Virus record (IMG/VR): IMGVR_UViG_3300042874_000443
Location: 93,409 to 157,408 of that record
Strand: one strand, 5' to 3'
Source: a virus
Length of the DNA stretch: 64,000 bases
The notes beneath the pieces were generated by a model. That model had not been told where the DNA came from, did no database searches, and saw nothing but the letters and a program-made list of their open reading frames with translations. Of the stretch, positions 1-64,000 are shown in pieces (position 1 is the stretch's first letter; the number at the start of each line of letters is the position of its first letter). The position numbers were made by a program, and so were the translations under genes.

Positions 1-228
1 CGCAGCCAGCGTTGGATCGGCGACTACCACAAGATCGACACTGTCGCGTTGGCCACGCCACTTCTCAAGGCGGGACACGTCGCGAACGTCAAGCTCGTGA
101 CGCTGACGGAGCACTTCGGGATCGAGCACGAGGCACATCGCGCGATGGGAGATGCTCGTGCATGCCGTGATGTCTATCTCCGGTTGATGGAGATGTACTC
201 GTCGGTATTCGCCGACACCGTGCACTGA
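1..228 (+). CDS. DnaQ-like (DEDDh) 3'-5' exonuclease, C-terminal fragment
   Basis: The window opens inside this gene; 75 codons remain before the TGA at 226-228. The tail contains HRAMGDA, the Exo III motif (H-x-A-x-x-D) that supplies the last catalytic His and Asp of the DEDDh exonuclease superfamily, after a stretch resembling the helical region that precedes it (TLTEHFGIEHE). Known members are proofreading subunits or RNase T and oligoribonuclease relatives, which use two metal ions to remove nucleotides from 3' ends. In a phage this is most likely a stand-alone proofreading or repair exonuclease. The ExoI and ExoII motifs lie outside the window, so substrate and full length are unknown. 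It converges on the terminase gene with a 2-nt gap. Confidence 0.7.
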   Translation, partial: RSQRWIGDYHKIDTVALATPLLKAGHVANVKLVTLTEHFGIEHEAHRAMGDARACRDVYLRLMEMYSSVFADTVH

Positions 229-230
229 CG

Positions 231-1844
231 CTACAAGAACTTCAGGCTCTGCGTCAGCAGCATCCAGGCGAACCAGCCGAAGATCTGCGCGTGCAAACAA
301 TCGTCGGGCATGGTCGGCGAGTGTCGCCAGACCTTTCGCCCCTGCAAGGTGACCTCTTCGTAGACGTTCAGGATGTCACTGATGGCGGGCTGCGCGTGCA
401 TCAGCTTGGGGTAGACCGCCTGCTTGTGAATCAAGAACCGAGCGTAGTTGTCGATGAGCGTCGTACGGTCGACATGATAGACCATCGCAGCCGGGTTCCA
501 GTCGAACGGCTTGGACAGCGCCATGTAGCGAATGGCGACGACGCGGTGGTCTCCCAAGCGGGCACGTAGGTACGAGTTGCCGATGGCACCTTCGCCGGCG
601 TCGCCGACGAGCATGTTGACACCCCATGCGTTGCACAGCTCGACGATCTCGTCGATCCAACCGATGGCGTGGCCGTTGGGGAAGATCTTGTAGAAGAGCG
701 TCTTCAAGCGCCCGTCGGCCATCTGGCCCCAGATGTGGAGCACCGTCCGGCTCTTGAAGAGGCCCTCGCTGCCTTTGATCTCGGCACCGCCACCGGACCA
801 GTCGACGCCGGCAACGACGCGAGCGATGCCCTCTTTCGACAACGGCAACGGCAGGCGCGTCATCTCGTGGTTCTCGTCGCAGAGAGCCTCGAGAATCTCC
901 TTGGTCAGGAGACGCGCACCTGTCGACGTGCTGACGCCGATGCACTCGTTCAGGAACTTGGCCTCGCCGTAGAGTGGCGAGTCCATCTTGTAGAGGAGCT
1001 TCCCCCAACGTTCGACGGCGGCCTCGTGACCGGGCGAGCCGAGGGGCCACGACGCAGGCACGTTCGTGGGCATGATGGCCTGGCTGACGTGGAAGCCCTT
1101 GATGCCGGCGGCCTTGTCCTTGGCCATGTCGATCCACTGGCCCTTGCGTGGGTCGAGACACTTTCCACAGCTCAGGCAGATCGGTCCGTTCTTGCCGAGC
1201 GCCTTTGTGCTAACGATGAACGTCCACTTGCTGCAACCCTCGCAGCGCATGCACCATTCGGTCTGCGACGACTGCGACCACAAGAACTCGATGGTGTTTT
1301 CCATCGTCTTGGGCGTGCCGGCGTACGCCGAGTACTGGTAGTTCGAGTTGGCCATGCACTCCTCGATGACCGGGATGACGGCCTCGTAGAGGATGTCCTG
1401 AACCTCGTCGAAGCAGCAGCGGTCAGCCGAGTAACCACGAGCGCGGTCAGGGTCATCGAGGGCGTACGTGAACGCCATCTCGGACCCGTTCGTGAGCATG
1501 CGCAGAAGGACGTTGTCGATCGATTCGGGACCGACGAAACCGCGACGAAGATCAGGGCTGTACGCGAGGATCTTCGCGACGCGGGTATGCGAGAACTTGC
1601 GCGTCTGCTCCTGCGACGGAGAGACGTAGTACGACTTGAAGGGCGCCGTGGCGATGGCCTCGGCGATCATGAAGGCCGCCAGCGTGGTCGACTTGGTGAC
1701 CTGCCGTCCCGTCTTCAAGAGAAGGCGGGGGTACTTACCGTCGTACACTGCACCGAACATCGGGTAGTCCACCAACGACAAAGGCTTGCCGTCGACGTAG
1801 AACAACCCCTGCGCGATGGTTGAACGATAAACCTCTTCCGACAT
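231..1844 (-). CDS. phage terminase large subunit (GpA-like)
   Basis: 537 aa, normal size for a TerL packaging motor that cuts concatemeric DNA and pumps it into the procapsid. The ATPase part has a P-loop-like GRQVTKST at residues 46-53 and a Walker B CCFDEVQD at 143-150. Two Cys pairs (CMRCEGC and CLSCGKC, around residues 198-229) form a zinc ribbon of the kind seen in GpA-type terminases. The C-terminal nuclease is suggested by VVAGVDWSG, LVGDAGEG and the late DDCLHA motif. The usual last Gly of the P-loop (GxxxxGKS/T) is Thr here, a variation tolerated in terminases. It starts 25 nt from, and divergent to, the AAA+ gene. No small subunit or portal gene is visible in the window. Confidence 0.9.
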   Translation of the reverse strand: MSEEVYRSTIAQGLFYVDGKPLSLVDYPMFGAVYDGKYPRLLLKTGRQVTKSTTLAAFMIAEAIATAPFKSYYVSPSQEQTRKFSHTRVAKILAYSPDLRRGFVGPESIDNVLLRMLTNGSEMAFTYALDDPDRARGYSADRCCFDEVQDILYEAVIPVIEECMANSNYQYSAYAGTPKTMENTIEFLWSQSSQTEWCMRCEGCSKWTFIVSTKALGKNGPICLSCGKCLDPRKGQWIDMAKDKAAGIKGFHVSQAIMPTNVPASWPLGSPGHEAAVERWGKLLYKMDSPLYGEAKFLNECIGVSTSTGARLLTKEILEALCDENHEMTRLPLPLSKEGIARVVAGVDWSGGGAEIKGSEGLFKSRTVLHIWGQMADGRLKTLFYKIFPNGHAIGWIDEIVELCNAWGVNMLVGDAGEGAIGNSYLRARLGDHRVVAIRYMALSKPFDWNPAAMVYHVDRTTLIDNYARFLIHKQAVYPKLMHAQPAISDILNVYEEVTLQGRKVWRHSPTMPDDCLHAQIFGWFAWMLLTQSLKFL

Positions 1845-1869
1845 ATCAACGGGAACCTAGGAGAATGAG

Positions 1870-3150
1870 ATGAGCACTGCTGACACCAAGACCGTCGTCG
1901 AAGATACCTTCGCGTCGAAGCTCGGCATCGAGATGGTCACGCCCCGCGTCTTCGAAGAGCTGATCGAGCTGAACGCGGGCACGCGCAACGTGGTGTGTGC
2001 AATCGGTCCGTCCGGCATCGGTAAGACTGCGATTCCGACACAGGTTGCGAAGCGACGCAACAACGGAAAGGGCGTGCCCTACGTGCCGCTGCACATGCCG
2101 ACCGCGACACAGGAGGGGTTCTTCATCCCGACCACGGCGAGCGACACGAAGCTGTACTTCGATCAACGCGTGCCCCGCCTGTTCCAGCCGCTCATCGAGT
2201 GGGCCGAGCAGATGGAGAAGAAGTACAAGGGCAAGGTCCCCAAGGACATGTGTCCGATCCTCTCCATCGAGGAGCTGAATCGTGCCGTCGACAAGTCGGT
2301 CACGCGTGCCGCGTTCGTGCTCATCGGCGACCGCATGATCGGTGACATCAAGCTGCACGACTGCATCCAGATCGTCGTGACGATGAATCCGTCCGGTGGT
2401 GGGATGAACGTCAACGAGTTCGAGCGTGACCCGGCGATGCGTCGTCGGCTTCTGCCCGTCGGCGTGGCGTACAACTACGGCGACTTCATGAAGCACGCCA
2501 CCACGGCTGGTTTCCACGAGAACGTCGTCGGACATCTCGGCGCGCAACCGAGCCACGGCTACGACGACCAAGCCGCGCTCGCGGGCAAGGCGTTCGCGTG
2601 CCCGGCGACGTGGGAAACGGTGTCCCGGCTCTGTGTTCAGTTCGAAGACGCGGAGATCCCGCTGAACAGCACGACGGGACGTGCTGCCATCGCAGGCGCC
2701 ATCGGCACCGCGTCGGCGACGGCGTTCCTCGAGTTCGTGCGTGACAACACGCTCGTCGTCACGCCGGACGATGTCCTGACCAACTACGGGCCCGACTCCG
2801 AGACGCGCAAGCGTTTCAAGAAGTACCTCCCCAAGGAGGGTGAGGGACGGTTGGACAAGGTGACCGAGCTGTCGATGGGCTTGGCCACGCGCATCTTCGC
2901 GGACCTCTCGAAGAAGCCCGAGCAGCTCACCAAGCAGCTCTCGCTCTTTGTCAGCGATCTGCCCGAGGAGATCCTGATGTCGTTCATCCAGAAGCTGACC
3001 GACGAGTCCAACCGTCTGGGCAACGACGCGAAGAACTTCCTGCAGAACCTCAACCAGAAGCTGGCGGGTGAGCCTGTCTTCGTCGATGGTCTGAAGCGTC
3101 TGCACCAAGCGAAGATCGCGGCGCAGAAGGAGTCGTCGAACCCGACATGA
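1870..3150 (+). CDS. MoxR-type AAA+ ATPase
   Basis: 426 aa with a Walker A GPSGIGKT at 46-53, a Walker B-like segment LSIEELNRA (normally IDEINRA) and a sensor-type VVTMNP followed by an RRRL arginine cluster, the arrangement of MoxR AAA+ ATPases. MoxR proteins work as chaperone-like remodellers together with VWA-domain partners that use a MIDAS site. The partner is almost certainly the plus-strand gene at 4817, with two opposite-strand genes lying between them. A Shine-Dalgarno AGGAG lies 6 nt before the ATG. In phages such pairs have been suggested to assist assembly or metal-dependent maturation; that role is inference here. Its 3' end meets the converging gene at 3153. Confidence 0.85.
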   Translation: MSTADTKTVVEDTFASKLGIEMVTPRVFEELIELNAGTRNVVCAIGPSGIGKTAIPTQVAKRRNNGKGVPYVPLHMPTATQEGFFIPTTASDTKLYFDQRVPRLFQPLIEWAEQMEKKYKGKVPKDMCPILSIEELNRAVDKSVTRAAFVLIGDRMIGDIKLHDCIQIVVTMNPSGGGMNVNEFERDPAMRRRLLPVGVAYNYGDFMKHATTAGFHENVVGHLGAQPSHGYDDQAALAGKAFACPATWETVSRLCVQFEDAEIPLNSTTGRAAIAGAIGTASATAFLEFVRDNTLVVTPDDVLTNYGPDSETRKRFKKYLPKEGEGRLDKVTELSMGLATRIFADLSKKPEQLTKQLSLFVSDLPEEILMSFIQKLTDESNRLGNDAKNFLQNLNQKLAGEPVFVDGLKRLHQAKIAAQKESSNPT

Positions 3151-3152
3151 GG

Positions 3153-3797
3153 TCATGCGACCCGGGCCAGGTCCCGTTCGGCGCGTGCTCGGCGCTCGCA
3201 GACGTGCAGCTCGACGGCGGCCAACCGTGCGATCTGAACGTCGACGGGCGCTTCTTGAAGCGTGAGCTTCTCGAGGCCGTTCTTGTCGACCTTCGCCCAG
3301 CGCTCCTTGACCTCGTCGGTGAGATGGTCGTGGTGGCGAATGCGGTCGAGCGCGTTCTGCGCGAAGTCGAGCTGTTCAGGCGCGAGAACGAAACCTGCAC
3401 GGTTCAGAATGACACCGGCGTAGGCGCGCGGCTCGCTGCCGACTTCCCACGATGCATCGTTCGCATCGCGGATGATCCATGCCGCCTCGACGACAGCCCA
3501 AGCGAGTCGCGCCGGCGACGCCTCTTCGAGAATGTCGGGGTTGCACGGATGTCCGTCGAACGCGATGGCCGTCTTCTCGAAGACGATGGCGTCCCAGTAG
3601 AACGAGGGCACCAAACGCAGAGCGACGCCTGCCATGACCTTGATGCGGTTCTCCACGGGGAGGTCGACATCTTGGTGCTGCAGTTCGAGCCAGATCGACT
3701 CAGGCTCCCACGCAAGGAAGTCGCCGAGCAGGCGATGCACGGCTTTCATCAGGACGACCGCAGAGGTGTCTGGATTTCGAAGAAGGTCTTTGCTCAC
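3153..3797 (-). CDS. hypothetical protein, possible virion or assembly protein
   Basis: 214 aa with a GTG start preceded by AGAGGT; it follows the 3807-4796 gene by 9 nt in a two-gene minus-strand unit. No family was recognised. The protein is acidic and helical, with an Ala-rich centre (SPARLAWAVVEAAW) and no signal peptide or membrane segment. Its position between terminase and the MoxR/VWA genes, and on the same strand as terminase and the tail genes, fits a head or assembly role, but this is context only. Confidence 0.55.
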   Translation of the reverse strand: MSKDLLRNPDTSAVVLMKAVHRLLGDFLAWEPESIWLELQHQDVDLPVENRIKVMAGVALRLVPSFYWDAIVFEKTAIAFDGHPCNPDILEEASPARLAWAVVEAAWIIRDANDASWEVGSEPRAYAGVILNRAGFVLAPEQLDFAQNALDRIRHHDHLTDEVKERWAKVDKNGLEKLTLQEAPVDVQIARLAAVELHVCERRARAERDLARVA

Positions 3798-3806
3798 GCA
3801 AGACCT

Positions 3807-4796
3807 CTACCGCATCTGCGCCGACAACATGCGCTGCATGTCGACGGGCAAGGTCTCGAGCACCTGCGCGAGACGCATCGGGTCCATGTGGCCGGTAGCG
3901 TCGGACGCTTCGCGGACGATGTCGGAGCCGAGGATGTCGGAGTAGAACGTCGAGGGGTACGACGCGACGCGTTCGATCGGCATGAAGCGACCGGCGAGTG
4001 TGACGCCCTGACCCGCGACCTTGTTCGAGTTGAACACCGTCATCAGCGGGTCGGGCAGCTTGCGGTCGTAGTAGCGGTCGAGACCGGCCAGCGTGTCCAT
4101 CTCGCCGATCGCTTCGGCGAGCTTGATCTGTTGCGCGCGGTCGCGCATTTCGGCAGGCAGTTTCTTCGCTGCGTTGGCGAGCTTCTGGTAGCCGTCCTTG
4201 TGTTCGATGGGCGCAGCTTCGCGCCGGGCTTCGAGCCAGTCGACCAGGGGCTGTCGCTCGGTGACGGTCATGCCCGCCATCTTGCGGATCTCGTCGCGCA
4301 CGCCGACACCGAAGAACGCGGCCTTCTCGACAAGACGTCGGCTCGCCAGAGCGCGATGCGGGATCGAGAGCTTCTGTCCTTCGGTGCGCAGCTTCTCTTC
4401 TGCTTCCTTGACGTGTCCCGCTTCGGTGACGCGAAGACGGCGGATGTCGGGGAGCAGAAAGTGGTCCGCGGGCTCGGGCGCCGCAGCAACCTTCGTTCGA
4501 GCAAAGAGGCTGTCGTCGATGCCGTAGACCTCACACGCTTCCTTGATGACGCGTGTCGCGTGCGCAGGGAAGTTCGGGATGCCTTCGCTGTAGATGCGAG
4601 AGAGCATCGCGTGCTCACGCGAATGGATGGGGAAGGCGCGCTTCTCCGACCATGCGAATGCCGTGTTCGGGAGCTTGTCGTACTCCTCACGGTTCACATC
4701 AATGTCCTGGATCGCCGCAGCGAGCTTGGGACGATCAGAAACACGGCGCACGAGATGCGCCATCACCGGGTCAGAAAACTGGTCCACAACGGCCAT
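3807..4796 (-). CDS. hypothetical protein with capsid-protease/scaffold-like FPI motif
   Basis: 329 aa. The N-terminal part holds LPNTAFAWSEKRAFPIHS then REHAMLS. A pattern of this kind (F-x(5-8)-R-x-F/Y-P-I followed by an H-containing helix) recurs in phage head-maturation and structural proteins, so a structural or procapsid role is possible. The middle is rich in charged helices. It is the first gene of a minus-strand pair with 3153-3797. The motif CCCTATAATT sits directly in front of the ATG (TATAAT ends 6 nt before it), so the transcript may have almost no leader. The family assignment is a weak recollection, not a match. Confidence 0.5.
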   Translation of the reverse strand: MAVVDQFSDPVMAHLVRRVSDRPKLAAAIQDIDVNREEYDKLPNTAFAWSEKRAFPIHSREHAMLSRIYSEGIPNFPAHATRVIKEACEVYGIDDSLFARTKVAAAPEPADHFLLPDIRRLRVTEAGHVKEAEEKLRTEGQKLSIPHRALASRRLVEKAAFFGVGVRDEIRKMAGMTVTERQPLVDWLEARREAAPIEHKDGYQKLANAAKKLPAEMRDRAQQIKLAEAIGEMDTLAGLDRYYDRKLPDPLMTVFNSNKVAGQGVTLAGRFMPIERVASYPSTFYSDILGSDIVREASDATGHMDPMRLAQVLETLPVDMQRMLSAQMR

Positions 4797-4801
4797 GCAG
4801 G

Positions 4802-4811
4802 AATTATAGGG
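4802..4811 (-). promoter_or_regulatory. CCCTATAATT promoter-like motif (copy 1)
   Basis: On the minus strand the motif CCCTATAATT, containing a perfect -10 hexamer TATAAT, lies 6 nt before the ATG at 4796. The same 10-mer occurs at 9117-9126 and 16263-16272, each time in front of a minus-strand virion-type gene. No conserved -35 box was visible among the three. The putative start point would fall at or next to the start codon. Confidence 0.5.
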
Positions 4812-4816
4812 GAAAC

Positions 4817-6265
4817 ATGAAGCTCAAACTCTCGGAGTTCTTCATCTATCTGATCCAAAAGAAGAGCTTCTACGGGCGCCTGGCCTCCAGCCTGGAGCGC
4901 GTGGCTCGGCCGGGGATGGGGACCCTCGCCGTGGGCATCCGGGAGGGCCGGGCCGTGCTGTTCTACGACCCCGAGTTCATCGGGGCGCTCCCTTTCAAGT
5001 CAGCGTCGTTCGCGCTCGAACACGAGCTGCTGCACCTGATGCTCGACCACATCCCGCGGTACCTCGAACTGCTGGCGTTGTGTCCGACCGAGCTGGACCG
5101 CGCGAAGGCAGCCAAGGTCTTCAACATCGCGATGGACTGCGCCATCAACACGATGCTGCGAAAACATGAAGGGTTCGACGAGATCGAGCAGTTCATGAAG
5201 GACCGGATCAAGGCGCAGTATCCGGACGCTGAGGACAGCCCACGTAACGGCATGTGTCTGCCTGAGAAGTGGGACCTTCCGTTGGAAGGCTCGTTCGAGT
5301 TCTACCAGTGGTCGCTGATGCGCAAGGTGAAGGTCATCGACCTCTCCAAGCTCCTCGGCGGAACGGACCACTCCATGTGGACCGACGGGGAGAAAGGCGA
5401 AGAGAACCCCGAGCAGACGTGTCCGGGCGACGGACAAGGTGACGGGCAGGGCAACGACGGAAAGGGCGATCAGGACCCCAAGGGGATGGTCTTCGGGGGT
5501 TCGACGTTCAAGGACATGACGTCCGACGAACTGCTCTCGCAAGCGCACCGCATTCGTGAACAGCTCAAGCAGACGATGCGTTCTGTCGTGCGGTCGATGG
5601 GCGGTATCGGACGTGGAACGTTGCCGGGTGGACTCGAGGAGTGGCTGGAAGCGTATCTGGCCGACCCCATCGTTCCGTGGTGGGAGATCTTCTCGACGCG
5701 CGCGAAGATGTCGCGGACGTCGAAGCACCGGCGCAGTGTTGCACAGCCCAACCGCATGCTCCTCGCGCTCGCCGAAGAGGACGTCTGCATCATCCCGACG
5801 CCTGGGCGTGTTCGTGACAAGGCGTGGCGGGTGTTTCTCTACGTCGATACGTCGGGGTCGATGTCCTCAGAGTCCCTGGAGATCGTCAAGAGCGAGCTGC
5901 AGCACATGCTCGCTGTCGACGAGAACATGGAGATTCGCTACATGCAGGGCGACGCAGCTACGCACATGGATGTGGTCCTGCACTCTGGTGACGAGATTCC
6001 CAAGGAGGTCGTGGGACGCGGCGGCACCGACTTCGACGCGTACTTCATCCACATGAGCCAGTACGTGAAGGACGACGCAAAGTCGCCTGACATCGTCGTG
6101 GTCTACACCGACGGCTATGCACCCTCGGTCGACAAGAAGAATCGACTGCCACAGGAAATCCCGGTTCTGTGGTTGGTCACACCCCATCACAGCGAACACT
6201 TTCACGAAGGGTACGGCGAGATCATCGTCTGCGATCCGTCACATAACGACCGCTACAAGGGTTGA
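4817..6265 (+). CDS. VWA-domain protein with HExxH metallopeptidase-like N-terminus (DUF2201-like)
   Basis: 482 aa from the ATG at 4817; a longer in-frame reading upstream would overlap the opposite gene and was rejected. The N-terminal domain contains HELLH at residues 69-73, the zinc-binding HExxH signature. An acidic Gly-rich linker (GDGQGDGQGNDGKGD) follows around residue 200. The C-terminal domain has DTSGS at 344-348, the metal-ion-dependent adhesion site of von Willebrand A domains. This layout matches the DUF2201 family, which partners MoxR ATPases, here 1870-3150. Together they form a candidate metal-dependent remodelling or processing pair. The substrate is unknown; a virion-assembly role is inferred from the neighbouring terminase. 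Confidence 0.8.
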   Translation: MKLKLSEFFIYLIQKKSFYGRLASSLERVARPGMGTLAVGIREGRAVLFYDPEFIGALPFKSASFALEHELLHLMLDHIPRYLELLALCPTELDRAKAAKVFNIAMDCAINTMLRKHEGFDEIEQFMKDRIKAQYPDAEDSPRNGMCLPEKWDLPLEGSFEFYQWSLMRKVKVIDLSKLLGGTDHSMWTDGEKGEENPEQTCPGDGQGDGQGNDGKGDQDPKGMVFGGSTFKDMTSDELLSQAHRIREQLKQTMRSVVRSMGGIGRGTLPGGLEEWLEAYLADPIVPWWEIFSTRAKMSRTSKHRRSVAQPNRMLLALAEEDVCIIPTPGRVRDKAWRVFLYVDTSGSMSSESLEIVKSELQHMLAVDENMEIRYMQGDAATHMDVVLHSGDEIPKEVVGRGGTDFDAYFIHMSQYVKDDAKSPDIVVVYTDGYAPSVDKKNRLPQEIPVLWLVTPHHSEHFHEGYGEIIVCDPSHNDRYKG

Positions 6266-6268
6266 TAC

Positions 6269-6439
6269 GTGAACTGGGTGGATGACAAAGGCGTCGTTCA
6301 CCACGGTATCGGTATGACACGTATCGAAGGTCATCCGCGCGTGGGAAGAACACGCAAGACACACAAAGTAGTGACGTGCCTATGGTGCGTCCAATCCCCG
6401 TTTCAAAAGCCAAGAAGGATGAGAAGGATAAGAAGATGA
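6269..6439 (+). CDS. small His/Cys protein, outlying member of the TCxxC family
   Basis: 56 aa, GTG start 3 nt after the VWA gene. It carries DDKGVVHH (H11, H12) and then VVTCLWC (C37, C40), the same signatures that define the tandem array at 57.6-61.1 kb. The central Cys found in array members is missing; H22 or H32 might replace it. The tail is very basic (RRMRRIRR). Its TGA overlaps the ATG at 6436 as ATGA, which supports both this gene and that start. It is probably a zinc-binding peptide with a nucleic-acid-binding tail; this is inference. Confidence 0.6.
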   Translation: MNWVDDKGVVHHGIGMTRIEGHPRVGRTRKTHKVVTCLWCVQSPFQKPRRMRRIRR

Positions 6440-7590
6440 TCCACCACAGCGAGAAGGACTACGACGTCGCCCTCGGTGAAGCCACTGCAGGCTTCAAGGC
6501 CAAGCTCGAGGAGATGATCCACAAGACGCAGGGCAGCGCGATGAACGTCATCAACAAGGTGATTCGCGAGACGCCCAACGACCGCATCGCCGATTCAACG
6601 ACGCTGACGTTCGCAACCGACGGCAACGACGCCAAGGCCATCGTCATGGGCCTGCGCAACCGCAAGGCGAAGCACTTCTTCGAGGAGAGCTTGCACAAGA
6701 ACGCACTCGATCAGGTCTGCGAGCGCGCGGGCATTCCGGGAACGTACGTCAACCGGCTACTCGAGCGTCCGAAGTACGGACGCGAGTTGATCGTCGAGAA
6801 TCTGACGCGCATCTACAAGGAGGAGGAGAACAAGAAGCTCCTCATCCGTTCGGTCGGTTCCGAGGTCCGCGGTGTGCTCTCGAACTCGTTCAAGCGCATG
6901 GACTCGGGTCCCATCATCGAGGCGTTCGCGAAGTCGTGCGAGCAGATCGGCGCCGTTCCCGTGGAAGGCATCGGTGGCGATCTTCGCTGGGCAGTGAAGG
7001 CGATCCTGCCGATGGTGTTCCAGCCGGCGACCAAGCGCGGCATGGAAGAGGTTCTGGCGTTCGGGCTTCAGCTCTCGAATTCCGATTTCGGCAAGGGCGT
7101 GCTCGGACTCAACGCGTTCTGTACGCGTCTGGTCTGCACGAACACCGCGACGCTCGAACAGGTCATGCGACAGATCCACCTCGGCAAGCGTCTGTCCGAC
7201 GACATGGAATTCTCCGAGAAGACCTACAAGCTCGACACCGACACGCAAGTCTCGGCCATCCAGGACATGGTCAAGCAGGTGCTGGCGCCCGACAAGGTGA
7301 ACGCCCTCGTCGGTCGTATCGGTGAAGCGCTCGAGGCGCGCATCGATCCGAAGCAGGCGTGGCAAGAGCTGCCCAAGATGGGTCTGCTCAAGGGTGAGAT
7401 CGACAAGGTCAAGGAGCTGTTCATGGACGGCGATGTCGAGATGTTGCCGTCGGGGATGACGCAGGCGCGCCTGTCGAACGCGGTGAGCTGGTTCGCCAAG
7501 AGCGCTCCGACGCCCGAGCGCCGTCTCGAGCTGGAGGAGATCGCCGGCGAGTTGTTGCTGCCGAAGGTGAAGGAGAAGGCCGCAGCTTGA
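6436..7590 (+). CDS. DUF932-family phage protein
   Basis: 384 aa. The start at 6436 is preferred over upstream ATGs (6376, 6382) because AAGGAT lies 6 nt before it and it overlaps the preceding stop as ATGA. The central region (VRGVLSNSFKRMDSGPI, then LRWAVKAILP and a FCTRLVCTNT segment) has the layout of DUF932 proteins, a phage/plasmid family of unknown function often found near recombination genes. The C-terminal third is helical and Lys-rich, with no membrane segment. It is the last gene of the plus-strand run before the terminator at 7667. Confidence 0.7.
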   Translation: MIHHSEKDYDVALGEATAGFKAKLEEMIHKTQGSAMNVINKVIRETPNDRIADSTTLTFATDGNDAKAIVMGLRNRKAKHFFEESLHKNALDQVCERAGIPGTYVNRLLERPKYGRELIVENLTRIYKEEENKKLLIRSVGSEVRGVLSNSFKRMDSGPIIEAFAKSCEQIGAVPVEGIGGDLRWAVKAILPMVFQPATKRGMEEVLAFGLQLSNSDFGKGVLGLNAFCTRLVCTNTATLEQVMRQIHLGKRLSDDMEFSEKTYKLDTDTQVSAIQDMVKQVLAPDKVNALVGRIGEALEARIDPKQAWQELPKMGLLKGEIDKVKELFMDGDVEMLPSGMTQARLSNAVSWFAKSAPTPERRLELEEIAGELLLPKVKEKAAA

Positions 7591-7593
7591 TAC

Positions 7594-7637
7594 GAGCCCT
7601 CTGCCGGAGTCCTTCGGGACGATGAAGGCTTGGGCTC
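7594..7637 (+). ncRNA. candidate structured RNA in 3' region of DUF932 gene
   Basis: Immediately after the DUF932 stop, GAGCCC (7594-7599) pairs with GGGCTC (7632-7637). Inside it GCC (7603-7605) can pair with GGC (7627-7629), and GTCC-TTCG-GGAC (7609-7620) forms a C(UUCG)G tetraloop hairpin. A further CCGC/GCGG hairpin follows before the terminator. The 117-nt gap to the next gene is therefore mostly paired. It could be a 3' UTR stabiliser or a small RNA ending at the terminator; no known RNA class was recognised. Confidence 0.35.
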
Positions 7638-7666
7638 GGATGCCGCGCGCGACTTTGCGGACGTAA

Positions 7667-7704
7667 CCCCCTCGAGCGCGCTGTAGAGGGGGATGTGTTT
7701 TTTT
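7667..7704 (+). terminator. rho-independent terminator
   Basis: CCCCCTC (7667-7673) pairs with GAGGGGG (7686-7692) over a 12-nt loop and is followed after a short spacer by seven T residues (7698-7704). It ends the plus-strand MoxR/VWA/DUF932 side, 3 nt before the converging minus-strand gene. Confidence 0.85.
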
Positions 7705-7707
7705 GGA

Positions 7708-8688
7708 TCAGCCTGGCACGTACGGGATCGACGTCGGGTCGAAGTCCGGACACACCGCTAGCACTGCAGCGAGCGCCGTCGCCGTCAAAGCGTTTGCCGC
7801 AGTGAGCGCCTGCGCTTGCGTGATTTGATCCGACTGTGCCGTTGCGAGCGCAGTGGAGGACACAGTCACGTCGTTCGTTCGTGCGGCGCTGTAAGCCGTT
7901 GCATCCGTTACCGCCGTGTTGGCGTCGGCGATGTAACCCGGCATCGCAGCTTGTTGCGATGTTGCCGTCGTGAGGGCCGCCTGGAACGCCGCGATACCTA
8001 CCCCCGCGGGGTTCGCGCCTGCGAAGACATTGCCAGCGGTGAGCAGTACACCGAACTGCGTGACGACAGACGTGAACTCGTTCTTGACGAGCGTCGTGTC
8101 TGTAACGAGCAGAGACGCGCCCGTGAGAAGGCTGGTCTTGTAGATGTAGTCAGCCTGTGCGCGTGTCAGTACTGCATCTGCTTCGGTCTTGACCTGGAGC
8201 TGTGTGTACCCTGCTTGCTTGGCAGCAGCGTACGCGTTGATCAATGCCTCTTTCTGTGAGGCATCGACGAACGGCATGATGTACGACGCCGGTGTGGGGT
8301 CCGGCGCATTGAAGTTCGTACGGAAGTCGATCCAGCCTTCAATCAGGGCATTGACGCGATCTCGGAAGGCTTGCGCAGCGTCGTTGCCGGTCTCGAGCGT
8401 CTCGTAGATGTTCGTGGACGAGTTCGCCAGGTACTCGATGCCATCAGCTCCGGGGGCCGCAATCCCAGGGTCGCGCCCGATCGGAATCGTGGTCAGGTCC
8501 GCAATGTTTGCGACCCGTGCCAACTTGTCCTGGTCCGGGTCGAGCACATCCACGACGCTCAACACGAAAACGTTGAGGTGTGGAAGCTCGTTCGGGATGA
8601 TCGCGGAGATCATGCGGCTGGTGACGAAGAAGGATTCGTTCCCGCCGGGAACTAGCTCGACGTGCCGTTCTTGTTCGAAAACCGCCAC
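7708..8688 (-). CDS. virion-like protein, Ala/Thr-rich C-terminus
   Basis: 326 aa, GTG start one base after the stop of the preceding minus-strand gene. The N-terminal ~90 residues look globular; the remainder is Ala/Thr/Gln-rich with long helical, coiled-coil-like stretches (for example ATSQQAAMP, AQALTAANALTATALAA). This composition is common in trimeric fibre or tail-tip proteins. No family was recognised. It forms a two-gene unit with 8690-9058 behind the CCCTATAATT motif at 9117. A virion role is inferred from composition, strand and promoter class. Confidence 0.5.
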   Translation of the reverse strand: MAVFEQERHVELVPGGNESFFVTSRMISAIIPNELPHLNVFVLSVVDVLDPDQDKLARVANIADLTTIPIGRDPGIAAPGADGIEYLANSSTNIYETLETGNDAAQAFRDRVNALIEGWIDFRTNFNAPDPTPASYIMPFVDASQKEALINAYAAAKQAGYTQLQVKTEADAVLTRAQADYIYKTSLLTGASLLVTDTTLVKNEFTSVVTQFGVLLTAGNVFAGANPAGVGIAAFQAALTTATSQQAAMPGYIADANTAVTDATAYSAARTNDVTVSSTALATAQSDQITQAQALTAANALTATALAAVLAVCPDFDPTSIPYVPG

Positions 8689-8689
8689 G

Positions 8690-9058
8690 TCAGGCTCCCT
8701 GCACCACGACGGTGCGATCGATGACCAGTGCGCCGTTCTGTACGTTCAGCTCGTCCGCCAGAGATTGCAGCCTCCGGATGGAATCGGCTAAGTCCGCATT
8801 CATTGCACCCACGGTGTCCCATGTCCGGATGAGGCGTGGCAAGCGGTAGAACGCAGCACCAGTGACCTCCGCCAGTTCTGCACTTTCAGGCCACTGAGAC
8901 ATGTCAGCAGCGGTTGCGTAGTGGCTGTATTCTCGAGTGATCGTCTTGTAGACGTAAGTGGCCGTGCTCGCGTCTGTTGCAGCGACGACTTCGTTGGTCA
9001 CCTCGTAGGCGGGACCGTCAACAATCGCGGTAACTTGGTGAAGCGTGAAGGTGACCAA
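8690..9058 (-). CDS. hypothetical small virion-associated protein
   Basis: 122 aa. The start is TTG at 9058, chosen because GGAG lies 6 nt upstream on the minus strand and no ATG is available. The N-terminal half looks beta-rich (FTLHQVTAIVDGPAYEV), followed by a helix with heptad spacing (ADLADSIRRLQSLADEL) that may oligomerise. It is the first gene of a two-gene unit with the 326-aa protein downstream. No family was recognised; a tail accessory role is context-based. Confidence 0.45.
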   Translation of the reverse strand: MVTFTLHQVTAIVDGPAYEVTNEVVAATDASTATYVYKTITREYSHYATAADMSQWPESAELAEVTGAAFYRLPRLIRTWDTVGAMNADLADSIRRLQSLADELNVQNGALVIDRTVVVQGA

Positions 9059-9116
9059 GAGATCTCCGTTTTTCTTCGTTACGGGGGCGGGTGGAGCTTG
9101 CCAAGTATCGCCTCGA

Positions 9117-9126
9117 AATTATAGGG
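9117..9126 (-). promoter_or_regulatory. CCCTATAATT promoter-like motif (copy 2)
   Basis: Minus-strand CCCTATAATT, identical to copies at 4802 and 16263, about 60 nt upstream of the TTG at 9058. It lies in the 88-nt divergent gap between 9058 (minus) and 9147 (plus). Confidence 0.5.
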
Positions 9127-9146
9127 TGACACCCTCGCGCCGTACC

Positions 9147-9695
9147 ATGACGTTCCTGGGGATTGATCAATCGTTGATGGGGACCGGCCTGAGCGTCCTT
9201 TCGGACGTGGGCGTGTTGGTGGCATCCGCGCGCATCGATACGGACGAGCTTCGCGACGGTGAGCGGCTCCTCTTCATCAAGAAAGCAGTTGCACTGCACC
9301 TGGGTCCTGTGGAGTTTGCAGCGCTCGAGGGCTACTCCTACAATTCTACGGGGCACGTGTTCGAGCTTGGTGAGATCGGCGGTGTACTGAAGACGCTGCT
9401 TGTCGAAAGCAGCGTTCCGTACGTCTCCGTTCCGCCGATCTTGCTCAAGAAATTCGCGACAGGCACGACCCATGCGGACAAGGACAAGATGTTGGGGGCG
9501 GCCTTGGCGCAAGGCCACGACTTCGGCGACGATGACAACCAAGCCGACGCATTTTTTTTGGCCCGTATCGCCCTGGCGTATGCGAAGAACACCGCAAAGC
9601 ACCGCTGCGAGATGGAAGTGATTCACACGCTACGCAATCCGAAGGACAAGAAGCCCAAGCGTCGCGTACGCCGCTTGATCAAAAACGCTGTCTGA
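9147..9695 (+). CDS. RuvC-like Holliday junction resolvase
   Basis: 182 aa from the ATG at 9147, used because the longer upstream reading covers the divergent regulatory gap. It has the RNase H-fold pattern of RuvC: GIDQSLMGTG at the N-terminus (first catalytic Asp), LEGYSYNS (catalytic Glu) and DDDNQADAFFLA (final acidic pair) near residues 130-141. A basic tail (KDKKPKRRVRRL) follows. RuvC-type enzymes cut four-way junctions symmetrically; phages use them to debranch replicating DNA before packaging. It lies 19 nt before the RNR gene and is probably co-transcribed with it. Confidence 0.8.
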   Translation: MTFLGIDQSLMGTGLSVLSDVGVLVASARIDTDELRDGERLLFIKKAVALHLGPVEFAALEGYSYNSTGHVFELGEIGGVLKTLLVESSVPYVSVPPILLKKFATGTTHADKDKMLGAALAQGHDFGDDDNQADAFFLARIALAYAKNTAKHRCEMEVIHTLRNPKDKKPKRRVRRLIKNAV

Positions 9696-9714
9696 CAACT
9701 GAAGGAGCCTGACC

Positions 9715-12700
9715 GTGCAATCTGCCGACGCCCCGTTCAACTTTCCCGTCGTACAACCCGTCACTGTTCGCAAGCGTGACGGACGCACCACGCAGCCCTT
9801 CGACGTCGGAAAGATCGAGAGCGCCGTACGCAAGGCATGGGTCGAGGCAGAAGGCTCCGTCGACGAGGAGGCGCTCCACTGTGTAGCAACGTTCGTTTCT
9901 GCGACGCTTCATTCGGACGTCACCGACGTCGAGCAGATCCAAGACGTCGTCGAAGTCGCGCTCATGCGCGCGAACCAGTTCAAGGTCGCCAAGGCGTACA
10001 TCATCTATCGCCAGAAGCGGACCGAGGCGCGCGCTGTCCGTCAGCAACCGGATGCCTCGGCTGTCAGCGACTACATCCACGCCAGCAAGTACGCACGCTA
10101 CGTCCCCGAGATGCAGCGCCGCGAGGTCTACGAAGAGACCGTCGCACGCGAGGAAGGCATGCACCTGCGTCGCTTCGCACACATCCCGGAGCTACTTCCT
10201 CTCATCACACGTGCGCACGATCTGGTGCGTGAGAAGAAGGTTCTGCCGTCGATGCGTTCGATGCAGTTCGGCGGTACGGCCATCGAAGCCAACCACAACC
10301 GCATCTACAATTGCTCGGCGACACTGATCGACCGCCCTCGTGCGTTCGCCGAAGCGATGTTCCTGCTCCTGTCAGGCTGCGGTGTCGGATACTCCGTGCA
10401 GATCGAGCACGTCGAGAAGCTGCCCGCGCTCGTCGACGTCGATGAGAAGAAGGTCGTCCACCACGTCATCGACGACACCATCGAAGGTTGGGCGAACGCG
10501 CTCGACGCGCTCATCAACAGCTACATCGGCGGCTACTACGTCGAGTTCGCGTTCAACAAGATCCGAGGGGCGGGTGCTCCGCTCAAGACGTCAGGTGGGC
10601 GTGCACCAGGTCACCAGAAGCTGAAGCTCGCGCTCGAACGTGTCCGCAAGGTCCTGCACAGCGCGCAAGGACGCCAGCTACGCCCCATCGAATGCCACCG
10701 CATCCTGTGCCATGCGGCGGACGCGGTGCTCTCGGGGGGCATCCGTCGCAGCGCGATGATCTGCTTGTTCTCGATCGAGGACAGCGAGTTGATGCACATC
10801 AAGGCGGATCGCGACTGGTACGACAAGGAGCCGTGGCTCGCCAACGCCAACAACTCCGTCGTGCTCAAGCGTGACGAGGTGAAGGAGAAGCACTTCAAAC
10901 GCATCTTCGGGATGACGAAGAACTTCGGCGAGCCCGGCGTCTTGTTTGTCAGCGACTACAATCACGTCACCAACCCCTGCGTGCCGCCCGGCACGCGCAT
11001 CCTCACGCGTGAGGGGTACGTCGCCATCGAGACCTGCGTTAACCGGCCGACCGTCGTTTGGAATGGTCTCGAGTGGCGTACCGTCACACCGCACGTCACC
11101 GGACATGACCAACCCATCGTTCGTGTGCACCTGTCCGACGGGACGTCACTGGACTGCACCGACTACCACGAGTGGTGTGTGGCCGCGGGGAAGTGGTCTC
11201 GAGACCACACCGAGGAACGTGTGCGTGCGATCGATCTCGAAGAGGGCGACACCTTGATGCGTTACGACATGCCCCTCGTCGAAAACGGCGTTGACATGCC
11301 GTACGCTTATTCGCATGGGTTCTGGTGCGCTGACGGAACCGTCGAGGACGCTGGTCGCAAGACCGCAATGTGTTACGGCATCAAACGGGGCCTGATCGCA
11401 CGTATGGAGCACGGCGGCGCGGTGGAACGGATCTCTGACGATACGGAGCGCGGACGCTCGCGTGTGGTCTTCACCTCGAACATGCCAGACAAGTTCGTCG
11501 TGCCCCACAATACGTCGATCCAATCGCGCCTCGACTGGGTCGCGGGGCTCTTGGACGGTGATGGTTCCGTAGTCAAGAATCCGAAAAGCGTCGGATTGCA
11601 GCTCTCTAGCGTGAACGTACCGTTCCTCCGCGAGGTTCGTTTACTGCTCACCACGCTCGGCGTACAGGCGAAGATCGCCGAGATGCATGAAGGCGGGATG
11701 CGCCTCCTCCCAGACGGCCGAGGCGGCAAGGCCGAGTACCTTACACAACCGAGCTTCCGTCTTCTCATCAACGCGACCGACACACACCGTTTGGTGCGTG
11801 CAGGTCTGCGTACAAGCCGCCTCGACCTCTCGGCGGCTGAAACTCTGCCACAACGGGATGCCCGCCGCTTCGTTACTGTTACGGCCGTCGAACGCCTGGC
11901 GCCTGCGCCTGTTGTCTATTGCTTCACGGAAGAGAGTAACCACACCGGGACGTTCGAAGGCATTGTGACGGGGCAGTGCGCGGAGATCGGTCTCGACCCG
12001 CTTCTCGTCCACGAGGACGGCACCACGTCGACGGGCTGGGCGATGTGCAACCTCTGCGAGATCAACGCTGCGAAGCTCACCTCGTTCGAGGATTTTTCGG
12101 AGGCGGCATGGGCGGCGACGCTCATCGGTACGATGCAGGCCACGTACACGGACATGCCGTACCTCGGCAAGGTCACCGAAGCGATCGTCCGTCGTGATGC
12201 TCTTCTCGGTATCGGCATGACAGGCATGCAGGACGCTCCGCACATCGCGTGTCACCCCGACTACCAACGCGTCGTCGCGGGCAAGGTCGTCGACTGGAAC
12301 CGCGAGTACGCGGCGCTTCTTGGCATCAACCAGGCTGCGCGCACCACCTGCGTAAAGCCGTCAGGCACGACGTCACTCGAGCTGGGCAACGTCGGCTCTG
12401 GCATTCACCCGCACCACGCCCGTCGCTACATCCGCCGTGTCACCGCCGACGAGCTGGAGGTCGTGTTCCAGGCGTTCAAGACGGCGAACCCGCACATGTG
12501 CGTGAAGAAGCCGGACGGCAAGTGGGTCATCGAGTTCCCTGTCGAGGCGCCCGAAGGTGCGGTCCTCAAGGAGGACCTGACTGCCGAGCAGTTCATGGAG
12601 ATGGTGCGTTCGACCCAGCAGAACTGGGTAGTGCCCGGCGCGACCCGTCCCAGCCATGCGCCCGGCCTCTCTCACAACGTGTCGAACACGATCACGGTCC

Positions 12701-12969
12701 GTTCAACGGAATGGGCCGAGGTTGCCGACTACCTCTGGAAGCACCGCGACAACTTCACAGGCGTTTCGCTTCTTTCGGACACTGGAGACATGGTCTACGC
12801 GTTCGCGCCGTTCGAAGCGGTCAAGACGGAAGCGCAGGAGCGTCGCTGGAACGAGTTGATCGTGGGCTACACGCCCATCGATTACCTCTCGGTCTTCGAG
12901 GCCGAAGACGGCACGAACCTGACGGGCGAAGCAGCATGCGCCAACGGCGCGTGCGAGTGGCGCCCGTAA
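9715..12969 (+). CDS. nrdJ: class II (B12-dependent) ribonucleotide reductase with intein
   Basis: 1084-aa precursor, GTG start with AAGGAG upstream. It begins with an ATP-cone-like region (VRKRDGRTTQPFDVGKIESAV). The reductase core has YNCSAT (C200, first redox Cys), SGCGVGYSVQ, SGGIRRSA, NP/CAEI split by the intein (thiyl-radical Cys = C755), AMCNLC (C778, likely redox partner) and CVKPSGTTS. The C-terminus CANGAC provides the shuttle Cys pair. The core resembles adenosylcobalamin-dependent NrdJ/RTPR enzymes, which reduce ribonucleotides to deoxyribonucleotides without a separate radical subunit; no NrdB gene is present. After splicing the enzyme would be 751 aa. It supplies dNTPs together with ThyX and dNMP kinase at 38-42 kb. 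Confidence 0.9.
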   Translation: MQSADAPFNFPVVQPVTVRKRDGRTTQPFDVGKIESAVRKAWVEAEGSVDEEALHCVATFVSATLHSDVTDVEQIQDVVEVALMRANQFKVAKAYIIYRQKRTEARAVRQQPDASAVSDYIHASKYARYVPEMQRREVYEETVAREEGMHLRRFAHIPELLPLITRAHDLVREKKVLPSMRSMQFGGTAIEANHNRIYNCSATLIDRPRAFAEAMFLLLSGCGVGYSVQIEHVEKLPALVDVDEKKVVHHVIDDTIEGWANALDALINSYIGGYYVEFAFNKIRGAGAPLKTSGGRAPGHQKLKLALERVRKVLHSAQGRQLRPIECHRILCHAADAVLSGGIRRSAMICLFSIEDSELMHIKADRDWYDKEPWLANANNSVVLKRDEVKEKHFKRIFGMTKNFGEPGVLFVSDYNHVTNPCVPPGTRILTREGYVAIETCVNRPTVVWNGLEWRTVTPHVTGHDQPIVRVHLSDGTSLDCTDYHEWCVAAGKWSRDHTEERVRAIDLEEGDTLMRYDMPLVENGVDMPYAYSHGFWCADGTVEDAGRKTAMCYGIKRGLIARMEHGGAVERISDDTERGRSRVVFTSNMPDKFVVPHNTSIQSRLDWVAGLLDGDGSVVKNPKSVGLQLSSVNVPFLREVRLLLTTLGVQAKIAEMHEGGMRLLPDGRGGKAEYLTQPSFRLLINATDTHRLVRAGLRTSRLDLSAAETLPQRDARRFVTVTAVERLAPAPVVYCFTEESNHTGTFEGIVTGQCAEIGLDPLLVHEDGTTSTGWAMCNLCEINAAKLTSFEDFSEAAWAATLIGTMQATYTDMPYLGKVTEAIVRRDALLGIGMTGMQDAPHIACHPDYQRVVAGKVVDWNREYAALLGINQAARTTCVKPSGTTSLELGNVGSGIHPHHARRYIRRVTADELEVVFQAFKTANPHMCVKKPDGKWVIEFPVEAPEGAVLKEDLTAEQFMEMVRSTQQNWVVPGATRPSHAPGLSHNVSNTITVRSTEWAEVADYLWKHRDNFTGVSLLSDTGDMVYAFAPFEAVKTEAQERRWNELIVGYTPIDYLSVFEAEDGTNLTGEAACANGACEWRP
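10978..11976 (+). mobile_element. intein with LAGLIDADG homing endonuclease in RNR
   Basis: Residues 422-754 of the RNR precursor (333 aa). It starts with Cys (CVPPGTRILT), has a block B-like CTDYHEW (T-x-x-H) and ends VTGQ directly before Cys755. Two LAGLIDADG-type motifs are visible: HGFWCADG around 534 and VAGLLDGDGSV around 609. The insertion separates NP from CAEI, so the +1 extein residue is the catalytic thiyl Cys. The C-terminal residue is Gln instead of Asn and the penultimate His is Gly. Gln-ending inteins are known, so splicing remains plausible. Confidence 0.88.
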
Positions 12970-12971
12970 CT

Positions 12972-12988
12972 GTTGGTGTGATAAACAT
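12972..12988 (+). promoter_or_regulatory. ATAAAC-class promoter-like motif (copy 1)
   Basis: GTTGGT, two bases, then GATAAACAT, ending 5 nt before the ATG at 12994. The same layout occurs at 63973, 35531 (plus) and at 33394, 39242, 41958 (minus). The ATAAAC core is invariant and a G-N-T precedes it at fixed spacing. Confidence 0.5.
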
Positions 12989-12993
12989 ACGGG

Positions 12994-13215
12994 ATGCACA
13001 ACTGCAGCAATTGCAACGCCCCGTTCGACGCTGATCAAGAGGGTCTCGTCCTCCACCACAAGCACACGGTCGCCACTGCGATCTGTGACGCGTGCATGAC
13101 CAACGGTCGTCTCATCAAGCTCGTGGTTCGTCGCGGCGACATCGGCGGCTTCACGTACGAGCAGTTCTCTGTCATCGAGACCGTCGGCGGCATGTCGTCC
13201 AAGCGCGCAGGATGA
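12994..13215 (+). CDS. small two-CxxC zinc-ribbon protein
   Basis: 73 aa with CSNC (C3/C6) and CDAC (around 30-33), spaced like a zinc ribbon, followed by a beta-like region. It begins 24 nt after the RNR stop and 5 nt after the ATAAAC motif, which would make the transcript nearly leaderless. Its stop overlaps the next start as ATGA. Function unknown; a DNA- or protein-binding adaptor is possible. Confidence 0.6.
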   Translation: MHNCSNCNAPFDADQEGLVLHHKHTVATAICDACMTNGRLIKLVVRRGDIGGFTYEQFSVIETVGGMSSKRAG

Positions 13216-13496
13216 CCGCGCGCGTCGACCACAAGCTCGGGCTCACGCCGATGTTGAAACGACGCGCGTTCCACTACCTACAACGTGGTGTAGGTCGCTA
13301 CGAGAGCGATCATCCAGCCTACGACGCCGTCGTCGTGCGTCCGCTCTACGACTGGCAGACGCCGATGGACGACACGATCCCGAGCCAGGGTGGCTTAGTG
13401 GTCGAGTTCCACAAGGACGGCAAGCGTGTGCGCTGGGTTGAGTTCGGCTGCCGTGTGATTGGCGGCGGCGGGCAGCCGATCGTTCGCGAGGTCTAG
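13212..13496 (+). CDS. hypothetical protein
   Basis: 94 aa, start fixed by the ATGA overlap with 12994-13215. It is basic at the N-terminus (KLGLTPMLKRRAFHYL) and beta-like later (GGLVVEFHKDGKRVRWVEFG). No Cys cluster or membrane segment and no family recognised. It ends overlapping the tail-fibre gene by 4 nt in convergent orientation, closing the RNR side. Confidence 0.5.
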   Translation: MTARVDHKLGLTPMLKRRAFHYLQRGVGRYESDHPAYDAVVVRPLYDWQTPMDDTIPSQGGLVVEFHKDGKRVRWVEFGCRVIGGGGQPIVREV

Positions 13497-15682
13497 GTGC
13501 CCTGTTGCCCGAACACCGTGAAGTAGATGTACGGGTTCAGGAAGTTCGCGGACAGGTCGACTTCGACGTTGAACAGGTCGTTCGCACGGATCGTGAAGTC
13601 TGCGGCTGTTTGCACTGCGATGTACGGAATACACACGGAGTCCGCGTTCAGCTTGATGTTCGAAAGCTGGATGGAGTAGGCCGCCGAGTTCATATTGTTC
13701 GCGATATCGACGCGCACCGCACCATTGACTGTGTAGGACCCGTTTACACGTACAGCTTGTGTGACGTTGAAACCGTCAACGACTGTCACACCGCCACCGA
13801 AGATCAGCTGCAGCTGTCCCCAACATTTCGGGATGTTCTTCGAGCGCAGCAGGTTGGTGCTGCCTGCCGCCGATGACGGGTTCGTTTGTACGCCCGACGA
13901 GAATCCGAAGTCCAGGATGCCGGACGCGGCGCCCAGGCGCAGGGTGTTACCGCTCGCGTCTACGAGTCCAACGCCATCAGTCGAGTTGACAGGGCCGACA
14001 GACCCTGCAGACGGAAAACCCGCGACAGGGCCACCACCTGCAGCGATGCGCAGAAAGCGGACGAACGACTGGTCGCCACCGGCACCGTCGGCTGAAGCGT
14101 ACTGCCAACCCAACGAGTCCGCAGTGATGTCGTCCTGCGTCCACATACCTGCTGCGTTGTCGTAGAACGCGTTCATCGTGACCATGTAGCCAAGGAAGCC
14201 ACTGATCGTTGTGATGTACGTTCGAATCGTCTCGCGCGCTGTTCCCGTATCGACTCGATCCAGGAGCGTGGCCTTGGCCGGAACCGCGGTGAGGATGCGA
14301 CGAGCGGTATCGGCGTGAGCGTTGGAAACGCCGAGTCCCGTACCCGCCAGAACCGACGTCTGGAAGTCTTGGATCGCAGAGAAGATGTTCTGCGCAGAGA
14401 ACGTGTTGATGCCCGAAACAGCGTTGTTCCGGTTGAGCTTCAGCCAGTTGGTAGCCAGCGCAATGATCTGCGTTGCGAGCGTGCCTGCGGCGATCTCGCC
14501 TGCGTTGACAATGGAGCCCTGGATCTTGCCCGTGCCCGTCGCACCTGCGAGGTCCGAGACGATCTTGTCGAGCTGTCCTTCGACCGTCGTTGCGGGGTTC
14601 GTCGTTCCGTCGGCCCAGTTGCCGCCGCCACCGTACGCGACGTCGGACGCGAGAGACGCGCTCAGCGGCGCTGCCACGCTGCCTGGTTGGATCTCGGTTC
14701 CCGTCGCGAACACGAGCTTGTTGTTGACGACCTTGCAGATGGGCAGGGCGTTGACGAGGTTCTCGGGGTGGACGCGGCTGTTGAAGAACGCGGCCGCCGG
14801 GATCGCCGTGTTCGTGTTCTCAGGCAGCGTCTGTCGACGCCCGCTCGTGGTCGCCGTGTCTGTGACCATCGGGAAGTTGACGCACAGCGTGTCGCCTTCG
14901 GCGAGGGCCTGCGTCGGGTTGCTCACGAAGAAGCTGGCGAGGTTCGCCGGCGTGATGGTGTGTCCCTCGCCGTCATAGTTCCCCGAGACGAACTGCTTGG
15001 CTTGCGTCGTCAGGAGGAGATCGGTACCGAGGGCGCCGCCCTCGAGTACCGCCGTGACGAGCAACGCCGTGTCGCCGATCGTCGTCGGCGCGAGCAGGTT
15101 GAGCGCAGCGATCGTTGCGCTGAGGTTTGTCGTCGGCGCTGCGATGATCTTGATCGTGCGCTGGTAGCCGCTCTCGACGTCGAGCACACACGAGAACACC
15201 GCGCCTGGCGTCACCTGCACACTGATCTGGTCACCGGCCGCGTAGCTCCGACGTTGGCTGGTCACCAAGATCGAGTCCATGCTGTCGCTGGCGCGCTTGA
15301 GATGAAGTGTGCCGTACGCAGATGCAATCGGAGGCACCGGCGGCGCCTGGTTGAAGCCCGGCGTGAGCATCGGCAGGATGTAGAGACTGTTGGTGACGAC
15401 CGGAATGCCGTCTGCCGCTGCGGTCGTACTGCCTGCCCATGTGATCTGACCAGGGCCCGCGATGATCAGATTGCGGTCTGCGTCGCGCAGGTAGAGGCTG
15501 TCCGTCTCGACGTTGCGTACGGCTTCGGTGCGCTGTCGAAGCCCTTCCGACGGACGCTGCAGAACTGTTTGTTCGAGCGTCTCGCCGTTGAGGATGGGCT
15601 GAATCGACGTGGCGGTGTTCTCGCCGGTGTCGTTGGCGGTGTTGTTCGAGAAGTCGACGAACTGCTTGACGGGGCCGGGCAT
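13493..15682 (-). CDS. tail fibre-like virion protein
   Basis: 729 aa. The N-terminus (PGPVKQFVDFSNNTAN) and following helical part look like an attachment domain. The middle is rich in Thr/Ala/Gly with repeated short beta strands, and the C-terminal ~200 residues are Gly/Ser/Asn-rich and beta-like (GGGVTVVDGFNVTQAVRVNG). This composition is usual for receptor-binding fibres or spikes. It is the last gene of a minus-strand unit after 15698-16216. Receptor specificity cannot be inferred. Confidence 0.65.
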   Translation of the reverse strand: MPGPVKQFVDFSNNTANDTGENTATSIQPILNGETLEQTVLQRPSEGLRQRTEAVRNVETDSLYLRDADRNLIIAGPGQITWAGSTTAAADGIPVVTNSLYILPMLTPGFNQAPPVPPIASAYGTLHLKRASDSMDSILVTSQRRSYAAGDQISVQVTPGAVFSCVLDVESGYQRTIKIIAAPTTNLSATIAALNLLAPTTIGDTALLVTAVLEGGALGTDLLLTTQAKQFVSGNYDGEGHTITPANLASFFVSNPTQALAEGDTLCVNFPMVTDTATTSGRRQTLPENTNTAIPAAAFFNSRVHPENLVNALPICKVVNNKLVFATGTEIQPGSVAAPLSASLASDVAYGGGGNWADGTTNPATTVEGQLDKIVSDLAGATGTGKIQGSIVNAGEIAAGTLATQIIALATNWLKLNRNNAVSGINTFSAQNIFSAIQDFQTSVLAGTGLGVSNAHADTARRILTAVPAKATLLDRVDTGTARETIRTYITTISGFLGYMVTMNAFYDNAAGMWTQDDITADSLGWQYASADGAGGDQSFVRFLRIAAGGGPVAGFPSAGSVGPVNSTDGVGLVDASGNTLRLGAASGILDFGFSSGVQTNPSSAAGSTNLLRSKNIPKCWGQLQLIFGGGVTVVDGFNVTQAVRVNGSYTVNGAVRVDIANNMNSAAYSIQLSNIKLNADSVCIPYIAVQTAADFTIRANDLFNVEVDLSANFLNPYIYFTVFGQQGT

Positions 15683-15697
15683 GTGAACCTCTTGGTC

Positions 15698-16216
15698 TCA
15701 GGGAACGGCAGTGAAAGCGATCGTCCAGGAGTAGTCGACGACGATGGCCGGAGTTTTCGGGATGTCGGGATAGACCTGGCGGGCGAACAGTCGCGTAGCG
15801 CCGGCAGCGACACCCGGCGTGTTGCTCGCGGACGGCGCTCCGACGGAAATACCCGGGTCACCGGACGTGAACAATCCGGCTTCACGAAGAGTCGAGCCGT
15901 TCGCGTCGCCCGTGTCGAGCGTCGCGATGAACTTGATCTCTCCAGGAGCGCCGGTGACCTTGCCGACGTCGCCGATCACCTTGCCGATGACGAACGCGCC
16001 GAGGTTCGTGTCGGAACGCGCGGCAGCGGTGTTCGAACTGCCCATGCGCATCGAGTAGATCTGCCCGAACCCAGGCGCCGGGTCAGTGGCGCGCTGTGCG
16101 ATCAGCTCGACCAAGATGTCCGCTGCGAGGTAGGTGATCTTGTTACGGATCGTGATCCGTTTCCGCACCTTCCGCGTGTGTGCGTCGCGGATGACCATAC
16201 TGATGGTCCCCATCAT
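15698..16216 (-). CDS. tail/baseplate-associated fibre-attachment protein
   Basis: 172 aa from the ATG at 16216, preferred to the ATG at 16252 because GAAGG lies 7 nt upstream. The C-terminal half has REAGLFTSG, LFARQVYP, KT and SWTIAFTA. This pattern (EAGLF ... ARxxF/Y ... K ... W-x-I-x-F) recurs in phage proteins encoded next to baseplate and fibre genes. It probably connects the fibre (13493-15682) to the baseplate (18657-21094); that placement is inferred. If the 16252 start is used, the leader after the TATAAT box is only about 11 nt from the box to the ATG. Confidence 0.6.
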   Translation of the reverse strand: MMGTISMVIRDAHTRKVRKRITIRNKITYLAADILVELIAQRATDPAPGFGQIYSMRMGSSNTAAARSDTNLGAFVIGKVIGDVGKVTGAPGEIKFIATLDTGDANGSTLREAGLFTSGDPGISVGAPSASNTPGVAAGATRLFARQVYPDIPKTPAIVVDYSWTIAFTAVP

Positions 16217-16262
16217 TGGAAGGCCTTCGCTCTTGCGTAGAGTTTTGCGCATGGTTCCGCGT

Positions 16263-16272
16263 AATTATAGGG
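16263..16272 (-). promoter_or_regulatory. CCCTATAATT promoter-like motif (copy 3)
   Basis: Minus-strand CCCTATAATT, directly abutting the stop codon of the upstream 794-aa gene and preceding the 15698-16216 gene. Identical 10-mer to copies at 4802 and 9117. It would allow separate expression of the two fibre-end genes from the long tail operon. Confidence 0.5.
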
Positions 16273-18657
16273 TTATGGGTGGGCGTACACGATGAGCGCG
16301 CGTTCCACCAGTCCGAGGTCGCGCGGAGCAGTCAGCGGCGTTGTAACACCGTCCCAACCTGCGGCGGAAGGATCGAATGCGCCCGTGATGAGCGCGGGAT
16401 CGACACCGTTCACGAGCAACGGCATGTCGCCGGCGCCGATGGGCGCGTCCACCAGGTTGCCGATGTTGAGTTGGGTGTACGTAACGTTGACGGTGGTGAG
16501 CGTCCAAGCAGACAGGCGTGTGATCGTCCGGTTCGCATAGTCGACGGTGTAGTCGACGTTCTCGACGAGCGAAACGCCAGCAACGTCTCCGTCCAATCGA
16601 ACAAGCACGAGGCGTCCAACACGCGGCAAGATAGGCGCGTTTGCGAGGAGCACTGGAACAAACGGGACTGCGAATATGGTCAACGCGGTGAACGTCTCGT
16701 ACTTGAAGTAGTCCCCTGCGTTCCAGATACCGCCACCAACGACAGGTGTGCTGTCTGTGAAGAGGACCTTGTCAGGACCGTAGACACGTGACCCAACCAA
16801 ACGATGGAACAGAATGTCTGCTTCATCGATTTCGACTTCGTCCAGGAACTCGGTGGTAGGCGTCGTAAAGACGTACGTATGTGAAGGCTTGGCGGACAGG
16901 ACCAGTTCATTGAGGTCCTTCAATGACTGGGCGAAGTCGGATCCCAGCGATGCGGACAAAGCTGTAGCGCTGAACTTCACCGAGAACGTGTGGTACTTGA
17001 GGTACCGATCCATCAACACGAACGCCATACGGTGGCGATAGATCCGCGTGGGTAGTGGCGAGAGCACGATACCTGTCTCATCAGCCCCTACGTAGAGCCC
17101 CGGGTCGCCGACTTGCGGGTCATCCGCGGCCGCAATGACGTTCTCGATGTAGAACGGACTGGCGAGACGCCGGAACACCGGCGGGACGACACCGTTCACC
17201 GGCGTGAAGAGTTGCTCGGGGATCGTCGCGCCGTACCACCAGCTCGGCGACTCGACGTAGTCGGTCACCGTCACCGCGACGGTGAGTGGCTCGAACGACA
17301 GGAGCGAAAGCCCTGGCACGAGGTCGGGACGGAATGGCGTTCCCTTGGGATAGGAGTACGTCACGGTCTGTCCGGATGACGGACGTGTCGTCAAGACGCG
17401 ATCGACGATCGAATCTGACAAGTCGATGCCTTGGAAGATCTCGCCGTCATCCCGCACGACCGGCAGGTTCAGAACCACGTTGAGGGCACTCTCGATCCGC
17501 TCGAGAACCGGGCCGAGGATGTAGAGCTGGAAGATGCCTTGGAGGAACGCACGGTACACCTCCGTGCTATTTTCCTGTCGCCCGATGAGCGCGCCGAAGT
17601 TGTTCGCGAGTGTGCGGCGGTCCACGAACGTGTCTGGCGTCCACGCAGCGATCTGCAGAACCCGTGTGGTCGTTGTCGACGAGATGATCTTTCCCGTGAT
17701 CGACTTCCGCGGCGAGACGCCCGCGGACGGGTAGATCTCCCTTTTCCAGGTGTAGTTGATGCCGTACGGGCCTGGCAAGTTCTGCCATGCCGTGAGTTGG
17801 TAGATGATGCCGTGCTCGTAGTTGACCCGGTAGTCGATGCCCTCGACGACATCCGCGCCAAGCGGATTCTTGGCGAAGACGCGTACCGACCCCTGGTCGA
17901 TGCGTGTGTGTGCGAGCGTGGCCTCCGACAAGACGAGCGTGAAGGACTCCGCGATGACCTCTGCGTCGAACGGAACGCGTAGAACGACAAAAATGATCCC
18001 GGTCTCTGGTGCTGAGAGCGCTGAATCAGGAGACGTGAACAACGCAGGGTCACGCACCACGTTGATGATGTGGTCTTCTCGGCGACGTTGCGTTCCGTCT
18101 GTTCCGACGTCAAGGATTCGCAGCGTGTCGCCCTTCTTGACGTCGGTAAAGGAGGTCCACAGCGGAATCAGTGTATCCGCAAAACTACCTCCGACAGAAA
18201 CATCGATGGAACGACGTGCGTAACCATCCAACGGGATGCCATCACCTGCAACGTTGGTGGGGTCCACCTTGAAGTAGACAACCCGTTCCGAGAGGTTGTA
18301 ATCGCGGTGCTCTTCCAGTGAAGCAGTGGGCTCGACCACGCGATTGTCGATCGATACGAACGTGACTACAGGGTCAGGCAGTGCGAAGGACCAGCGGTTG
18401 TCAGCGACGACGTCACCCTCGACAAAAGCAACCTCATCTTCGCGAATCGCGAGCATGTGGTAGTACTCACGGTCGAGCGCGACGGCGTCCTTGAGTGCGA
18501 CGCCGAGCACTGTGGACATATAGTCCAGGTACGCTTGTCCGATAAGGATGGCCGAGCCTTGGTAGAGCGCGTAGAGCTGGTCTGCGTCTGCAAAGAAACG
18601 CTGCCAGAAGTCCGAGAGCCCCTGGAGAAGGTTGAACGGATAGCCAATCGTAGGCAT
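16273..18657 (-). CDS. baseplate-associated virion protein
   Basis: 794 aa, following the gpJ-like gene with a TAATG stop/start overlap. The N-terminus is helical (LLQGLSDFWQRFFADADQLYALY), then mainly beta-like with repeated segments such as GIDYRVNYEHGIIYQLTAW and NVDYTVDYANRTITRLSAW. These two share a V-D/N-Y-x-V-x-Y-x-x-x-x-I pattern and suggest an internal repeat. The order (gp25-like, gpJ-like, then this) matches the place where contractile-tailed phages encode wedge or fibre-connecting proteins. No exact family was recognised. Confidence 0.6.
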   Translation of the reverse strand: MPTIGYPFNLLQGLSDFWQRFFADADQLYALYQGSAILIGQAYLDYMSTVLGVALKDAVALDREYYHMLAIREDEVAFVEGDVVADNRWSFALPDPVVTFVSIDNRVVEPTASLEEHRDYNLSERVVYFKVDPTNVAGDGIPLDGYARRSIDVSVGGSFADTLIPLWTSFTDVKKGDTLRILDVGTDGTQRRREDHIINVVRDPALFTSPDSALSAPETGIIFVVLRVPFDAEVIAESFTLVLSEATLAHTRIDQGSVRVFAKNPLGADVVEGIDYRVNYEHGIIYQLTAWQNLPGPYGINYTWKREIYPSAGVSPRKSITGKIISSTTTTRVLQIAAWTPDTFVDRRTLANNFGALIGRQENSTEVYRAFLQGIFQLYILGPVLERIESALNVVLNLPVVRDDGEIFQGIDLSDSIVDRVLTTRPSSGQTVTYSYPKGTPFRPDLVPGLSLLSFEPLTVAVTVTDYVESPSWWYGATIPEQLFTPVNGVVPPVFRRLASPFYIENVIAAADDPQVGDPGLYVGADETGIVLSPLPTRIYRHRMAFVLMDRYLKYHTFSVKFSATALSASLGSDFAQSLKDLNELVLSAKPSHTYVFTTPTTEFLDEVEIDEADILFHRLVGSRVYGPDKVLFTDSTPVVGGGIWNAGDYFKYETFTALTIFAVPFVPVLLANAPILPRVGRLVLVRLDGDVAGVSLVENVDYTVDYANRTITRLSAWTLTTVNVTYTQLNIGNLVDAPIGAGDMPLLVNGVDPALITGAFDPSAAGWDGVTTPLTAPRDLGLVERALIVYAHP

Positions 18658-20651
18658 TAGGTACCTTCAGCCTGTACAACAATGTCGATGGCGTTGGCAA
18701 CGTAACGAAGCGTCCGCGGCGTCACGCCGAGCCCGTCCAGTTGGAGCGCGGGGCCGTCGATCTGTTTGGAAGGCTCGACGTTGACCACGTCGACCGTCTG
18801 GTACGACATCACATCGCCCGTCGGGGCACGCAGCGCGTAGAAGATCGTCAAGATGGGCTGCCCTGATGCCAGCGGTACGATGTTGGCGATCGTGGGGTAG
18901 GTGTTCTTGACCAACTGAATGATCGAGGACACGTCGATCGAGGCTGCGGAGGCGTCGAACGCGTTGATGTAGTCGGCAACCGTTTGCGCGACGGCGAAGT
19001 TGTCGAGCACGGTCGTCGCCGTCGACGACAGGACGTACGTGATCGTCATACTGACGACGACCGGATGATGTCCTCGCGGCAGCTGATAGGCTGCGCTGAC
19101 GCGTTCACGACGGTCGCGCACGAAGCTGTCGATCGAGGCGAACGATGCCAACGTACGATATCGCACGCGCAACTGGTATCCGTCGAAGCGCGCCTGATTG
19201 GTATCCGTTCCGACGATCACGTCCATCCACTGGGCCGCGCTCTGCGCGTACAACGGACTGTGGACGACCGTCTGGAACTGCAGGCCTTGTGTTGGCGTCT
19301 GTGCTTCGGACGGTGTCGTATTGACCTGGTTGGGGAAGTGCACAAACCCGTCGAGCGTCGACTTGAAGGCGCTCTCGGCAGGCGCGGGATTCAGGATGGC
19401 CACGTCGAGAATGTCCATGACGGGGCCGCCGGGAAGCGTGATGCGCCCCGACGTCGCCGTGCTGCGCGACGTGAGTCCTGTGGTCAACGGAACACCTCCG
19501 ATGTCCGCGAGCACGTCGTTGTACGTCGGTCCGATACGTCCGATGACGTAGTTGACCGTCGTGATAGGGGACGCTTCGTCGGTTGCGACAGGGAAGGGCG
19601 CCCGTTCGCTTATGATGAGCTGCAAGCCGTCATTCTCGATCACGAGGAATTCGGCGGGCGTAACTGGAAGCCCCGCAGTGACGCGAATGATGTCACCCGG
19701 AAGTACCGCGGCAAAGCTCACGGAGCCATCGCGAAAGATCGTCGCAACACCGTCCGGACGCGCGAAGAGCGTGTTCACTGCACCCGTGAACGACGTCTCG
19801 ACCAGCCCCGTTCGAAGGTAGATGTCGACAGCACCGCCGACATGGAACTTCAGGTTGGGCGCGATCGTCGGGACGATGTCACGCTGCATCTCGAGGTCAC
19901 CCATCCCGATGACCAAGATGCTTTCGATTCCATCGAACGTATCGTTGAGCGTCGCCTCGATCGAACGGCTGTTGATGAGGTTGCGTACCGAGATCGCCGT
20001 GGGCGCGCGTGCGAGAATCGCGTCGACCGTTTCGGGGCCCGCTCCGCCAGAAAAGGTGATCGTGCTCTCGATGTGCGAGATGTACGGATTGAACCGATCG
20101 AATGATGCGAAGAGGCCCGGCGCGATGTTGTAGGTTTCACCGGTCGCGATGGCCACCAGCGGAATCTGGAACTCGTAGTCGACGATGGACCCGTCGGCCT
20201 CCACGATCGGCACCAGCTCTGTCTTGGGGATGAACAACGTGTCCGAGCTATCCACCACGAAGATCAGCCCCTGGCTGTACGTGAACTGGATCGTGATCGG
20301 AATGAAGACGTCCACCTGTTGCGACGCGTGACCGATCGCGAAACCGCGTGCGTATCCGCCGCCCTTGGGCGTCACGAAGAAGTTCGACAGGATCGCAGTG
20401 ACAGCGTCTTGAAGCGCCGTCGTGTCTCCGCGCGTCGCGGCCTGCACACTGATGAGCGACTGCATCTGGCGGATCTGTGCCGCGTCTGCTTTCAAGAAGG
20501 CGAACACCGCGGCAAGTGCTTGCACGGTGAGGTCGCGTAACGCCGTACCCTTGCTGAAATCGCCGTCCGGGACTTGGTCGGTGAGGTACTGCTCGAGGAA
20601 ATCGGCCGCGGACGCGACATCTGTCTGGTTGATCGTGATGGCGACGGTCAT
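18657..20651 (-). CDS. baseplate J-like (gp6-type) wedge protein
   Basis: 664 aa. The N-terminal part (DFLEQYLTDQVPDGDFSKGTALRDL and the following helices with TALQDAVTAIL) and the central beta-rich region with TYNIAPG resemble baseplate J / T4 gp6 proteins, which dimerise to form the wedge ring of contractile tails. It lies directly after the gp25-like gene with an ATGA overlap, the conserved order of such baseplates. Length is within the range for larger phages. Confidence 0.75.
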   Translation of the reverse strand: MTVAITINQTDVASAADFLEQYLTDQVPDGDFSKGTALRDLTVQALAAVFAFLKADAAQIRQMQSLISVQAATRGDTTALQDAVTAILSNFFVTPKGGGYARGFAIGHASQQVDVFIPITIQFTYSQGLIFVVDSSDTLFIPKTELVPIVEADGSIVDYEFQIPLVAIATGETYNIAPGLFASFDRFNPYISHIESTITFSGGAGPETVDAILARAPTAISVRNLINSRSIEATLNDTFDGIESILVIGMGDLEMQRDIVPTIAPNLKFHVGGAVDIYLRTGLVETSFTGAVNTLFARPDGVATIFRDGSVSFAAVLPGDIIRVTAGLPVTPAEFLVIENDGLQLIISERAPFPVATDEASPITTVNYVIGRIGPTYNDVLADIGGVPLTTGLTSRSTATSGRITLPGGPVMDILDVAILNPAPAESAFKSTLDGFVHFPNQVNTTPSEAQTPTQGLQFQTVVHSPLYAQSAAQWMDVIVGTDTNQARFDGYQLRVRYRTLASFASIDSFVRDRRERVSAAYQLPRGHHPVVVSMTITYVLSSTATTVLDNFAVAQTVADYINAFDASAASIDVSSIIQLVKNTYPTIANIVPLASGQPILTIFYALRAPTGDVMSYQTVDVVNVEPSKQIDGPALQLDGLGVTPRTLRYVANAIDIVVQAEGT

Positions 20652-21094
20652 TGGCGTACCTCGAGCGTGGGAAGCACAATCTGAAGCTGTTGACCGGACA
20701 CGTTGGTGATGAAGATCTGCGCCGAGAACCCGGGTCCCGACGGAACCTCAATGTAGTCGGTCACCGACGCAGACGCGAGACGTTCATCGTCAGGGATCGC
20801 CGCCTTTCCTGACTGCCAACCTTGGATGGCGGTAACCGTCTTCCCGACGGCGATGTCGAGGACTTCACGCGCATCGTTGAGGACGATGTTCGTGCCGATC
20901 AAGTTCGTCAGGTTGGTGCCGTACGTAACGTCGGTCGGGTCTGTACCCACTGGGGTCAGCAGGTACTTCGCGAACATGTTCACCAGTTTCTGCAGGCCGC
21001 GTACGGCCAGTGACCGTGTTTGTCCGAACGAATAGAACCCCATCCCAGTGTACTGGGCGGCCGGCACGATCTGGATGTTCACGTCAAACGGCAT
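20648..21094 (-). CDS. gp25/gpW-like baseplate wedge protein
   Basis: 148 aa, beginning at the base after the M23 lysin stop and overlapping the gpJ-like gene by ATGA. Sequence features such as TRSLAVRGLQKLVNMFAKYLLTPVGTDP, split here as TRSLAVRGLQK then LLTPVGTDP, a YGTNL turn and a C-terminal beta strand resemble small wedge proteins of the gp25/gpW group, which pair with gpJ. The assignment rests on size, order and the P-x-G-T-D-P segment. Confidence 0.6.
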   Translation of the reverse strand: MPFDVNIQIVPAAQYTGMGFYSFGQTRSLAVRGLQKLVNMFAKYLLTPVGTDPTDVTYGTNLTNLIGTNIVLNDAREVLDIAVGKTVTAIQGWQSGKAAIPDDERLASASVTDYIEVPSGPGFSAQIFITNVSGQQLQIVLPTLEVRQ

Positions 21095-22204
21095 TTACGT
21101 TACCTTTCCATCCGACCATGTGCCCACTGAGAAGTCGAACGTCATAGGGGTCGCGACTACAGGAGCTTGCCCTTTGAATGCGGAGGCTACTGTATAAAGG
21201 CTTGTGCGGTGGACATCTACGGTTTGCGCGACGTTGTTCGCGTGCTGTGCTTGTCCATTTTTGATGTCCGCAACGCCTTTGTTTTGAAGCGTATTGGCGC
21301 GGTTCAACCCATTCAGCGCGTTGGCCACCGCCCCTGACGCTCGCTGTAACCCTACAGACTCGAGGATCGGCAAGATAATGTCTGCCGCTTGACTCGAGTT
21401 CGTTGAGTCTCGATGGTTCGGCCAGTAGTTCGGCACCATCGCGGTTGGACGAACAAGCACACGCAGACCGCCTGACGTAAACGCGACCTGGAGATGGAGA
21501 TGTGTGCCCTTGTGGAACCAGTTGTAATAACCACCCGTGCCGCCCACCTCGCCGATCTCATCTCCTTCTTGCACTTTCTGACCGTACGCAACAAATGTAC
21601 GGTTCATATGAAAGTACTCAGTCTGGTACCCCTGAAAATCACCATCATGACGAATAGTCACGAACATGCCGCCGAACCCGATGTTGTTGGCGACCTTCGA
21701 CGCGACTTCCTCGCCTTTGGCGTTGTACATGATCTCCTTGGCGTCATCTCCGTAGATGCCAGGGACCTGAACGCCGCCACTCTTGGACTGGAAGCCAACG
21801 AAACGAACAGTGCCGCTGGCCATCGCAAACAGTTTCTCGCCGCGTGGCGCCGTGAAATCGAGCCCCAGATGCCGCGCAGCAGAATTGACCTGTTTGTTAT
21901 ACCCCGTTGACCGAGGGTCTCCCCAACCACTCGCAACGACGCGTTCACGGTTGGGCCCCTTCGCATAGGTGCCACTCATCGCAAGTGGAGACCCAAACAG
22001 TCGCTTGAGCGGCACTGGAACTGTTTCGAAGAACCGTTTCTTGGTGACGGGGTCGTATTCAGGTGCAGGTATCGTCTGGTTCGCGTCGGACGTGACCTTT
22101 GCGCGCTGAGACGCCGCAGCGCGTGCCGCGCGTGCGCCTAGTTCATCGAAGGGCTGTTCAGCAGGGCGGACTGGGTCGCGATCCGAGGGATCGTCATTTG
22201 CCAT
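21095..22204 (-). CDS. M23-family tail-associated peptidoglycan endopeptidase
   Basis: 369 aa. After a disordered polar N-terminus (about 50 residues) comes an LytM/M23 domain with ASGWGDPRS, HLGLDF (first zinc His and Asp, near residue 113) and HLHLQV (H-x-H). The remaining zinc site is complete, so it should be active. Such enzymes cut peptide cross-links in the cell wall; inside a baseplate operon it is likely a structural lysin used during DNA injection. The start overlaps the sigma-like gene by 11 nt. Confidence 0.85.
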   Translation of the reverse strand: MANDDPSDRDPVRPAEQPFDELGARAARAAASQRAKVTSDANQTIPAPEYDPVTKKRFFETVPVPLKRLFGSPLAMSGTYAKGPNRERVVASGWGDPRSTGYNKQVNSAARHLGLDFTAPRGEKLFAMASGTVRFVGFQSKSGGVQVPGIYGDDAKEIMYNAKGEEVASKVANNIGFGGMFVTIRHDGDFQGYQTEYFHMNRTFVAYGQKVQEGDEIGEVGGTGGYYNWFHKGTHLHLQVAFTSGGLRVLVRPTAMVPNYWPNHRDSTNSSQAADIILPILESVGLQRASGAVANALNGLNRANTLQNKGVADIKNGQAQHANNVAQTVDVHRTSLYTVASAFKGQAPVVATPMTFDFSVGTWSDGKVT

Positions 22205-22937
22205 GGACCTTCTCCACGTGCTCGATCAGCTTCGCCTTGGCGTAGCTGTACTGTCCCTGCGTCATGTTGAGCTTCTTCTGAATCTCGGTGTTCGAGAGTT
22301 GCGTGGCGCCGCCGTAGCCTGTCAGGTGTTCGAAGATCGCTTTCTGCTGGGGAGCCAATCCGTGGTGGATGAAGTCGACGACGTGGTCTTGCTTGTCGGC
22401 GTCGTAGAGCCCGGCATCGCCCGTTTCGAACAAGCCGCCTGACTCGAGCAGTTCCTTGCGCCCGATCGACTTGCGGTACTCCTCGACACGATGAACCGGC
22501 CAACCGAGATGATCGGAAAGCTCGTCAGTTGTAGGCGCGCGTCCGTGCGCGTCCGCGAGGTCCGAGTGCGCCACGTTGTAGCTGTGGTAGAGCAGCATCT
22601 TGTTCTCGGGAAGCCGCGCGACGTTCTGGTTCGCGTAGCTCAAGCGAGACATGCGTTGCAGCTGGTTGACCACGTGCGTGCCGAGCGCTGCGCCCTTGTT
22701 CGGGTCGTAGCTGTGGAACGCTTCCATCGCGAGACGCTTGCCTTCCGTCTCGAGAAGCGGACGCGCGAGCGTCCCCGACCACTTGTTGACCTCGCGATGG
22801 ATGAGCGGTGAGACCTGCCCCAGGAGCGCGCTCGCATGCGCGTCTGTGGGCTTGTCCTTCCACGTCTTCCACGCATCCATGTCGGACTGTTGCCGTCCGG
22901 TTGCTGCGAGCTTGGTGATGGCGGACAACGCGTTCAT
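22194..22937 (-). CDS. sigma-70-like protein encoded within tail operon
   Basis: 247 aa. Residues 38-110 resemble region 2 of sigma-70 factors: LLGQVSPLIHREV, then AMEAFHSYDPNKGAALGTHV (compare F-D-x-x-x-G-x-x-F-x-T-Y). A VARLPENK segment, normally (V/I)R-x-P, marks the border to region 3, and GRAPTTDELSDHLG is the typical region 3 helix pattern. The C-terminal part (LAPQQKAIF ... SNTEIQKKLNMTQGQ) looks like a region 4 helix-turn-helix. It may direct RNA polymerase to phage promoters such as CCCTATAATT; that link is inference. It overlaps the hub gene by ATGA and the lysin gene by 11 nt. Confidence 0.7.
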   Translation of the reverse strand: MNALSAITKLAATGRQQSDMDAWKTWKDKPTDAHASALLGQVSPLIHREVNKWSGTLARPLLETEGKRLAMEAFHSYDPNKGAALGTHVVNQLQRMSRLSYANQNVARLPENKMLLYHSYNVAHSDLADAHGRAPTTDELSDHLGWPVHRVEEYRKSIGRKELLESGGLFETGDAGLYDADKQDHVVDFIHHGLAPQQKAIFEHLTGYGGATQLSNTEIQKKLNMTQGQYSYAKAKLIEHVEKVHGK

Positions 22938-25900
22938 GTGCGGGGTGCCAGTTTGGTTTGGACGTTGGTCTTGTAGGCGAGCAGTGCTTCATCCCAGTTG
23001 GCGCGCGTCTGTGGAAAGTTGTCCGCAGTGAGACCCGGTGCCGTAAGACCTGCGAGCCCGTCGGCGCCTGTCGGTGGAAAGAAGTCGGCTGGCGGCGACG
23101 TGAACGAGCGGATGCGGTCGAAGTAACGTGCGCCGACGCTGCGCGCGTGGCCGAAGGCCGGGATCTGCCCTTCGCCCGCCGAGTTGTAGAAGATGATGTA
23201 TTCGTCGAGCGAGCAGATGGGGCGCCAGTTGTACCGCAACGCGGCGTCCCGGCTTTCGAACAATTGTGACGCCGCGGACGCCGGTACCAAGGTGCGTGTG
23301 TCGGTGAGGTTGTGCTCGACACGCGTGGTTCCGGTTGTACCGGCGTTGTTGGCCGTCCCTTGCACGATTTGGAGCGCTTGGTTGATGCGAAGGTCGAGTG
23401 ATGTCAGCTGCGTCTTTAGAAATCCGATCTGAACGTTGAGACTCGCGATGTTGGCGGTCAGCTGTGCGCGTGCAGCGGTTTGAACGGTCGAGACAAAGTC
23501 GTTGGGGTCCTCGCTCGTAGTATCGCTGGCAGCATCGAGTGGCTTGATCGCAGCGAGCGAACGTGTGGCGCCGAGCAGCTCGGACTGCCGGCTCATGAGG
23601 GTTGCGCTCGTCGTATTCCGCAACGGCGTCAGGTCCGCGATGGTCTTGGCCGCAGCGACGTTCGCGTCTTGCGATTCCACATCGGGACCGTCGACGAAGA
23701 TGGGATCGGGTGCTCCGTTGGGAATAGGGGATTCGTACGCCAAGATCTTTCGGAAATCGAAAGCCGCGTCCTTACCGAAAAGCGGCTGGGCTCCGTAGAA
23801 CAGCTTCTGGTAGTACTCCTCCGCCTGCAGGAAGGACTGTGTGATCTTGCTGATGTCGCGCACGGGTTCTTGGGGCGCCGTTCCGCGCGCTGTTGCATCG
23901 TTGCGCGAGAACTCGTCCGCCAGCAGTTCGAACATCTCTTGGAACTGACGTCCGTACATGTACGAAAGCGTCGTGCCGCGTTGACCGCTATGGTCCATTC
24001 GATGTTGGACCGTCGTGATGTAGACGACAAGGTCAACACGTGATGCGCGTTGGTCGAATAATACACCGGGGAACCCTGGAACTACGTACGGGTTCCAAAC
24101 AACATTCGCTGACCCCGTACGCTTGGCGTAACGCTCACGGAAGTACTCGAACTTCGCATACAGGTGATAGACGTCTTCGTTGCCTGCCGTGATCTCGTTG
24201 AGCTGCGTAGCTGTCGCGTTGGAAACGACGGGGGCCGGAGGTGCTGTCGGAGACGTTGATGCGTCGGGCGGCGTTGCAGGCGCAGTCGTCGCGGGTGGCG
24301 ACGGTAGCGCGCTCTTGTCGCTTTGCGAAATCGTGATTCCCGTCGCGCCCGGAAGCACGGCGCCGGCTGCAGTCGCGTTGTTGAGCGCTTTTTTCTGGAG
24401 ACCGTTCGCGGTCTTCAACGCTTCGAAGTAGAACTCTTCCCAGTCCCTGGGCGCGTGTCCCAACGACAACTTCACCTGCGGCAAGATCGAGGCGGCGTAC
24501 GCAGGTAGGTTGTGTCCGCGAAACTTGGTCAGCCGCCACATATCTGCTTCGGACCACGAGATGCCGACCGACTTGGCGAGCGTGTCGGCGATCCCGCGCT
24601 TCACCATGATGTACTCGAGCCCGCATGTGATCGAGGTCGTGTCTGCTTGTACGAACGTCGGTTTGTCGACGATCAATGCGGGGTCCACGCCATTGGGAAA
24701 ACTCTTCGTACGGAGCTTCGCGCACTCCTCGGGCAAAAGTTGGAAGTAGCCCTTGGCGTGGTCTCCGTCAGTCGAATACCGCCGGCCGCCCGTTTCAATG
24801 TTGACCCAGGCGAGTGCGAACTCCGCCGGAACGCGTGTTCCACGTGCCGCGGTTGTGACTCGGTCACGAAGTTGTTCAGTGCCTGGCCAGTAGACGCGTG
24901 TGCCGTTCGGACCGATGACGCCGTTCTCGCTCTGCGTGATCATCGGCCCATTGCCCGACGGTCCGGTGGTCGGACGGGGCGGTGTTGGCGGTGGAATCGC
25001 GCCTGTCTGTGTGGGCGCAGCCACAGGAGCGGCTACGGAGTTGTCCGACGTGCCGGTCGTGTTGTTCGGCGTCGCAGTCTGCGCGGTGCTCTTGCCCTTC
25101 AGCTCTGACTGCTTGAGGAAGAAGAGCCACGGTGGAACCTTGCGACGGTCCATCACTGGGCCCTTGAAGAACTCCTCGGGGTAGAGGAGGAAGTTCTTGC
25201 CGTTGAACTTCGGATGGTCTTTGTCGCGCTCCTTGCTGCGCAGGTCTGCTGCCGGTGGATACGCGACGGCGAGCGCGTTCATGATCGTCTCATTGAGTCC
25301 GCCCTTGGGGATCTTGAGCGTCGTCGTCAACGTCTCGTCGTTGAAGTACATCCGCGTCGGCTGCGTGACGTAGTTCTCGTCGTAGGCGATGTTGAGCACC
25401 TGCGAAGGGAACATGACGTTGCACGACGGCGGGATGCTGAAGAGCATCTGCGGCTTGGGGAAGTAGTTCCCCATGCGCTTGGGCTTCAACTTCCGCTCGG
25501 CCGTCCCTTGCGAGGTGACCCAAGAACCGAACGAGTCCACCAAACGGTGTTCGCGGAAGTCCGTCGACTGTACCAACCCGCTCGCGAGATCAACGGTGAC
25601 CAACGGCATGCCAGGGATCATCGCGACCTCCATGAGCATGGTTTGGTAGACCATCTGGATCATGTCCCAGATCGAGCCTGCGTTCTGTAGGTTCGGGATC
25701 AGGTCCTTGATGATGACGTCGACCGCCGTGACGTTTTGCGTCGCCTGCAGCACAGGGAAGACGTTCGAGTTTTCGACCTCGTCGAAGAACGGCGACGCGA
25801 TGAAGCGGTTCTGGAAGTTGGTGATGCGGGCCCAGCGTGTGAAGAAGTTCGCCGCTGGCACCGTGCGGATGTTCGTCGGGATGACCGCGTCCATCATTCC

Positions 25901-26458
25901 GCGCACGGTGTTGTAGAGAAAGTCGAAGGGCCGCTTGATGTCTGCGCCCGCCTGTCCTTGCCCAGGCAGAAGTCCTTGTTTGAAGAGCGCGAAGGGGTAG
26001 ACGAGATTGCTCGAGGCGTTGGGGATGGTGGTCGTGTCCGCAGGTCCCGACGCGTGCCCGACCATGTCGTCGAGCGTCGTCATGAACTGCACGAAAAGTT
26101 GTGTGAAGAGCGCGATCTGGTTGACGACCGTGAAGATGATCGAACGTCCACCTGACGTATTGCGATACCCCCATCCCGTGATCTCGCCTTCGCCGAAGAG
26201 GCGGAACGCAGGTGCTACGCTCGGGTCGACGTCGCAGTCGTCGTAGTAGAACACCGCGACTTGAACACGGTCCTGCGAACCCAAACGCACGAGCACAGGG
26301 TCCGCCGCCATCTCAATCTGCATCTCCGGGATCTGCCAGACGCCATAGCGGAGCGAGGCGGACTTCGCGGGGACCTCGAGCCCGTTGATGTAGACGATGA
26401 ACGTGGCCTGATGGGGCGCGCTCGATCCGAACACCGCGTTGGACGCAGGTGCGGTCAC
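22934..26458 (-). CDS. large tail hub protein with SLT-type lytic transglycosylase domain
   Basis: 1174 aa. The GTG at 26458 is chosen because it overlaps the previous stop as GTGA; an upstream ATG would overlap by 46 nt. The N-terminal ~400 residues are beta-rich with the flavour of tail hub/gpD-type proteins. A Pro-rich linker near residue 500 leads to a lysozyme-like domain at roughly 525-680 with IETGG and KGYFQLLPEE, the Glu and G-Y/M-Q motifs of SLT transglycosylases. A long helical C-terminus follows. It probably sits at the tail tip and opens the cell wall glycan, complementing the M23 peptidase downstream. Confidence 0.7.
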   Translation of the reverse strand: MTAPASNAVFGSSAPHQATFIVYINGLEVPAKSASLRYGVWQIPEMQIEMAADPVLVRLGSQDRVQVAVFYYDDCDVDPSVAPAFRLFGEGEITGWGYRNTSGGRSIIFTVVNQIALFTQLFVQFMTTLDDMVGHASGPADTTTIPNASSNLVYPFALFKQGLLPGQGQAGADIKRPFDFLYNTVRGMMDAVIPTNIRTVPAANFFTRWARITNFQNRFIASPFFDEVENSNVFPVLQATQNVTAVDVIIKDLIPNLQNAGSIWDMIQMVYQTMLMEVAMIPGMPLVTVDLASGLVQSTDFREHRLVDSFGSWVTSQGTAERKLKPKRMGNYFPKPQMLFSIPPSCNVMFPSQVLNIAYDENYVTQPTRMYFNDETLTTTLKIPKGGLNETIMNALAVAYPPAADLRSKERDKDHPKFNGKNFLLYPEEFFKGPVMDRRKVPPWLFFLKQSELKGKSTAQTATPNNTTGTSDNSVAAPVAAPTQTGAIPPPTPPRPTTGPSGNGPMITQSENGVIGPNGTRVYWPGTEQLRDRVTTAARGTRVPAEFALAWVNIETGGRRYSTDGDHAKGYFQLLPEECAKLRTKSFPNGVDPALIVDKPTFVQADTTSITCGLEYIMVKRGIADTLAKSVGISWSEADMWRLTKFRGHNLPAYAASILPQVKLSLGHAPRDWEEFYFEALKTANGLQKKALNNATAAGAVLPGATGITISQSDKSALPSPPATTAPATPPDASTSPTAPPAPVVSNATATQLNEITAGNEDVYHLYAKFEYFRERYAKRTGSANVVWNPYVVPGFPGVLFDQRASRVDLVVYITTVQHRMDHSGQRGTTLSYMYGRQFQEMFELLADEFSRNDATARGTAPQEPVRDISKITQSFLQAEEYYQKLFYGAQPLFGKDAAFDFRKILAYESPIPNGAPDPIFVDGPDVESQDANVAAAKTIADLTPLRNTTSATLMSRQSELLGATRSLAAIKPLDAASDTTSEDPNDFVSTVQTAARAQLTANIASLNVQIGFLKTQLTSLDLRINQALQIVQGTANNAGTTGTTRVEHNLTDTRTLVPASAASQLFESRDAALRYNWRPICSLDEYIIFYNSAGEGQIPAFGHARSVGARYFDRIRSFTSPPADFFPPTGADGLAGLTAPGLTADNFPQTRANWDEALLAYKTNVQTKLAPRT

Positions 26459-26949
26459 TGCACGGCCTTTGCAAGACAGAGCGCGGCAGCAAGCGTGCAC
26501 GTACGGTAACGCGGGTACTGCGCGATGGCGTAGAACCGCAGGAAATTGACGTAGGGCTCGGGAATGGTCTGGATCGTCGAAAGCGAATCGAGCGCGGGTT
26601 TGATGAGGTAGCGGTTCAGGCGCATGTCTCCATCGATCTCGAGGAATCGCCGACGCTCACACACGTTCGACTCCAAGACGCCCGGCGGCAAGTCGATGAG
26701 CTTGTACAAGATCGCGCCGATCTCCGTTTCGAACGCCATCTGCAACGCGACACGCGCGCCTCGTACCAAGTCATGCGTCGTCGTGAGAGAGAACAGAAAG
26801 CGCTGCCGCAACTGCTCGAGTGCGTACGTCGCCATCGGTTGCTGCAACGCCGCTTCGAAGGGCGTGGATATCCCTATCCAACAACCATCTGCGTCTTCGG
26901 TCGGCGGCGGGCCCCCGAAGAAGAACGGGAATGTGAATGGGTAAAGCAT
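26455..26949 (-). CDS. hypothetical tail protein
   Basis: 164 aa. The N-terminus is hydrophobic and aromatic (LYPFTFPFFFGGPP) without a following cleavage site; the rest is helical (ATYALEQLRQRFLFSL, YVNFLRFYAIAQYPRY). It lies between a fibre-like gene and the hub gene, with a GTGA overlap to the latter, so a tail-tip or baseplate role is likely from context. No family recognised. Confidence 0.5.
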   Translation of the reverse strand: MLYPFTFPFFFGGPPPTEDADGCWIGISTPFEAALQQPMATYALEQLRQRFLFSLTTTHDLVRGARVALQMAFETEIGAILYKLIDLPPGVLESNVCERRRFLEIDGDMRLNRYLIKPALDSLSTIQTIPEPYVNFLRFYAIAQYPRYRTCTLAAALCLAKAVQ

Positions 26950-26958
26950 GGCGGGGAA

Positions 26959-27798
26959 CTATTCCTGAACTTCGATCCACGAGGCTAGGTAGATCGATCC
27001 CGACGGGGCAAAGCCTACGTCGGTCGTATAGAGCGCTCGAATCAGGTCACCTGCTACGTAGGTATCGATGCCGGCAGCTTGTGTTGCGAAACCGCCCTCT
27101 TGGTTCGAGCCTGACGTGTGTACGACGATCAATGTGCCAGGGATGCCATTGATTGCGATCTGCGCGGTGAGCGTTCCGCCGGTGACACCTGGGCCACCTG
27201 GTTCAGTGATTGTCGAGAGTCCAACGATGGACCCCGGACGTGTAGCGCGGAACTCACTTGTATTGGGTAGGCCTGTTCCCATCGGAGTGTTGGGGAAGCT
27301 GGGAGCGAGCGTTGCATTCGAACGCCATTGCGGAGGCAGCATGTGCCGTGAAGTTGGCGCTGCTCCGTTCGATGCTGCTGTGATGCGTCCCTGCGCGTCG
27401 ACGGTCAGGTTGACGTTGGTGTACGAGCCCGGCGTCACCGTGGTGTTTGCGAGCGCGATCGAACCGCTCCCCGTGATGGGTCCGCCGATGAGGCCGACAC
27501 CGGTACCCACCGACGTGACCGTGCCACCGCCCAGCGGTGTGTTGTTGTGCATCCACGTGTCGTCGTTGCGAAGCCACACGTAGTCCGCGACACCTGCAGG
27601 CGCGGGATCCACCGCGAGTGGCGTCATGCCCATCCACGCCGCGCCACGGGCCCACCCTTGAATGTCGAGCAACGCCTGGCAGAGTGTGATCCACTCGGAC
27701 GCAACACCCCACTGCACGGGGTTGGCGCCTGGCGGCAACGGCGCCGCGTTCATCTTGTTGATAGGAACGGTCGTGTTGTTGTAGATGAAGTTGGTCAT
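26959..27798 (-). CDS. fibre/spike-like virion protein
   Basis: 279 aa. The core contains VTSVGTGVGLIGGPITGSG and ALANTTVTPGSYTNVN, a Gly/Ser/Thr-rich pattern repeated in many phage fibres and collar spikes, followed by VDAQGRITAASNG, another common fibre phrase. The C-terminus is a compact beta-like region ending at ASWIEVQE. It overlaps the preceding gene by ATGA. It is probably a short fibre or a fibre adaptor attached to the baseplate. Confidence 0.65.
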   Translation of the reverse strand: MTNFIYNNTTVPINKMNAAPLPPGANPVQWGVASEWITLCQALLDIQGWARGAAWMGMTPLAVDPAPAGVADYVWLRNDDTWMHNNTPLGGGTVTSVGTGVGLIGGPITGSGSIALANTTVTPGSYTNVNLTVDAQGRITAASNGAAPTSRHMLPPQWRSNATLAPSFPNTPMGTGLPNTSEFRATRPGSIVGLSTITEPGGPGVTGGTLTAQIAINGIPGTLIVVHTSGSNQEGGFATQAAGIDTYVAGDLIRALYTTDVGFAPSGSIYLASWIEVQE

Positions 27799-28772
27799 GG
27801 CGGACTCGGGGGTGTGGGCGGGTTCGGGTCGATCGTACCCTTGATGTTGCTCGTGGCAGGTGGACCAGTGAGAAACACAGCGGCCGCTGCTACCAGTTGC
27901 TGTGCGGCGTTGAGGACACCGTTTACAACAGACGTCGGTTGCTCCGTACCTGCAACCGACACACTCGCCGGCGTTGGTGGAACAACCGCCGTTGCAATCA
28001 CCGACGTTGAGGCTGCGGTGTTGACGGGTTGCAGGGCTGCGATCGCAGCATCCGCAGACAGTTTGACGTACTGGTCGACCGTCACTTTGTTGAACGCGAT
28101 GTTCTGAAGAATCACGTACTCCTTGACGAGGAAGGAGAACGAGAAGGGCACCGCAAGCTCGTTGTCTGCGTTGAGCTGCTGCTGCTGCGAGATCAACACC
28201 CCTGAAACGATCACGGAATCGTAGCGAAGACGTGCAAGGGCACCGCGTCGCGCGAGCTGTGTGCCGCGAAGCATCAGCTGGTAGGCCTTCGCGAAGCCGG
28301 ACCGTTGGTCGTCCTGCATCGAGTTGAGTAACATGCCCGAGTACTGGAACGTCGGGGGCGACTGTCCGTAGAAGAAGGCGACATAGTCGTCTGCTAAGAC
28401 TTTGTCGACCTGCATGATCTCTTGGAACGTCTCGTTGGCCGACGACAGAAAGAAGTCGATGAAGCCGGTGCCACCAGTTGCGTTGGTTCCGAGGAGCACT
28501 TTGGCCAACGACTGCGTCGCGTCGTCACCAGGGAGTGTCGCGAGGTACTTCGATCGATCGGTGTCGCTCAGGTCTGCGACGGAGATGTAGAGGCGTGCAA
28601 GCGTGTCGCGAAACTCGGCGTCACGCGGGCTGAACTTCGCGTACTTCGGCGACATCAGCGGGTTCGTTGCGAACACGCCCGACTGCCGTGGGTTGTACTT
28701 CGCCGACACGCCGTTGGCGGTCACGAAGGGGACGTTGAAGGAGCCGCCGGATTTATCGTATGGGCCGGGCAT
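27795..28772 (-). CDS. virion structural protein, tail region
   Basis: 325 aa from the ATG at 28772, which has AGAGG 5 nt upstream and starts 2 nt after the tape-measure stop; a longer reading begins inside that gene. The centre (PPTFQYSGMLLNSMQDD, RGTQLARRGALARLRYDS) is globular, and the last 70 residues are Ala/Val/Pro-rich ending in PPTPPSPP. No family was recognised. Position directly downstream of the tape measure suggests a distal tail or baseplate protein. Confidence 0.5.
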   Translation of the reverse strand: MPGPYDKSGGSFNVPFVTANGVSAKYNPRQSGVFATNPLMSPKYAKFSPRDAEFRDTLARLYISVADLSDTDRSKYLATLPGDDATQSLAKVLLGTNATGGTGFIDFFLSSANETFQEIMQVDKVLADDYVAFFYGQSPPTFQYSGMLLNSMQDDQRSGFAKAYQLMLRGTQLARRGALARLRYDSVIVSGVLISQQQQLNADNELAVPFSFSFLVKEYVILQNIAFNKVTVDQYVKLSADAAIAALQPVNTAASTSVIATAVVPPTPASVSVAGTEQPTSVVNGVLNAAQQLVAAAAVFLTGPPATSNIKGTIDPNPPTPPSPP

Positions 28773-28774
28773 CG

Positions 28775-31700
28775 TTACCTCTGGGATTGAAACCACGGCA
28801 TGGCGGTGATGAGGCGATCGGTTTCAGAACCGCCCTTGAAGTCTTTGACGACGGTGGCGAACTCGCCCACTGATTTGGCGAACAAGACGGTGGAATCCGC
28901 TTGGAGTTTAGCGGAAGGATCCACATCGCCAGTTGCGTTCGCCGCCTCCTCGTCCATACGCGCGATCTGCGAATCGATGTCTCGAAGGCGGTCGCTTGAC
29001 GCCCCGCTGTGCCGTGTCGTCTTGGAGGACGGCCCTGCTTTCGCGATCTCGTCATTGAGACCGCTGCTGTCACCCTTGCTCCACTTTTCGTACGCCGCCT
29101 TCATCTTCGGGTCGAGCTTTTCGACTTCGTCTGCCGTGAGCGATCGGAAGGCCTTGTCGGGGTCCATCCCTTCGAGGTCCTTGCGGCCTGTCTGGCTCGC
29201 GAGCTTCGAGGCGAATTCGTCGCGCGCAGCCAGTTCCATCTTGTGACCCGCAGCCGTGCGCACAAGCTTCATGCTTGAAGTCACACCTGCCAGGTCTTGT
29301 GTACCCCGGAACGTGCGTTCCATCGCGTCGGCCGTGTCTTTGGACATGCTTCCAGCAACACGAAGCGCCCTCTCTTGAAGAGCTGCCAGTTTGTCCGGTT
29401 GGTCCTTGAACTTGGCGCCAATCTCTTTGGTGATCTGTTCACCGCGCTTCTTCTCTTCGTCATTGCCCGACGTCTTGGCGCGTTCTGCTGTTGCCAGCGC
29501 GAGCACCAAGTCGCCTTCGTCACCTTTGTTCTGTGAAACGAGTGCTTTGACCTCGGCCATCGTCTTGTCACTGACGGCACCCATGCCAGACATCTTCAGT
29601 TCGTCCGCAATCTGCGCCTTTGCAGCGTCACGGTCACCCTTCAGGTCGACACCGCCCGCGCGCATCTCGACGTCCTTGGCTTTCTCGAAGCGTTCGATCT
29701 TCTTTTGATCGCCACTCGCGTACACCGTGTCGGACATACGCTTCATGATCTGACCCTTGCTGCCCTCCCATGCTTTCTCTGCTTGCGCCCGCGTCATGCC
29801 GTCCGAACCTTTGGTTGCAGCGCTGATGAAGTGGTCCTTCATCTCGGATGCACTCATAGCGCGCGCGGACTTGATGTAACCGGCTTCGCCGCCACCCGCG
29901 AGCATCGCTGTAGTCGCTCGTCCGATGATGTCCAGGGCGTTGAACTTCTTGCCGCCGGGGCCACCGACATCACTGATGCGTTGGAACGTTGTTGAGAGTT
30001 GTTGTGAGGTGAGCGCTGGCGCAGAAACCGCATGGCTGACGTCGATGACGTCTTGCACACGTTTCAACGCTTCTTCCGGGTCTCCAAACGTTTCGCCGAG
30101 GCTCGTGTATCGCCCCTTGCTGTAGTCCGCGATCGCGGCGAGCCTATTCGCACCGCTCTCGGAGGTAAGCCCTAAGAAGCTTCCCATGCGGTTCAACTGA
30201 CGCCCCGCCGAACGGCCAAAGGCGCCACCGAGGCCCCCCGTTCCAGTTTCGCTGACGAAGTTGGAACCGCCACGTGCGTACGATCGGCGAAGACCGCCCT
30301 TCTGAATCGACTCCTTCAATAGCGCGCGTTCGTCACCGCTTGTCGCAAGGTCTGAATCGCCGTACCGGCGAATGTGCTCGCCACGGCCTGCGGCTTCCTC
30401 GTCTTCACGCACGCGCTCGAAGTGTTCGGAGATGGAACGGAAGGGCGAGGACAGTGTGTCGCTGACGCTATCGATCGCACCGCGGATGCCGCGCTTCATG
30501 CGCGTCGCGAGTCCCGGCGTTCGATACTGCTCGCGTTGCGCTTTCTCTTGCTCGACGACTTCTTGTCGCTGCACGCGCAACTGATTCGCCATGCCCTGCC
30601 AGTACGAACGACTCGAGAACTGGACCTCGAGCGCGCGCGCCTGGTCTGCACCCAAACCCGTCGTCGACTGAAGAGCCGTGCCCAACGACATGCCCGGGAC
30701 CTGCGCCTGAAACGCGCGTGCCTGCGACAACATGTTCATCTGCATCTCGCCCGGCTTCATCTTCTGGGCGATCTCGTCCTTCATCTCCTGGCGACGCGTG
30801 TTCCACTCGAAGATGCCCTTCGTATCCATGTTGCGGAGCGAGTCCGCGGCGAGACGCTGAACCTCGTCGAACGGCCGAGTCTGCATCTCGCGATACCGCG
30901 CCATGTCGACCTGCATTTTGCCGCCGGGACCACGCCCCATCGCGGCGAGCATGTACTGGTCGTTCTGCATCGCAGAGAGCGACGCCATCGTATTGATCTG
31001 TCCGAGACCCGCGCGCCCACCTGCTCGCGCAAGCTGTAGATCGTTGAGCGCTCCCGACGACGCGGCAACGTTCGCAGCACCGGCTCCGTACATAGATGCG
31101 CCAGCGCCAGTCGCTCCAACAAGGCCGTACTGACTCGCCATGTCGGCGCCGCCGGCCATGATCTGACCCATCTGCTGCTGGGACACGCCGGCCATACGCG
31201 CGAACGAGGCGCGATTTGCGACGGCGCCCGCTTGTGCCGCGAGACCTTGGAAACCCATCTCACGCATCTGCCCGAGCGATTGAATGGCGTCTCGCACATC
31301 CGGGTCGCCGGTGATCTTCATCAGCATCTTAACGGTCTTCGAGATCTCCTTGACCTTCTGGACCATCTGGTCAGAGGACTGCGCTCCTGTCAGCAGTCCT
31401 TGCCCTGCCGACATCTGCATGATGCGCATCGTGTCCTGGGTGTTGAACCCAGTACGCTCGAAGTCATAATCACGCTGAAGGTGGCGGACACCTGTCGCGA
31501 CACCACGTGCACTGTGCGCATCCATTCCAGAACCCGTCACCATGTTCATGTTTGGTCCTGAGACCATGAACGGTGACGTCATCTGTTGAATCTGTCGGCC
31601 ACGTGCGAAATCTTGTGTGACCGGATTGAAGACCATGTTGGAGACAGCTCCACCGATCTTTCCGCCGAGGAAGCTGCCCGCCATTGTTCCAAGCGGTCCG

Positions 31701-32326
31701 AAGGCCGAACCCAGTGCACCACCAATCACAGATCCGCCGATGCCCATTGCGGCTTCGCCAATGCCTGCGATCGTACCCATCGTCTGCGCTTGGGCGTGAT
31801 GCATCATCTGCAGGTTGCGCTGCGCCGGCGTTGCGAAGTGTGCTCCGGGCAGTGTTGGTGCGAACGGGTTGAACACCGACGGCATGCGAGGTGTGCCGAA
31901 GCCGCCGCCACCAGCGAAGCCGCCTCCGCCGCCGAAACCGCCGCCACCAGCGAAGCCCCCGCTGAACGCAGCGCCGCCGCCTCCACCTCCGCCGCCACCC
32001 ATCGCAGGCGCCGCGAACGGGTTCATCATGCTCATGCCGCCCATCGCACCGACCGATGGCATCGGTGCCGAAGGGGGTGGTTGATAGCGCGTGACCTGCG
32101 CGGCTTGCAGCGTCTGCTGCACCATGTTCTGGTGCATGTTCATCGCGTGCATCGCCGCTTCGGATGGATGCGGGATCTGTGGTGGAGGCGGCGGCGCTTG
32201 GAACTGCGCGCCCGCGCCCGCCATCGCTTGCGACTGCTGCATCGGCAAGAGGCCGAGGTTGTATTGCATCGCCGAAAACCCAGAGAGCATCTGCTTCAGG
32301 GTCTCGTTGGATGGTTGATCGGCCAT
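28775..32326 (-). CDS. putative tape-measure protein
   Basis: 1183 aa, the longest structural gene here. The N-terminal 160 residues are low-complexity: a Pro/Gln/Met-rich start, then poly-Gly and GGGFGGGGG-type repeats (nt ~31,880-32,000). A Gly/Ala-rich hydrophobic stretch follows (GIGGSVIGGALGSAFGPLG) that could cross a membrane, then many long charged helices. The size, helicity and location directly after the frameshifted chaperone pair are the standard hallmarks of a tape-measure protein, which sets tail length and may form a channel during injection. Confidence 0.75.
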   Translation of the reverse strand: MADQPSNETLKQMLSGFSAMQYNLGLLPMQQSQAMAGAGAQFQAPPPPPQIPHPSEAAMHAMNMHQNMVQQTLQAAQVTRYQPPPSAPMPSVGAMGGMSMMNPFAAPAMGGGGGGGGGAAFSGGFAGGGGFGGGGGFAGGGGFGTPRMPSVFNPFAPTLPGAHFATPAQRNLQMMHHAQAQTMGTIAGIGEAAMGIGGSVIGGALGSAFGPLGTMAGSFLGGKIGGAVSNMVFNPVTQDFARGRQIQQMTSPFMVSGPNMNMVTGSGMDAHSARGVATGVRHLQRDYDFERTGFNTQDTMRIMQMSAGQGLLTGAQSSDQMVQKVKEISKTVKMLMKITGDPDVRDAIQSLGQMREMGFQGLAAQAGAVANRASFARMAGVSQQQMGQIMAGGADMASQYGLVGATGAGASMYGAGAANVAASSGALNDLQLARAGGRAGLGQINTMASLSAMQNDQYMLAAMGRGPGGKMQVDMARYREMQTRPFDEVQRLAADSLRNMDTKGIFEWNTRRQEMKDEIAQKMKPGEMQMNMLSQARAFQAQVPGMSLGTALQSTTGLGADQARALEVQFSSRSYWQGMANQLRVQRQEVVEQEKAQREQYRTPGLATRMKRGIRGAIDSVSDTLSSPFRSISEHFERVREDEEAAGRGEHIRRYGDSDLATSGDERALLKESIQKGGLRRSYARGGSNFVSETGTGGLGGAFGRSAGRQLNRMGSFLGLTSESGANRLAAIADYSKGRYTSLGETFGDPEEALKRVQDVIDVSHAVSAPALTSQQLSTTFQRISDVGGPGGKKFNALDIIGRATTAMLAGGGEAGYIKSARAMSASEMKDHFISAATKGSDGMTRAQAEKAWEGSKGQIMKRMSDTVYASGDQKKIERFEKAKDVEMRAGGVDLKGDRDAAKAQIADELKMSGMGAVSDKTMAEVKALVSQNKGDEGDLVLALATAERAKTSGNDEEKKRGEQITKEIGAKFKDQPDKLAALQERALRVAGSMSKDTADAMERTFRGTQDLAGVTSSMKLVRTAAGHKMELAARDEFASKLASQTGRKDLEGMDPDKAFRSLTADEVEKLDPKMKAAYEKWSKGDSSGLNDEIAKAGPSSKTTRHSGASSDRLRDIDSQIARMDEEAANATGDVDPSAKLQADSTVLFAKSVGEFATVVKDFKGGSETDRLITAMPWFQSQR

Positions 32327-32334
32327 GCGAGGTT

Positions 32335-32340
32335 ATTGTA
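32335..32340 (-). promoter_or_regulatory. TACAAT -10-like box before tape measure
   Basis: Minus-strand CTACAATAACCTCGC lies directly before the ATG at 32326, similar in place and sequence to CTATAATTCCTGC before the gene at 4796. It may be a variant of the CCCTATAATT class, but lacks the CCC and has one mismatch in TATAAT. Confidence 0.25.
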
Positions 32341-32354
32341 GCGGATTCGGTGAG

Positions 32355-32741
32355 TTACTTGGGTTCCTTGAGCTTTTGGTCGTGATACTCGCCCATCCGC
32401 TCGAGGCGCTTGATGAGGTCCTCGTCCCGCTGTCGCTTCGCACGAACCCGCGCTTGTGCATCGCGACGCATCGCCACCTTCTTGCGAAGAAGATCAGCAT
32501 CGTACGTTTCTTGGAAGACCTCGGCAGCGTAGTCGGCCACGATCCCGCCGAACGCCTTGTCGGCGTCGACGTTGTACACGCGCGCGATCATCTTGCCGAT
32601 CGCGTCCATGTGGGCCACGCGCTCCTGGCGCTCCCGGAAGACCATCTCGCGCTGGACGCGGTCCTCGATGGAGCCGTACGGCGCGAGCGGTACGCCGCGC
32701 GCGAAAAGCACCGCGCGAGCGTTGCCTCCCGGGCGACCTAG
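32355..32741 (-). CDS. tail assembly chaperone, -1 frameshift extension
   Basis: 128 codons in the -1 frame relative to the gene upstream, open from the slippery site to the stop at 32355. It has no good start of its own: the first usable one is a GTG at 32711 without a Shine-Dalgarno. The product is charged and helical (RQERVAHMDAIGKM, ARVRAKRQRDEDLIKRLERM). By position before the tape measure it matches the gpGT-type extension that binds the tape measure during tail assembly. The fusion protein with the 5' gene would be about 330 aa. Confidence 0.75.
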   Translation of the reverse strand, partial: LGRPGGNARAVLFARGVPLAPYGSIEDRVQREMVFRERQERVAHMDAIGKMIARVYNVDADKAFGGIVADYAAEVFQETYDADLLRKKVAMRRDAQARVRAKRQRDEDLIKRLERMGEYHDQKLKEPK

Positions 32742-33346
32742 AAATTTTCGATCGAGCCCTCCTCGAGCGCGACCGCAACGCGGTTGTCGAACTTCGACAG
32801 CTTGCTGAACAACACACGCAACGCGGGGTCGGGGAGACCTTCCACGTACGTGATGCGGTCTTGGTAGGCCTTCTCGATCGCGTCGTAGGTGTCCTTACGA
32901 TAGTTCGGGTGCACGAACTTGTCGTCACCGAACTGTTCGAGCGACGCCGCCAGAAGAAGGCGGAACCAGCTCTCGCTGTAGTGTGCGTCCATCGTGAAAC
33001 GCTGGGCTTCGAGGATCTCTTGCGCGCGCTTGGTGTCGCGCGCGTTGCGGGTACGCAACCGGACCTTGATCTTCGACGTGACCTTGATGTCCTCGGCCCA
33101 GAACCCCTTGAGGAGGACTGCGTCGATGATCTCGGACGCTTGGTCCCGGGTGAGGCCTGCCGCCTTGAGCTTCTCCGCGTAAGAAGCCATCGGCTTGAGC
33201 GTCGCTTCGTCCTTGCTCGCTTCTGCGTCGAGCTGATCGTCGAGCGCGTCGAGCTTCTCCTTGGTCTGCCCGGTCGTCGGCTGCTTGGGCGGATCGATCA
33301 CAGGCCGCGAGAAATCTCCGATGCGTGCGTCGTCCGTAGATGCCAT
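32738..33346 (-). CDS. tail assembly chaperone (gpG-like)
   Basis: 202 aa from the ATG at 33346; a TTG at 33361 is possible. It is helical, acidic at both ends, with a basic middle (TSKIKVRLRTRNARDTKRAQ). It ends ENF-stop, and the last codons GAA AAT TTC carry the slippery heptamer. Order on the minus strand is chaperone, -1 frame extension, tape measure, the conserved arrangement in tailed phages. In this arrangement a small fraction of ribosomes makes the longer fusion. A motif of the ATAAAC class lies about 48 nt upstream. Confidence 0.75.
   Translation of the reverse strand: MASTDDARIGDFSRPVIDPPKQPTTGQTKEKLDALDDQLDAEASKDEATLKPMASYAEKLKAAGLTRDQASEIIDAVLLKGFWAEDIKVTSKIKVRLRTRNARDTKRAQEILEAQRFTMDAHYSESWFRLLLAASLEQFGDDKFVHPNYRKDTYDAIEKAYQDRITYVEGLPDPALRVLFSKLSKFDNRVAVALEEGSIENF
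32741..32747 (-). other. programmed -1 ribosomal frameshift site A AAT TTC
   Basis: Minus-strand heptamer A-AAT-TTC fits the X-XXY-YYZ rule exactly (AAA, TTT, C) and is followed at once by the TAG stop of the 0 frame. After a -1 slip the reading continues L-G-R-P-G-G into the downstream frame without a stop. A GC-rich downstream stretch (GGTCGCCCGGGAGGC) could form a stimulatory structure. Confidence 0.8.
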
Positions 33347-33393
33347 GGATTCTTGGTACAAGGATTGGACCAGGAAAGCAACCTATCGTCTTG

Positions 33394-33410
33394 ATGTTTA
33401 TCTCGTGAGC
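33394..33410 (-). promoter_or_regulatory. ATAAAC-class promoter-like motif (copy 2)
   Basis: Minus-strand GCTCAC, GA, GATAAACAT in the divergent gap between the tail chaperone gene and dinG. It is about 48 nt before the chaperone ATG. This copy departs at one otherwise conserved position (A for G at position 5). Confidence 0.4.
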
Positions 33411-33431
33411 AAGGCAAACTGAAAGGCACGC

Positions 33432-35540
33432 ATGCGTACCGTTACGGAGCTACTGACCAACCCCGCCCATGGCCTCGTGCGAGAGGCCCGTCCGTCACAG
33501 CTCGCGATGGCCACCTCGATCGAACAGGTCCTAGCGACTGGCGGAGCCTACTTCTGCGAAGCGCCCGTGGCTACCGGAAAGACCTACGCGTACTTGTTGC
33601 CGGCGCTCCTGGCACAGGGGCGGCGCGTCGTTGTCGCCACCGCCAAGAAGCAGCTCCAAGACCAGATCGTCGGTAAGGATTTCCCGACGCTGCGTCGCAT
33701 CCTCGGCAAGGACATCCCGCCCTCGACGGCGATGCCCCTCAAGGGCAAGGGTAACTACGCCTGTCGTCTTGCTGCCTCGTCCATCATCGACAAGACGCCA
33801 GAGGGCGGCGCTGCGTATATGGAGTTCTTGCGTCACAGCTCGTACGGTGACCGCGCAGAGTACCCCGGCATGCCGCCCCGCTGGTGGGGATCCGCAACGG
33901 CCGAAGACTGTGTCGGCAAGCGTTGCGACTTCTTTGCAGACTGTGGGTACATCCAGCTCAAGCAAGATATCAAGCAGTCAAAGCTTATCGTGATTAACCA
34001 TCACGTGCTGGGTGCAGAGATGTACTTCGGACACGGCAAGCTTGTTGGTGGTCCGTACGATGTTCTCATTGTCGATGAGGCACATACGCTCGCAGCAGGT
34101 ATTCGCTCGGCCTTCACACATCGTGTGGGTGAGGATTCGATCAGCTCGTTGAACGACTTGCTCAAGCGGACAGCACACGCGTTCCCTGCTGTACGTCGAC
34201 TGCTCGAACCGTGGGAAGCAATGTTCCAAGCCGTACCCAATCGGCACTTCCAGGACGCAAGCGCGCGTGACGTCCCCGTGTTCGACATCGGACCTGCGAC
34301 CGAAGTGATCGCAGGGCTTCATGCGATCGAGATCGAACTGGGCAAGACGGCGGCGTCCTACTCGGATGAACCGGATGAACCCGGCGAAACGAACTACCTC
34401 AACGATGGGCTCGACGAGTTCAATGAGCCCATCCAGGCCATCGAGATGGATACCGCGGGCCAGCAAGAAGCCCTCGACGAGAACAAGGCACGAACGCTCG
34501 CGTTTCTGACGCAAGCGCAACGTCGTGTCGAATCGCTTCTGCGGGGACTTCAGACCGCACAAGGCGTCGTCGACGCAGACATCTCGATCACCGATCCCGA
34601 GGAGCAGGCGATGCGTCGCGAGCGCATCCTGGCCAACACCGCTATCTACGCGACGCAAGACGAACGGGGTCGCTTCGGTATCAACTGTGCGCCGGTCAGC
34701 GTGGGCGGCATCGCAGGCAAGTACCTCAGCACCGTGAAGACGGTCATTGTCTGCAGTGCGACGCTTGCCATCGACGGAAAGTTCGACCACGTCACCAGCA
34801 TGACGGGGCTCTCGCCGGCGAAGACGGACGTGCTACCGACATCGTTCAACTACGACGCGCAGGGCTTCGTGTTCGTCCCTCGTGGACTGCCGGTGATCGG
34901 ACGAACGAACCCGGAGTACGCTGCCGTCATGAAGAGGCGCGTCGACATGGCCGTCCAGCTCGTCGAGTGGTCCGACGGCGGCGCCTTCATCCTCACCACA
35001 GCGAACGACGAACTAGACGCGTTCGCGATGGCGCTCAAGGATCGGTTCCCAGGGCGGACGTTCGTGCAGGGGCACCGCAAGAACCCGTGGGACGGCGATC
35101 CGCAATCGGCGCTCGAGAAGTTCCGGGCGACACCCAACGCGATCCTCGTGGGCTCGAAGTCGTTCTGGGAAGGTGTCGACGTGCCGGGCGGCGCACTGCG
35201 GCTCGTCATCATGGCGAAGCTTCCGTTCCCGCAGTTCAACGACCCCATCATCAAGGCACGTGAGCGGCTCGCGGGCGCCAACGCGTTCATGGACGTGCAG
35301 CTCGTCGACATGTTGATCGACTTGCGCCAGGGCGTCGGGCGGCTCATCCGCACCAAGGATGACCGTGGCTGCGTCGCGATCCTCGACAGTCGCATCTGGG
35401 ACAAGTCGTATGGAGGTCTCGTCCGTCGAGCACTGCCCTGGTCGAACTCGACCGTCACGTCAGATCTTGCAGTGTGTCAACGGTATCTCCCACGATTCGC
35501 GGCGCACTTCCGAACGCAGGAACATCGAGAGTTTGCGTAA
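33432..35540 (+). CDS. dinG: DinG/XPD-family superfamily 2 DNA helicase
   Basis: 702 aa. Walker A is APVATGKT (44-51) and the DEAH box is VDEAHTLA near residue 215. Four Cys between them (about 110, 160, 165 and 171; KGNYACRL, CVGKRCDFFADC) are placed like the iron-sulfur cluster ligands of DinG/XPD. Late motifs include FWEGVDVPG and QGVGRLIR, the C-terminal ATPase motifs with the arginine finger. DinG-type enzymes unwind DNA 5' to 3', including R-loops and G-quadruplexes. In this phage it would serve replication or repair, next to RNase HII. It starts the plus-strand accessory half of the window. Confidence 0.88.
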   Translation: MRTVTELLTNPAHGLVREARPSQLAMATSIEQVLATGGAYFCEAPVATGKTYAYLLPALLAQGRRVVVATAKKQLQDQIVGKDFPTLRRILGKDIPPSTAMPLKGKGNYACRLAASSIIDKTPEGGAAYMEFLRHSSYGDRAEYPGMPPRWWGSATAEDCVGKRCDFFADCGYIQLKQDIKQSKLIVINHHVLGAEMYFGHGKLVGGPYDVLIVDEAHTLAAGIRSAFTHRVGEDSISSLNDLLKRTAHAFPAVRRLLEPWEAMFQAVPNRHFQDASARDVPVFDIGPATEVIAGLHAIEIELGKTAASYSDEPDEPGETNYLNDGLDEFNEPIQAIEMDTAGQQEALDENKARTLAFLTQAQRRVESLLRGLQTAQGVVDADISITDPEEQAMRRERILANTAIYATQDERGRFGINCAPVSVGGIAGKYLSTVKTVIVCSATLAIDGKFDHVTSMTGLSPAKTDVLPTSFNYDAQGFVFVPRGLPVIGRTNPEYAAVMKRRVDMAVQLVEWSDGGAFILTTANDELDAFAMALKDRFPGRTFVQGHRKNPWDGDPQSALEKFRATPNAILVGSKSFWEGVDVPGGALRLVIMAKLPFPQFNDPIIKARERLAGANAFMDVQLVDMLIDLRQGVGRLIRTKDDRGCVAILDSRIWDKSYGGLVRRALPWSNSTVTSDLAVCQRYLPRFAAHFRTQEHREFA

Positions 35541-35547
35541 TAAACCC
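35531..35547 (+). promoter_or_regulatory. ATAAAC-class promoter-like motif (copy 3)
   Basis: GTTTGC, GT, AATAAACCC, overlapping the dinG stop and 24 nt before the ATG of the XRE gene. It keeps the invariant ATAAAC core, the G-N-T start and the 2-nt spacing, but ends CCC rather than CAT. Confidence 0.4.
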
Positions 35548-35571
35548 TAACGACCTAAGATTCTGCCTGCC

Positions 35572-35778
35572 ATGAGTCGTGACCCCTACGCAGTATTGTT
35601 GAAAGAGCTACGCGACAAACGCTTGGCCAAGAACTACACCCAAGCGCAAGTTGCGGCGGGTATTCAACTGAGCCGCGCGCAGTACACCGCGATCGAACAA
35701 GGCAGGAGCCTCTTGAACTGGCGCCATCTGCACAAGCTGGCCAAGTTCTTCAAGACGAGCTGGACCATCAGCGCATGA
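35572..35778 (+). CDS. XRE/Cro-type helix-turn-helix regulator
   Basis: 68 aa, essentially one HTH domain: QAQVAAGIQLSRAQYTAIEQG is the typical recognition core (Q-x-x-V/L-A ... S-x-x-x-x-x-x-I-E-x-G), written here in two parts as QAQVAAGI and LSRAQYTAIEQG. No oligomerisation or sensor domain is present. It probably represses its own unit, which begins with the ATAAAC motif at 35531 and continues through rnhB. Stop overlaps the next start as ATGA. Confidence 0.85.
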   Translation: MSRDPYAVLLKELRDKRLAKNYTQAQVAAGIQLSRAQYTAIEQGRSLLNWRHLHKLAKFFKTSWTISA

Positions 35779-35924
35779 AGGCAGGCCGCCCCAAAGGCAC
35801 GAAGGTAGTCGTGTGTCCTTGCGGGTGGCGCGTCACCGGGAAGGGCAAGACCGTTCGATGCACATCATGTGGTCGGCGTGTCTCCCTCGACAAGAAACAA
35901 CCCCGCATCAAGGCAGTCGCATGA
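35775..35924 (+). CDS. small zinc-ribbon protein
   Basis: 49 aa, too short for a usual ORF cut-off but bounded by ATGA overlaps on both sides (XRE gene and rnhB), which strongly supports it. It has CPC at 14-16 and CTSC at 29-32, a compact zinc ribbon, and a basic composition (KAGRPKGTK, KKQPRIKAVA). It is probably a nucleic-acid-binding accessory peptide; function unknown. Confidence 0.65.
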   Translation: MKAGRPKGTKVVVCPCGWRVTGKGKTVRCTSCGRRVSLDKKQPRIKAVA

Positions 35925-36589
35925 CGCACAGGTACGTGATCGGCGTCGACGAATCCGGCTGCGGGGCACTCGCAGGTCCGCTCGTCGTCGTGGCAGTGGC
36001 GTTTCCCGTCGACGCGGACCGCGTGACGGCCATGTGGAAAGGTGTCTACGCGGACAAGACGCTCGTCGCTGGTGATTCCAAAGGCATCAAGAACCAAGCG
36101 CATCGCGAGGCGCTGTCCATTGCAGTGCAGGCGACGTGTTCGGCAATCGTCGTCATCGAGAAGACGTCGGCCGAGATCGACGCGCGGCTCTTGGGGACCG
36201 TGTTCCCTGAAGCTATCAAGCTTGCGACGTCTCGATGTCTCGAACGGCTCAAGACCCTCGACCCTTCTCTCGAGCCGGAGCACTTCCAGGTCCTGATCGA
36301 CGGTGACCTCGAACGTCCAGACCTACCTTGCTTGGTGCGCTGTATTCCCGGGGGCGACAGAACCGACTGGCGCATCGGCGCAGCATCCATCGTCGCGAAG
36401 GCCACGCACGACAAGCGAATGGATGAGCTGCACAAGGAGTATCCGAACTGGGGCTTCGACAAGAGCCGCGGGTACCCGACGCGCGAGCACAAGGCGCTCC
36501 TGACGAAGCGAGGCCCGACGATGGCGCACCGCAAGTCGTATCGCCCCGTACGTGCAACGATGCCGCGCGCACAAGGAATCGAGGAGTGA
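35921..36589 (+). CDS. rnhB: ribonuclease HII
   Basis: 222 aa. The N-terminal VIGVDESGCGALAGPL carries the first catalytic Asp-Glu of RNase HII, DWRIGAASIVAKATHD matches the conserved R-x-x-x-x-A-S-I-x-A-K-x-x-R/H-D motif, and GYPTREH is the usual late motif. The enzyme removes ribonucleotides embedded in DNA and RNA primers using two metal ions. It sits in a translationally coupled run after the XRE regulator, near dinG, consistent with primer or R-loop processing. Length is normal. Confidence 0.92.
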   Translation: MTHRYVIGVDESGCGALAGPLVVVAVAFPVDADRVTAMWKGVYADKTLVAGDSKGIKNQAHREALSIAVQATCSAIVVIEKTSAEIDARLLGTVFPEAIKLATSRCLERLKTLDPSLEPEHFQVLIDGDLERPDLPCLVRCIPGGDRTDWRIGAASIVAKATHDKRMDELHKEYPNWGFDKSRGYPTREHKALLTKRGPTMAHRKSYRPVRATMPRAQGIEE

Positions 36590-36816
36590 TGGGGCTCGAC
36601 GTTCTGAAGCCACGCGTCTCGCACACGACCTGTGCACGCTGTCGAAAGCTGTTCAAGGCAGGCGACCGTGTCATGCCTGCGCACATCATTCTCAGCCCGA
36701 ACGCACGGGACCCGCAGACGCAGGAACTGGGAATCCACATGTCGGGCGAGTTCGAGTTCGTGCATGCGTCGTGTCTCGACACATCCCTCGACGGCAAGGC
36801 CATTCTCACCACATGA
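36589..36816 (+). CDS. small CxxC/HxxC zinc-binding protein
   Basis: 75 aa. ATG at 36589 chosen; a GTG at 36586 overlaps the rnhB stop as GTGA and is equally possible. TTCARCRKLFKAGDRV and later FVHASC give a C-x-x-C ... H-x-x-C set, typical of a small treble-clef or LIM-like finger. It is coupled to the next gene by an ATGA overlap. Function unknown. Confidence 0.55.
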   Translation: MGLDVLKPRVSHTTCARCRKLFKAGDRVMPAHIILSPNARDPQTQELGIHMSGEFEFVHASCLDTSLDGKAILTT

Positions 36817-37316
36817 GCGACAAGAAGCCCCGCGGCATCGTGGACCCGTGGCGTACGGTGGACCCAGTCCATCGGCCGTCCAAGCCCGCGCGCGTGCCCG
36901 ATCAAAAAACGAAGATCGACCTCGACGACATCGACCGAGACGCGGACCTTGTGGCGCCGAACAAGCATGTCATCCGTACAACGCACGCGTGTTTCGAGGT
37001 CACGTCGAGGACAGCGACGACGCTAGCCGAGGCGTTTGACGTCTTTGCCGAGTGCCTCATCGGTCTCTTCAACGTACGCAGTGCCAAGGACATGCTGATC
37101 TCAGCAGGCATCGGTGTTCAGTGTTTCGACCGCTCGGGGAATGTCCCTGATAAAGGTGCTCCGGCATCCACGCTCAAGGGCGGCCACTCCACCATCTGGT
37201 TCGTGCAGAAACCGGTGAACGAAGGCGCACTCGTTCTCGCACGCATTCTTCGTTCCCCGGACGCAGCAGCGACCTTGCACCGTTACAAGGTCGTCGTCAT
37301 GATGACCGCCAGCTAG
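36813..37316 (+). CDS. hypothetical protein
   Basis: 167 aa. The first 45 residues are basic and Pro-rich, likely disordered; the rest is a compact alpha/beta region (TTLAEAFDVFAECLIGLF, HSTIWFVQKPVNEGALVLARIL). No motif points to a catalytic role. The ATGA overlap with the preceding gene fixes the start. It belongs to the rnhB run. Confidence 0.5.
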   Translation: MSDKKPRGIVDPWRTVDPVHRPSKPARVPDQKTKIDLDDIDRDADLVAPNKHVIRTTHACFEVTSRTATTLAEAFDVFAECLIGLFNVRSAKDMLISAGIGVQCFDRSGNVPDKGAPASTLKGGHSTIWFVQKPVNEGALVLARILRSPDAAATLHRYKVVVMMTAS

Positions 37317-37324
37317 GAGACACC

Positions 37325-37585
37325 GTGGCCGACAAACCCTGCAACACCTGCCAGAACTACGACCCCATCATCCGCGGCACGAAGGAAGGACGTCACGGCC
37401 GTTGTGCTGTGAAATCGACCTACCCCGCGAAAGAACAGAAGGGCCAGATCTTCCCCCAGGGCGTCGCACGCGCCGAGCCCGGTGAGCTGGCCAAGCCGGT
37501 CATCGTCGTCGGAAGCGAGGTCCAGAAGACCTGCGCGCTGTACCGCATCAAGCCCATCAACAAGGCAATGACCAAGGCAAAGTGA
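37325..37585 (+). CDS. small Cys-containing protein
   Basis: 86 aa, GTG start with AGGAG 8 nt upstream. The Cys residues at the N-terminus (PCNTCQNYDP), in RHGRCAV and late in KTCALYR give a four-Cys pattern like a small zinc or redox domain. Similar short proteins with a C-x-x-C-x-x-Y/F start are common in phages. Its function cannot be told. Confidence 0.5.
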   Translation: MADKPCNTCQNYDPIIRGTKEGRHGRCAVKSTYPAKEQKGQIFPQGVARAEPGELAKPVIVVGSEVQKTCALYRIKPINKAMTKAK

Positions 37586-37887
37586 TGAACGAGAAATTCG
37601 CCGAGAACGTTTCGAAGTCCCCCGAGAGCATCGAGAAGGCGAAGCACACCATCGCGGCGGGCGCGATGAACGACCACGCGCTCGAGGCGGCCGCCAACGC
37701 CGAGGAGATCATCGGCTACCTCGGGGAGCTGTGGGGCGACCGCGCCTTCACCCCCGAGCAGTGCGTGTTCGCGCTGGCGCTCGTCACCATCAACTACCGC
37801 GAGGGCGTGCCCGCGCAGTTCGGCGGCAAGGAGATGTTCGACCGCATCGCCGTCGAAGCGAGGAAGTACTTCGATGCCAACCGCTGA
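37585..37887 (+). CDS. hypothetical helical protein
   Basis: 100 aa, ATG directly after the preceding stop (one-base overlap). Entirely helical by appearance, with an Ala-rich centre (NDHALEAAANAEEIIGYLG). No family recognised. It overlaps the next gene by 14 nt. Confidence 0.5.
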   Translation: MNEKFAENVSKSPESIEKAKHTIAAGAMNDHALEAAANAEEIIGYLGELWGDRAFTPEQCVFALALVTINYREGVPAQFGGKEMFDRIAVEARKYFDANR

Positions 37888-38131
37888 CCGCGACCCGGAC
37901 GCCGGGAACCAGTGGCAGTCGTACCACAAGGGCTGGAAGGCGGGCGCCGCCAGCAAGGCGATGGACCCGGTGTTCCTCATGCACGACAACGCGAAGATCA
38001 AGGCGGCCTACGAGCAGGGCTACCAGGACGCGCGCCTCGCACTGAACGCCGCGATGCAGAAAGCGGCTGACCGCTACGGCTATCGCATCAACGTGTTGCG
38101 TCTGTGCAACGGCCTCATCGCTGAAGCCTAG
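37874..38131 (+). CDS. RMF-like small protein
   Basis: 85 aa. It has SYHKGWKAGAASKAMDP and then YEQGYQDARLAL, a pair of (Y/W)-x-x-G-(W/Y)-x-x-G/A repeats separated by a short loop. This resembles the ribosome modulation factor / CrpP fold, in which such segments are common in phage and plasmid proteins. The resemblance is by eye and the length is similar. If real, binding to ribosomes or a small RNA-binding role is possible. It overlaps the converging kinase gene by 4 nt. Confidence 0.4.
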   Translation: MPTADRDPDAGNQWQSYHKGWKAGAASKAMDPVFLMHDNAKIKAAYEQGYQDARLALNAAMQKAADRYGYRINVLRLCNGLIAEA

Positions 38132-38838
38132 ACGCGCGTGCGAAGGTACTCTTTGAGTTCGTCGACAGCCTTCTGACGGAGCACCTCGAGCGTCGCGTTG
38201 TTGTTGATGACGAGGTTGAACTCGCTGTCGGGAATCGTGTCCATCTCCGTCTCGGAGGCGTGACCGGCGAGCCCCTGGGCACTGTTGTCCGTCGACGGAC
38301 GACGGATACGCCAGACCTCGCCGCCCGCCTTCTTGATCGCTTCCATCTCGGACTTGAAGCGGCAGTCAGTGATGGCGACGAAGAGCTTCGCCGACCACAT
38401 CGGTTCGTTGCCCATCTTCTGATCGGACAGGAGCTGTCCCGCACGCTTGATGGCGTGCTTCACCCATGCGTTCTTATCGACGCGACGGATGCCCTCGGTC
38501 CCGACGAACTGCAGGATCATGCGGTTCGTCCAGAACGATGCGAACGACTTGGGGTCGCCAACCGCCGTGCAGTTGTTGCAAAGCACCTGCGTCGACGCGA
38601 CGAGCATACAGTTGATCGACTGGCAGGCCGGGCACTTGAAGAGCGGAAGGTCGGTGACCTTCGACTTGCCCTCCTCGGTGTAGACGTCGTCGTGTGTGAG
38701 CCCGAAGAGGTCCATACAGACCTCCTTGAGCTTGTCCGCGAAGGCGAGCGTCGCTCCCTTCGGGTTGTGCTCGACGAGCATCTGCCCGACGGTGTCCTTG
38801 CCGCTCTTGCTCTTGCCCATGAGTCCGATCAGTCGCAT
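38128..38838 (-). CDS. deoxynucleoside monophosphate kinase with inserted zinc ribbon
   Basis: 236 aa from the ATG at 38838, which has GGAGGAC upstream; a longer upstream reading would hide that site. P-loop GKSKSGKDT is at residues 8-16, AFADKLKEVC resembles the substrate lid of T4 gp1-type dNMP kinases, and FVAITDCRFKSE is the conserved D-x-R region. An insert at about 68-92 contains CPACQSINC and CNNC, an extra zinc ribbon. The enzyme makes dNDPs from dNMPs, fitting the RNR and ThyX in the window. It overlaps 38829-39236 by 10 nt. Confidence 0.8.
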   Translation of the reverse strand: MRLIGLMGKSKSGKDTVGQMLVEHNPKGATLAFADKLKEVCMDLFGLTHDDVYTEEGKSKVTDLPLFKCPACQSINCMLVASTQVLCNNCTAVGDPKSFASFWTNRMILQFVGTEGIRRVDKNAWVKHAIKRAGQLLSDQKMGNEPMWSAKLFVAITDCRFKSEMEAIKKAGGEVWRIRRPSTDNSAQGLAGHASETEMDTIPDSEFNLVINNNATLEVLRQKAVDELKEYLRTRV

Positions 38839-39236
38839 TTGTCCTCCAGGTACATGATCCGTGCAGGCCAGAATGGCTGCATCGACTCTTGCCACATGCA
38901 GTCATCGTCGAACAGGTCTACGAACTGGCGAACCAGGTCGATGTGTTCTTTCTCGATACGCCACGCTGGTTGGTCCTTGCCAAGCCAGAAAGCGTCGTAC
39001 GCGTCGCGGCAGCAGACAGCCCCGTCAAATACGATGGCACGTACTTGAGGGTTCGCCAGGATGTCGCGAACGACGTCTCGGAGGTACTTCGAGGAGTCGT
39101 TCAGTATTGCAACTGCGCGCTCCTTCCATCGCTCCTTGATTTCATCGTCACGTTTCAACATCGGGCATGCGATGACGATGACCTGCCCCTTCGGATTCAA
39201 GGGTTGGTACTCCAATTTGGATACCGGCTTCCACAC
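38829..39236 (-). CDS. hypothetical protein resembling DUF4346/MtrA N-terminal fold
   Basis: 135 aa from the GTG at 39236 (a TTG at 39242 lies inside the ATAAAC motif). It has YQPLNPKGQVIVIACP, AILNDSSKYLRDVVRDIL and NPQVRAIVFDGAVCC, a succession of strand-helix-strand reminiscent of the tetrahydromethanopterin methyltransferase A / DUF4346 group, which is sometimes fused to thymidylate synthase. The resemblance is weak. It is co-transcribed with dNMP kinase and near thyX, so a nucleotide-related role would make sense. Confidence 0.35.
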   Translation of the reverse strand: MWKPVSKLEYQPLNPKGQVIVIACPMLKRDDEIKERWKERAVAILNDSSKYLRDVVRDILANPQVRAIVFDGAVCCRDAYDAFWLGKDQPAWRIEKEHIDLVRQFVDLFDDDCMWQESMQPFWPARIMYLEDKCD

Positions 39237-39241
39237 GCACA

Positions 39242-39258
39242 ACGTTTATCCCACAATC
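39242..39258 (-). promoter_or_regulatory. ATAAAC-class promoter-like motif (copy 4)
   Basis: Minus-strand GATTGT, GG, GATAAACGT, ending 5 nt before the GTG at 39236. Placed in the divergent gap with the GHKL ATPase gene (39278). Same 17-nt layout as the other five copies. Confidence 0.45.
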
Positions 39259-39277
39259 ACTTCACGAAAGACAAGCC

Positions 39278-40708
39278 ATGGCCAAGATCTCGCTCGCTAT
39301 CGACAAGAACTACTGTGCCTCGTGGGGCGTGTTCGAAGGCATCCGTGAGTTCCTGCAGAACGCCAAGGACGCCGAGGACGACGGCTACAGCATGACGATC
39401 GAGCACTTCCCGCGGACTTCGCGGCTCGAGATCACCACGCGCGGCATCTACATCGACCCGTCCAAGCTGCTCATCTTGGGGCGGTCGGACAAGACGCCAG
39501 GGGAACGCCGCGGGCAGTTCGGCGAAGGATTCGTGCTCGGAACGCTCGCGCTCGTGCGCAAGGGCCACGACGTCAAGTTCGTCAACGGGGACCTGTCATG
39601 GAACGTCTCGTTCGAGCGCCCTGACGCGGGTCATCCGTTTCAGCACAACGAGCTGTTGACGTTCAAGAGCCGCAAGATCTCCGTGCAGGAGCCCGACTTC
39701 AAGCTCGAAATCGAAAGCATCACGACGGACATCTGGGCCGCGATCAAGAAGTTGTTCTTGTTCCTCGAGCCGCCGAAGCCCAACGAGATGTTCGAGATGT
39801 CGGCAGGTCGCCTTCTGATCCACCCGGACCGCAAAGGTCAGGTGTTCGCGCGGGGCATCTTCGTACGTCTGTTCGAAGACCTCGTCTGCGGCTACGACAT
39901 GCACCGTCTCGAGCTGGACCGAGACCGTCGGATGGTCGATGAATTCCATCTGCACTACAACCTCGGGCAGCTGTGGCAGGAGGCGTGCGGAAAGCACCCG
40001 GACCTCGCCGCGCCCAAGGTCTACGAGATGGCGAAAGCGAACTCGGCGGAGGTGCGGCAGCTCAAGTACCACGCGGACGCCAAGCTCCTGAAGCATGTGC
40101 GTGATCGGTTCGAAGCCGAGCACGGCGAGCACGCAGCGCCGGTGACGACGATGACGCACGCACGCGCAGCCGAGAGCGCCGGCGTCACGCCCATCGTGGT
40201 CTCGGACACGTTGCGCGAGTTGCTCGAGAAGGGCGGGCTCTCCGCCGAAGCGAAGGCCGAGCAGCTCAGTGGTACGGTCAAGCAGCGGTTTTCGCCGACG
40301 GAGCTGACCGCCGAGGCACTGCATGCGGTTGCACGTCTCGAAGCCTTCTTGCCGAAGATGGTCATCGTGGCGTTCCACGGCGACGACGCGAAGTGCCGCC
40401 TCATCGACGACAAGAAGGTGGTCGGTGTCGACCACCGCCTGCTCGTGGGGCCGTTCAAGAAGCTCTTGAACGCGGCGCTCCATTCGGAATCGCAGCGTCG
40501 CGGCATCCCTGTGCTCGACATCCTGCTCGAACACCTGGACCCGCCTCCGCCGCCGGCAGCGACCAACGAACTTGCGAAACTCGATACGTGCGATGAATGC
40601 GGCGCTCAGTACCCGCAGGACGCGGGCTCGCACGAGGGGTTGTGGCATTCGAATGCGTGCTCGCTCTATCCTCACGAAGATGCCAAGGCGGAAACGCCCA
40701 CCTTCTGA
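39278..40708 (+). CDS. GHKL (Hsp90/MORC-type) ATPase with C-terminal zinc finger
   Basis: 476 aa. The N box EGIREFLQNAKDAED (E24, N28, D31) and the G-rich lid RGQFGEGFVLG (about 78-88) define a GHKL ATP-binding domain of the Hsp90/MutL/MORC/sacsin kind rather than a histidine kinase, since no dimerisation His box is present. A helical middle region follows. The tail has CDECG then H and HSNAC, a likely zinc finger near residue 440, after a PPPPP linker. Such proteins act as ATP-driven clamps on DNA or proteins. The target here is unknown. Confidence 0.75.
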   Translation: MAKISLAIDKNYCASWGVFEGIREFLQNAKDAEDDGYSMTIEHFPRTSRLEITTRGIYIDPSKLLILGRSDKTPGERRGQFGEGFVLGTLALVRKGHDVKFVNGDLSWNVSFERPDAGHPFQHNELLTFKSRKISVQEPDFKLEIESITTDIWAAIKKLFLFLEPPKPNEMFEMSAGRLLIHPDRKGQVFARGIFVRLFEDLVCGYDMHRLELDRDRRMVDEFHLHYNLGQLWQEACGKHPDLAAPKVYEMAKANSAEVRQLKYHADAKLLKHVRDRFEAEHGEHAAPVTTMTHARAAESAGVTPIVVSDTLRELLEKGGLSAEAKAEQLSGTVKQRFSPTELTAEALHAVARLEAFLPKMVIVAFHGDDAKCRLIDDKKVVGVDHRLLVGPFKKLLNAALHSESQRRGIPVLDILLEHLDPPPPPAATNELAKLDTCDECGAQYPQDAGSHEGLWHSNACSLYPHEDAKAETPTF

Positions 40709-41084
40709 CCCGACGTGCTCGCGCTGCGCGAACGAGGCGGACCTCGTTCAGTGGCACGACGGCAAGGTCTACTGTCCGAGCTGCCTGGACTGTGGCTGCG
40801 ACGACAGCTTCCGGAAGGTCAACGACACGTGCATCAAGTGTTTGCGCGACCTGCACACCCTCATGACGTTCGAAGGGCCGCGTATCCGCGAGGTCGAAAT
40901 CTACATGATGGACGCGTGGGCCGAGTACGGTGTTCGCGCGCAGGAGCTGATGACGTGGACGTTCGAGGAAGAAGAAACCCTCGAGTCAGTGTGGGACGAC
41001 CGGCGTCCGAAGGGTGTCGAGCCTCCATCACCACGCGTCGCTCCTCCGCACCATCGGCTCACTTCTTCGGGTGGAAGTCGGTGA
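40680..41084 (+). CDS. Cys-rich zinc-finger protein
   Basis: 134 aa, starting inside the end of the GHKL gene (29-nt overlap). Residues 10-60 hold CSRC, CPSCLDCGC and CIKC, enough for two zinc sites. The remainder is acidic (FEEEETLESVWDD) with a Pro-rich tail. The last 26 nt overlap thyX in convergent orientation, so its C-terminus shares DNA with ThyX's end. It may act with the GHKL protein; that is context only. Confidence 0.55.
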   Translation: MPRRKRPPSDPTCSRCANEADLVQWHDGKVYCPSCLDCGCDDSFRKVNDTCIKCLRDLHTLMTFEGPRIREVEIYMMDAWAEYGVRAQELMTWTFEEEETLESVWDDRRPKGVEPPSPRVAPPHHRLTSSGGSR

Positions 41085-41943
41085 ACAGGTTCGGCCACAT
41101 CTCGAAGCAGACCTTCTTGAGCGTGCGCGCGAAGCGACACATCTCCATATCGGCGGCCTCGTCGTCACGCTCGTGGAAGAACTTCGTGAGCGCCATCGGG
41201 TTGGTCGTCCAGATGAACGACGTGCCGCAGCTCATGAGCAGGTCGCCGGCGCTCGACTCGTAGATGCGTTTCTTGTCGAGACCGACGGGCTTCTTGCCGT
41301 GGACACCTTCGTAGGCCGCGACCTTGCGCTCGATGGTGCGAACGTACATGAGGTAGTTCGCGCTCGCGTTCTCCTGGAACATCGCCAGCTCGTGCGGATC
41401 TTCGAGGTAGTACGGATGCGCGATGTACGTCCCCGGGTGGTGTGTGAAGCGCGTCGACTCCTGTGACGGCGAGCCTTCCTCGTCTCGGTCGCTGCCGACG
41501 TAGTTGCGGATCAGCTCGTGGCTGACGCGGCGACTAATGTGCGCGAAGAAGAACGTCATCTTCGCGTGGTAGCCCGTCGAACGGTGCGGGATGCGACCGT
41601 CCCACATCGAGTGGAGGTAGTCACCGTTGCCGCGCTTCTTGCCAGCGTCGGCGAAGCTGTCGTAGCACTTGCGACCCGCCAGCTCGGCGAGCAGCTCGTT
41701 GTCGGTGATCTTGCGCTGCGGTGCCGTGCTGCCTTCGGAGACGACGAGGAACGGATCGTCGTCGTAGCCGTTGTGTGGCACGAGGTCCGTCATCTGCTGG
41801 AAGCCCTGTTCGGGCACACAGTGTGGGCGGTAGCAGCGGACCCATTCGGCCATCTTCATCACGCCCTCGGGCATGAGCTGCATGTGGGCCATAGGAACGA
41901 CGATCGGGTTGTCGGTGATGATGGTGGCGACGGGCTGAGTCAT
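41059..41943 (-). CDS. thyX: flavin-dependent thymidylate synthase, divergent
   Basis: 294 aa. HISRRVSHELIRNYVGS leads into SPSQESTRF, matching the ThyX pattern R-H-R-x(7)-S-x-(N/Q)-E-x-S-x-R-Y/F with changes: the usual RHR is RNY and the loop before S-x-Q-E-S is longer. MALTKFFHERDDEAADMEM is like the ThyX C-terminal substrate-binding helix with the conserved R-x-x-x-x-A-x-x-E. ThyX makes dTMP from dUMP using FAD and folate. GGAGG precedes the start, and an ATAAAC motif lies at 41958. Confidence 0.75.
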   Translation of the reverse strand: MTQPVATIITDNPIVVPMAHMQLMPEGVMKMAEWVRCYRPHCVPEQGFQQMTDLVPHNGYDDDPFLVVSEGSTAPQRKITDNELLAELAGRKCYDSFADAGKKRGNGDYLHSMWDGRIPHRSTGYHAKMTFFFAHISRRVSHELIRNYVGSDRDEEGSPSQESTRFTHHPGTYIAHPYYLEDPHELAMFQENASANYLMYVRTIERKVAAYEGVHGKKPVGLDKKRIYESSAGDLLMSCGTSFIWTTNPMALTKFFHERDDEAADMEMCRFARTLKKVCFEMWPNLFTDFHPKK

Positions 41944-41957
41944 TCAAAGCCTCCGGG

Positions 41958-41974
41958 ATGTTTATGGTACAAGC
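41958..41974 (-). promoter_or_regulatory. ATAAAC-class promoter-like motif (copy 5)
   Basis: Minus-strand GCTTGT, AC, CATAAACAT, 14 nt before the thyX ATG; a GGAGG Shine-Dalgarno follows within the leader. The 50-nt gap is shared with the divergent gene at 41994. Confidence 0.45.
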
Positions 41975-41993
41975 ACAGAACAGAGGAGACCCT

Positions 41994-42563
41994 ATGTCGC
42001 TAGACGACTTGGATCAAGCACTCTTCGAAGCGAAGTGGGGCGACGCGGAAGAAGACGTCATGGAAGTGATCGCGCGGATCCTCGAGCTTCCCCGGGAAGC
42101 TGTCGAGCGCGTGATCTACGCAATGGAAGTAGTGCACGGTGACATCAGCAAGCAGCTCTACAACTCCCACCCCACGCTGGACGACAAGTTGCGGGCGGGG
42201 CTGAAGGCGCTGGTGCAAGAAGGACTTGCCCGTGTCCTGGTACGCAGCGCCATCTTGAACGAACGGGCGATGCTGGTCTCGCCACAGAAGCTCATCAAGG
42301 ACCCCTCGGAGATCTGCTCGGGGTGCGAGTGGTCGATCCCCTGCATCTCGAACAACTACAGCACCCCACCAAAGTGCTACGCAGCGGGACCGCCTGTCGG
42401 CGTTCGCCCCTCCCGCGTGACGCTCGGTGCAGTGGAGCTGCAGACCCTGCGAAACGGCGCAGCTCTCGTAACGCCCGTCAAGATCACCAAGAACACGGTC
42501 ACCGTGACCTGCTCACACCCGCGAGGTACGTTCAAGGTTGCAGCGAAGGACCTGTCGACATGA
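41994..42563 (+). CDS. hypothetical protein with CxxC...C segment
   Basis: 189 aa, ATG with GAGGAG upstream. The N-terminal two thirds are helical and acidic (DDLDQALFEAKWGDAEEDV). CSGCEWSIPCISN near residue 108 is a possible metal site, and the last 40 residues look like a small beta barrel (GAALVTPVKITKNTVTVTC). First gene of a long coupled run to about 47.4 kb. No family recognised. Confidence 0.5.
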   Translation: MSLDDLDQALFEAKWGDAEEDVMEVIARILELPREAVERVIYAMEVVHGDISKQLYNSHPTLDDKLRAGLKALVQEGLARVLVRSAILNERAMLVSPQKLIKDPSEICSGCEWSIPCISNNYSTPPKCYAAGPPVGVRPSRVTLGAVELQTLRNGAALVTPVKITKNTVTVTCSHPRGTFKVAAKDLST

Positions 42564-42979
42564 CGTTCTTGAACATCCTCGACTCGTTGTCGAGGTCGGT
42601 GCGCCAGCATGAGGAGAACACTGTCAACTGCGGCACGTGCCCCGTGAGCATGGCGTGCGTGGTCAGCGAAGGTGGCAATGGTTGGCGGTTCCGGTGTTGT
42701 GGGTCGACGGGCGTAGAAGTGCAAGGACTTCTGTTCGTCATGGATTGCAACAACAACCAGTTCGAAGTGAACAAAGACGTGATGCGCGCGAACGTTTGTC
42801 CCCTGTGCACCGGAGACATCATTGAATCAGCCGTCCGTGGCAACGCCGAGCGTTATCGCTACGTCCGAACCGTGCACGCGGTGGTCCCCCTCAAGACACG
42901 TCTCGACGTGTGGCGCGCACGGCTGCCCAAGGCGCAAGCGAAAGTTCGTGAAGAACAACAACGACTGGGAGAATGCTGA
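42560..42979 (+). CDS. Cys-rich hypothetical protein
   Basis: 139 aa, ATGA-coupled to the preceding gene. It carries CGTCPVSMAC near residue 24, RCCG near 46 and CPLC near 81, likely two zinc sites, and a basic helical C-terminus (RARLPKAQAKVREEQQRL). Function unknown; composition fits nucleic-acid binding. Confidence 0.5.
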   Translation: MTFLNILDSLSRSVRQHEENTVNCGTCPVSMACVVSEGGNGWRFRCCGSTGVEVQGLLFVMDCNNNQFEVNKDVMRANVCPLCTGDIIESAVRGNAERYRYVRTVHAVVPLKTRLDVWRARLPKAQAKVREEQQRLGEC

Positions 42980-43689
42980 TGGGCTTTGGCTATGCTGGAC
43001 AGGTGTCCAGAGACCGTCAACGCGAACTGATCGTAACGGCAATGCAGAAGGGGAACGCCAAACACAACCGCACGAACATCGAGGTTGAGTTTCGAGGCGA
43101 CGCGTACCCGCTCATCACGTTCGAAGGTCCCGCGTGGGTCGCATCGGGCTTGATGCAGTTCTATCACCACGGCTCGCGTGTGATGGCCGTCGACTTCCTT
43201 CGTGACAGGATCACGGATTTTGGATACACCGGATACAGTATGACCACGAACGTGTATCTGAACGCCTGGTCCAGGACGCTCGGAGACATGTTCTTCCAAG
43301 GTGTGGAATGTCTTCGCAGCGAGACGAACCCGTTCCGCTGGACCGTCTCGGACCGCTACAACAAGAACAGCACGGACTACTACTTCTCTCGCGGCGCAGG
43401 GCACGCGAAAGACATGTTCATGCGGTTCCGTGCGGGCGTCCCTTGGGTCAAAGAAGTCGACGGGAGCCCCTGGTTCTTCGGTCAGCACTACAACGCGCGT
43501 CTCGAGGACCATTTCAACCAGATTCGCAGCGACATCTTGCGTGACGGCGTCGGCTGGCACTGGTTCACGGCGGACTGGAACGCGCACGGTGAGTGGGGGA
43601 AGCGCTTCATCGACGACGCTGCCAAGAAGCGGTGGGAGAAGCGCGAAGCCAAGCGTCTCCGCTATGATTCAGCTGCGGAGGCAGCATGA
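42979..43689 (+). CDS. hypothetical protein
   Basis: 236 aa. The ATG at 42979 is chosen over 42973 because GGGAG then has a 7-nt spacing. Aromatic-rich (WFFGQHYNARLEDHF, WHWFTADWNAHGEWG), ending with a basic helix (AAKKRWEKREAKRLR). No motif recognised; no membrane segment. Coupled on both sides by short overlaps. Confidence 0.5.
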   Translation: MGFGYAGQVSRDRQRELIVTAMQKGNAKHNRTNIEVEFRGDAYPLITFEGPAWVASGLMQFYHHGSRVMAVDFLRDRITDFGYTGYSMTTNVYLNAWSRTLGDMFFQGVECLRSETNPFRWTVSDRYNKNSTDYYFSRGAGHAKDMFMRFRAGVPWVKEVDGSPWFFGQHYNARLEDHFNQIRSDILRDGVGWHWFTADWNAHGEWGKRFIDDAAKKRWEKREAKRLRYDSAAEAA

Positions 43690-43973
43690 CCTACTATCAG
43701 TGGTACCTCGCCGGGCTCTACGATTTGTTGGAACAAGGCGGGAAGCAGGAAGACATCGACCGCATCATCGCCGAGGTCAACAGCCCGACCAAAGACGGGC
43801 TCGAGAAGTTCTTGGCGCTTCGAAAACACCCCAACCCCATGCATGGGTTCATCGGACTGTGCGGACCGTGCAACACGTGCGGCGAGCCCTTCGCAATCCC
43901 GAACCCGACCCCATCACTCGATGAGGAAGTGCTGTGCCCAAACTGCAAAAAAACGACAACGAACCCCTCATGA
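43686..43973 (+). CDS. small zinc-ribbon protein
   Basis: 95 aa, ATGA-coupled. The N-terminal half is a helical region starting YYQWYLAGLYDLLEQGG. The C-terminal half has CGPCNTCGEPF and CPNCKK, a standard zinc-ribbon arrangement. Its stop overlaps the small membrane protein start as ATGA. Confidence 0.55.
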   Translation: MTYYQWYLAGLYDLLEQGGKQEDIDRIIAEVNSPTKDGLEKFLALRKHPNPMHGFIGLCGPCNTCGEPFAIPNPTPSLDEEVLCPNCKKTTTNPS

Positions 43974-44119
43974 AAAATAACGTCCTGCCGTTCCCAGCGC
44001 TCAAGGCGGCGCCGCGCGACCCCCCACGTCCAACACTCCTACGGGCCCTGGTCACGTTGGCGGTGCTTGTCGGCGCTCTGGGCTTGCTCGCGCTGACGCT
44101 TTGGGCTCTGTTCATGTGA
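43970..44119 (+). CDS. small single-span membrane protein
   Basis: 49 aa from the ATG at 43970 (ATGA overlap); a longer GTG reading was rejected. A Pro/basic N-terminal segment precedes one hydrophobic span at about residues 24-48 (LVTLAVLVGALGLLALTL). Size and layout would fit a holin-like or regulatory membrane peptide, but no lysis genes are nearby, so no role is assigned. Confidence 0.55.
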   Translation: MKNNVLPFPALKAAPRDPPRPTLLRALVTLAVLVGALGLLALTLWALFM

Positions 44120-44120
44120 C

Positions 44121-44876
44121 ATGCCGGCGCTAACCATCAACGTCTACGTCTCGCCCCGCGCAGCCATCCTTGCAGGCAAGACGAATGTCGGCGAGCAGAC
44201 CTTCAACCTGACCGAAGAAGCGCTCAAAGACCTGCCCGAGGAACTGCGTCTCGAGTTGGCGCTGGCCTACGAGGCGCGTGAGTCACTGGGAGCGAACCCG
44301 CACGAACCTGCGGTGATCGAACCAACGCTTGCAGCAGTGCGTCCTGTGCTCGAGGCACGCGCAGCGCAGCGGAAGCGTCTCGAAGAGGCGAAGCGTATCG
44401 AAGACGCACGGAAGGCCGAGGTGGCTGCCGTGGCCACGCGAGACCAGACTGCGAAGGACAACGCACGGTCCAAGGCGTTACGTGCCTGGGTCGAGAAGCA
44501 CGGTGACGATGAACAACGCGCACGGATGGCCGAAGGCTTCCTCCCCGAGGACGAGATCCTTGACGAGGTGACCAACGAGCTGCTCGACTATCAGGGGCTC
44601 TCTGTCTACGAGCCGTTGCGACGTGGCGACGCCTGCGAATGCAACTGCGCGTCGCACGTGAAGTTCAGCGCAGGGCCTCCGCAGTACATGGACGCGTTCC
44701 AGTTCGAAAAGCTCACCAAGCTGCGTGAGAACCTTCCCGAAGGTGCCTCCGTACGGCCGGTCGAGCATCGTGCAGCCTGTCCGAGCTGCAAATGTGTACC
44801 AATCGCGCGGATCTCAGGCCTCGTCACGCTGCCGTGGCACGGATGGGAGCTGGTCCGCGAGTTCTTGCTCTCCTAG
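44121..44876 (+). CDS. coiled-coil hypothetical protein with Cys cluster
   Basis: 251 aa, starting 1 nt after the membrane peptide stop. Residues 70-130 form a long charged helix (EARAAQRKRLEEAKRIEDAR) likely to be a coiled coil. CECNC near residue 172 and CPSCKC near 220 are probably metal sites. No family recognised. Confidence 0.5.
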   Translation: MPALTINVYVSPRAAILAGKTNVGEQTFNLTEEALKDLPEELRLELALAYEARESLGANPHEPAVIEPTLAAVRPVLEARAAQRKRLEEAKRIEDARKAEVAAVATRDQTAKDNARSKALRAWVEKHGDDEQRARMAEGFLPEDEILDEVTNELLDYQGLSVYEPLRRGDACECNCASHVKFSAGPPQYMDAFQFEKLTKLRENLPEGASVRPVEHRAACPSCKCVPIARISGLVTLPWHGWELVREFLLS

Positions 44877-44883
44877 GAGGAGA

Positions 44884-45123
44884 ATGATCACGACGAAAGA
44901 GCACCAGGCCGCAGAAGAAGCGGTCGGGTGGGACTTGCCTGTTCACGACATCAAGATCGCGCTCCAAAAATGGAGCGATACGAACCTGACGGACATGAAG
45001 AAGACGCTCGCGACGAGCGTTTCCAGGTTCGAGGCAGCGGGCGCGCGGGGCGTCACGCTCGCAGACGAAATCGACATGCTGCGCATCGCCATTGCGGTGC
45101 GTGAGATACGTGAGAATGGCTAG
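44884..45123 (+). CDS. hypothetical small helical protein
   Basis: 79 aa, ATG with AGGAGGAGA directly upstream, a strong ribosome-binding site. Helical, mildly acidic (ADEIDMLRIAIAVREI). It overlaps the next gene by 8 nt. Function unknown. Confidence 0.5.
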   Translation: MITTKEHQAAEEAVGWDLPVHDIKIALQKWSDTNLTDMKKTLATSVSRFEAAGARGVTLADEIDMLRIAIAVREIRENG

Positions 45124-45610
45124 CAAGCAATGGTGGACGGTATTCGCCGTCTATGATGACAACGAACAAGCTTACGTTGACCATTTCGAAGCCAAGACAT
45201 GGCAGGAAGCGAGGTCTAAGGCTCTGCGCAAAGCAGAAGCCGTGATTCTGATCGCGGGTATCGTGCCTGGGAAGGTGGATTCAGTCGATGTTGACTCCAC
45301 GGACAACGTCATCCCCATCCGAGGCAAGGGACATGCGATCGAAGTCGCACACGTTCGCATCACAACAAGGAAGATTGTCATCCCGGGACGTTGTCCGGGG
45401 TGCAAGAAGGACCTTCGACGTGCGAACGCGCTTGTTGAAACGTATCTAGTCGCCCATCAATGGAAGGCGCACTTGTCACACAACGACAAAGACCTATCTG
45501 GCGAGCGAGACGGCACTATGAACCGCATCCCGAAGCAGGTCATCGACGCAACACGCCTCGAGTGCGGCTCCTGCGGCGTGATGGTTTGGGACGGGTACCA
45601 TGTCGGCTAA
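45116..45610 (+). CDS. hypothetical protein with two CxxC pairs
   Basis: 164 aa. The N-terminal 45 residues (WWTVFAVYDDNEQAYVDHFEA) look like a small alpha/beta fold seen in many phage ORFs. CPGCKK at about 96 and CGSCGV at about 156 may bind one zinc ion together. The longer upstream reading was rejected because it runs further into the previous gene. Confidence 0.5.
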   Translation: MASKQWWTVFAVYDDNEQAYVDHFEAKTWQEARSKALRKAEAVILIAGIVPGKVDSVDVDSTDNVIPIRGKGHAIEVAHVRITTRKIVIPGRCPGCKKDLRRANALVETYLVAHQWKAHLSHNDKDLSGERDGTMNRIPKQVIDATRLECGSCGVMVWDGYHVG

Positions 45611-46406
45611 GAAGATGAAGGTGTTGCGCGATGCAACACCTGAAATCGACGTCGACCACATCCCCGACCGGCTGTTTCTCTCGAAGAATGACAAGACGGG
45701 CTGGTCCATCAACACCAGCATCGCGATGACCTGTCGTCCGACGCCCGGTTGCGCCGTCTACTGCTACGGCCTCGGCGGTCGCATCTCGATGCCGGCCTCG
45801 TTGCAGCGCCAGGCGGAGAACGCCGCGATGTTCGGCATCGAAGAATGGGGCCAGCTCGCCGACGAAGCGATGGACATCACCCACGTGGTGTCTCGGCAGC
45901 AGGACTTCTTGCGGATGTTCGGCGTCGGAGACCTGCAACTGGGCTCGGTCTACTTCATCAATCAGCTCGCGGCGTACGCCAAGGCCATCAAGCCCAAGTT
46001 CCGCATCTGGGTGTCGACGCGGAAGTTCGACATGGCGGCACGCCTGGTCGATTCACCCAACCTGCACGTCATGCTCAGCTTCGATGCGACGACACTGAAG
46101 CGCCACCGGACGGAGGGGCTCAAGCTCCTCGCGCTACGGCGGCCTCAGTTCTTCGCAGCATGGGTACGTTGTTCCAAGGAGGAGAACATCCCCGACTGGA
46201 TCAACGTCGTCTTCGAAGAGCACGCCATCGGACGAGGGCGTGCTAAGCGACCGCCCGAGAAACGCGCCTGCCCAGCAACCATCCACGAGGACTTCGCTGG
46301 ATCGGCTCCGCTCGAGAGCGCGTGTAGCAACTGTCAGTACTGCTTCGACACCAAGAAGCGGTCAACCGGATCCCCTCTGATCAAGCTGAAAGGAACACGT
46401 CGATGA
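45600..46406 (+). CDS. GP88-like Cys-rich phage protein
   Basis: 268 aa. SINTSIAMTCRPTPGC and AVYCYGLGGR near the N-terminus resemble the N-terminal signature of the phage gp88-type family (T-C-P/R-x-x-x-x-C-x-x-x-C-Y), whose members are suspected iron-sulfur or radical-type proteins. RIWVSTRKFD and MLSFDATT follow as an alpha/beta barrel-like core. The C-terminus ends CSNCQYCFD, another metal-binding cluster. Its ATGA overlap with the ParB-like gene suggests joint expression. Biochemical activity is unknown. Confidence 0.5.
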   Translation: MSAKKMKVLRDATPEIDVDHIPDRLFLSKNDKTGWSINTSIAMTCRPTPGCAVYCYGLGGRISMPASLQRQAENAAMFGIEEWGQLADEAMDITHVVSRQQDFLRMFGVGDLQLGSVYFINQLAAYAKAIKPKFRIWVSTRKFDMAARLVDSPNLHVMLSFDATTLKRHRTEGLKLLALRRPQFFAAWVRCSKEENIPDWINVVFEEHAIGRGRAKRPPEKRACPATIHEDFAGSAPLESACSNCQYCFDTKKRSTGSPLIKLKGTRR

Positions 46407-47377
46407 CCTCTACGACCACCGCCCGCACCAAGAAGCAGGCGTTCGACCACGCGCGCAACTCGATGTGGTCGATCGACCCCGATGACCTGTGTATCCGCGG
46501 CGGCAAGGTTCTTCCGAAGGACGAACAGGGCTCCCTCGACACCGAGGAGGACGAAGACGACCCGCTCTACGACGTTCGTCTGCACGAGCCGCTGACGGAG
46601 GAGTTCGTCAACAACATCTACGCGGTTGGCGTCGACACGCCCATCATCATCGCGAAGATTGATGACCTGCCGACGGTGGTGGCGGGCCGTTCGCGTGTGC
46701 GTGCGGCACGTCTGGCGAACAAGAAGCGCAAGGCCAAGGGCGAGCCGCTCATCAAGGTCGACTGCAAGATGAAGCGCGACTCGGACACGGGCCTGATGGG
46801 TACGATGATCTCCGAGAACGAAGCGCGCCGTGACGACGACATGATGACGAAGATCGTGAAGGCCAAGCGCTACCTCAACAAGGGCGTGTCGCCCGAGGAT
46901 GCGGCGATTCGCTTCAACGTGTCGCTGGCGACGTTCAAGAACTGGCTCGCGTTCGACGACAACGCTCTGGCAGCCACCAAGAAGGCTGTCGAAACGGGCA
47001 AGGTCTCGGTCAGCGCGGCTATGACGCTCGCCCGCATCAAGGAGCCCGAGAAGCAGAAGGAAGCTCTCGACGAGCTGATGACCCACGTGGCTGCAGGAGG
47101 CCGGAGTTCCCCGCGTGCCGCCAAGATTGCGGCAGCGGGCGCCGGCAGCAACGTCATCACGGGCGTGACCGACAAGCGCACACTCAAGAAGCTGCTCGAC
47201 GGCGTTCAGAACACGCCGCACCCGCACAACACGAGCGAGAAGACGCTCGCGTGGTGGGAAGGCGCCGAAGACATGTTGAAGATGGTCATCGGTGAGAAGG
47301 ACGTCGACGAGCGTCTCAAGGCAGTCCTCAAGCAGGTCTACGCCGATGCGAAGGCGGCGCAGAAAGCGAAGAAGTAG
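46403..47377 (+). CDS. ParB/sulfiredoxin-fold DNA-binding protein
   Basis: 324 aa. PTVVAGRSRVRAARLAN is the ParB-type box (V-x-x-G-x-x-R-x-x-A), preceded by strands of the ParB/Srx nuclease fold. Next come a ENEARRDDD segment and a likely HTH (SPEDAAIRFNVSLATFKNWLAF). The C-terminal part is helical with a Lys-rich end. ParB-like proteins bind DNA with CTPase or nuclease activity and act in partition or, in phages, in regulation. No ParA is present nearby, so partition is doubtful. Confidence 0.75.
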   Translation: MTSTTTARTKKQAFDHARNSMWSIDPDDLCIRGGKVLPKDEQGSLDTEEDEDDPLYDVRLHEPLTEEFVNNIYAVGVDTPIIIAKIDDLPTVVAGRSRVRAARLANKKRKAKGEPLIKVDCKMKRDSDTGLMGTMISENEARRDDDMMTKIVKAKRYLNKGVSPEDAAIRFNVSLATFKNWLAFDDNALAATKKAVETGKVSVSAAMTLARIKEPEKQKEALDELMTHVAAGGRSSPRAAKIAAAGAGSNVITGVTDKRTLKKLLDGVQNTPHPHNTSEKTLAWWEGAEDMLKMVIGEKDVDERLKAVLKQVYADAKAAQKAKK

Positions 47378-47378
47378 C

Positions 47379-47606
47379 GTGCCCTGCTATCAGCTCTACT
47401 TTCAGGATGAAGCAGGAATTCTTCATCCGATTGGGGGCCGTCATGAGGCAGCAAACAAGACTGTCGCCATGCACGAAATGATGGACCTGTACTGGGATAG
47501 CCGCTTGGACAGCGCGTCCTGTACTCCGGTTGTTCGGCTAGCCAAGCCCGAAGACCACACTGACTGCGATCATTCCCCCTGTCCCTATGAGGTCGACCCA
47601 CCATGA
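47379..47606 (+). CDS. small protein with DExGILH segment
   Basis: 75 aa, GTG start after AAGAAG. It contains FQDEAGILHPIGG, close to the D-x-x-G-x-x-H segment of the TCxxC family, followed by C48 and a terminal CDHSPC. The final Cys pair is C-x(4)-C instead of C-x-x-C, so it is at best a distant member. Coupled to the next gene by ATGA. Confidence 0.4.
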   Translation: MPCYQLYFQDEAGILHPIGGRHEAANKTVAMHEMMDLYWDSRLDSASCTPVVRLAKPEDHTDCDHSPCPYEVDPP

Positions 47607-47839
47607 ACGACGACGACGAAGACGACGACGATCGCGAACCCGAGCCCTGGCATGACGACGAAGACGGGATCCGGTTCGCAGATCCTGGCGGCAACAGCGC
47701 ACTACGCGCCGAAACGCCGACGAATCCCCGCAACCTACCATGTCCAACCTGTGAGACGCCGAACGTTCTAACGCCGGCGGATCGTGCGTGTGGATATTGT
47801 TGCAACGTTTGCGCAGACCGTAATGAAATGGGGTTCTAG
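47603..47839 (+). CDS. acidic zinc-ribbon protein
   Basis: 78 aa. The first 25 residues are almost all acidic (NDDDEDDDDREPEP), then CPTC at about 47-50 and CGYCCNVC near the C-terminus form a zinc ribbon. An acidic tail plus a ribbon would suit protein rather than DNA binding, for example to a basic host factor; this is inference. It is followed by an HNH gene with TAGTG overlap. Confidence 0.5.
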   Translation: MNDDDEDDDDREPEPWHDDEDGIRFADPGGNSALRAETPTNPRNLPCPTCETPNVLTPADRACGYCCNVCADRNEMGF

Positions 47840-48225
47840 TGCCTTACGACAAAGCTGCAAAGGATAGAGCCCGCGTCTTTGTCGACGGTGTCAGGGCTCA
47901 AACATACTGCGACCACTGTGGTGCCCAGCCGATTGAGTGGCACCACGAGTCACATCTAAAGAATACCAATCGGAGGGTTGCTCATCTAGTTTCTTTAGGG
48001 TTCCCGATCTCTGTTATCAAAGACGAGATCAAACGGTGTGAGGCTTTATGTCGACGATGTCACATGCTCGAAGACGGACGTTCGGTTGCATTGTCGATGG
48101 CGCGCCCTTTTAAGAAAGGCGACAAACAACCACCCAAACCGTGCGCGTCGTGCTCCGTGTTGGCGAACCCTTTATGGAGAGGGTTGTGTCGCTGGTGTTA
48201 CGACCATGCGCGAAGAGAGTGTTAA
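47839..48225 (+). CDS. HNH endonuclease
   Basis: 128 aa, GTG start. CDHCG then IEWHHESH then CEALCRRCH form the zinc-supported HNH fold (C-x-x-C, HH, C-x-x-C-H). A second Cys set at the C-terminus (CASC, CRWCYDH) adds a further finger. It is most likely a free-standing homing endonuclease. Codons here are visibly more AT-rich than in neighbours (for example TTTAGGGTTCCC-type stretches), consistent with recent entry. Confidence 0.8.
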   Translation: MPYDKAAKDRARVFVDGVRAQTYCDHCGAQPIEWHHESHLKNTNRRVAHLVSLGFPISVIKDEIKRCEALCRRCHMLEDGRSVALSMARPFKKGDKQPPKPCASCSVLANPLWRGLCRWCYDHARREC

Positions 48226-48227
48226 GC

Positions 48228-48683
48228 ATGGCCACGACAACAAAACCACGGTTCCGCAAGACGCGAGACAGTGTGGTCACAGGGGACCTCGAGCCGCCCT
48301 ACGACGTGTTGCTCGCCTTCCACAAGTTCGATGACGGCCTCATTCATTCGTGTGGATGGATCAAGGGCGCGTCGTCATACATCACATGCTGTCGCATCAA
48401 CTTTGGTCCGACGCTTGTTGTCTACGACGGTCCATCGTGCCTGAAGTGTGCAATCTATCGCGGATGTCCCGCGTGTGTATTGGGATACATCCACGAAGAA
48501 ACCGTACGTCTCGGGAAGTGGGAGACCAAGGACGGTCGTCGACTCTACGTGTTCGAGATGGACGACCAACATCTCCGAAACTCAATCGCCAAGCTGACGC
48601 GTGATGAAGACACGTTCAAGAAAGACTGGAAAGAATGGCTGGTCGTTCTGCACGTCGAAGCAAAGCTACGGGGGTTCGAATGA
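48228..48683 (+). CDS. extended TCxxC-family protein
   Basis: 151 aa. The N-terminal half carries the family pattern: FDDGLIH (H40), ITCC (C54/C55) and SCLKC (C71, C74), with an extra Cys pair C80/C83. The C-terminal half is a different, charged helical region (DEDTFKKDWKEWLVVLHVEA). It is therefore a scattered member of the array family at 57.6-61.1 kb with an added domain. It begins 2 nt after the HNH gene and its stop overlaps the next ATG. Confidence 0.5.
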   Translation: MATTTKPRFRKTRDSVVTGDLEPPYDVLLAFHKFDDGLIHSCGWIKGASSYITCCRINFGPTLVVYDGPSCLKCAIYRGCPACVLGYIHEETVRLGKWETKDGRRLYVFEMDDQHLRNSIAKLTRDEDTFKKDWKEWLVVLHVEAKLRGFE

Positions 48684-49096
48684 AGGCCGAGAAGAAAAAA
48701 CTCGCGCCCCTCGAGCCCGTCGATCACGCGCGTTGCCAGGCGGACATCAGATCGGCGTACAACCCCTGGGTCATGGGTGGCGACGTCGGCGGGAAGTGGG
48801 GGCGCTGCACCAACAAGCCGACGTGGTACGTGCGCGAGGTGGAACCGGGCTTCGACGGTCGGCGCGGCGCGATGGCGCTCTGTGATTCGTGCAAGCCCGA
48901 GTGCGAGAAACGTGTGACCCATCCCGTCTCGTACGAACCGCTCGTCGGCTGGAACGAGAAGTTCCACCAGCTCTACGAGAACCCGAACTGCGTGCCGCGC
49001 AACGAGATCGTCCGGGTCCTGCAGGACGCCGGGGCCGATGCGGCGACGGCGGCCGCGTTCGAACAGCTCGTGTTGGGGCACTGGCCCCGTTCCTGA
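48680..49096 (+). CDS. hypothetical protein with scattered Cys
   Basis: 138 aa, ATGA-coupled. ARCQ, GRCTNKPTWY and CDSCKPEC together suggest a zinc-binding domain in the first 75 residues; a helical C-terminus follows (GADAATAAAFEQLVLG). No family recognised. It is the last gene before a 53-nt gap. Confidence 0.5.
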   Translation: MKAEKKKLAPLEPVDHARCQADIRSAYNPWVMGGDVGGKWGRCTNKPTWYVREVEPGFDGRRGAMALCDSCKPECEKRVTHPVSYEPLVGWNEKFHQLYENPNCVPRNEIVRVLQDAGADAATAAAFEQLVLGHWPRS

Positions 49097-49149
49097 CTGT
49101 TGGTTTATCGCGTTGACGAGGCGGGGTGGGTCTATGGTATCCACGATCG

Positions 49150-49554
49150 ATGACCCCAAACGAATTCCAGAAACTCTGCCTACGTACCGAAGTGACGCCC
49201 AACTTCGTCAACACGCCTGCCTCGAGTGAATCGAAGCTTAGCGACCATGACTGCAAGCTCGCGCGTCTGCTTCACGGCATGATTGGCGTGTGCACCGAGT
49301 CGGGCGAATTGCAGGACATGGTGAAGAAGCACTTGGTTTACGGGAAATCCCTGGATCTTACGAACGTGATGGAAGAGTGCTTCGACGTGATGTGGTACGT
49401 GTCGCTGTGCCTGGACGCCGCTGGCTTCTCGATGGAAGAAGCAATGGAGCGTGGAATCGCAAAACTCCGCGCACGCTATCCAAACGGCTTTACGGAAGAA
49501 GCCGCGCTCAATCGAGATCTCGCCAAGGAACGGGCTGAACTCGAGCGACGTTGA
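49150..49554 (+). CDS. MazG-like nucleotide pyrophosphohydrolase
   Basis: 134 aa. HGMIGVCTESGELQDMVKKH, written here in parts as HGMIGVCTESGEL and QDMVKKH, matches helix 1 of MazG proteins (E-x-x-E). MEECFDVMWYVSLCLD supplies the second acidic helix (E-E-x-x-D). Such enzymes hydrolyse NTPs or dNTPs, and in phages are thought to lower alarmone or damaged-nucleotide levels. The start at 49150 avoids the preceding intergenic stretch. The stop overlaps the HNH ATG. Confidence 0.8.
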   Translation: MTPNEFQKLCLRTEVTPNFVNTPASSESKLSDHDCKLARLLHGMIGVCTESGELQDMVKKHLVYGKSLDLTNVMEECFDVMWYVSLCLDAAGFSMEEAMERGIAKLRARYPNGFTEEAALNRDLAKERAELERR

Positions 49555-50063
49555 TGCGCGGACGGCGTCCTAACTATGCGTGGGTTGACATCTCGCACGA
49601 AGAACGTCTTGCGCGTCTCATGCGAAAGGTGAAGAAGCGCCCCGATGGTTGTTGGGAATGGATGGGCAAGCGGTTCAAGAACGGATATGGACAGATTTGT
49701 ATCTCGTTTGTGCCTCGTAAATCTAAGTACTGCTTGGCACATCGCGTGATGTGGGAATTACATCACGGACCTTTGGGCCAAAAGAAGGCGTTGCATACAT
49801 GTGATCATCCATGGTGTGTACGTCCTGATCATTTGTTCGAAGGCACGACACGCGACAACTGCTTGGACATGCACCGCAAAGGGCGGGGCAATCCTCCACG
49901 AGGAGAGCGTAGCGGCATGTCCAAGCTGACGACGGTCAAAGTACTTGCGATGCGCAAAGCGCACGTCAAAGGGATATTGCACCGTGTACTCGCCTTACGT
50001 TTTGGCGTTAGCCAAAAACAGGTGTCTCTTATCGTTAACCGCAAACAATGGAAACATGTCTAA
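49554..50063 (+). CDS. HNH homing endonuclease
   Basis: 169 aa. CWEWMGKRFKNGYGQ, then AHRVMWELHHG, HTCDHPWCVRPDHLF and TTRDNCLDMHRKGR follow the common phage HNH layout, with a C-terminal HTH for target recognition (VLALRFGVSQKQVSLIVN). The gene is clearly more AT-rich than its surroundings, a sign of horizontal entry. It is coupled to mazG by a TGATG overlap and to the next gene by TAATG. Confidence 0.85.
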   Translation: MRGRRPNYAWVDISHEERLARLMRKVKKRPDGCWEWMGKRFKNGYGQICISFVPRKSKYCLAHRVMWELHHGPLGQKKALHTCDHPWCVRPDHLFEGTTRDNCLDMHRKGRGNPPRGERSGMSKLTTVKVLAMRKAHVKGILHRVLALRFGVSQKQVSLIVNRKQWKHV

Positions 50064-50410
50064 TGCCGAAGCCGCACCTACGCGAACCGTACGCTACGTT
50101 GGCAAGCGATCTGATGGAGACGATGATCGCGGGTCTCCACGAGTGGCGTTCGGACCTCTCGTACCCTGAGAGCCACTCCGACCTGCGTGGTTGCATCGAC
50201 GCCGTGCTGCGCAAGTTCGACGTCAAGCTGCGCCCGGTCCCGCTCGACCGGAGCGAGATCTGGGAGAAGCCGGAGACCTGTCCGGTCTGCAAGCTTCCGC
50301 TCGACCAAGGTCCGAGCGCGAGCCACGTGACGCAGATCCAGCGCTTCGACGAGACGCGCTCGACCTATGCGCACATGGGCTGCATCAAGCGTCCACCCAG
50401 CGCACCGTGA
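50063..50410 (+). CDS. hypothetical protein with small zinc site
   Basis: 115 aa. The N-terminal half is helical (LASDLMETMIAGLHEW). CPVCKLPL and later AHMGC give a C-x-x-C ... H-x-x-C pattern, a small treble-clef-like site. GTGA overlap with the next gene. Function unknown. Confidence 0.5.
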   Translation: MPKPHLREPYATLASDLMETMIAGLHEWRSDLSYPESHSDLRGCIDAVLRKFDVKLRPVPLDRSEIWEKPETCPVCKLPLDQGPSASHVTQIQRFDETRSTYAHMGCIKRPPSAP

Positions 50411-50589
50411 AGCGCGCCCCACACCACGAACCCAGCGACGCCGGCATCGTCATCGCTGTGCTGTTCGCCATTGCGGCCCTCGCGCAGTGTCTACATCCAA
50501 CCCGCGGGCGGTCTGTACAAGACGCTTGCGGCGGCTCTGGCAGCCATCCCATCACTGTTGGTGGGTCGATGGTGGTCGGATGCAAATGA
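50407..50589 (+). CDS. small membrane-anchored protein
   Basis: 60 aa, GTG start overlapping the prior stop as GTGA. One hydrophobic segment at about residues 13-28 (GIVIAVLFAIAALAQC) follows a basic N-terminus, so it could be a signal anchor or a lipoprotein-like leader. The rest is polar and Gly/Ser-rich. No family recognised. Confidence 0.45.
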   Translation: MKRAPHHEPSDAGIVIAVLFAIAALAQCLHPTRGRSVQDACGGSGSHPITVGGSMVVGCK

Positions 50590-50607
50590 CATATCAAAGG
50601 CAAAACC

Positions 50608-51447
50608 ATGTTCGGATTTCTAGGCCTAGGAGGCTTCGGATTCGGTGTGTCTGAGAAGACGCGCAAGGAACAAGCAGAACGACGGGACAAGGAAATGGAA
50701 GAGCGCATGAAGGCAGCAGTGCCCTGGACGCCCAACATGCCGTGGTCCCCGAAGATGACGCTCACTGCAGCGTCGTGGCCCGAGTGGTCGCTCTTCGACG
50801 TCAAACCGACGAAACACGGCAACATCAACCACGAGGCCAGGCCTGAGGACAAGTTCGTACTCTCGCCGAACGGCACCTTCGTCTACTGCGCGAAGACGCT
50901 GCCTCGTCAGTCCGGGCTTCGGACACTGCAGGGTTCCCGCAAAGGCGACGTCTACTTCGACGGCCCGGTCAACTTCCCTGCGCTACACGAGAAGCAGCCT
51001 GACGGACAGTGGCGCGAGGACCCCTGGATGAGCATCACTCCGATGGAGGTGATGACGCAGCGTCCAGGGACGAAGCTCGCACGCGGGCACGTCGTCATCG
51101 CGGGCCTGGGTCTTGGCTGGGGCCTCGTCGAAGCGTTCAAGAAGCGCACGGTCACGAAGGTCACGCTCGTCGAACGCTCGCAGGAGCTGGTCGATTGGAT
51201 CATGCCCGCGCTCGCGCCTCGACTGCGCGGGTTCGGCAAGGACTTCGACACGATCGTGGGCGACGCCCGTGACGTGCTCGTTGACTACAAGGCCGACGTC
51301 GCGCTCATCGACATCTTCAAAGGCTACGGCGGCAACGAGTTCTTCGTTCGCGGCGATCGTGGCGTCAACATTCGTCCTCGCAACATTCCCACCGTGTGGT
51401 GCTGGGGCTCGGCGCCGATCGCCGATGAACCCCGCAGCTGGTTCTGA
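50608..51447 (+). CDS. SAM-dependent methyltransferase-fold protein (spermidine synthase-like)
   Basis: 279 aa. HVVIAGLGLGWGLVEAF is a motif I-like SAM-binding loop (G-L-G-L-G), TKVTLVERSQEL gives the acidic residue after strand 2, and FDTIVGDARDVL and ADVALIDIF correspond to motifs II and III of spermidine synthase-like methyltransferases. The N-terminus is Gly/Phe-rich (MFGFLGLGGFGFG) then strongly charged. The substrate cannot be told; the fold may have lost catalysis. It stands apart from neighbours by 18- and 11-nt gaps. Confidence 0.65.
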   Translation: MFGFLGLGGFGFGVSEKTRKEQAERRDKEMEERMKAAVPWTPNMPWSPKMTLTAASWPEWSLFDVKPTKHGNINHEARPEDKFVLSPNGTFVYCAKTLPRQSGLRTLQGSRKGDVYFDGPVNFPALHEKQPDGQWREDPWMSITPMEVMTQRPGTKLARGHVVIAGLGLGWGLVEAFKKRTVTKVTLVERSQELVDWIMPALAPRLRGFGKDFDTIVGDARDVLVDYKADVALIDIFKGYGGNEFFVRGDRGVNIRPRNIPTVWCWGSAPIADEPRSWF

Positions 51448-51458
51448 AAGGTCTCACC

Positions 51459-51707
51459 ATGAAGATCACCGAAGTTTCCTACTCCATGCTCCGCGTCACC
51501 AAGCAGTTCGAGAACGACCGCGTCGAGGTCACCATCCAGCTCGAGGAAGGCGATTCGCCGTCCGTCTCGATCGAGAAGGCGCGCATGCTCTGCGACGAGA
51601 GCCTGGCCGCCGGCCGCGAGGCTAGCCTGCGGGACAAGCTCAAGGAGAAGATGAGCACCCCCGAAGGGCGAACGTCTCTCGAGCGGTTCCTCGTCTGCGG
51701 GAAGTAG
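51459..51707 (+). CDS. conserved small phage protein
   Basis: 82 aa. MKITEVSYSMLRVT followed by DRVEVTIQLEEGDSP and an Ala/Leu helix resembles a widespread small phage protein with the pattern K-I-x-x-I/V-S-x-S ... (R/N)-x-E-V-T-x-x-x-x-E-E-G-D/E-D. Its role is unknown in the relatives recalled. AAAGG lies before the ATG. Confidence 0.5.
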   Translation: MKITEVSYSMLRVTKQFENDRVEVTIQLEEGDSPSVSIEKARMLCDESLAAGREASLRDKLKEKMSTPEGRTSLERFLVCGK

Positions 51708-51709
51708 TC

Positions 51710-52189
51710 GTGGAGGTCGTACCGGCGTGTCCGGTGCCCTGCAAGTACTGCCCGTGGCGTCTCGCCAACCAGGGCTCAAAACCGGACCATAACAAGTTCT
51801 ACACTCCTGCGAACTTGGCTCGGTTATGGAAGGGCTTGCGCAGCGGCGCCCGCATGAGCTGCCATCCGACCGACCCGCGGATGGCCTCGTTCGAGGGCTA
51901 CGAAGCGCTCGCCGATCGCGAGGTCACCAACGAATGCACAGGCGCGCTCGTCATCGTGCAGCGCGAGTTCATGGTGTTCCAGAACATCTGTCAGGCGGAT
52001 CCGAAGAGCAAGACGTCGCTGCAGCAGTACCGCAAGCAACGTCCCAACGGCATGACGCGCGACGGCCTCATCGCCATCGTCGAGCGCTCGATATTCGGCG
52101 GCTCCTCGCTCAACCCGATCGCGATGTCGCGTCCGAACCTCGGCGACGAGGAGATCGGCTACTCCGCGATCGATCGTCCGCCGCGATGA
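51710..52189 (+). CDS. DUF6283-like Cys-rich protein (copy 1)
   Basis: 159 aa, GTG start. CPVPCKYCPWRLANQG, SCHPTDP and ECTGALV form the pattern C-x-x-C-P-(W/F)-R ... C-H-x-T ... C-x-G-A-L-V. The same pattern is found at 54130-54624, so the two genes are paralogues. This layout matches a family of phage proteins known as DUF6283, thought to bind a metal. The ATGA overlap places it before the TCxxC-family gene at 52186. Confidence 0.6.
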   Translation: MEVVPACPVPCKYCPWRLANQGSKPDHNKFYTPANLARLWKGLRSGARMSCHPTDPRMASFEGYEALADREVTNECTGALVIVQREFMVFQNICQADPKSKTSLQQYRKQRPNGMTRDGLIAIVERSIFGGSSLNPIAMSRPNLGDEEIGYSAIDRPPR

Positions 52190-52404
52190 ACGTCCGCCGT
52201 TGGGACAACGTCGTTCACGTCATCTTGTGCGAGAACCCCGAACACCCGCAAGTTGACAGTCAAGGCCGTCGTGTGGCAAACGCATACGTCGTAACAACGA
52301 CGTGTATGCGTCACGCCAAAATCAACGACTACGGTCGCAACAAACTCACCGAAGATGCGCCAACGTGCATTGTGTGCGTGGCGGGAGGTTATTCTGATGA
52401 ATAA
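52186..52404 (+). CDS. TCxxC-family small protein, scattered member
   Basis: 72 aa, ATGA-coupled. WDNVVH (H11), C15 or C40, and APTCIVC (C61, C64) fit the His ... Cys ... T-C-x-x-C pattern of the array at 57.6-61.1 kb, including the Val-Val-His segment. It is isolated between a DUF6283-like gene and an unrelated small gene. Likely a zinc-binding peptide. Confidence 0.6.
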   Translation: MNVRRWDNVVHVILCENPEHPQVDSQGRRVANAYVVTTTCMRHAKINDYGRNKLTEDAPTCIVCVAGGYSDE

Positions 52405-52708
52405 ACAGAACGAGTCGACGCTGCGTAACGCAACGGCCAAGGCGCTGGCAGCACAGATCAAGCGCACGCTAGATGTCGCACGCATCAAGGGATACGTGTT
52501 CCCAGAAGGTTGTGACGTAGGGGTGTTGATCCTGTCGTCGTCGCCGCTGCTCTTGAAGGTCAAGGCGCGCATGGACGATGTGTCCATCGAAGCAACCATC
52601 ACGAACGAGACTGCTACGGCAGACATCGCCAAGATGGTGGATGACCTCGTGGTGCCGTGGCTCGTGAAGAACGCAACAACGAAGCCGGCCAAGGCCGTAC
52701 GGTTGTAA
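52397..52708 (+). CDS. hypothetical protein
   Basis: 103 aa from the ATG at 52397, overlapping the previous gene by 8 nt. The first part is helical (TLRNATAKALAAQIKRTL), then beta strands with repeated V-x-I/V (LLLKVKARMDDVSIEATI) and a helical end. No family recognised; composition is ordinary cytosolic. Confidence 0.5.
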   Translation: MNKQNESTLRNATAKALAAQIKRTLDVARIKGYVFPEGCDVGVLILSSSPLLLKVKARMDDVSIEATITNETATADIAKMVDDLVVPWLVKNATTKPAKAVRL

Positions 52709-52709
52709 C

Positions 52710-52973
52710 GTGCCTCGCGTCCCGCTGTGTTCCAACAGCAAGCACGTCTGGAAACCCATCCGGGGTGACAAGTTCGAGAAGTGCACTGTCTGTGGCACGT
52801 TCTTCCCCTGCAAGGGGAAGAGGTGCGGGCACAAGGACTGCGAGTCCGCACGCGAACTAGGCATCGAGGCTTGGTACAAGGAGTGGATGAATGAACCGCC
52901 GAAACATTGCGACGCCCCTGAAGGCGTTGCAGACGCTCTACGACCTGGCGATGGACATGACGCTGACGTATGA
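52710..52973 (+). CDS. zinc-finger-like protein
   Basis: 87 aa, GTG start. CTVCGTFFPC and KRCGHKDC supply six Cys/His ligands in the first half. The final 28 codons are overlapped by the gene at 52891 in another frame, so the C-terminus is uncertain and the real protein may be constrained to the first 60 residues. Confidence 0.5.
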   Translation: MPRVPLCSNSKHVWKPIRGDKFEKCTVCGTFFPCKGKRCGHKDCESARELGIEAWYKEWMNEPPKHCDAPEGVADALRPGDGHDADV

Positions 52974-53064
52974 CTTTGACCGGCTCAACGGCCGAGACCC
53001 AAAGACTGCGGCAGCCGTCGAGAAGGTCCGAGTGCACTTCGGGCTCAAGGAGTTCCCGCGGTGA
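52891..53064 (+). CDS. small helical protein overlapping the zinc-finger gene
   Basis: 57 aa. ATG after AAGGAG, which is a good ribosome-binding site at 8 nt. It is amphipathic (LKALQTLYDLAMDMTL) and ends with a GTGA overlap to the next gene, supporting translation despite the 83-nt out-of-frame overlap with 52710-52973. Function unknown. Confidence 0.5.
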   Translation: MNRRNIATPLKALQTLYDLAMDMTLTYDFDRLNGRDPKTAAAVEKVRVHFGLKEFPR

Positions 53065-53249
53065 CTTCCTACGAACGAAAGATCATGGACGCCTTCGAAG
53101 CGGTGTCCAAGAAGAACGGTGGCAAGAGCGCGAGCGCTGCCGAAGTCACCGAGCACATGTCGAACAGCGGCACGTTGTCCGAGCTGGACTCGGTCATCGA
53201 CATCGCTGATCAGATGAAGGCGATGCAGGTCCGGGGCTACTTCGGATGA
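53061..53249 (+). CDS. small helical protein
   Basis: 62 aa, GTG start (GTGA overlap). The layout YERKIMDAFEAVSKKNG then SASAAEVTEHMSNSG and ADQMKAMQVRGYFG looks like a small winged-helix or HTH-like fold, with a helix, a T/S-x-x-E-(V/I) turn and a final strand. DNA binding is plausible but not certain. ATGA overlap with the next gene. Confidence 0.45.
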   Translation: MTSYERKIMDAFEAVSKKNGGKSASAAEVTEHMSNSGTLSELDSVIDIADQMKAMQVRGYFG

Positions 53250-53476
53250 ACATCGTCAGAAAACCCGTCGGCGTGAACTGCAGCAGCCAAGGCCCCCACG
53301 TCACGGGTTCGATCTGGCCTGCGAAGGGCGCTACTCCGAGGTGTCGCGGCGTCATGGGCCGCATCACCCTCTCTCGTCTGGAGGAAGGTCTTGGTCACGA
53401 AGGCTTCGAGTGCGACAAGTGCCACCGCCGCGTCAAGTTCGTCCCTGACCCTGACGGGGTTGTGGGAACTCGCTAA
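53246..53476 (+). CDS. small His/Cys protein
   Basis: 76 aa. GPHVTGSIW (H18), PRCRG (C33) and FECDKCH (C56, C59) resemble the His ... Cys ... C-x-x-C order of the TCxxC family, but without the T-C start and D-x-x-G segment. The last residues overlap the HExxH gene by 17 nt. Confidence 0.45.
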   Translation: MNIVRKPVGVNCSSQGPHVTGSIWPAKGATPRCRGVMGRITLSRLEEGLGHEGFECDKCHRRVKFVPDPDGVVGTR

Positions 53477-53966
53477 CCTCTGGTGCCCCAAGAAAGCGAG
53501 CTGGACCCACTTGCTCGAAGACAAGAACAGTTGGGGTCCGGCCCACGAACTGGGGCACGCGCTCATCGAACCGTCGCGAGGTTGGAAGGAGTACGACTAC
53601 GGGCGCTGCGCGCTCGCCTTCTGCAACCACCGAGGTCAGCGGTGCGACACCTACGAAGTCGCCGCGATGTTGATCTCGCATGCGCTACTGCGGGCATCAG
53701 GCAACGCGTTCATGTCGGAGCGTGAGTACAACGAAACCTCGGACGTCGACCTTGTCGATCCCGTGCACGATAAACGCGCCAAGGCGCTGCTCAGGAGGAA
53801 GGGACTATGGCCCGTGCCAAGAACAAGAAGAGCGCTCGAGGCCGCGCTAAAGCGCCGGCTCGGAAAGCCCCGCGGAAGAAAACAGCCGCGCGTGCAAACG
53901 ATCCGGGGAAGCGTGGGGCTGGCGATGTTCCAGAACATGCTGTTCAACCCGGGGACCCCTCCGTAG
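53460..53966 (+). CDS. HExxH metallopeptidase-like protein
   Basis: 168 aa from a TTG at 53460; the frame is open upstream to 53391, also TTG, so the start is uncertain. GPAHELGHALIEPS contains HELGH, the zinc signature, and DTYEVAAMLISHALL could supply the downstream Glu. CALAFCNHRGQRC adds a Cys cluster. It may be a small zincin, or a host-cleaving factor in the manner of phage-encoded antirepressor proteases such as ImmA; only the motif supports this. The 3' 160 nt overlap 53807 in another frame. Confidence 0.5.
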   Translation: MWELANLWCPKKASWTHLLEDKNSWGPAHELGHALIEPSRGWKEYDYGRCALAFCNHRGQRCDTYEVAAMLISHALLRASGNAFMSEREYNETSDVDLVDPVHDKRAKALLRRKGLWPVPRTRRALEAALKRRLGKPRGRKQPRVQTIRGSVGLAMFQNMLFNPGTPP

Positions 53967-54133
53967 GGATGGGACCGTGTCACTTCTGCAAGAAGGAAGT
54001 CGACAAGAAGGACATGTACTGCTTCGGCTGCTCCACGGTCATCTGTGATACGTGCGACGTCAGCATGGGCGAGTACGGACACGGACACTCACCGGAGGAC
54101 CATCGCATTGAGCCGGAGCACGTGACGTGGTGA
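53807..54133 (+). CDS. basic protein with RING/B-box-like zinc finger
   Basis: 108 aa, ATG with AGGAGGAAG upstream. Residues 1-35 are Lys/Arg/Ala-rich (KKSARGRAKAPARKAPRKK), like a histone tail. The C-terminal 50 residues have CHFC, CFGC, CDTC and H-x-H ... H, an eight-ligand finger resembling B-box or ZZ domains. It overlaps the HExxH gene by 160 nt, which would put the basic tail and the peptidase C-terminus in shared DNA. GTGA overlap follows. Confidence 0.55.
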   Translation: MARAKNKKSARGRAKAPARKAPRKKTAARANDPGKRGAGDVPEHAVQPGDPSVGMGPCHFCKKEVDKKDMYCFGCSTVICDTCDVSMGEYGHGHSPEDHRIEPEHVTW

Positions 54134-54624
54134 CGTTCGTCGACCCCGTAGCGAAGCCGTGCTCGGACTGCCCGTTCCGACGCAAGGCGATGCCGGGCTG
54201 GCTCGGCGCCAGCTCACCCGAGGGCTTCATCGACTGCATGCAGCGCGATGAACCGTTGCCGTGTCATCAGACCATCGACTACGACAACGACCCGCACTGG
54301 CTCATGAAGTGGATGCAGCAGCGCGGCACCGGAAAGATGTGCGCAGGCGCGCTGGTCTTTCTGGCGAACAAGCTGCAACACCATCCGTTTCAGAAGATGG
54401 CCAAGGACCACGAGACGGTGTTCTCCAACACCATCGAGTTCGTACGGTTCCATCGCGAAGCCGCAGTTCACAGCTGGGATGAAGACAGCCAGAACGACGG
54501 TGCGAAGCTCCATCGGCATCTGGTCACCGGTGCTGCGGAACGAATGGGGCAGCCCATCGTCGACTTCAAGGAGCGCAAGGCGAGGCCCAAGAAGGCACGT
54601 TCGAAAAGGAGCACCAAGCGATGA
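54130..54624 (+). CDS. DUF6283-like Cys-rich protein (copy 2)
   Basis: 164 aa, GTG start. KPCSDCPFRRKAMPGW, LPCHQTID and KMCAGALVFLANK give the same C-x-x-C-P-F-R ... C-H-x-T ... C-x-G-A-L-V pattern as 51710-52189, and the later segment is similar in length. It ends in a basic tail (RPKKARSKRSTK). It is probably metal-binding; function unknown. Confidence 0.6.
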   Translation: MTFVDPVAKPCSDCPFRRKAMPGWLGASSPEGFIDCMQRDEPLPCHQTIDYDNDPHWLMKWMQQRGTGKMCAGALVFLANKLQHHPFQKMAKDHETVFSNTIEFVRFHREAAVHSWDEDSQNDGAKLHRHLVTGAAERMGQPIVDFKERKARPKKARSKRSTKR

Positions 54625-54800
54625 TGGTCGTCGTCGGAGTGTGGCTCGCCGGGGCTGCGGGCATCGCCGTGACGGTCGGCGTCACCCAGGTCGGTACCTG
54701 GGGGCGCGGCATCCTCGGCGGACTCGCGTGGCCCACCTTTCCGTTCTTGATCGTGGGCTCCTGGGCCCGTTATACCCTTCGCCGGAGGTCTCCGCCGTGA
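54621..54800 (+). CDS. small two-span membrane protein
   Basis: 59 aa, bounded by ATGA and GTGA overlaps. Two hydrophobic segments (VVVGVWLAGAAGIAVTVGV and ILGGLAWPTFPFLIVGSW) are joined by a short Gly-rich loop, with a basic C-terminus (RYTLRRRS). It could be a holin-like or accessory membrane peptide; nothing in the neighbourhood identifies it. Confidence 0.6.
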   Translation: MMVVVGVWLAGAAGIAVTVGVTQVGTWGRGILGGLAWPTFPFLIVGSWARYTLRRRSPP

Positions 54801-55264
54801 TCGAGTGGCTCTTGAAGAAGCTCGTCGTTCGTTTGAAGTCCCGCACCATCGTCACCGATGGCAAGCCGTACTTGACCCGCTGGTACGTTTGGCCGGGTGC
54901 GCCTCGCACAGGCGGAGACCAAGTCACACCGCAATCTCGTTTTGCAGTGTTCATTCACTTCTTCCATCGGGGGGATGGCGATCGCGAATTGCACAACCAT
55001 CCGTGGTCAAACAGTTTCTCGCTCATTCTGACGGGTGGTTATCTCGAGGAGCGCGAGCACGAGACTCGGACGCTCCGCCCCGGGATGCTGAACTACATCA
55101 AGAGCGACGACTTCCATCGCGTGGAGCTGCTCAAACCTGACAAGGGTTGCTGGACGATTTTCATCGCGGGCAAGGGTGTTCAAGACTGGGGCTTCAAGGC
55201 GCGAAGTTCGAACGTCTTTGTGCCATGGCGAGAGTACCTGGGCGGAGAGAATACGGTCTCGTAA
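54797..55264 (+). CDS. cupin-like protein
   Basis: 155 aa, GTG start. HFFHRGDGDRELHNHPWS then LILTGGYLEERE, RPGMLNYIKSDDFHRVELL form the double-stranded beta-helix motif pair of cupins (G-x(5)-H-x-H ... E ... G ... H), where His and Glu bind metal. It may be an enzyme of unknown substrate or a metal-binding adaptor. Cupins of this size occur in phages near modification genes. The preceding gene is a membrane peptide. Confidence 0.6.
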   Translation: MIEWLLKKLVVRLKSRTIVTDGKPYLTRWYVWPGAPRTGGDQVTPQSRFAVFIHFFHRGDGDRELHNHPWSNSFSLILTGGYLEEREHETRTLRPGMLNYIKSDDFHRVELLKPDKGCWTIFIAGKGVQDWGFKARSSNVFVPWREYLGGENTVS

Positions 55265-55265
55265 C

Positions 55266-55730
55266 ATGATCGCGCTATCGTCCAAACGAACGTGTAAGAC
55301 CTGTGAACGAAAATTCCGTCCACAGGTTCACGGATACAACGCCCGTTACTGCACGACGAAGTGCAAGGCAAAGGCACGGTGGCATCGTTTTCCGAAGGCC
55401 AAACGAAAGCAGTTACGTCGCACGCAATGGCTGAGCACAAAGAGTGACGCCAAACGAATGGCGAAACATCGTGCTAATAGCGCTAAGAGTGTTCGTGCAG
55501 TGCGCGAATGGCTCGCAGCGTACAAGCTGAAACTTGGCTGCGTGGACTGCGGCTACAACACTAACGCCGCTGCTCTTCAGTTCGATCATGAAGGGCCGAA
55601 GCTCGCTGCTATCTCGGAACTGCGGTCTAGCAAAGAACGCATCCTTGCTGAAATCAAACGTGGCAAGTGCAAGGTCCGCTGCGCAAACTGCCACGCGGTT
55701 AAAACGTGGGAACGCAAGCAACCAAAGTAA
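55266..55730 (+). CDS. HNH endonuclease
   Basis: 154 aa. CKTCERKF and CTTKCKAKARWHRF form an N-terminal zinc finger, then GCVDCGYNTNAAALQFDHE, split here as GCVDCGYN then LQFDHEGPK, and CANCHAVKTWER form the C-x-x-C ... D-H ... C-x-x-C-H HNH fold. Strongly basic between the two parts. AT-rich codons compared with neighbours suggest a mobile homing endonuclease. Confidence 0.8.
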   Translation: MIALSSKRTCKTCERKFRPQVHGYNARYCTTKCKAKARWHRFPKAKRKQLRRTQWLSTKSDAKRMAKHRANSAKSVRAVREWLAAYKLKLGCVDCGYNTNAAALQFDHEGPKLAAISELRSSKERILAEIKRGKCKVRCANCHAVKTWERKQPK

Positions 55731-55732
55731 CC

Positions 55733-55921
55733 ATGGCGCGTCGCCCCGGATCCGCACGTGAGATCGACCTGCAAACATTGAAGCAGGCGAACGCGTGCAT
55801 CGTGCGGGCGATGGAGTTGTTCAACAAGAACACCAAGACTGACGACCCTGAAGCTGTCGCGCAGGTTGAACTTGCGTGGCGGTTCTTGGACGAGTTCGTC
55901 GACAAATACGGCGACCGCTAG
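55733..55921 (+). CDS. small helical protein
   Basis: 62 aa, two helices (LKQANACIVRAMELFNKN and VAQVELAWRFLDEFVDKYG) joined by a short loop. No family recognised. It sits between the HNH gene and the 256-aa protein. Confidence 0.45.
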   Translation: MARRPGSAREIDLQTLKQANACIVRAMELFNKNTKTDDPEAVAQVELAWRFLDEFVDKYGDR

Positions 55922-55959
55922 TCGCTGCGCGCGTCAGCAATGACGCGAAAGGCAAAGCT

Positions 55960-56730
55960 ATGCTCACGTTGAAAGACGTCGTGGGGCGTGACGGTGTCTG
56001 CTGGCGTTTCATCGACGCCGATGCACCAGACACGCGTCCGACAGTGAACAGCTTCACGGAACCACATTGCCCGGCGTATGCCAGCGGTACGTGGGACTGG
56101 TGGGACCTCCACGAGAAGCTTGGTGAGTTCTATCGGAAACACCAAGACAAGCGCGTCGAACTGCTCGAGTCCCTCTACAAGCGGCCGACGCCAACCCTGT
56201 TGAAAGGAACTGTCGAAATGTACAAGGCCGTCCCGACCAAGGATGTACGTGCAGGGCAGTGGTACCTCGGCACCTACAACTCGTTGAACTACGCGAACAA
56301 GATTGCGGAGCACCTCAACGACAAAACAGCGAAGCCCAACGAGTACCGCCGTGACTTCGGCCCCATCACGGACATCGGCTTCGCTGTCGTGCGTGTCGAA
56401 GTGCCAACGTGCACGGCATTGGCAGGTGTTGTCGTTCGCTCCTGTGTCGACCCGCTCGACAAGCTGATGAAGCAGCGCGTCGACGGAATGTCGGGCGTGA
56501 TGTGTTTCATGAACTACGAGGGCGCGCAGCGTACCGAGTCGCTCGTGCGCACTCAGCACGGGTTCGTTAGCACGAACGCAGAGTACCCGCTCAACGAGGG
56601 CCAGTGTGCACTCGCGCGAGAGATGTGGCCGCACGCGCTGCGGATTCGCTTCCAGGTCGCGGCGGAGAAGGAGCGGTACCGCGTCGTCTGCGATAACGTC
56701 GACGAGATGCCGAACATGGTGGATGGCTAA
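55960..56730 (+). CDS. hypothetical protein
   Basis: 256 aa. The N-terminal 90 residues look globular with several Trp (GTWDWWDLHEKLG). The middle (VRAGQWYLGTYNSLNYANKIAEHL) and C-terminal region (GFVSTNAEYPLNEGQ) have no recognised catalytic motif. It is one of the longer non-repetitive genes of this region. The stop overlaps the next ATG by 8 nt. Confidence 0.5.
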   Translation: MLTLKDVVGRDGVCWRFIDADAPDTRPTVNSFTEPHCPAYASGTWDWWDLHEKLGEFYRKHQDKRVELLESLYKRPTPTLLKGTVEMYKAVPTKDVRAGQWYLGTYNSLNYANKIAEHLNDKTAKPNEYRRDFGPITDIGFAVVRVEVPTCTALAGVVVRSCVDPLDKLMKQRVDGMSGVMCFMNYEGAQRTESLVRTQHGFVSTNAEYPLNEGQCALAREMWPHALRIRFQVAAEKERYRVVCDNVDEMPNMVDG

Positions 56731-57175
56731 CTACTACACCTTGTTCGCCAACGAAGTCGCAATCCGCAAAGGAAAGCACAACGTCGAGATGGTCAAGACG
56801 ATCCTCGATAAAGGGCTAGAGGAGCGACAGCGGTTACATGAAGCCGACGACTACGACAGCCTCGACGCTGCAGGCTTCGATTTCGAATACACCTGGGACC
56901 ACGAAGACAAGTTGATGCTCCACAGCGAGGAAAACGGCAACGTCGACCATGCGATCGCGTTCCTCGAAGACCTCGTAAAGCGGAATTTGGTGAGTGAACC
57001 CGTCGCGTTCTATTGGGCGCAGACCTGCTCATCACTCGGTCCTGGAGAATTCTGCGGTGGTGGTACGCTCATCACCAAGGGCAAGACGTACTGGTTCGTT
57101 CCCCAGGGACAGGTCGACCGCAAGTGGGACCAGATCAAGAAGGAACGCGCGAAGCCCAAGAGAAAGAAGCGATGA
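56723..57175 (+). CDS. conserved phage hypothetical protein
   Basis: 150 aa. YTLFANEVAIRKGKH and GFDFEYTWDHEDKLML then a NGNVDHAIAFLEDL helix, with a Gly/Cys loop (GPGEFCGGG) and a Lys-rich tail. Proteins with this arrangement occur in phages without known function. The stop overlaps the next ATG as ATGA. Confidence 0.5.
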   Translation: MANYYTLFANEVAIRKGKHNVEMVKTILDKGLEERQRLHEADDYDSLDAAGFDFEYTWDHEDKLMLHSEENGNVDHAIAFLEDLVKRNLVSEPVAFYWAQTCSSLGPGEFCGGGTLITKGKTYWFVPQGQVDRKWDQIKKERAKPKRKKR

Positions 57176-57423
57176 AGCTTCCCAAGAACCGGATCAAACG
57201 CATCCACGTCAACCAGAAGAACTTGCGCGCGAACCGCAAGGACGGCGGGCGCCGCCCCTTGATCACGATCCAGACGAGCAAGGGGCCGTTGTACGCAGAC
57301 CGTGTCGACATCAAAGGTGCTTCGGCGCTCGTGAGTCGGCCGAACAAGCCGTTGGCCTGTGGTGCACGGATCTGGATCGAGACGCGCGCGGAAGTGCACT
57401 ACACCCGGAGCAAACATGGCTAA
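57172..57423 (+). CDS. conserved phage hypothetical protein
   Basis: 83 aa. IKRIHVNQKNLRANRKDGG and PLACGARIWIETRAEVHY closely resemble a small protein found in many phages with H-V-N-x-x-x-I/L-R-A-N-x-K-x-G ... P-L-x-C-G-A-R-(V/I)-W-I-E-T. The basic N-terminus and beta-rich remainder suggest a nucleic-acid- or ribosome-binding fold, but the function has not been described as far as I recall. Confidence 0.6.
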   Translation: MKLPKNRIKRIHVNQKNLRANRKDGGRRPLITIQTSKGPLYADRVDIKGASALVSRPNKPLACGARIWIETRAEVHYTRSKHG

Positions 57424-57586
57424 ACCCAAGCAGGAGTACGTTCACGTCATCGACAAGAAGACGCGCAAGTCCATCGAGGCCATCGGTCCATCGGCGGACG
57501 CGGAGCGTGTAGCTCGCGGCGTGTCCATCAACCTCAACCACGAAGACTACGAGCTGGCGATCAGCCCAAAGAAGACGTGGCCATGA
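57416..57586 (+). CDS. small protein before the TCxxC array
   Basis: 56 aa, overlapping the previous gene by 8 nt and the next by 4 (ATGA). YVHVIDKKTRKSIEAIG then a helical part (DAERVARGVSINLNHEDYEL) resembles other small phage regulators of beta-beta-helix type. It has no Cys and is not an array member. Confidence 0.45.
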   Translation: MAKPKQEYVHVIDKKTRKSIEAIGPSADAERVARGVSINLNHEDYELAISPKKTWP

Positions 57587-57819
57587 CGTTGCGTGAAGTC
57601 CTCGCCCGTTCGAAGACGCCGCCCAAGGTCGGTGACCATGAGATCGTCGTGGGCCCCGACGGAATGGCGCACATCCTCGTCATCTCGCACGTCGACTTCG
57701 AGAACCCCGTCGAAACGCACATGAACTGGGACTGCCCGTGCCGTGCGATCAAGACGGGCAACCCGATGGACTTCGAAGTCGCGCCGTCCATCACATGTCT
57801 GCAATGCATGCTTTTGTGA
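57583..57819 (+). CDS. TCxxC array protein 1
   Basis: 78 aa. DGMAH (H30), CPC (C51 or C53) and ITCLQC (C72, C75) define the array pattern. The first 22 residues are an N-terminal extension not shared by others. Start at the ATG 57583 (ATGA overlap). It would bind a single zinc through His and three Cys if the pattern is a zinc site. Confidence 0.65.
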   Translation: MTLREVLARSKTPPKVGDHEIVVGPDGMAHILVISHVDFENPVETHMNWDCPCRAIKTGNPMDFEVAPSITCLQCMLL

Positions 57820-58244
57820 TCTGCGGCTGGTGTGGTTCGAAGGACACGGACGCGGAGTTCGTCGACAACGGTGTCGGGATGCAGCAAGTGTCGGCGGCGA
57901 CCTGCGGGAACTGCGGTGCGACGCAGGTCGGTCCCTACGACGAGGGTGAGATCGACCCCGAAGATAAGAAGCGCGGCTGGCACGCCGGGCACGAATCCTC
58001 AAACATCGCTGCGCGTGCAACACGCTTCGACGGCCCGTCTATCTACGCCAGCGACTTCGTCAACGGCGAGACGATGCTCATCCAGTACCAAGGCACCGTG
58101 CACCAAGCGTTCAAGCGCCTGTCGTTCTCGGCGCCGACGTTTCAGATGTTGTGCGGGCTCGAGGTCGAAGTTGCTGATCGCCCGCCTGTCGACGCTATCA
58201 CCTGTTTCGAATGCATCGCCTACGACGCGAAAGGAAGACCATGA
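57816..58244 (+). CDS. TCxxC array protein 2 with N-terminal zinc ribbon
   Basis: 142 aa; the GTG at 57816 fits the GTGA overlap pattern of the array. The N-terminal ribbon has C3, C6, C30 and C33 (CGWCG, CGNCG). The C-terminal part is a typical module: YQGTVH (H96), MLCG (C113), ITCFEC (C130, C133). The family module is thus fused to a second ribbon, evidence that it behaves as a mobile domain. Confidence 0.65.
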   Translation: MICGWCGSKDTDAEFVDNGVGMQQVSAATCGNCGATQVGPYDEGEIDPEDKKRGWHAGHESSNIAARATRFDGPSIYASDFVNGETMLIQYQGTVHQAFKRLSFSAPTFQMLCGLEVEVADRPPVDAITCFECIAYDAKGRP

Positions 58245-58633
58245 AGATCGACTTGGCACTCCTCCGCAAGGAGGTGACGGTCACTCTCGAGCGCGAAGAA
58301 GAGGACTCGGCCTACACTGACGGCCACTTCCAACGCGAGGACGGCTCGAACAACGACGAGCTGTGCGCCTGGATTCGCGACGAGCTGCGCTCGGGCAACT
58401 ACTGGGCGTGGTGCGTCGCCCACGTGACCGTCATGTACGACGACCTCAAGGCCGAAGAGTGGCTCGGCGGCTGTTCCTACGAGTCCGAAGCGGACTTCAA
58501 GAAGGGCGGCTACTACGAGAGCATGATCGACGAAGCGCTTCGGTCTCTCGCCAAGGACCTCGAGTCGATGGCTAACGCCCACATCTGGGAACACGACCCC
58601 GTGACGTGCTTCAAGTGCGTGGTAGCAGCGTAG
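58241..58633 (+). CDS. protein with TCxxC-type C-terminus
   Basis: 130 aa, ATGA-coupled. Most of the protein (RDELRSGNYWAWCVAHVTV, EWLGGCSYES, ESMIDEALRSL) resembles a small phage protein family of unknown function. Only the last residues, HDPVTCFKC (C123, C126), match the array signature, and H114 or H118 is close. Either a short module has been grafted onto another protein, or the match is chance. Confidence 0.5.
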   Translation: MKIDLALLRKEVTVTLEREEEDSAYTDGHFQREDGSNNDELCAWIRDELRSGNYWAWCVAHVTVMYDDLKAEEWLGGCSYESEADFKKGGYYESMIDEALRSLAKDLESMANAHIWEHDPVTCFKCVVAA

Positions 58634-58830
58634 AGACGTGGACCGACGACGCGGGGTTGACCCACATCCTTCGGACCAAGAACATCCGTTGGTCCCGCTG
58701 CCTTCGGGAAGTTCCCCGCGCGCAGTCCGTCGACTGGATCGATCGCCCCGCACGCGTCCCAACATGCCTTGCCTGCATCGGCCGACAGGATGGGAAGCTT
58801 CCCTATGGCGAACGAACGAAAGTTCCATGA
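58615..58830 (+). CDS. TCxxC array protein 3
   Basis: 71 aa from the GTG at 58615 (58606 also possible), overlapping the previous gene by 19 nt. DDAGLTH (H17), SRC (C29) and PTCLAC (C51, C54). The loop between C29 and the last pair is Arg/Asp-rich (REVPRAQSVDWIDR). Tail basic. Confidence 0.6.
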   Translation: MRGSSVETWTDDAGLTHILRTKNIRWSRCLREVPRAQSVDWIDRPARVPTCLACIGRQDGKLPYGERTKVP

Positions 58831-59005
58831 CACCCCGCAACTGCTGCGCGACAGGGCAGGCGTCGTCCATGAGAGCGCCGGCACCTACAACATCAACTCG
58901 CTGGCGGTGTGTGAGCTGGGTACGTCCGACTTCAACCTCGGCGAAGGGATCGAGCAAGTCTACGACCTGCCCGTTACGTGCCTGCGCTGCGTCGGGGCAC
59001 GATGA
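58805..59005 (+). CDS. TCxxC array protein 4
   Basis: 66 aa, 26-nt overlap with the previous gene. DRAGVVH (H22), AVC (C36) and VTCLRC (C59, C62). The middle loop is acidic (GTSDFNLGEGIE), unlike that of protein 3. ATGA overlap with the next gene. Confidence 0.65.
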   Translation: MANERKFHDTPQLLRDRAGVVHESAGTYNINSLAVCELGTSDFNLGEGIEQVYDLPVTCLRCVGAR

Positions 59006-59193
59006 CGCTGCTTCGTGACGCGAACGGCTTCGTCCACGGGACCCGCAGCCACGGCATGACTATCCTTCTCTGCGAAGAGAAGGACGGTCACCGTGACTAC
59101 GGAACCCTGATCCACGCGGACGAGGATCCGACCATCGAGTGCATCACGTGCTTGCAGTGTCTCGCGGCGCCGGAACCGACGCGTCGCCGGTAG
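59002..59193 (+). CDS. TCxxC array protein 5
   Basis: 63 aa. DANGFVH (H12), LLC (C24) and ITCLQC (C50, C53), with a His/Asp-rich loop (EKDGHRDYGTLIHADED). Ends basic (PTRRR). Its end overlaps the opposite-strand reading frame at 59144. Confidence 0.65.
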   Translation: MTLLRDANGFVHGTRSHGMTILLCEEKDGHRDYGTLIHADEDPTIECITCLQCLAAPEPTRRR

Positions 59194-59389
59194 CCGTCGT
59201 CTGGACGAACACCATCGTGCCGATCAGCTCGACCAGCCACTGCTCTGCATCGCTGCCACGCCCCGTTGCAGCGCAAAGCGCCGCCATCCACGCGAGCGCC
59301 TTCGGGCACTGCTTGGTCGAGAACATGGAGTAGAGACACGTCCACATGGCGGCTTCTTCGGAGGCACGATTATCGGGTAAACGTCGCAT
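59144..59389 (-). CDS. possible minus-strand gene interrupting the array
   Basis: 81 aa from the ATG at 59389, or 67 aa from 59347. The codons have G or C at most third positions and the product looks natural (CPKALAWMAALCAATG, QWLVELIGTMVFVQ). The plus strand between 59194 and 59387 has no array-type gene. No Shine-Dalgarno or family was recognised. Starts are back to back with 59388 on the plus strand, suggesting a shared regulatory point. Confidence 0.4.
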   Translation of the reverse strand: MRRLPDNRASEEAAMWTCLYSMFSTKQCPKALAWMAALCAATGRGSDAEQWLVELIGTMVFVQTTATGDASVPAPRDTAST

Positions 59390-59609
59390 GAAAGGGGACA
59401 ACAACATCGTGCGTCAAGAATCGTTCCCCGTCAACTGTCTGTTGGTTTGGTCGGACAAACATTCGGGTGGGGGCTTACGGCATTGCACGACGAATCATCG
59501 TCAAAACGAGACGCCGTGCGGTCTTTGGACCAAGCGACTGTTCTACCAAGGCCCCTACGGCTGTCGCGAAGAAGCGACGATCACCTGTCTCCGGTGCACG
59601 CTTGCGTAA
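59388..59609 (+). CDS. TCxxC array protein 6
   Basis: 73 aa. SGGGLRH (H32), TPCG (C44) and ITCLRC (C67, C70), with extra C17, C33 and C59. The D-x-x-G segment is replaced by DKHSGGG. First array gene after the minus-strand interruption, so it may have its own promoter (GGTAAACG lies 8 nt before the start). Confidence 0.6.
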   Translation: MKGDNNIVRQESFPVNCLLVWSDKHSGGGLRHCTTNHRQNETPCGLWTKRLFYQGPYGCREEATITCLRCTLA

Positions 59610-59799
59610 GCGAAAAGACCGGTCATTCGCGCGTTACTATGAAGGTAACGATGGCCTCCGACATGTCGTTCACAAGAACAGCATCTGGGCTGCGTGCGGG
59701 CAATCCATCCTCGACGTCAAGATCTGGGGCGGTAGCAAGATGGTGACGTGTCTATTGTGTTTGGGTGACGCGGACAAACGTCGTTGGGGGACTTCGTGA
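59602..59799 (+). CDS. TCxxC array protein 7
   Basis: 65 aa from the TTG at 59602, which overlaps the previous stop by 8 nt; no ATG or GTG is available. EGNDGLRH (H21), AACG (C32) and VTCLLC (C50, C53). N-terminus strongly basic (RKRKDRSFARYY). GTGA overlap with the next gene. Confidence 0.6.
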   Translation: MRKRKDRSFARYYEGNDGLRHVVHKNSIWAACGQSILDVKIWGGSKMVTCLLCLGDADKRRWGTS

Positions 59800-59996
59800 G
59801 TCCGGACATTCGTCTCTTCACCGACAACACCGGCGTCACGCACTGGCGCTACATCATGACGGGCATCCTGTTCGTTTGCGGCAAGGAGCAAACGTACAAA
59901 AGTTCGTTCGAGCCCGAACACCCCGGCTACCCAACCTGCGTGGCGTGCATCGCCATGGTGGACCGGGATCAACACTTCGTGCCTTCGAGGTACTGA
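59796..59996 (+). CDS. TCxxC array protein 8
   Basis: 66 aa, GTG start in a GTGA overlap. DNTGVTH (H16), FVCG (C28) and PTCVAC (C48, C51). Aromatic-rich between H16 and C28 (WRYIMTGILF), so the zinc site would sit on a hydrophobic core. Confidence 0.65.
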   Translation: MSPDIRLFTDNTGVTHWRYIMTGILFVCGKEQTYKSSFEPEHPGYPTCVACIAMVDRDQHFVPSRY

Positions 59997-59997
59997 C

Positions 59998-60210
59998 ATG
60001 ACGATCAAGCTCAAGGACAACCTCGTGCACGCGACCCAAGAACACGAGAGCAAGGACCGCTACGGCAAGACCGTATGTCAGGTCTCGTACACCACTGACC
60101 CTGTCCACGTGCGGGTCATCAACAACAACGTCTACGAAGACACCGCCGTTGCAAAAACGGCGAAGCCTCCGCTCACGTGTCTGTTGTGCATCGCGAGGAG
60201 TACGGCATGA
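59998..60210 (+). CDS. TCxxC array protein 9
   Basis: 70 aa. KDNLVH (H11), TVC (C27) and LTCLLC (C61, C64). The loop before the last Cys pair is the longest among the single-module members (33 residues between C27 and C61), with an Asn/Val strand (VRVINNNVYED). Confidence 0.65.
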   Translation: MTIKLKDNLVHATQEHESKDRYGKTVCQVSYTTDPVHVRVINNNVYEDTAVAKTAKPPLTCLLCIARSTA

Positions 60211-60749
60211 AAACAACCTACAAAGTCAAACGTGGGCACGTTTGGCACGTCGTGCACGAGACCAAGACAGGGCAGGCGCGTGTCAGTGCCTATACCTTGT
60301 GCGGGTCGAACTACGAGCACGGCGAACGCAGCACACGCCAGCCGACGTGCCCCAACTGCTGCAAGCTCGACAACCCCCTGACCCTCACGAGCGAAGAGCG
60401 CGTGATCCTGAAGGACGCCGCGCGCATCAACCGTTGGCAGGACGCTCCCCGGCACTCACGTGCGTTTCAGCGTTTGGTCCAGGTCGACTACATCACCCCA
60501 GACGCGCAGCTGACCCGTCGAGGCCTCATCCTGATGGAGGACTACGACCTCGGCCCCGTCCCGCTCGCGGACCTTAGTGGCCTCGTTCACTCACGCGTCG
60601 CGCTCGGCGGGACCCAGGCGTGTGACCACATGCGCCACCTCGCCGACGCGGACAAGATGACCACCGAACGCTACGCCAAGCTCCGGAAGATCAGTGATCA
60701 GGTCATGGTAACGTGCATCCAGTGCATCGCACATGAAGACCTACGCTGA
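60207..60749 (+). CDS. two-module TCxxC protein with central helical domain
   Basis: 180 aa. Module 1: HVWHVVH (H14/H17), LCG (C32), PTCPNCC (C48, C51). Module 2: LSGLVH (H128), ACD (C139), VTCIQC (C170, C173). Between them, residues 57-115 (LTSEERVILKDAARI ... YITPDAQLTRRGLILME) resemble a winged helix-turn-helix. The layout suggests a DNA-binding centre flanked by two zinc modules. ATGA overlap with the previous gene. Confidence 0.65.
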   Translation: MKTTYKVKRGHVWHVVHETKTGQARVSAYTLCGSNYEHGERSTRQPTCPNCCKLDNPLTLTSEERVILKDAARINRWQDAPRHSRAFQRLVQVDYITPDAQLTRRGLILMEDYDLGPVPLADLSGLVHSRVALGGTQACDHMRHLADADKMTTERYAKLRKISDQVMVTCIQCIAHEDLR

Positions 60750-60897
60750 CTCCAAAGGCGTCGTCCACGTGTTGACGCGGCAGTACCCGGACTGGACGTG
60801 CTGCAACCAACGCATCAACGGTGTCGTCGAACAGAACTCGAGCAAGTTCCCGACGTGCCTCTGGTGTGTTATCAGCCGACTGTGGAAACCCTGGTGA
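60733..60897 (+). CDS. TCxxC array protein 10
   Basis: 54 aa, short but with the complete pattern: DSKGVVH (H12), TCC (C23/C24), PTCLWC (C42, C45). It overlaps the previous gene by 17 nt and the next by GTGA. This compact version shows the minimal module of the family. Confidence 0.65.
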   Translation: MKTYADSKGVVHVLTRQYPDWTCCNQRINGVVEQNSSKFPTCLWCVISRLWKPW

Positions 60898-61067
60898 CCT
60901 GCACGGACGACGAAGGCGTCGTCCATTACGCGATACACCACGGAACCTGGTGCGGCTGGTCGCGCACGTGGGTCGGCGGTGAGTGGTTGATCGACAAGCA
61001 ACCCAAGATGGTGACGTGCATCGAATGCATCGTGCAGCAAAGCCGCAATGACCCGCCGCGCCCGTAG
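60894..61067 (+). CDS. TCxxC array protein 11
   Basis: 57 aa, GTG start in a GTGA overlap. DDEGVVH (H11), TWCG (C20), VTCIEC (C42, C45), Trp-rich loop (WSRTWVGGEW). Last member of the array, overlapped by the next gene by 20 nt. Confidence 0.65.
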   Translation: MTCTDDEGVVHYAIHHGTWCGWSRTWVGGEWLIDKQPKMVTCIECIVQQSRNDPPRP

Positions 61068-61533
61068 TCCATCCAAGGGCTCGAAGCTCAAGCCGGCCAT
61101 TCGCGCGATCCTCGAACGAACCCGAAAAGCGCGTGCCGAACTGGACGCGTTCATCAAGGAGGCCCATGGCCCAGCCACGCCGGACTGCGACAACACGCAG
61201 GCCGCCCCCGCTTCCGCCGACACACTGGCCGGACGGGGAGCACCGCAGCTGGACGACGGTGGACGTCGGAGTCCGCCGCGCGATCCTGACCCTGCTCCAC
61301 AACCGAAGCCCGACAGAAGACGTCCTCCGGCAGTTCCCGCGCGTGACGATCGGAACACTGGCCGCCGTAAAGGCACAGTTCGGCCGCCGACCCCGCAGGC
61401 GTTGAAGGATGTGCTCATCGCGCTGTTCAAGAACGGCAAGACGATAGAGCAAGTGTTAGTGGTTCACCCGACTGTTTCGAAGGGGACGCTCGTTGCAATC
61501 AAAGCGAACGTCACCCGTGGTGCCTATAAATAG
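61048..61533 (+). CDS. protein with disordered linker and C-terminal HTH-like domain
   Basis: 161 aa. The N-terminal 45 residues are a basic helix (RAILERTRKARAELDAF). The middle is a Pro/Arg/Asp-rich low-complexity stretch that lies opposite the frame of 61166-61405. The C-terminal 44 residues (ALKDVLIALFKNGKTIEQVL and VSKGTLVAIKANV) look like a small helical DNA-binding domain. It may be read as one protein, or a shorter gene starting at TTG 61402 may be the real unit (43 aa), since that TTG overlaps the stop of 61166-61405. Confidence 0.4.
   Translation: MTRRARSPSKGSKLKPAIRAILERTRKARAELDAFIKEAHGPATPDCDNTQAAPASADTLAGRGAPQLDDGGRRSPPRDPDPAPQPKPDRRRPPAVPARDDRNTGRRKGTVRPPTPQALKDVLIALFKNGKTIEQVLVVHPTVSKGTLVAIKANVTRGAYK
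61166..61405 (+). CDS. small HTH-like protein, nested in another frame
   Basis: 79 aa. After a Pro/Arg-rich start it has RRAILTLLHNRSPTEDVL then VTIGTLAAVKAQF, clearly similar to the C-terminal domain of the other-frame reading at 61402-61533 (LIALFKNGKTIEQVL, VSKGTLVAIKANV). The two are probably tandem copies of one domain, the second continuing in a different frame. It is nested in 61048-61533; which frame is translated is not certain. Confidence 0.45.
   Translation: MAQPRRTATTRRPPPLPPTHWPDGEHRSWTTVDVGVRRAILTLLHNRSPTEDVLRQFPRVTIGTLAAVKAQFGRRPRRR
61525..61532 (+). promoter_or_regulatory. TATAAATA box
   Basis: TATAAATA lies 95 nt before the ATG at 61628, in the only gap over 90 nt in this half. 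It equals the consensus of T4-type late promoters, which lack a -35 box. It overlaps the stop codon of the preceding gene, so it may be chance. Confidence 0.35.
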
Positions 61534-61627
61534 CGCACGCGAAACAGGTAAAAGAATACATAGAGTAGGACGCATTTCCGCGCCTACCGAAACCATTGAC
61601 GGCCACAAGCTGTCGAAACGGAGATCT

Positions 61628-62353
61628 ATGTCTGACGAAATGGTCGCGCTCGCGAAGAAGTACATCAGCAACCTCAGTGCCAAGGGCGTTCTCTACATCG
61701 AGGCGGTCGAGATGATCGCTCGGGGGCACAAGCTGATCGAGGAGGGGGAGAAGATGCTCCACCACCTCGAAGGCCGGAAGCCGAAGAACCACGCCGGCTA
61801 CGGCGGCACGCAGGGCGGCAAGCTCCTGACGGAGGCACTGTCGAGCGAACCGAACCAGGTGCTCAAGCGGATGTACAAGGCCCTCGCCAAGACGCAGATG
61901 TCGTCGAAGGAGCTGGCGCTGGCCGCCGGCTGTTCCGACACCTACGTCCGCAAGGTTCTGGAGAGCGACAACGGCGTCGTGCGTGTCGGCACCGGCAACC
62001 AGGTCAAGTGGGCGATCGCTGGAACGGTGCCGGCGCAGAAGAAGGCCCGCAAGACCAAGAAGACGGTCGCCAACAAGACGGCGCGCAAGAAGGCCAAGCG
62101 CACCAGGACCGGCGCTCTCCAGGCGAAGTGCAAGCCGGCCGACCCCGAGCAGGACAAGAAGGACCAGGACAAGGTCGTCTCGTTGCTCAAGGAGACGCCG
62201 GGCCTGTCCATCGGTGCCCTCATGAAGAAGACCAAGCGCAGCTTCTATCCGCTGCAGCGGGCCATCAAGGTCTGCGTCAAGGACGGGCGCCTCACGCCCG
62301 TCAAGACCGAGACGGATAACGGACGCAAGGTCGCGACGTGGACACCGGCATGA
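61628..62353 (+). CDS. histone H1-like DNA-binding protein with two HTH regions
   Basis: 241 aa from the ATG at 61628 with ACGGAG upstream. Residues about 78-135 (QMSSKELALAAGCSDTYVRKVL) look like a first HTH. A Lys/Ala-rich linker follows at about 139-175 (KKARKTKKTVANKTARKKAKR), like a histone H1 tail. A second winged-helix-like part follows (GLSIGALMKKTKRSF ... DGRLTPVKTETDNG). It is probably a nucleoid-associated or transcription-regulating protein. ATGA overlap with the next gene. Confidence 0.55.
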   Translation: MSDEMVALAKKYISNLSAKGVLYIEAVEMIARGHKLIEEGEKMLHHLEGRKPKNHAGYGGTQGGKLLTEALSSEPNQVLKRMYKALAKTQMSSKELALAAGCSDTYVRKVLESDNGVVRVGTGNQVKWAIAGTVPAQKKARKTKKTVANKTARKKAKRTRTGALQAKCKPADPEQDKKDQDKVVSLLKETPGLSIGALMKKTKRSFYPLQRAIKVCVKDGRLTPVKTETDNGRKVATWTPA

Positions 62354-63057
62354 ACGCGCGGGTTCGCGAACGTTTGCGCCAAAACAACATCAGTCCGATC
62401 ACCGGACAGAGGTACGTGCGCACGTACCCCGGGGATGCCGAAGACAAACGTGTCGCGCAGCTGTTCACCTACCACCACGCGCGTCTTGCGCCGAGGGCAG
62501 GTGCTGCAGTCACGCTCACGGGAACCATGCCGCTACCGGAGGCCCTGCTCATGCGGGACTTCCTGAAGTGGCCGAGCGATCGGGTCTACTTCGTCGATTG
62601 GGCGAAAGACAAGAACGCGCGTCCGTTGGTTCTCGCGGGCTTTCGCGACATCAAACGTCTCTGGCCCACCGCGCACGTCGAGCATCGTGACATCAACGAT
62701 GTCGTCGAGCGGCTTCCGATGATCGGATTCGCCAACCTCGATTTCATGGGCTTCGACCGTCGAAGCGTCATGCCGTGTGTCCGCAAGACCATCGAACGCC
62801 TTGCTCGGGGAGGGGTGATGTCTCTGACGTGGTTCCGCGGCCGTGAGGTCGATGAACCGTGCCGATCTGCGTGGGATGTGTTCGAAGTGGCTCGTGACGT
62901 CGAAGACCTCGACGAACGAAGACACATCGGGGTCCAACGCCTCGTCAACCGATGGGCATGCGCTTTGAACGTGACGCTCGAGTGGGTTGGTGGGCTGGAC
63001 TACCAGCACAAGAACTCACCGATGAGCGTCATGGTCTGGCGCCGGAAGGAGACATGA
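62350..63057 (+). CDS. hypothetical protein, possible methyltransferase fold
   Basis: 235 aa. RVYFVDWAKD, HVEHRDINDVV, FANLDFMGFD and RGGVMSLTWFRGRE follow the order of motifs in Rossmann-fold methyltransferases (acidic after strand 2, D-I after strand 3, D at strand 4), but the Gly-rich SAM loop is weak (LTGTMPLPEAL). The assignment is tentative. ATGA overlaps on both sides. Confidence 0.4.
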   Translation: MNARVRERLRQNNISPITGQRYVRTYPGDAEDKRVAQLFTYHHARLAPRAGAAVTLTGTMPLPEALLMRDFLKWPSDRVYFVDWAKDKNARPLVLAGFRDIKRLWPTAHVEHRDINDVVERLPMIGFANLDFMGFDRRSVMPCVRKTIERLARGGVMSLTWFRGREVDEPCRSAWDVFEVARDVEDLDERRHIGVQRLVNRWACALNVTLEWVGGLDYQHKNSPMSVMVWRRKET

Positions 63058-63260
63058 TGGGCATCAAGTACAAACTCGTCAGAGACGGCAAGACCGCAGA
63101 TGTTTCACTGCGCGTCTCGTCGATTGCGAATGGATGGGTCATCAAAGCAGGTGGAAAGCCGTTCTTCGTCAACACGGAAGAAGAACTGCTAAACGCTGTC
63201 CGTGAGTTGCTTGTGGCATATACGAAGGAAACGAGCGCGCTACCGAAGGAGACGCCGTGA
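63054..63260 (+). CDS. small beta-rich protein
   Basis: 68 aa, ATGA overlap. MGIKYKLVRDGKTADVSLRV then a second pair of strands (NGWVIKAGGKPFFV) and a helix. Compact alpha/beta fold, no recognised family. It is the penultimate gene of the coupled run. Confidence 0.5.
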   Translation: MMGIKYKLVRDGKTADVSLRVSSIANGWVIKAGGKPFFVNTEEELLNAVRELLVAYTKETSALPKETP

Positions 63261-63865
63261 TGGATGAAACACACATGAGCGAACGGATGCGCAAGACCGC
63301 AAGCTCGCTCGTTCGTGCAATTCGCGCGCATGTCGGAGAACTCGAGAAGGTCGCGCTCAAAACACGTGATCCTCAAGAGATTCAAGATGTCCATCTTGGG
63401 GCGCACATCGCGTTGTGTAACGCGATCGGTTTCATCGAGATGGTAATCACGCAAGAGGTGGAAGAGCGGGAAACCGCTGTTGCACTCCTTGACGCGCAAC
63501 TCCAGCGCATACGTGAAGTCGGGCGGATGGATGCACGTCTTCAAGCAGGTGAAGACGTCACCATCAGCGCAGAGGGCCATCTGCTCGCGGGGGACGCTCT
63601 CTACACCCAGGCGCAACACCTAGTTAGCGGCCTGGTGACGGTGCATGTGCAAAGGAAGCAGTCGCACGCGCGCTACGACGCGTTGCGGGTGTTGCACGGT
63701 GCCTTGGCATGGCAGCTCGGTCGACTCGAGCGCCATCTCATGGTTGTTGATGAGCCTGACATCGAGAACAAGGTGCGTGCTCAACGCGAGCAGCACATGA
63801 AAGAGGGCGACCACAAAGGAAGCCACGAGACAGGTTCGTCCTGTCCCGACTGCAGCGACGCGTAG
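63260..63865 (+). CDS. helical protein with C-terminal CxxC
   Basis: 201 aa; the ATG at 63260 or a GTG at 63257 may be used. Helical throughout (ASSLVRAIRAHVGELEK, RYDALRVLHGALAWQLGRLERHL), with a His-rich tail and a final CPDCSDA. No family recognised. It ends the transcription unit just before the terminator at 63879. Confidence 0.5.
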   Translation: MDETHMSERMRKTASSLVRAIRAHVGELEKVALKTRDPQEIQDVHLGAHIALCNAIGFIEMVITQEVEERETAVALLDAQLQRIREVGRMDARLQAGEDVTISAEGHLLAGDALYTQAQHLVSGLVTVHVQRKQSHARYDALRVLHGALAWQLGRLERHLMVVDEPDIENKVRAQREQHMKEGDHKGSHETGSSCPDCSDA

Positions 63866-63878
63866 TTCTGCAGTCTCC

Positions 63879-63909
63879 GGGGCGCGGACAAACGTGTCCG
63901 CTCCCCTTT
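63879..63909 (+). terminator. rho-independent terminator
   Basis: GGGG-C-GCGGACA (63879-63890), AACG loop, TGTCCGC-T-CCCC (63895-63906), followed by TTT and a CTTTT tract. The long stem ends the coupled unit finishing at 63865. Confidence 0.85.
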
Positions 63910-63972
63910 CCACTTTTCCACCTTGCGTCCGATTGGACCTGGGCGTAACAACCGAACACGGCCACAAGCCAA

Positions 63973-63989
63973 GTTGGTAGGATAAACAT
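63973..63989 (+). promoter_or_regulatory. ATAAAC-class promoter-like motif (copy 6)
   Basis: GTTGGT, AG, GATAAACAT, differing from the copy at 12972 only in the two spacer bases. It is about 65 nt after a terminator and directly precedes ATGATG at 63988-63993, where a new gene seems to start and leave the window. This is a strong case for a promoter or operator. Confidence 0.55.
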
Positions 63990-64000
63990 GATGACAGATG

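Follow-up and report, generated by a model that had tools for sequence, protein, structure and literature searches.

As judged from sequence profiles, the closest known relatives of the small proteins described here are both encoded by phage phiC31: gp54 (57 aa), for which no function has been named, and the N-terminal part of repressor c (phrog_19947). Both carry H-x(n)-C-x(n)-TCxxC within a domain of ~50 aa, with the same order of His, middle C(G) and (P/V)TCxxC and with spacings lying within the range found here. Aligned by hhalign, 45 modules and five actinophage sequences of the repressor type match over all four ligands (probability 93.7, E 1.8e-7). The phiC31-type modules differ in being found in one or two copies per phage and not in arrays, in being fused to a large regulator in the case of the repressor, and in an overall identity to the present modules of ~17-24%. 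Other actinophage relatives are found in the Streptomyces phages Rowa, Xkcd426 and AbbeyMikolon and in the Gordonia phage Neville. The first-pass annotation had mentioned proteins of similar spacing from actinobacteriophages and plasmids; these phages bear out the former, whereas no convincing plasmid relative was found, the plasmid matches being due to chance. Chance also explains the first BLAST actinophage leads, TDanisky and Katyusha, in which the module is absent. No match was obtained in Salmonella phage Arash, Vibrio phage D181 or Myxococcus phage Mx1, and an open-access literature search, itself weak evidence of absence, returned no account of such arrays or of any zinc module in phiC31.

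Among described families, none of the Pfam zinc-finger families reaches its gathering score with 24 modules (best E 0.005, for DUF3039), and no PHROG family is matched at E <=1e-3 (best 0.017). The C-terminal part of DUF3039 (PF11238), a family of small actinobacterial proteins, is matched by the first module of the gene at 60207-60749, a single module out of the 24, and the best score in the whole record, 15.2 bits, falls below the curated cut-off of 22.7 bits, so that membership was rejected. The second likeness concerns a four-Cys ribbon of the phrog_6115/Lar-like type, shared only with the N-terminus of the protein encoded at 57816-58244, where it is a fusion partner separate from the module. 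Assignment of this protein as restriction alleviation protein Lar was likewise rejected (PF14354, E 0.15, 12.7 bits against a cut-off of 28.6).

The window, a stretch of 64,000 nucleotides, comes from the 157-kb record of an uncultivated phage. Its positions 57583-61067 include 12 genes carrying 13 modules on the + strand, all with the H-C-C-C module (D-x-x-G-V/L-x)-H-x(n)-C-x(n)-(V/P/I)-T-C-x-x-C. The genes of the row and three further members in the window are as follows.

57583..57819, + strand: array gene 1 (78 aa), one long-loop module H-x20-C-x20-TCLQC; best codon frame; all ligands kept in the G007 and G013 orthologues
57816..58244, + strand: array gene 2 (142 aa), N-terminal four-Cys zinc ribbon (alone matching phrog_6115, E=3.5e-12) fused with one module (out-of-sample HMM E=4e-5); orthologues in G007 and G013
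58241..58633, + strand: gene 3 (130 aa), interrupting the row; conserved H-x-W-E-H-D-x3-C-F-x-C tail on an unrelated body
58615..58830, + strand: array gene 4 (71 aa), one module; start uncertain, 58606 or 58615; out-of-sample HMM E=5e-8; no orthologue found in the compared phages
58805..59005, + strand: array gene 5 (66 aa), one module; codon score, orthologues, out-of-sample HMM
59002..59193, + strand: array gene 6 (63 aa), one module; codon score, orthologues, out-of-sample HMM
59388..59609, + strand: array gene 7 (73 aa), one module; least certain member, with a weak codon score (near tie) and out-of-sample HMM E=0.019; no orthologue found in the compared phages
59602..59799, + strand: array gene 8 (65 aa), one module; TTG start a guess; out-of-sample HMM E=6e-8; orthologues present
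59796..59996, + strand: array gene 9 (66 aa), one module; out-of-sample HMM E=5e-11; 65% identity with orthologues
59998..60210, + strand: array gene 10 (70 aa), one module; orthologues, out-of-sample HMM
60207..60749, + strand: array gene 11 (180 aa), module, helical winged-helix-like linker, module; every ligand conserved in orthologues
60733..60897, + strand: array gene 12 (54 aa), one module; member modelled with AlphaFold2; orthologues, out-of-sample HMM
60882..61067, + strand: array gene 13 (61 aa), one module; its GTG start (60882) matches that of the G007 orthologue; orthologues, out-of-sample HMM
6269..6439, + strand: isolated variant member, middle Cys absent and replaced by a conserved His-rich stretch; this form is also present in relatives from G003 and G007
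48273..48683, + strand: probable variant member (136 aa); out-of-sample profile E=0.004; orthologue G013_g26383
52186..52404, + strand: isolated member (72 aa) upstream of the array; G013 orthologue; out-of-sample HMM E=9e-6

The array announced by the first-pass annotation is thus confirmed and belongs to a bigger set than was reported, and both its two-module gene (60207-60749) and its ribbon fusion (57816-58244) were found as described. Other details needed correction. The genes do form a tandem row, but it is broken by one unrelated gene (58241-58633) and by a 194-bp gap (59194-59387, without any module). The interrupting gene was rejected as a standard module, since it has only an H-H-CxxC tail, to which its hhalign match is restricted. 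Overlaps of ATGA/GTGA, thought to be nearly general, are present as 4-nt overlaps at five junctions (57816, 58241, 59002, 59796 and 60207), whereas the remaining junctions overlap by ~8-28 nt and one pair lies 1 nt apart. The D-x-x-G context of the His is a tendency, with D present in ~68% of modules.

Three observations show that the array is not a product of chance. First, in a six-frame scan of the entire 157-kb record, the module pattern gives 37 matches on the + strand and 0 on the - strand. Second, an HMM profile trained on other phages only (the out-of-sample HMM) finds 12 of the 13 array modules, with E<1e-3 for 10; modules 60222 (E 0.0023) and 59439 are weaker, and module 57583, with the longest first loop, is missed. 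Third, residue-shuffled frames retain one match against 278 in the unshuffled frames of all genomes compared. Codon scores back the annotated frame in every array member except the ambiguous 58615-58830. A DNA-level cause of the conserved TCxxC was rejected, Thr being encoded by four codons and Cys by both. No sigma-70-like promoter or + strand terminator was found inside the array, which is consistent with a single long transcript. The array is most likely an operon-like row of paralogous mini-proteins.

The record contains ~30 modules in total, all on the + strand, with a second array of ~14-16 modules at the opposite end and scattered single copies. Related phages, all found with the phage's own RNA polymerase beta subunit as bait, possess 40, 45 and 73 modules, on one strand each (33, 41 and 64 at >=20 bits). 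These are the array-like clusters in other phages that the first-pass annotation had proposed to look for. No relative was recovered by DNA-level search of isolate phages or by species-genome scans with RNA polymerase and ribonucleotide reductase as queries. A little-known group of large uncultivated bacterial viruses bears, in long rows, dozens of differing, tiny and probably zinc-held proteins.

Most array genes have orthologues in unchanged order with all four ligands kept. Orthologues share ~55% identity, which is below the 70-71% of other small genes and the 75-77% of long ones; pooled dN/dS is 0.25-0.27, with dS near saturation. Conserved order and ligands, a dN/dS of ~0.26 and low identity together indicate frames that are translated, old, separately maintained and fast-diverging. 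Codon and substitution statistics therefore argue against mostly untranslated frames, an objection raised at first pass. Paralogues of one genome hardly align (in G000 a single pair reaches E<1e-3), and their loops are wholly different, whereas the loops are recognisably kept within each orthologue around a constant ligand frame. The array is no recent burst; of the suggested expansion under selection, what stands is purifying selection with divergence faster than in other genes, not recent or positively selected growth.

The four residues H-C-C-C most likely hold one zinc ion, as their pattern suggests. The AlphaFold2 model of one member (60733..60897; pLDDT 79, pTM 0.63) predicts with moderate confidence a compact fold, rich in strands and with a C-terminal helix, in which the ligands are placed on a strand, beside a turn and at the helix N-terminus; the lack of a common fold, named beforehand as a counterargument, is not what this single model suggests. 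The PDB contains no sequence or fold match for the module, and BFVD no significant one. The model of the two-module protein has low confidence outside the linker, and the fold search made with it was given no weight. Module proteins are near neutral or slightly acidic, with near-zero net charge and a median pI of 5.9-6.7 against 6.7-8.8 for other small proteins of the same phages, and are richer in aromatic residues than the latter; both features favour protein partners over nucleic acid.

We tentatively favour, at a little under even chances, zinc-stabilised binding proteins of early infection, directed against the host, with each loop set made for a different partner. Each protein would be built on a ~50-residue module in which beta-strands and a turn bear the His and the middle Cys, the C-terminal helix starting at T-C-x-x-C, and the putative zinc would let a very short chain fold. 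As loops differ between paralogues and are kept within orthologues on a constant frame, each gene would meet a separate partner and be maintained for a separate task. Members may bind, then redirect or block, host proteins of metabolism, transcription or defence; early expression is suggested by the neighbourhood, where MazG-, cupin- and repressor-like genes accompany numerous short unknown genes, and the protein targets are likewise presumed.

Two fusions tie the module to DNA-binding proteins, namely 60207-60749 with its winged-helix-like linker and the phiC31 repressor, and these suit a regulatory role equally well. The modules would then bind DNA, RNA or part of a polymerase and tune the promoters read by the phage multi-subunit RNA polymerase, a serious but rather unlikely alternative. 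The presence of the module at the N-terminus of the Rowa immunity repressor and the recovery of all array carriers through their own polymerase point the same way. However, the median pI of 5.9-6.7 and the near-zero net charge are unlike those of small nucleic-acid binders, shorter forms of the phiC31 repressor without the N-terminus still bind operators, and modules are absent from more distant phages whose polymerase is related at 40-51% identity.

An operon of tiny, fast-diverging accessory proteins varying in copy number and presence by lineage also recalls a library of inhibitors devoted to counter-defence only, each member blocking one host immune system. This is improbable, as most members keep order and identity between phages whose long genes are ~75% identical, whereas inhibitor sets are usually patchy, and no gene matched anti-defence or other defence-related families in Pfam or PHROGs. 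That the proteins are minor components of the virion or of the head interior, delivered together with the DNA, is suggested by analogy with some large phages whose early-acting proteins are carried in the head, but it is very unlikely, as the array lies on the strand opposite to, and distant from, the structural cluster with tail sheath and head protease genes. Two readings are the least credible of all, and equally remote. One takes the modules for interchangeable cassettes that recombination or gene conversion reshuffles, as in surface variation; despite the tandem arrangement of one scaffold with differing loops, it is strongly disfavoured, because paralogues share almost no loop similarity, orthologues are positionally stable and near-identical phages differ by few substitutions only. 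The other is zinc buffering or sequestration for the phage, or zinc starvation of the host, which dozens of candidate single-site modules per genome would allow; mere buffering would have no need of loop features conserved per orthologue, and a conserved variant without the middle Cys also speaks against it.

Phage annotation has no name for stand-alone proteins of this kind, and one unnamed domain unites dozens of proteins per genome and extends to phiC31. As the phiC31 host is genetically tractable, the function of the module can be sought directly. If the module does serve as a binding scaffold, the arrays would constitute a library, made by nature, of small metal-held proteins that bind bacterial targets.

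Under the favoured reading of host-directed binding, the array looks like an old toolkit for host-cell handling. In SPO1 and T4, the host-takeover clusters are runs of short genes lying close together, whose small products are believed to act on the host early, and the array resembles them in this respect. Those clusters encode mostly unrelated proteins, whereas here one scaffold is used ~30-73 times. It is possible, though more doubtful than host-directed binding itself, that this lineage made a zinc mini-domain its general-purpose binding scaffold, with separately evolved loop sets for different host or phage partners; at ~30-73 copies, or ~1/8-1/4 of the genes, it would be the counterpart, fixed in the genome, of an antibody-like or knottin-like scaffold repertoire.

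The array at window 57583-61067 consists of 13 tightly packed forward genes, 12 of which carry the module, a unit of about 50 aa with the pattern H-x(n)-C-x(n)-TCxxC whose H-C-C-C residues are putative zinc ligands. One gene (60207-60749) carries two, giving 13 modules in total, and the linker between them (60387-60545) resembles a winged helix in a model that is more confident there than elsewhere. The row of module genes reported in the first-pass annotation is real, but it is not an unbroken run, as gene 3 (58241-58633) and a module-free gap at 59194-59387 interrupt it. Gene 3 encodes a different protein with a C-terminal tail, H-x-W-E-H-D-x3-CFxC, that is devoid of the middle Cys and is also kept in an orthologue. 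The gap is covered by a minus-strand ORF (59144-59407, 87 aa), possibly a decayed or inserted gene. Similarly, the 4-nt ATGA or GTGA overlaps described as nearly universal occur at five junctions, most others overlapping more and one pair lying 1 nt apart. A search of the array for sigma-70-like promoters and forward terminator-like sites came up empty, consistent with a single transcript, though promoters peculiar to the phage may be in use. Two ORFs lie upstream:

55290-55730, HNH-like endonuclease, judged by eye from the translation
55960-56730, 256-aa protein without family match, conserved in the related phages G007 and G013

In open frames of the whole 157,408-base record (G000, whose positions 93409-157408 make up the window), the pattern H...C...TCxxC is matched 37 times forward and never in reverse. 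Across all genomes compared, residue-shuffled frames gave one match vs 278 in real frames. A profile of 147 modules, taken from other phages only, recovers most G000 modules outside the array and all but one of the 13 within it; the exception is the long-loop module of gene 57583, and 59388-59609 scores weakly (E 0.019). Synonymous codons are freely used at motif residues, so conservation acts at the protein level. Codon scores, invoked in the first-pass annotation as a way to recognize untranslated frames, favour the annotated frame except for 58615-58830, with a near tie for 59388-59609.

The array had been correctly seen, and understated. Indeed, a second array of ~14-16 modules stands at the opposite end of G000 (1.6-7.9 kb), and single modules and related carriers were also found. 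The bait for relatives was the 1453-aa RNA polymerase beta homologue (G000:70614-74975, minus strand, outside the window; 35% identity to that of Salmonella phage Arash), which retrieved 26 related IMG/VR loci. A profile made solely from G000 modules detects many modules in these polymerase-linked phages.

Modules per record (after iteration; at 20 bits)
G000: 27 at 20 bits; single modules at 92.8, 99.7, 141.7 and 145.6 kb
G007 (IMGVR_UViG_3300027850_000002, 175 kb): 40; 33
G013 (3300035180_002714, 158 kb): 45; 41
G009 (3300042090_002485, 188 kb): 73; 64
G002 (87-kb fragment): 10; 9

Within each of these four relatives all modules lie on one strand. Modules represent ~13-23% of called genes, and none was found in the more distant polymerase relatives G010 and G014-G017 (40-51% polymerase identity). 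Since G008/G009 and G012/G013 are near-identical record pairs, there are few independent carriers of arrays. Judged by its synteny with G013, G000 seems to lack ~25 kb between its two ends; the matching G013 stretch holds ~16 modules, and the complete G000 phage may hold ~45. Tail-sheath and head-protease matches mark G000 as a myovirus, and its lineage is poorly known. Its ribonucleotide reductase gene (window 9715-12969, 1084 aa) bears an intein-like insert of ~315 aa (CVPPGTRILTREG ... GIVTGQ; insertion point NHVTNP^CAEIGL) that is missing from the G007 and G009 orthologues; no homologue was found among G013 proteins.

Reciprocal best matches of 29 G000 module genes, in conserved order, were obtained for 20 in G007 and 19 in G013. 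Module orthologues share a median identity of 55%, whereas other short genes reach 70-71% and long ones 75-77%. Synonymous sites are close to saturation, and pooled dN/dS stands at 0.25-0.27 for module genes and at 0.20-0.23 for the remaining short genes. Orthologues keep the four ligands and loop features of their own, such as FGSDE(I/V)Q or TVDDVN, and paralogues within one genome barely align. Order, dN/dS and retention of ligands and loops thus indicate old, separately maintained genes changing faster than their neighbours. Of the proposed expansion under selection, selective maintenance holds, whereas the module genes compared gave no evidence of recent bursts of duplication, of shuffled cassettes or of positive selection overall. 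A conserved variant in three phages (window 6269-6439, L011:20253-20390, G007:64149) has a His-rich stretch, GHPRxGRTRKTH, in place of the middle Cys, and its ligand set may differ.

An AlphaFold2 model of the 54-aa product of gene 60733-60897, built with 45 family sequences (mean pLDDT 79, pTM 0.63), predicts four short strands and a C-terminal helix. His12 would lie in the second strand, Cys24 beside the third and Cys42/Cys45 at the helix start, a plausible single zinc site. No solved structure matched by sequence or fold, and viral structure predictions gave no significant match. Module proteins are near neutral, with median pI values (5.9-6.7) below those of the phages' other small proteins, and they are richer in aromatic residues.

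These comparisons establish the anatomy, family and evolution of the modules. In the proposed scaffold, zinc would hold together a small core, the interligand loops would make up a binding face, and each paralogue would have one partner. Transcription regulation is a possible alternative, in line with the fusion of the module to the winged-helix-like linker and to phage repressors. We infer that the partners are probably proteins and that the module proteins probably act early in infection: they are near neutral in charge and enriched in aromatic residues, each gene conserves its own loops, and the neighbouring genes are of accessory type (MazG, cupin, repressor-like and many unknown short genes).

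The module falls within no Pfam or PHROG family. In phiC31, a first search detected it N-terminally in repressor c (E 0.0015) and a second one in the stand-alone gp54 (57 aa; DGKTH...ECG...PPTCTPC). The Rowa immunity repressor starts with the same domain, as do larger proteins of Xkcd426 and AbbeyMikolon; in Neville gp136 it lies close to the N-terminus. Profile-profile comparison of the modules with this actinophage domain aligned all four ligands at 93.7% probability, vs 75% in the gene 3 control, where the CxxC tail alone aligned. The relatives that the first-pass annotation placed in actinobacteriophages are thus confirmed, whereas those in plasmids were searched for and not found. The module has no name of its own and is related to known proteins that lack an assigned function; within the reach of these searches, the novelty lies in its arrays of ~30-73 copies in one phage lineage.
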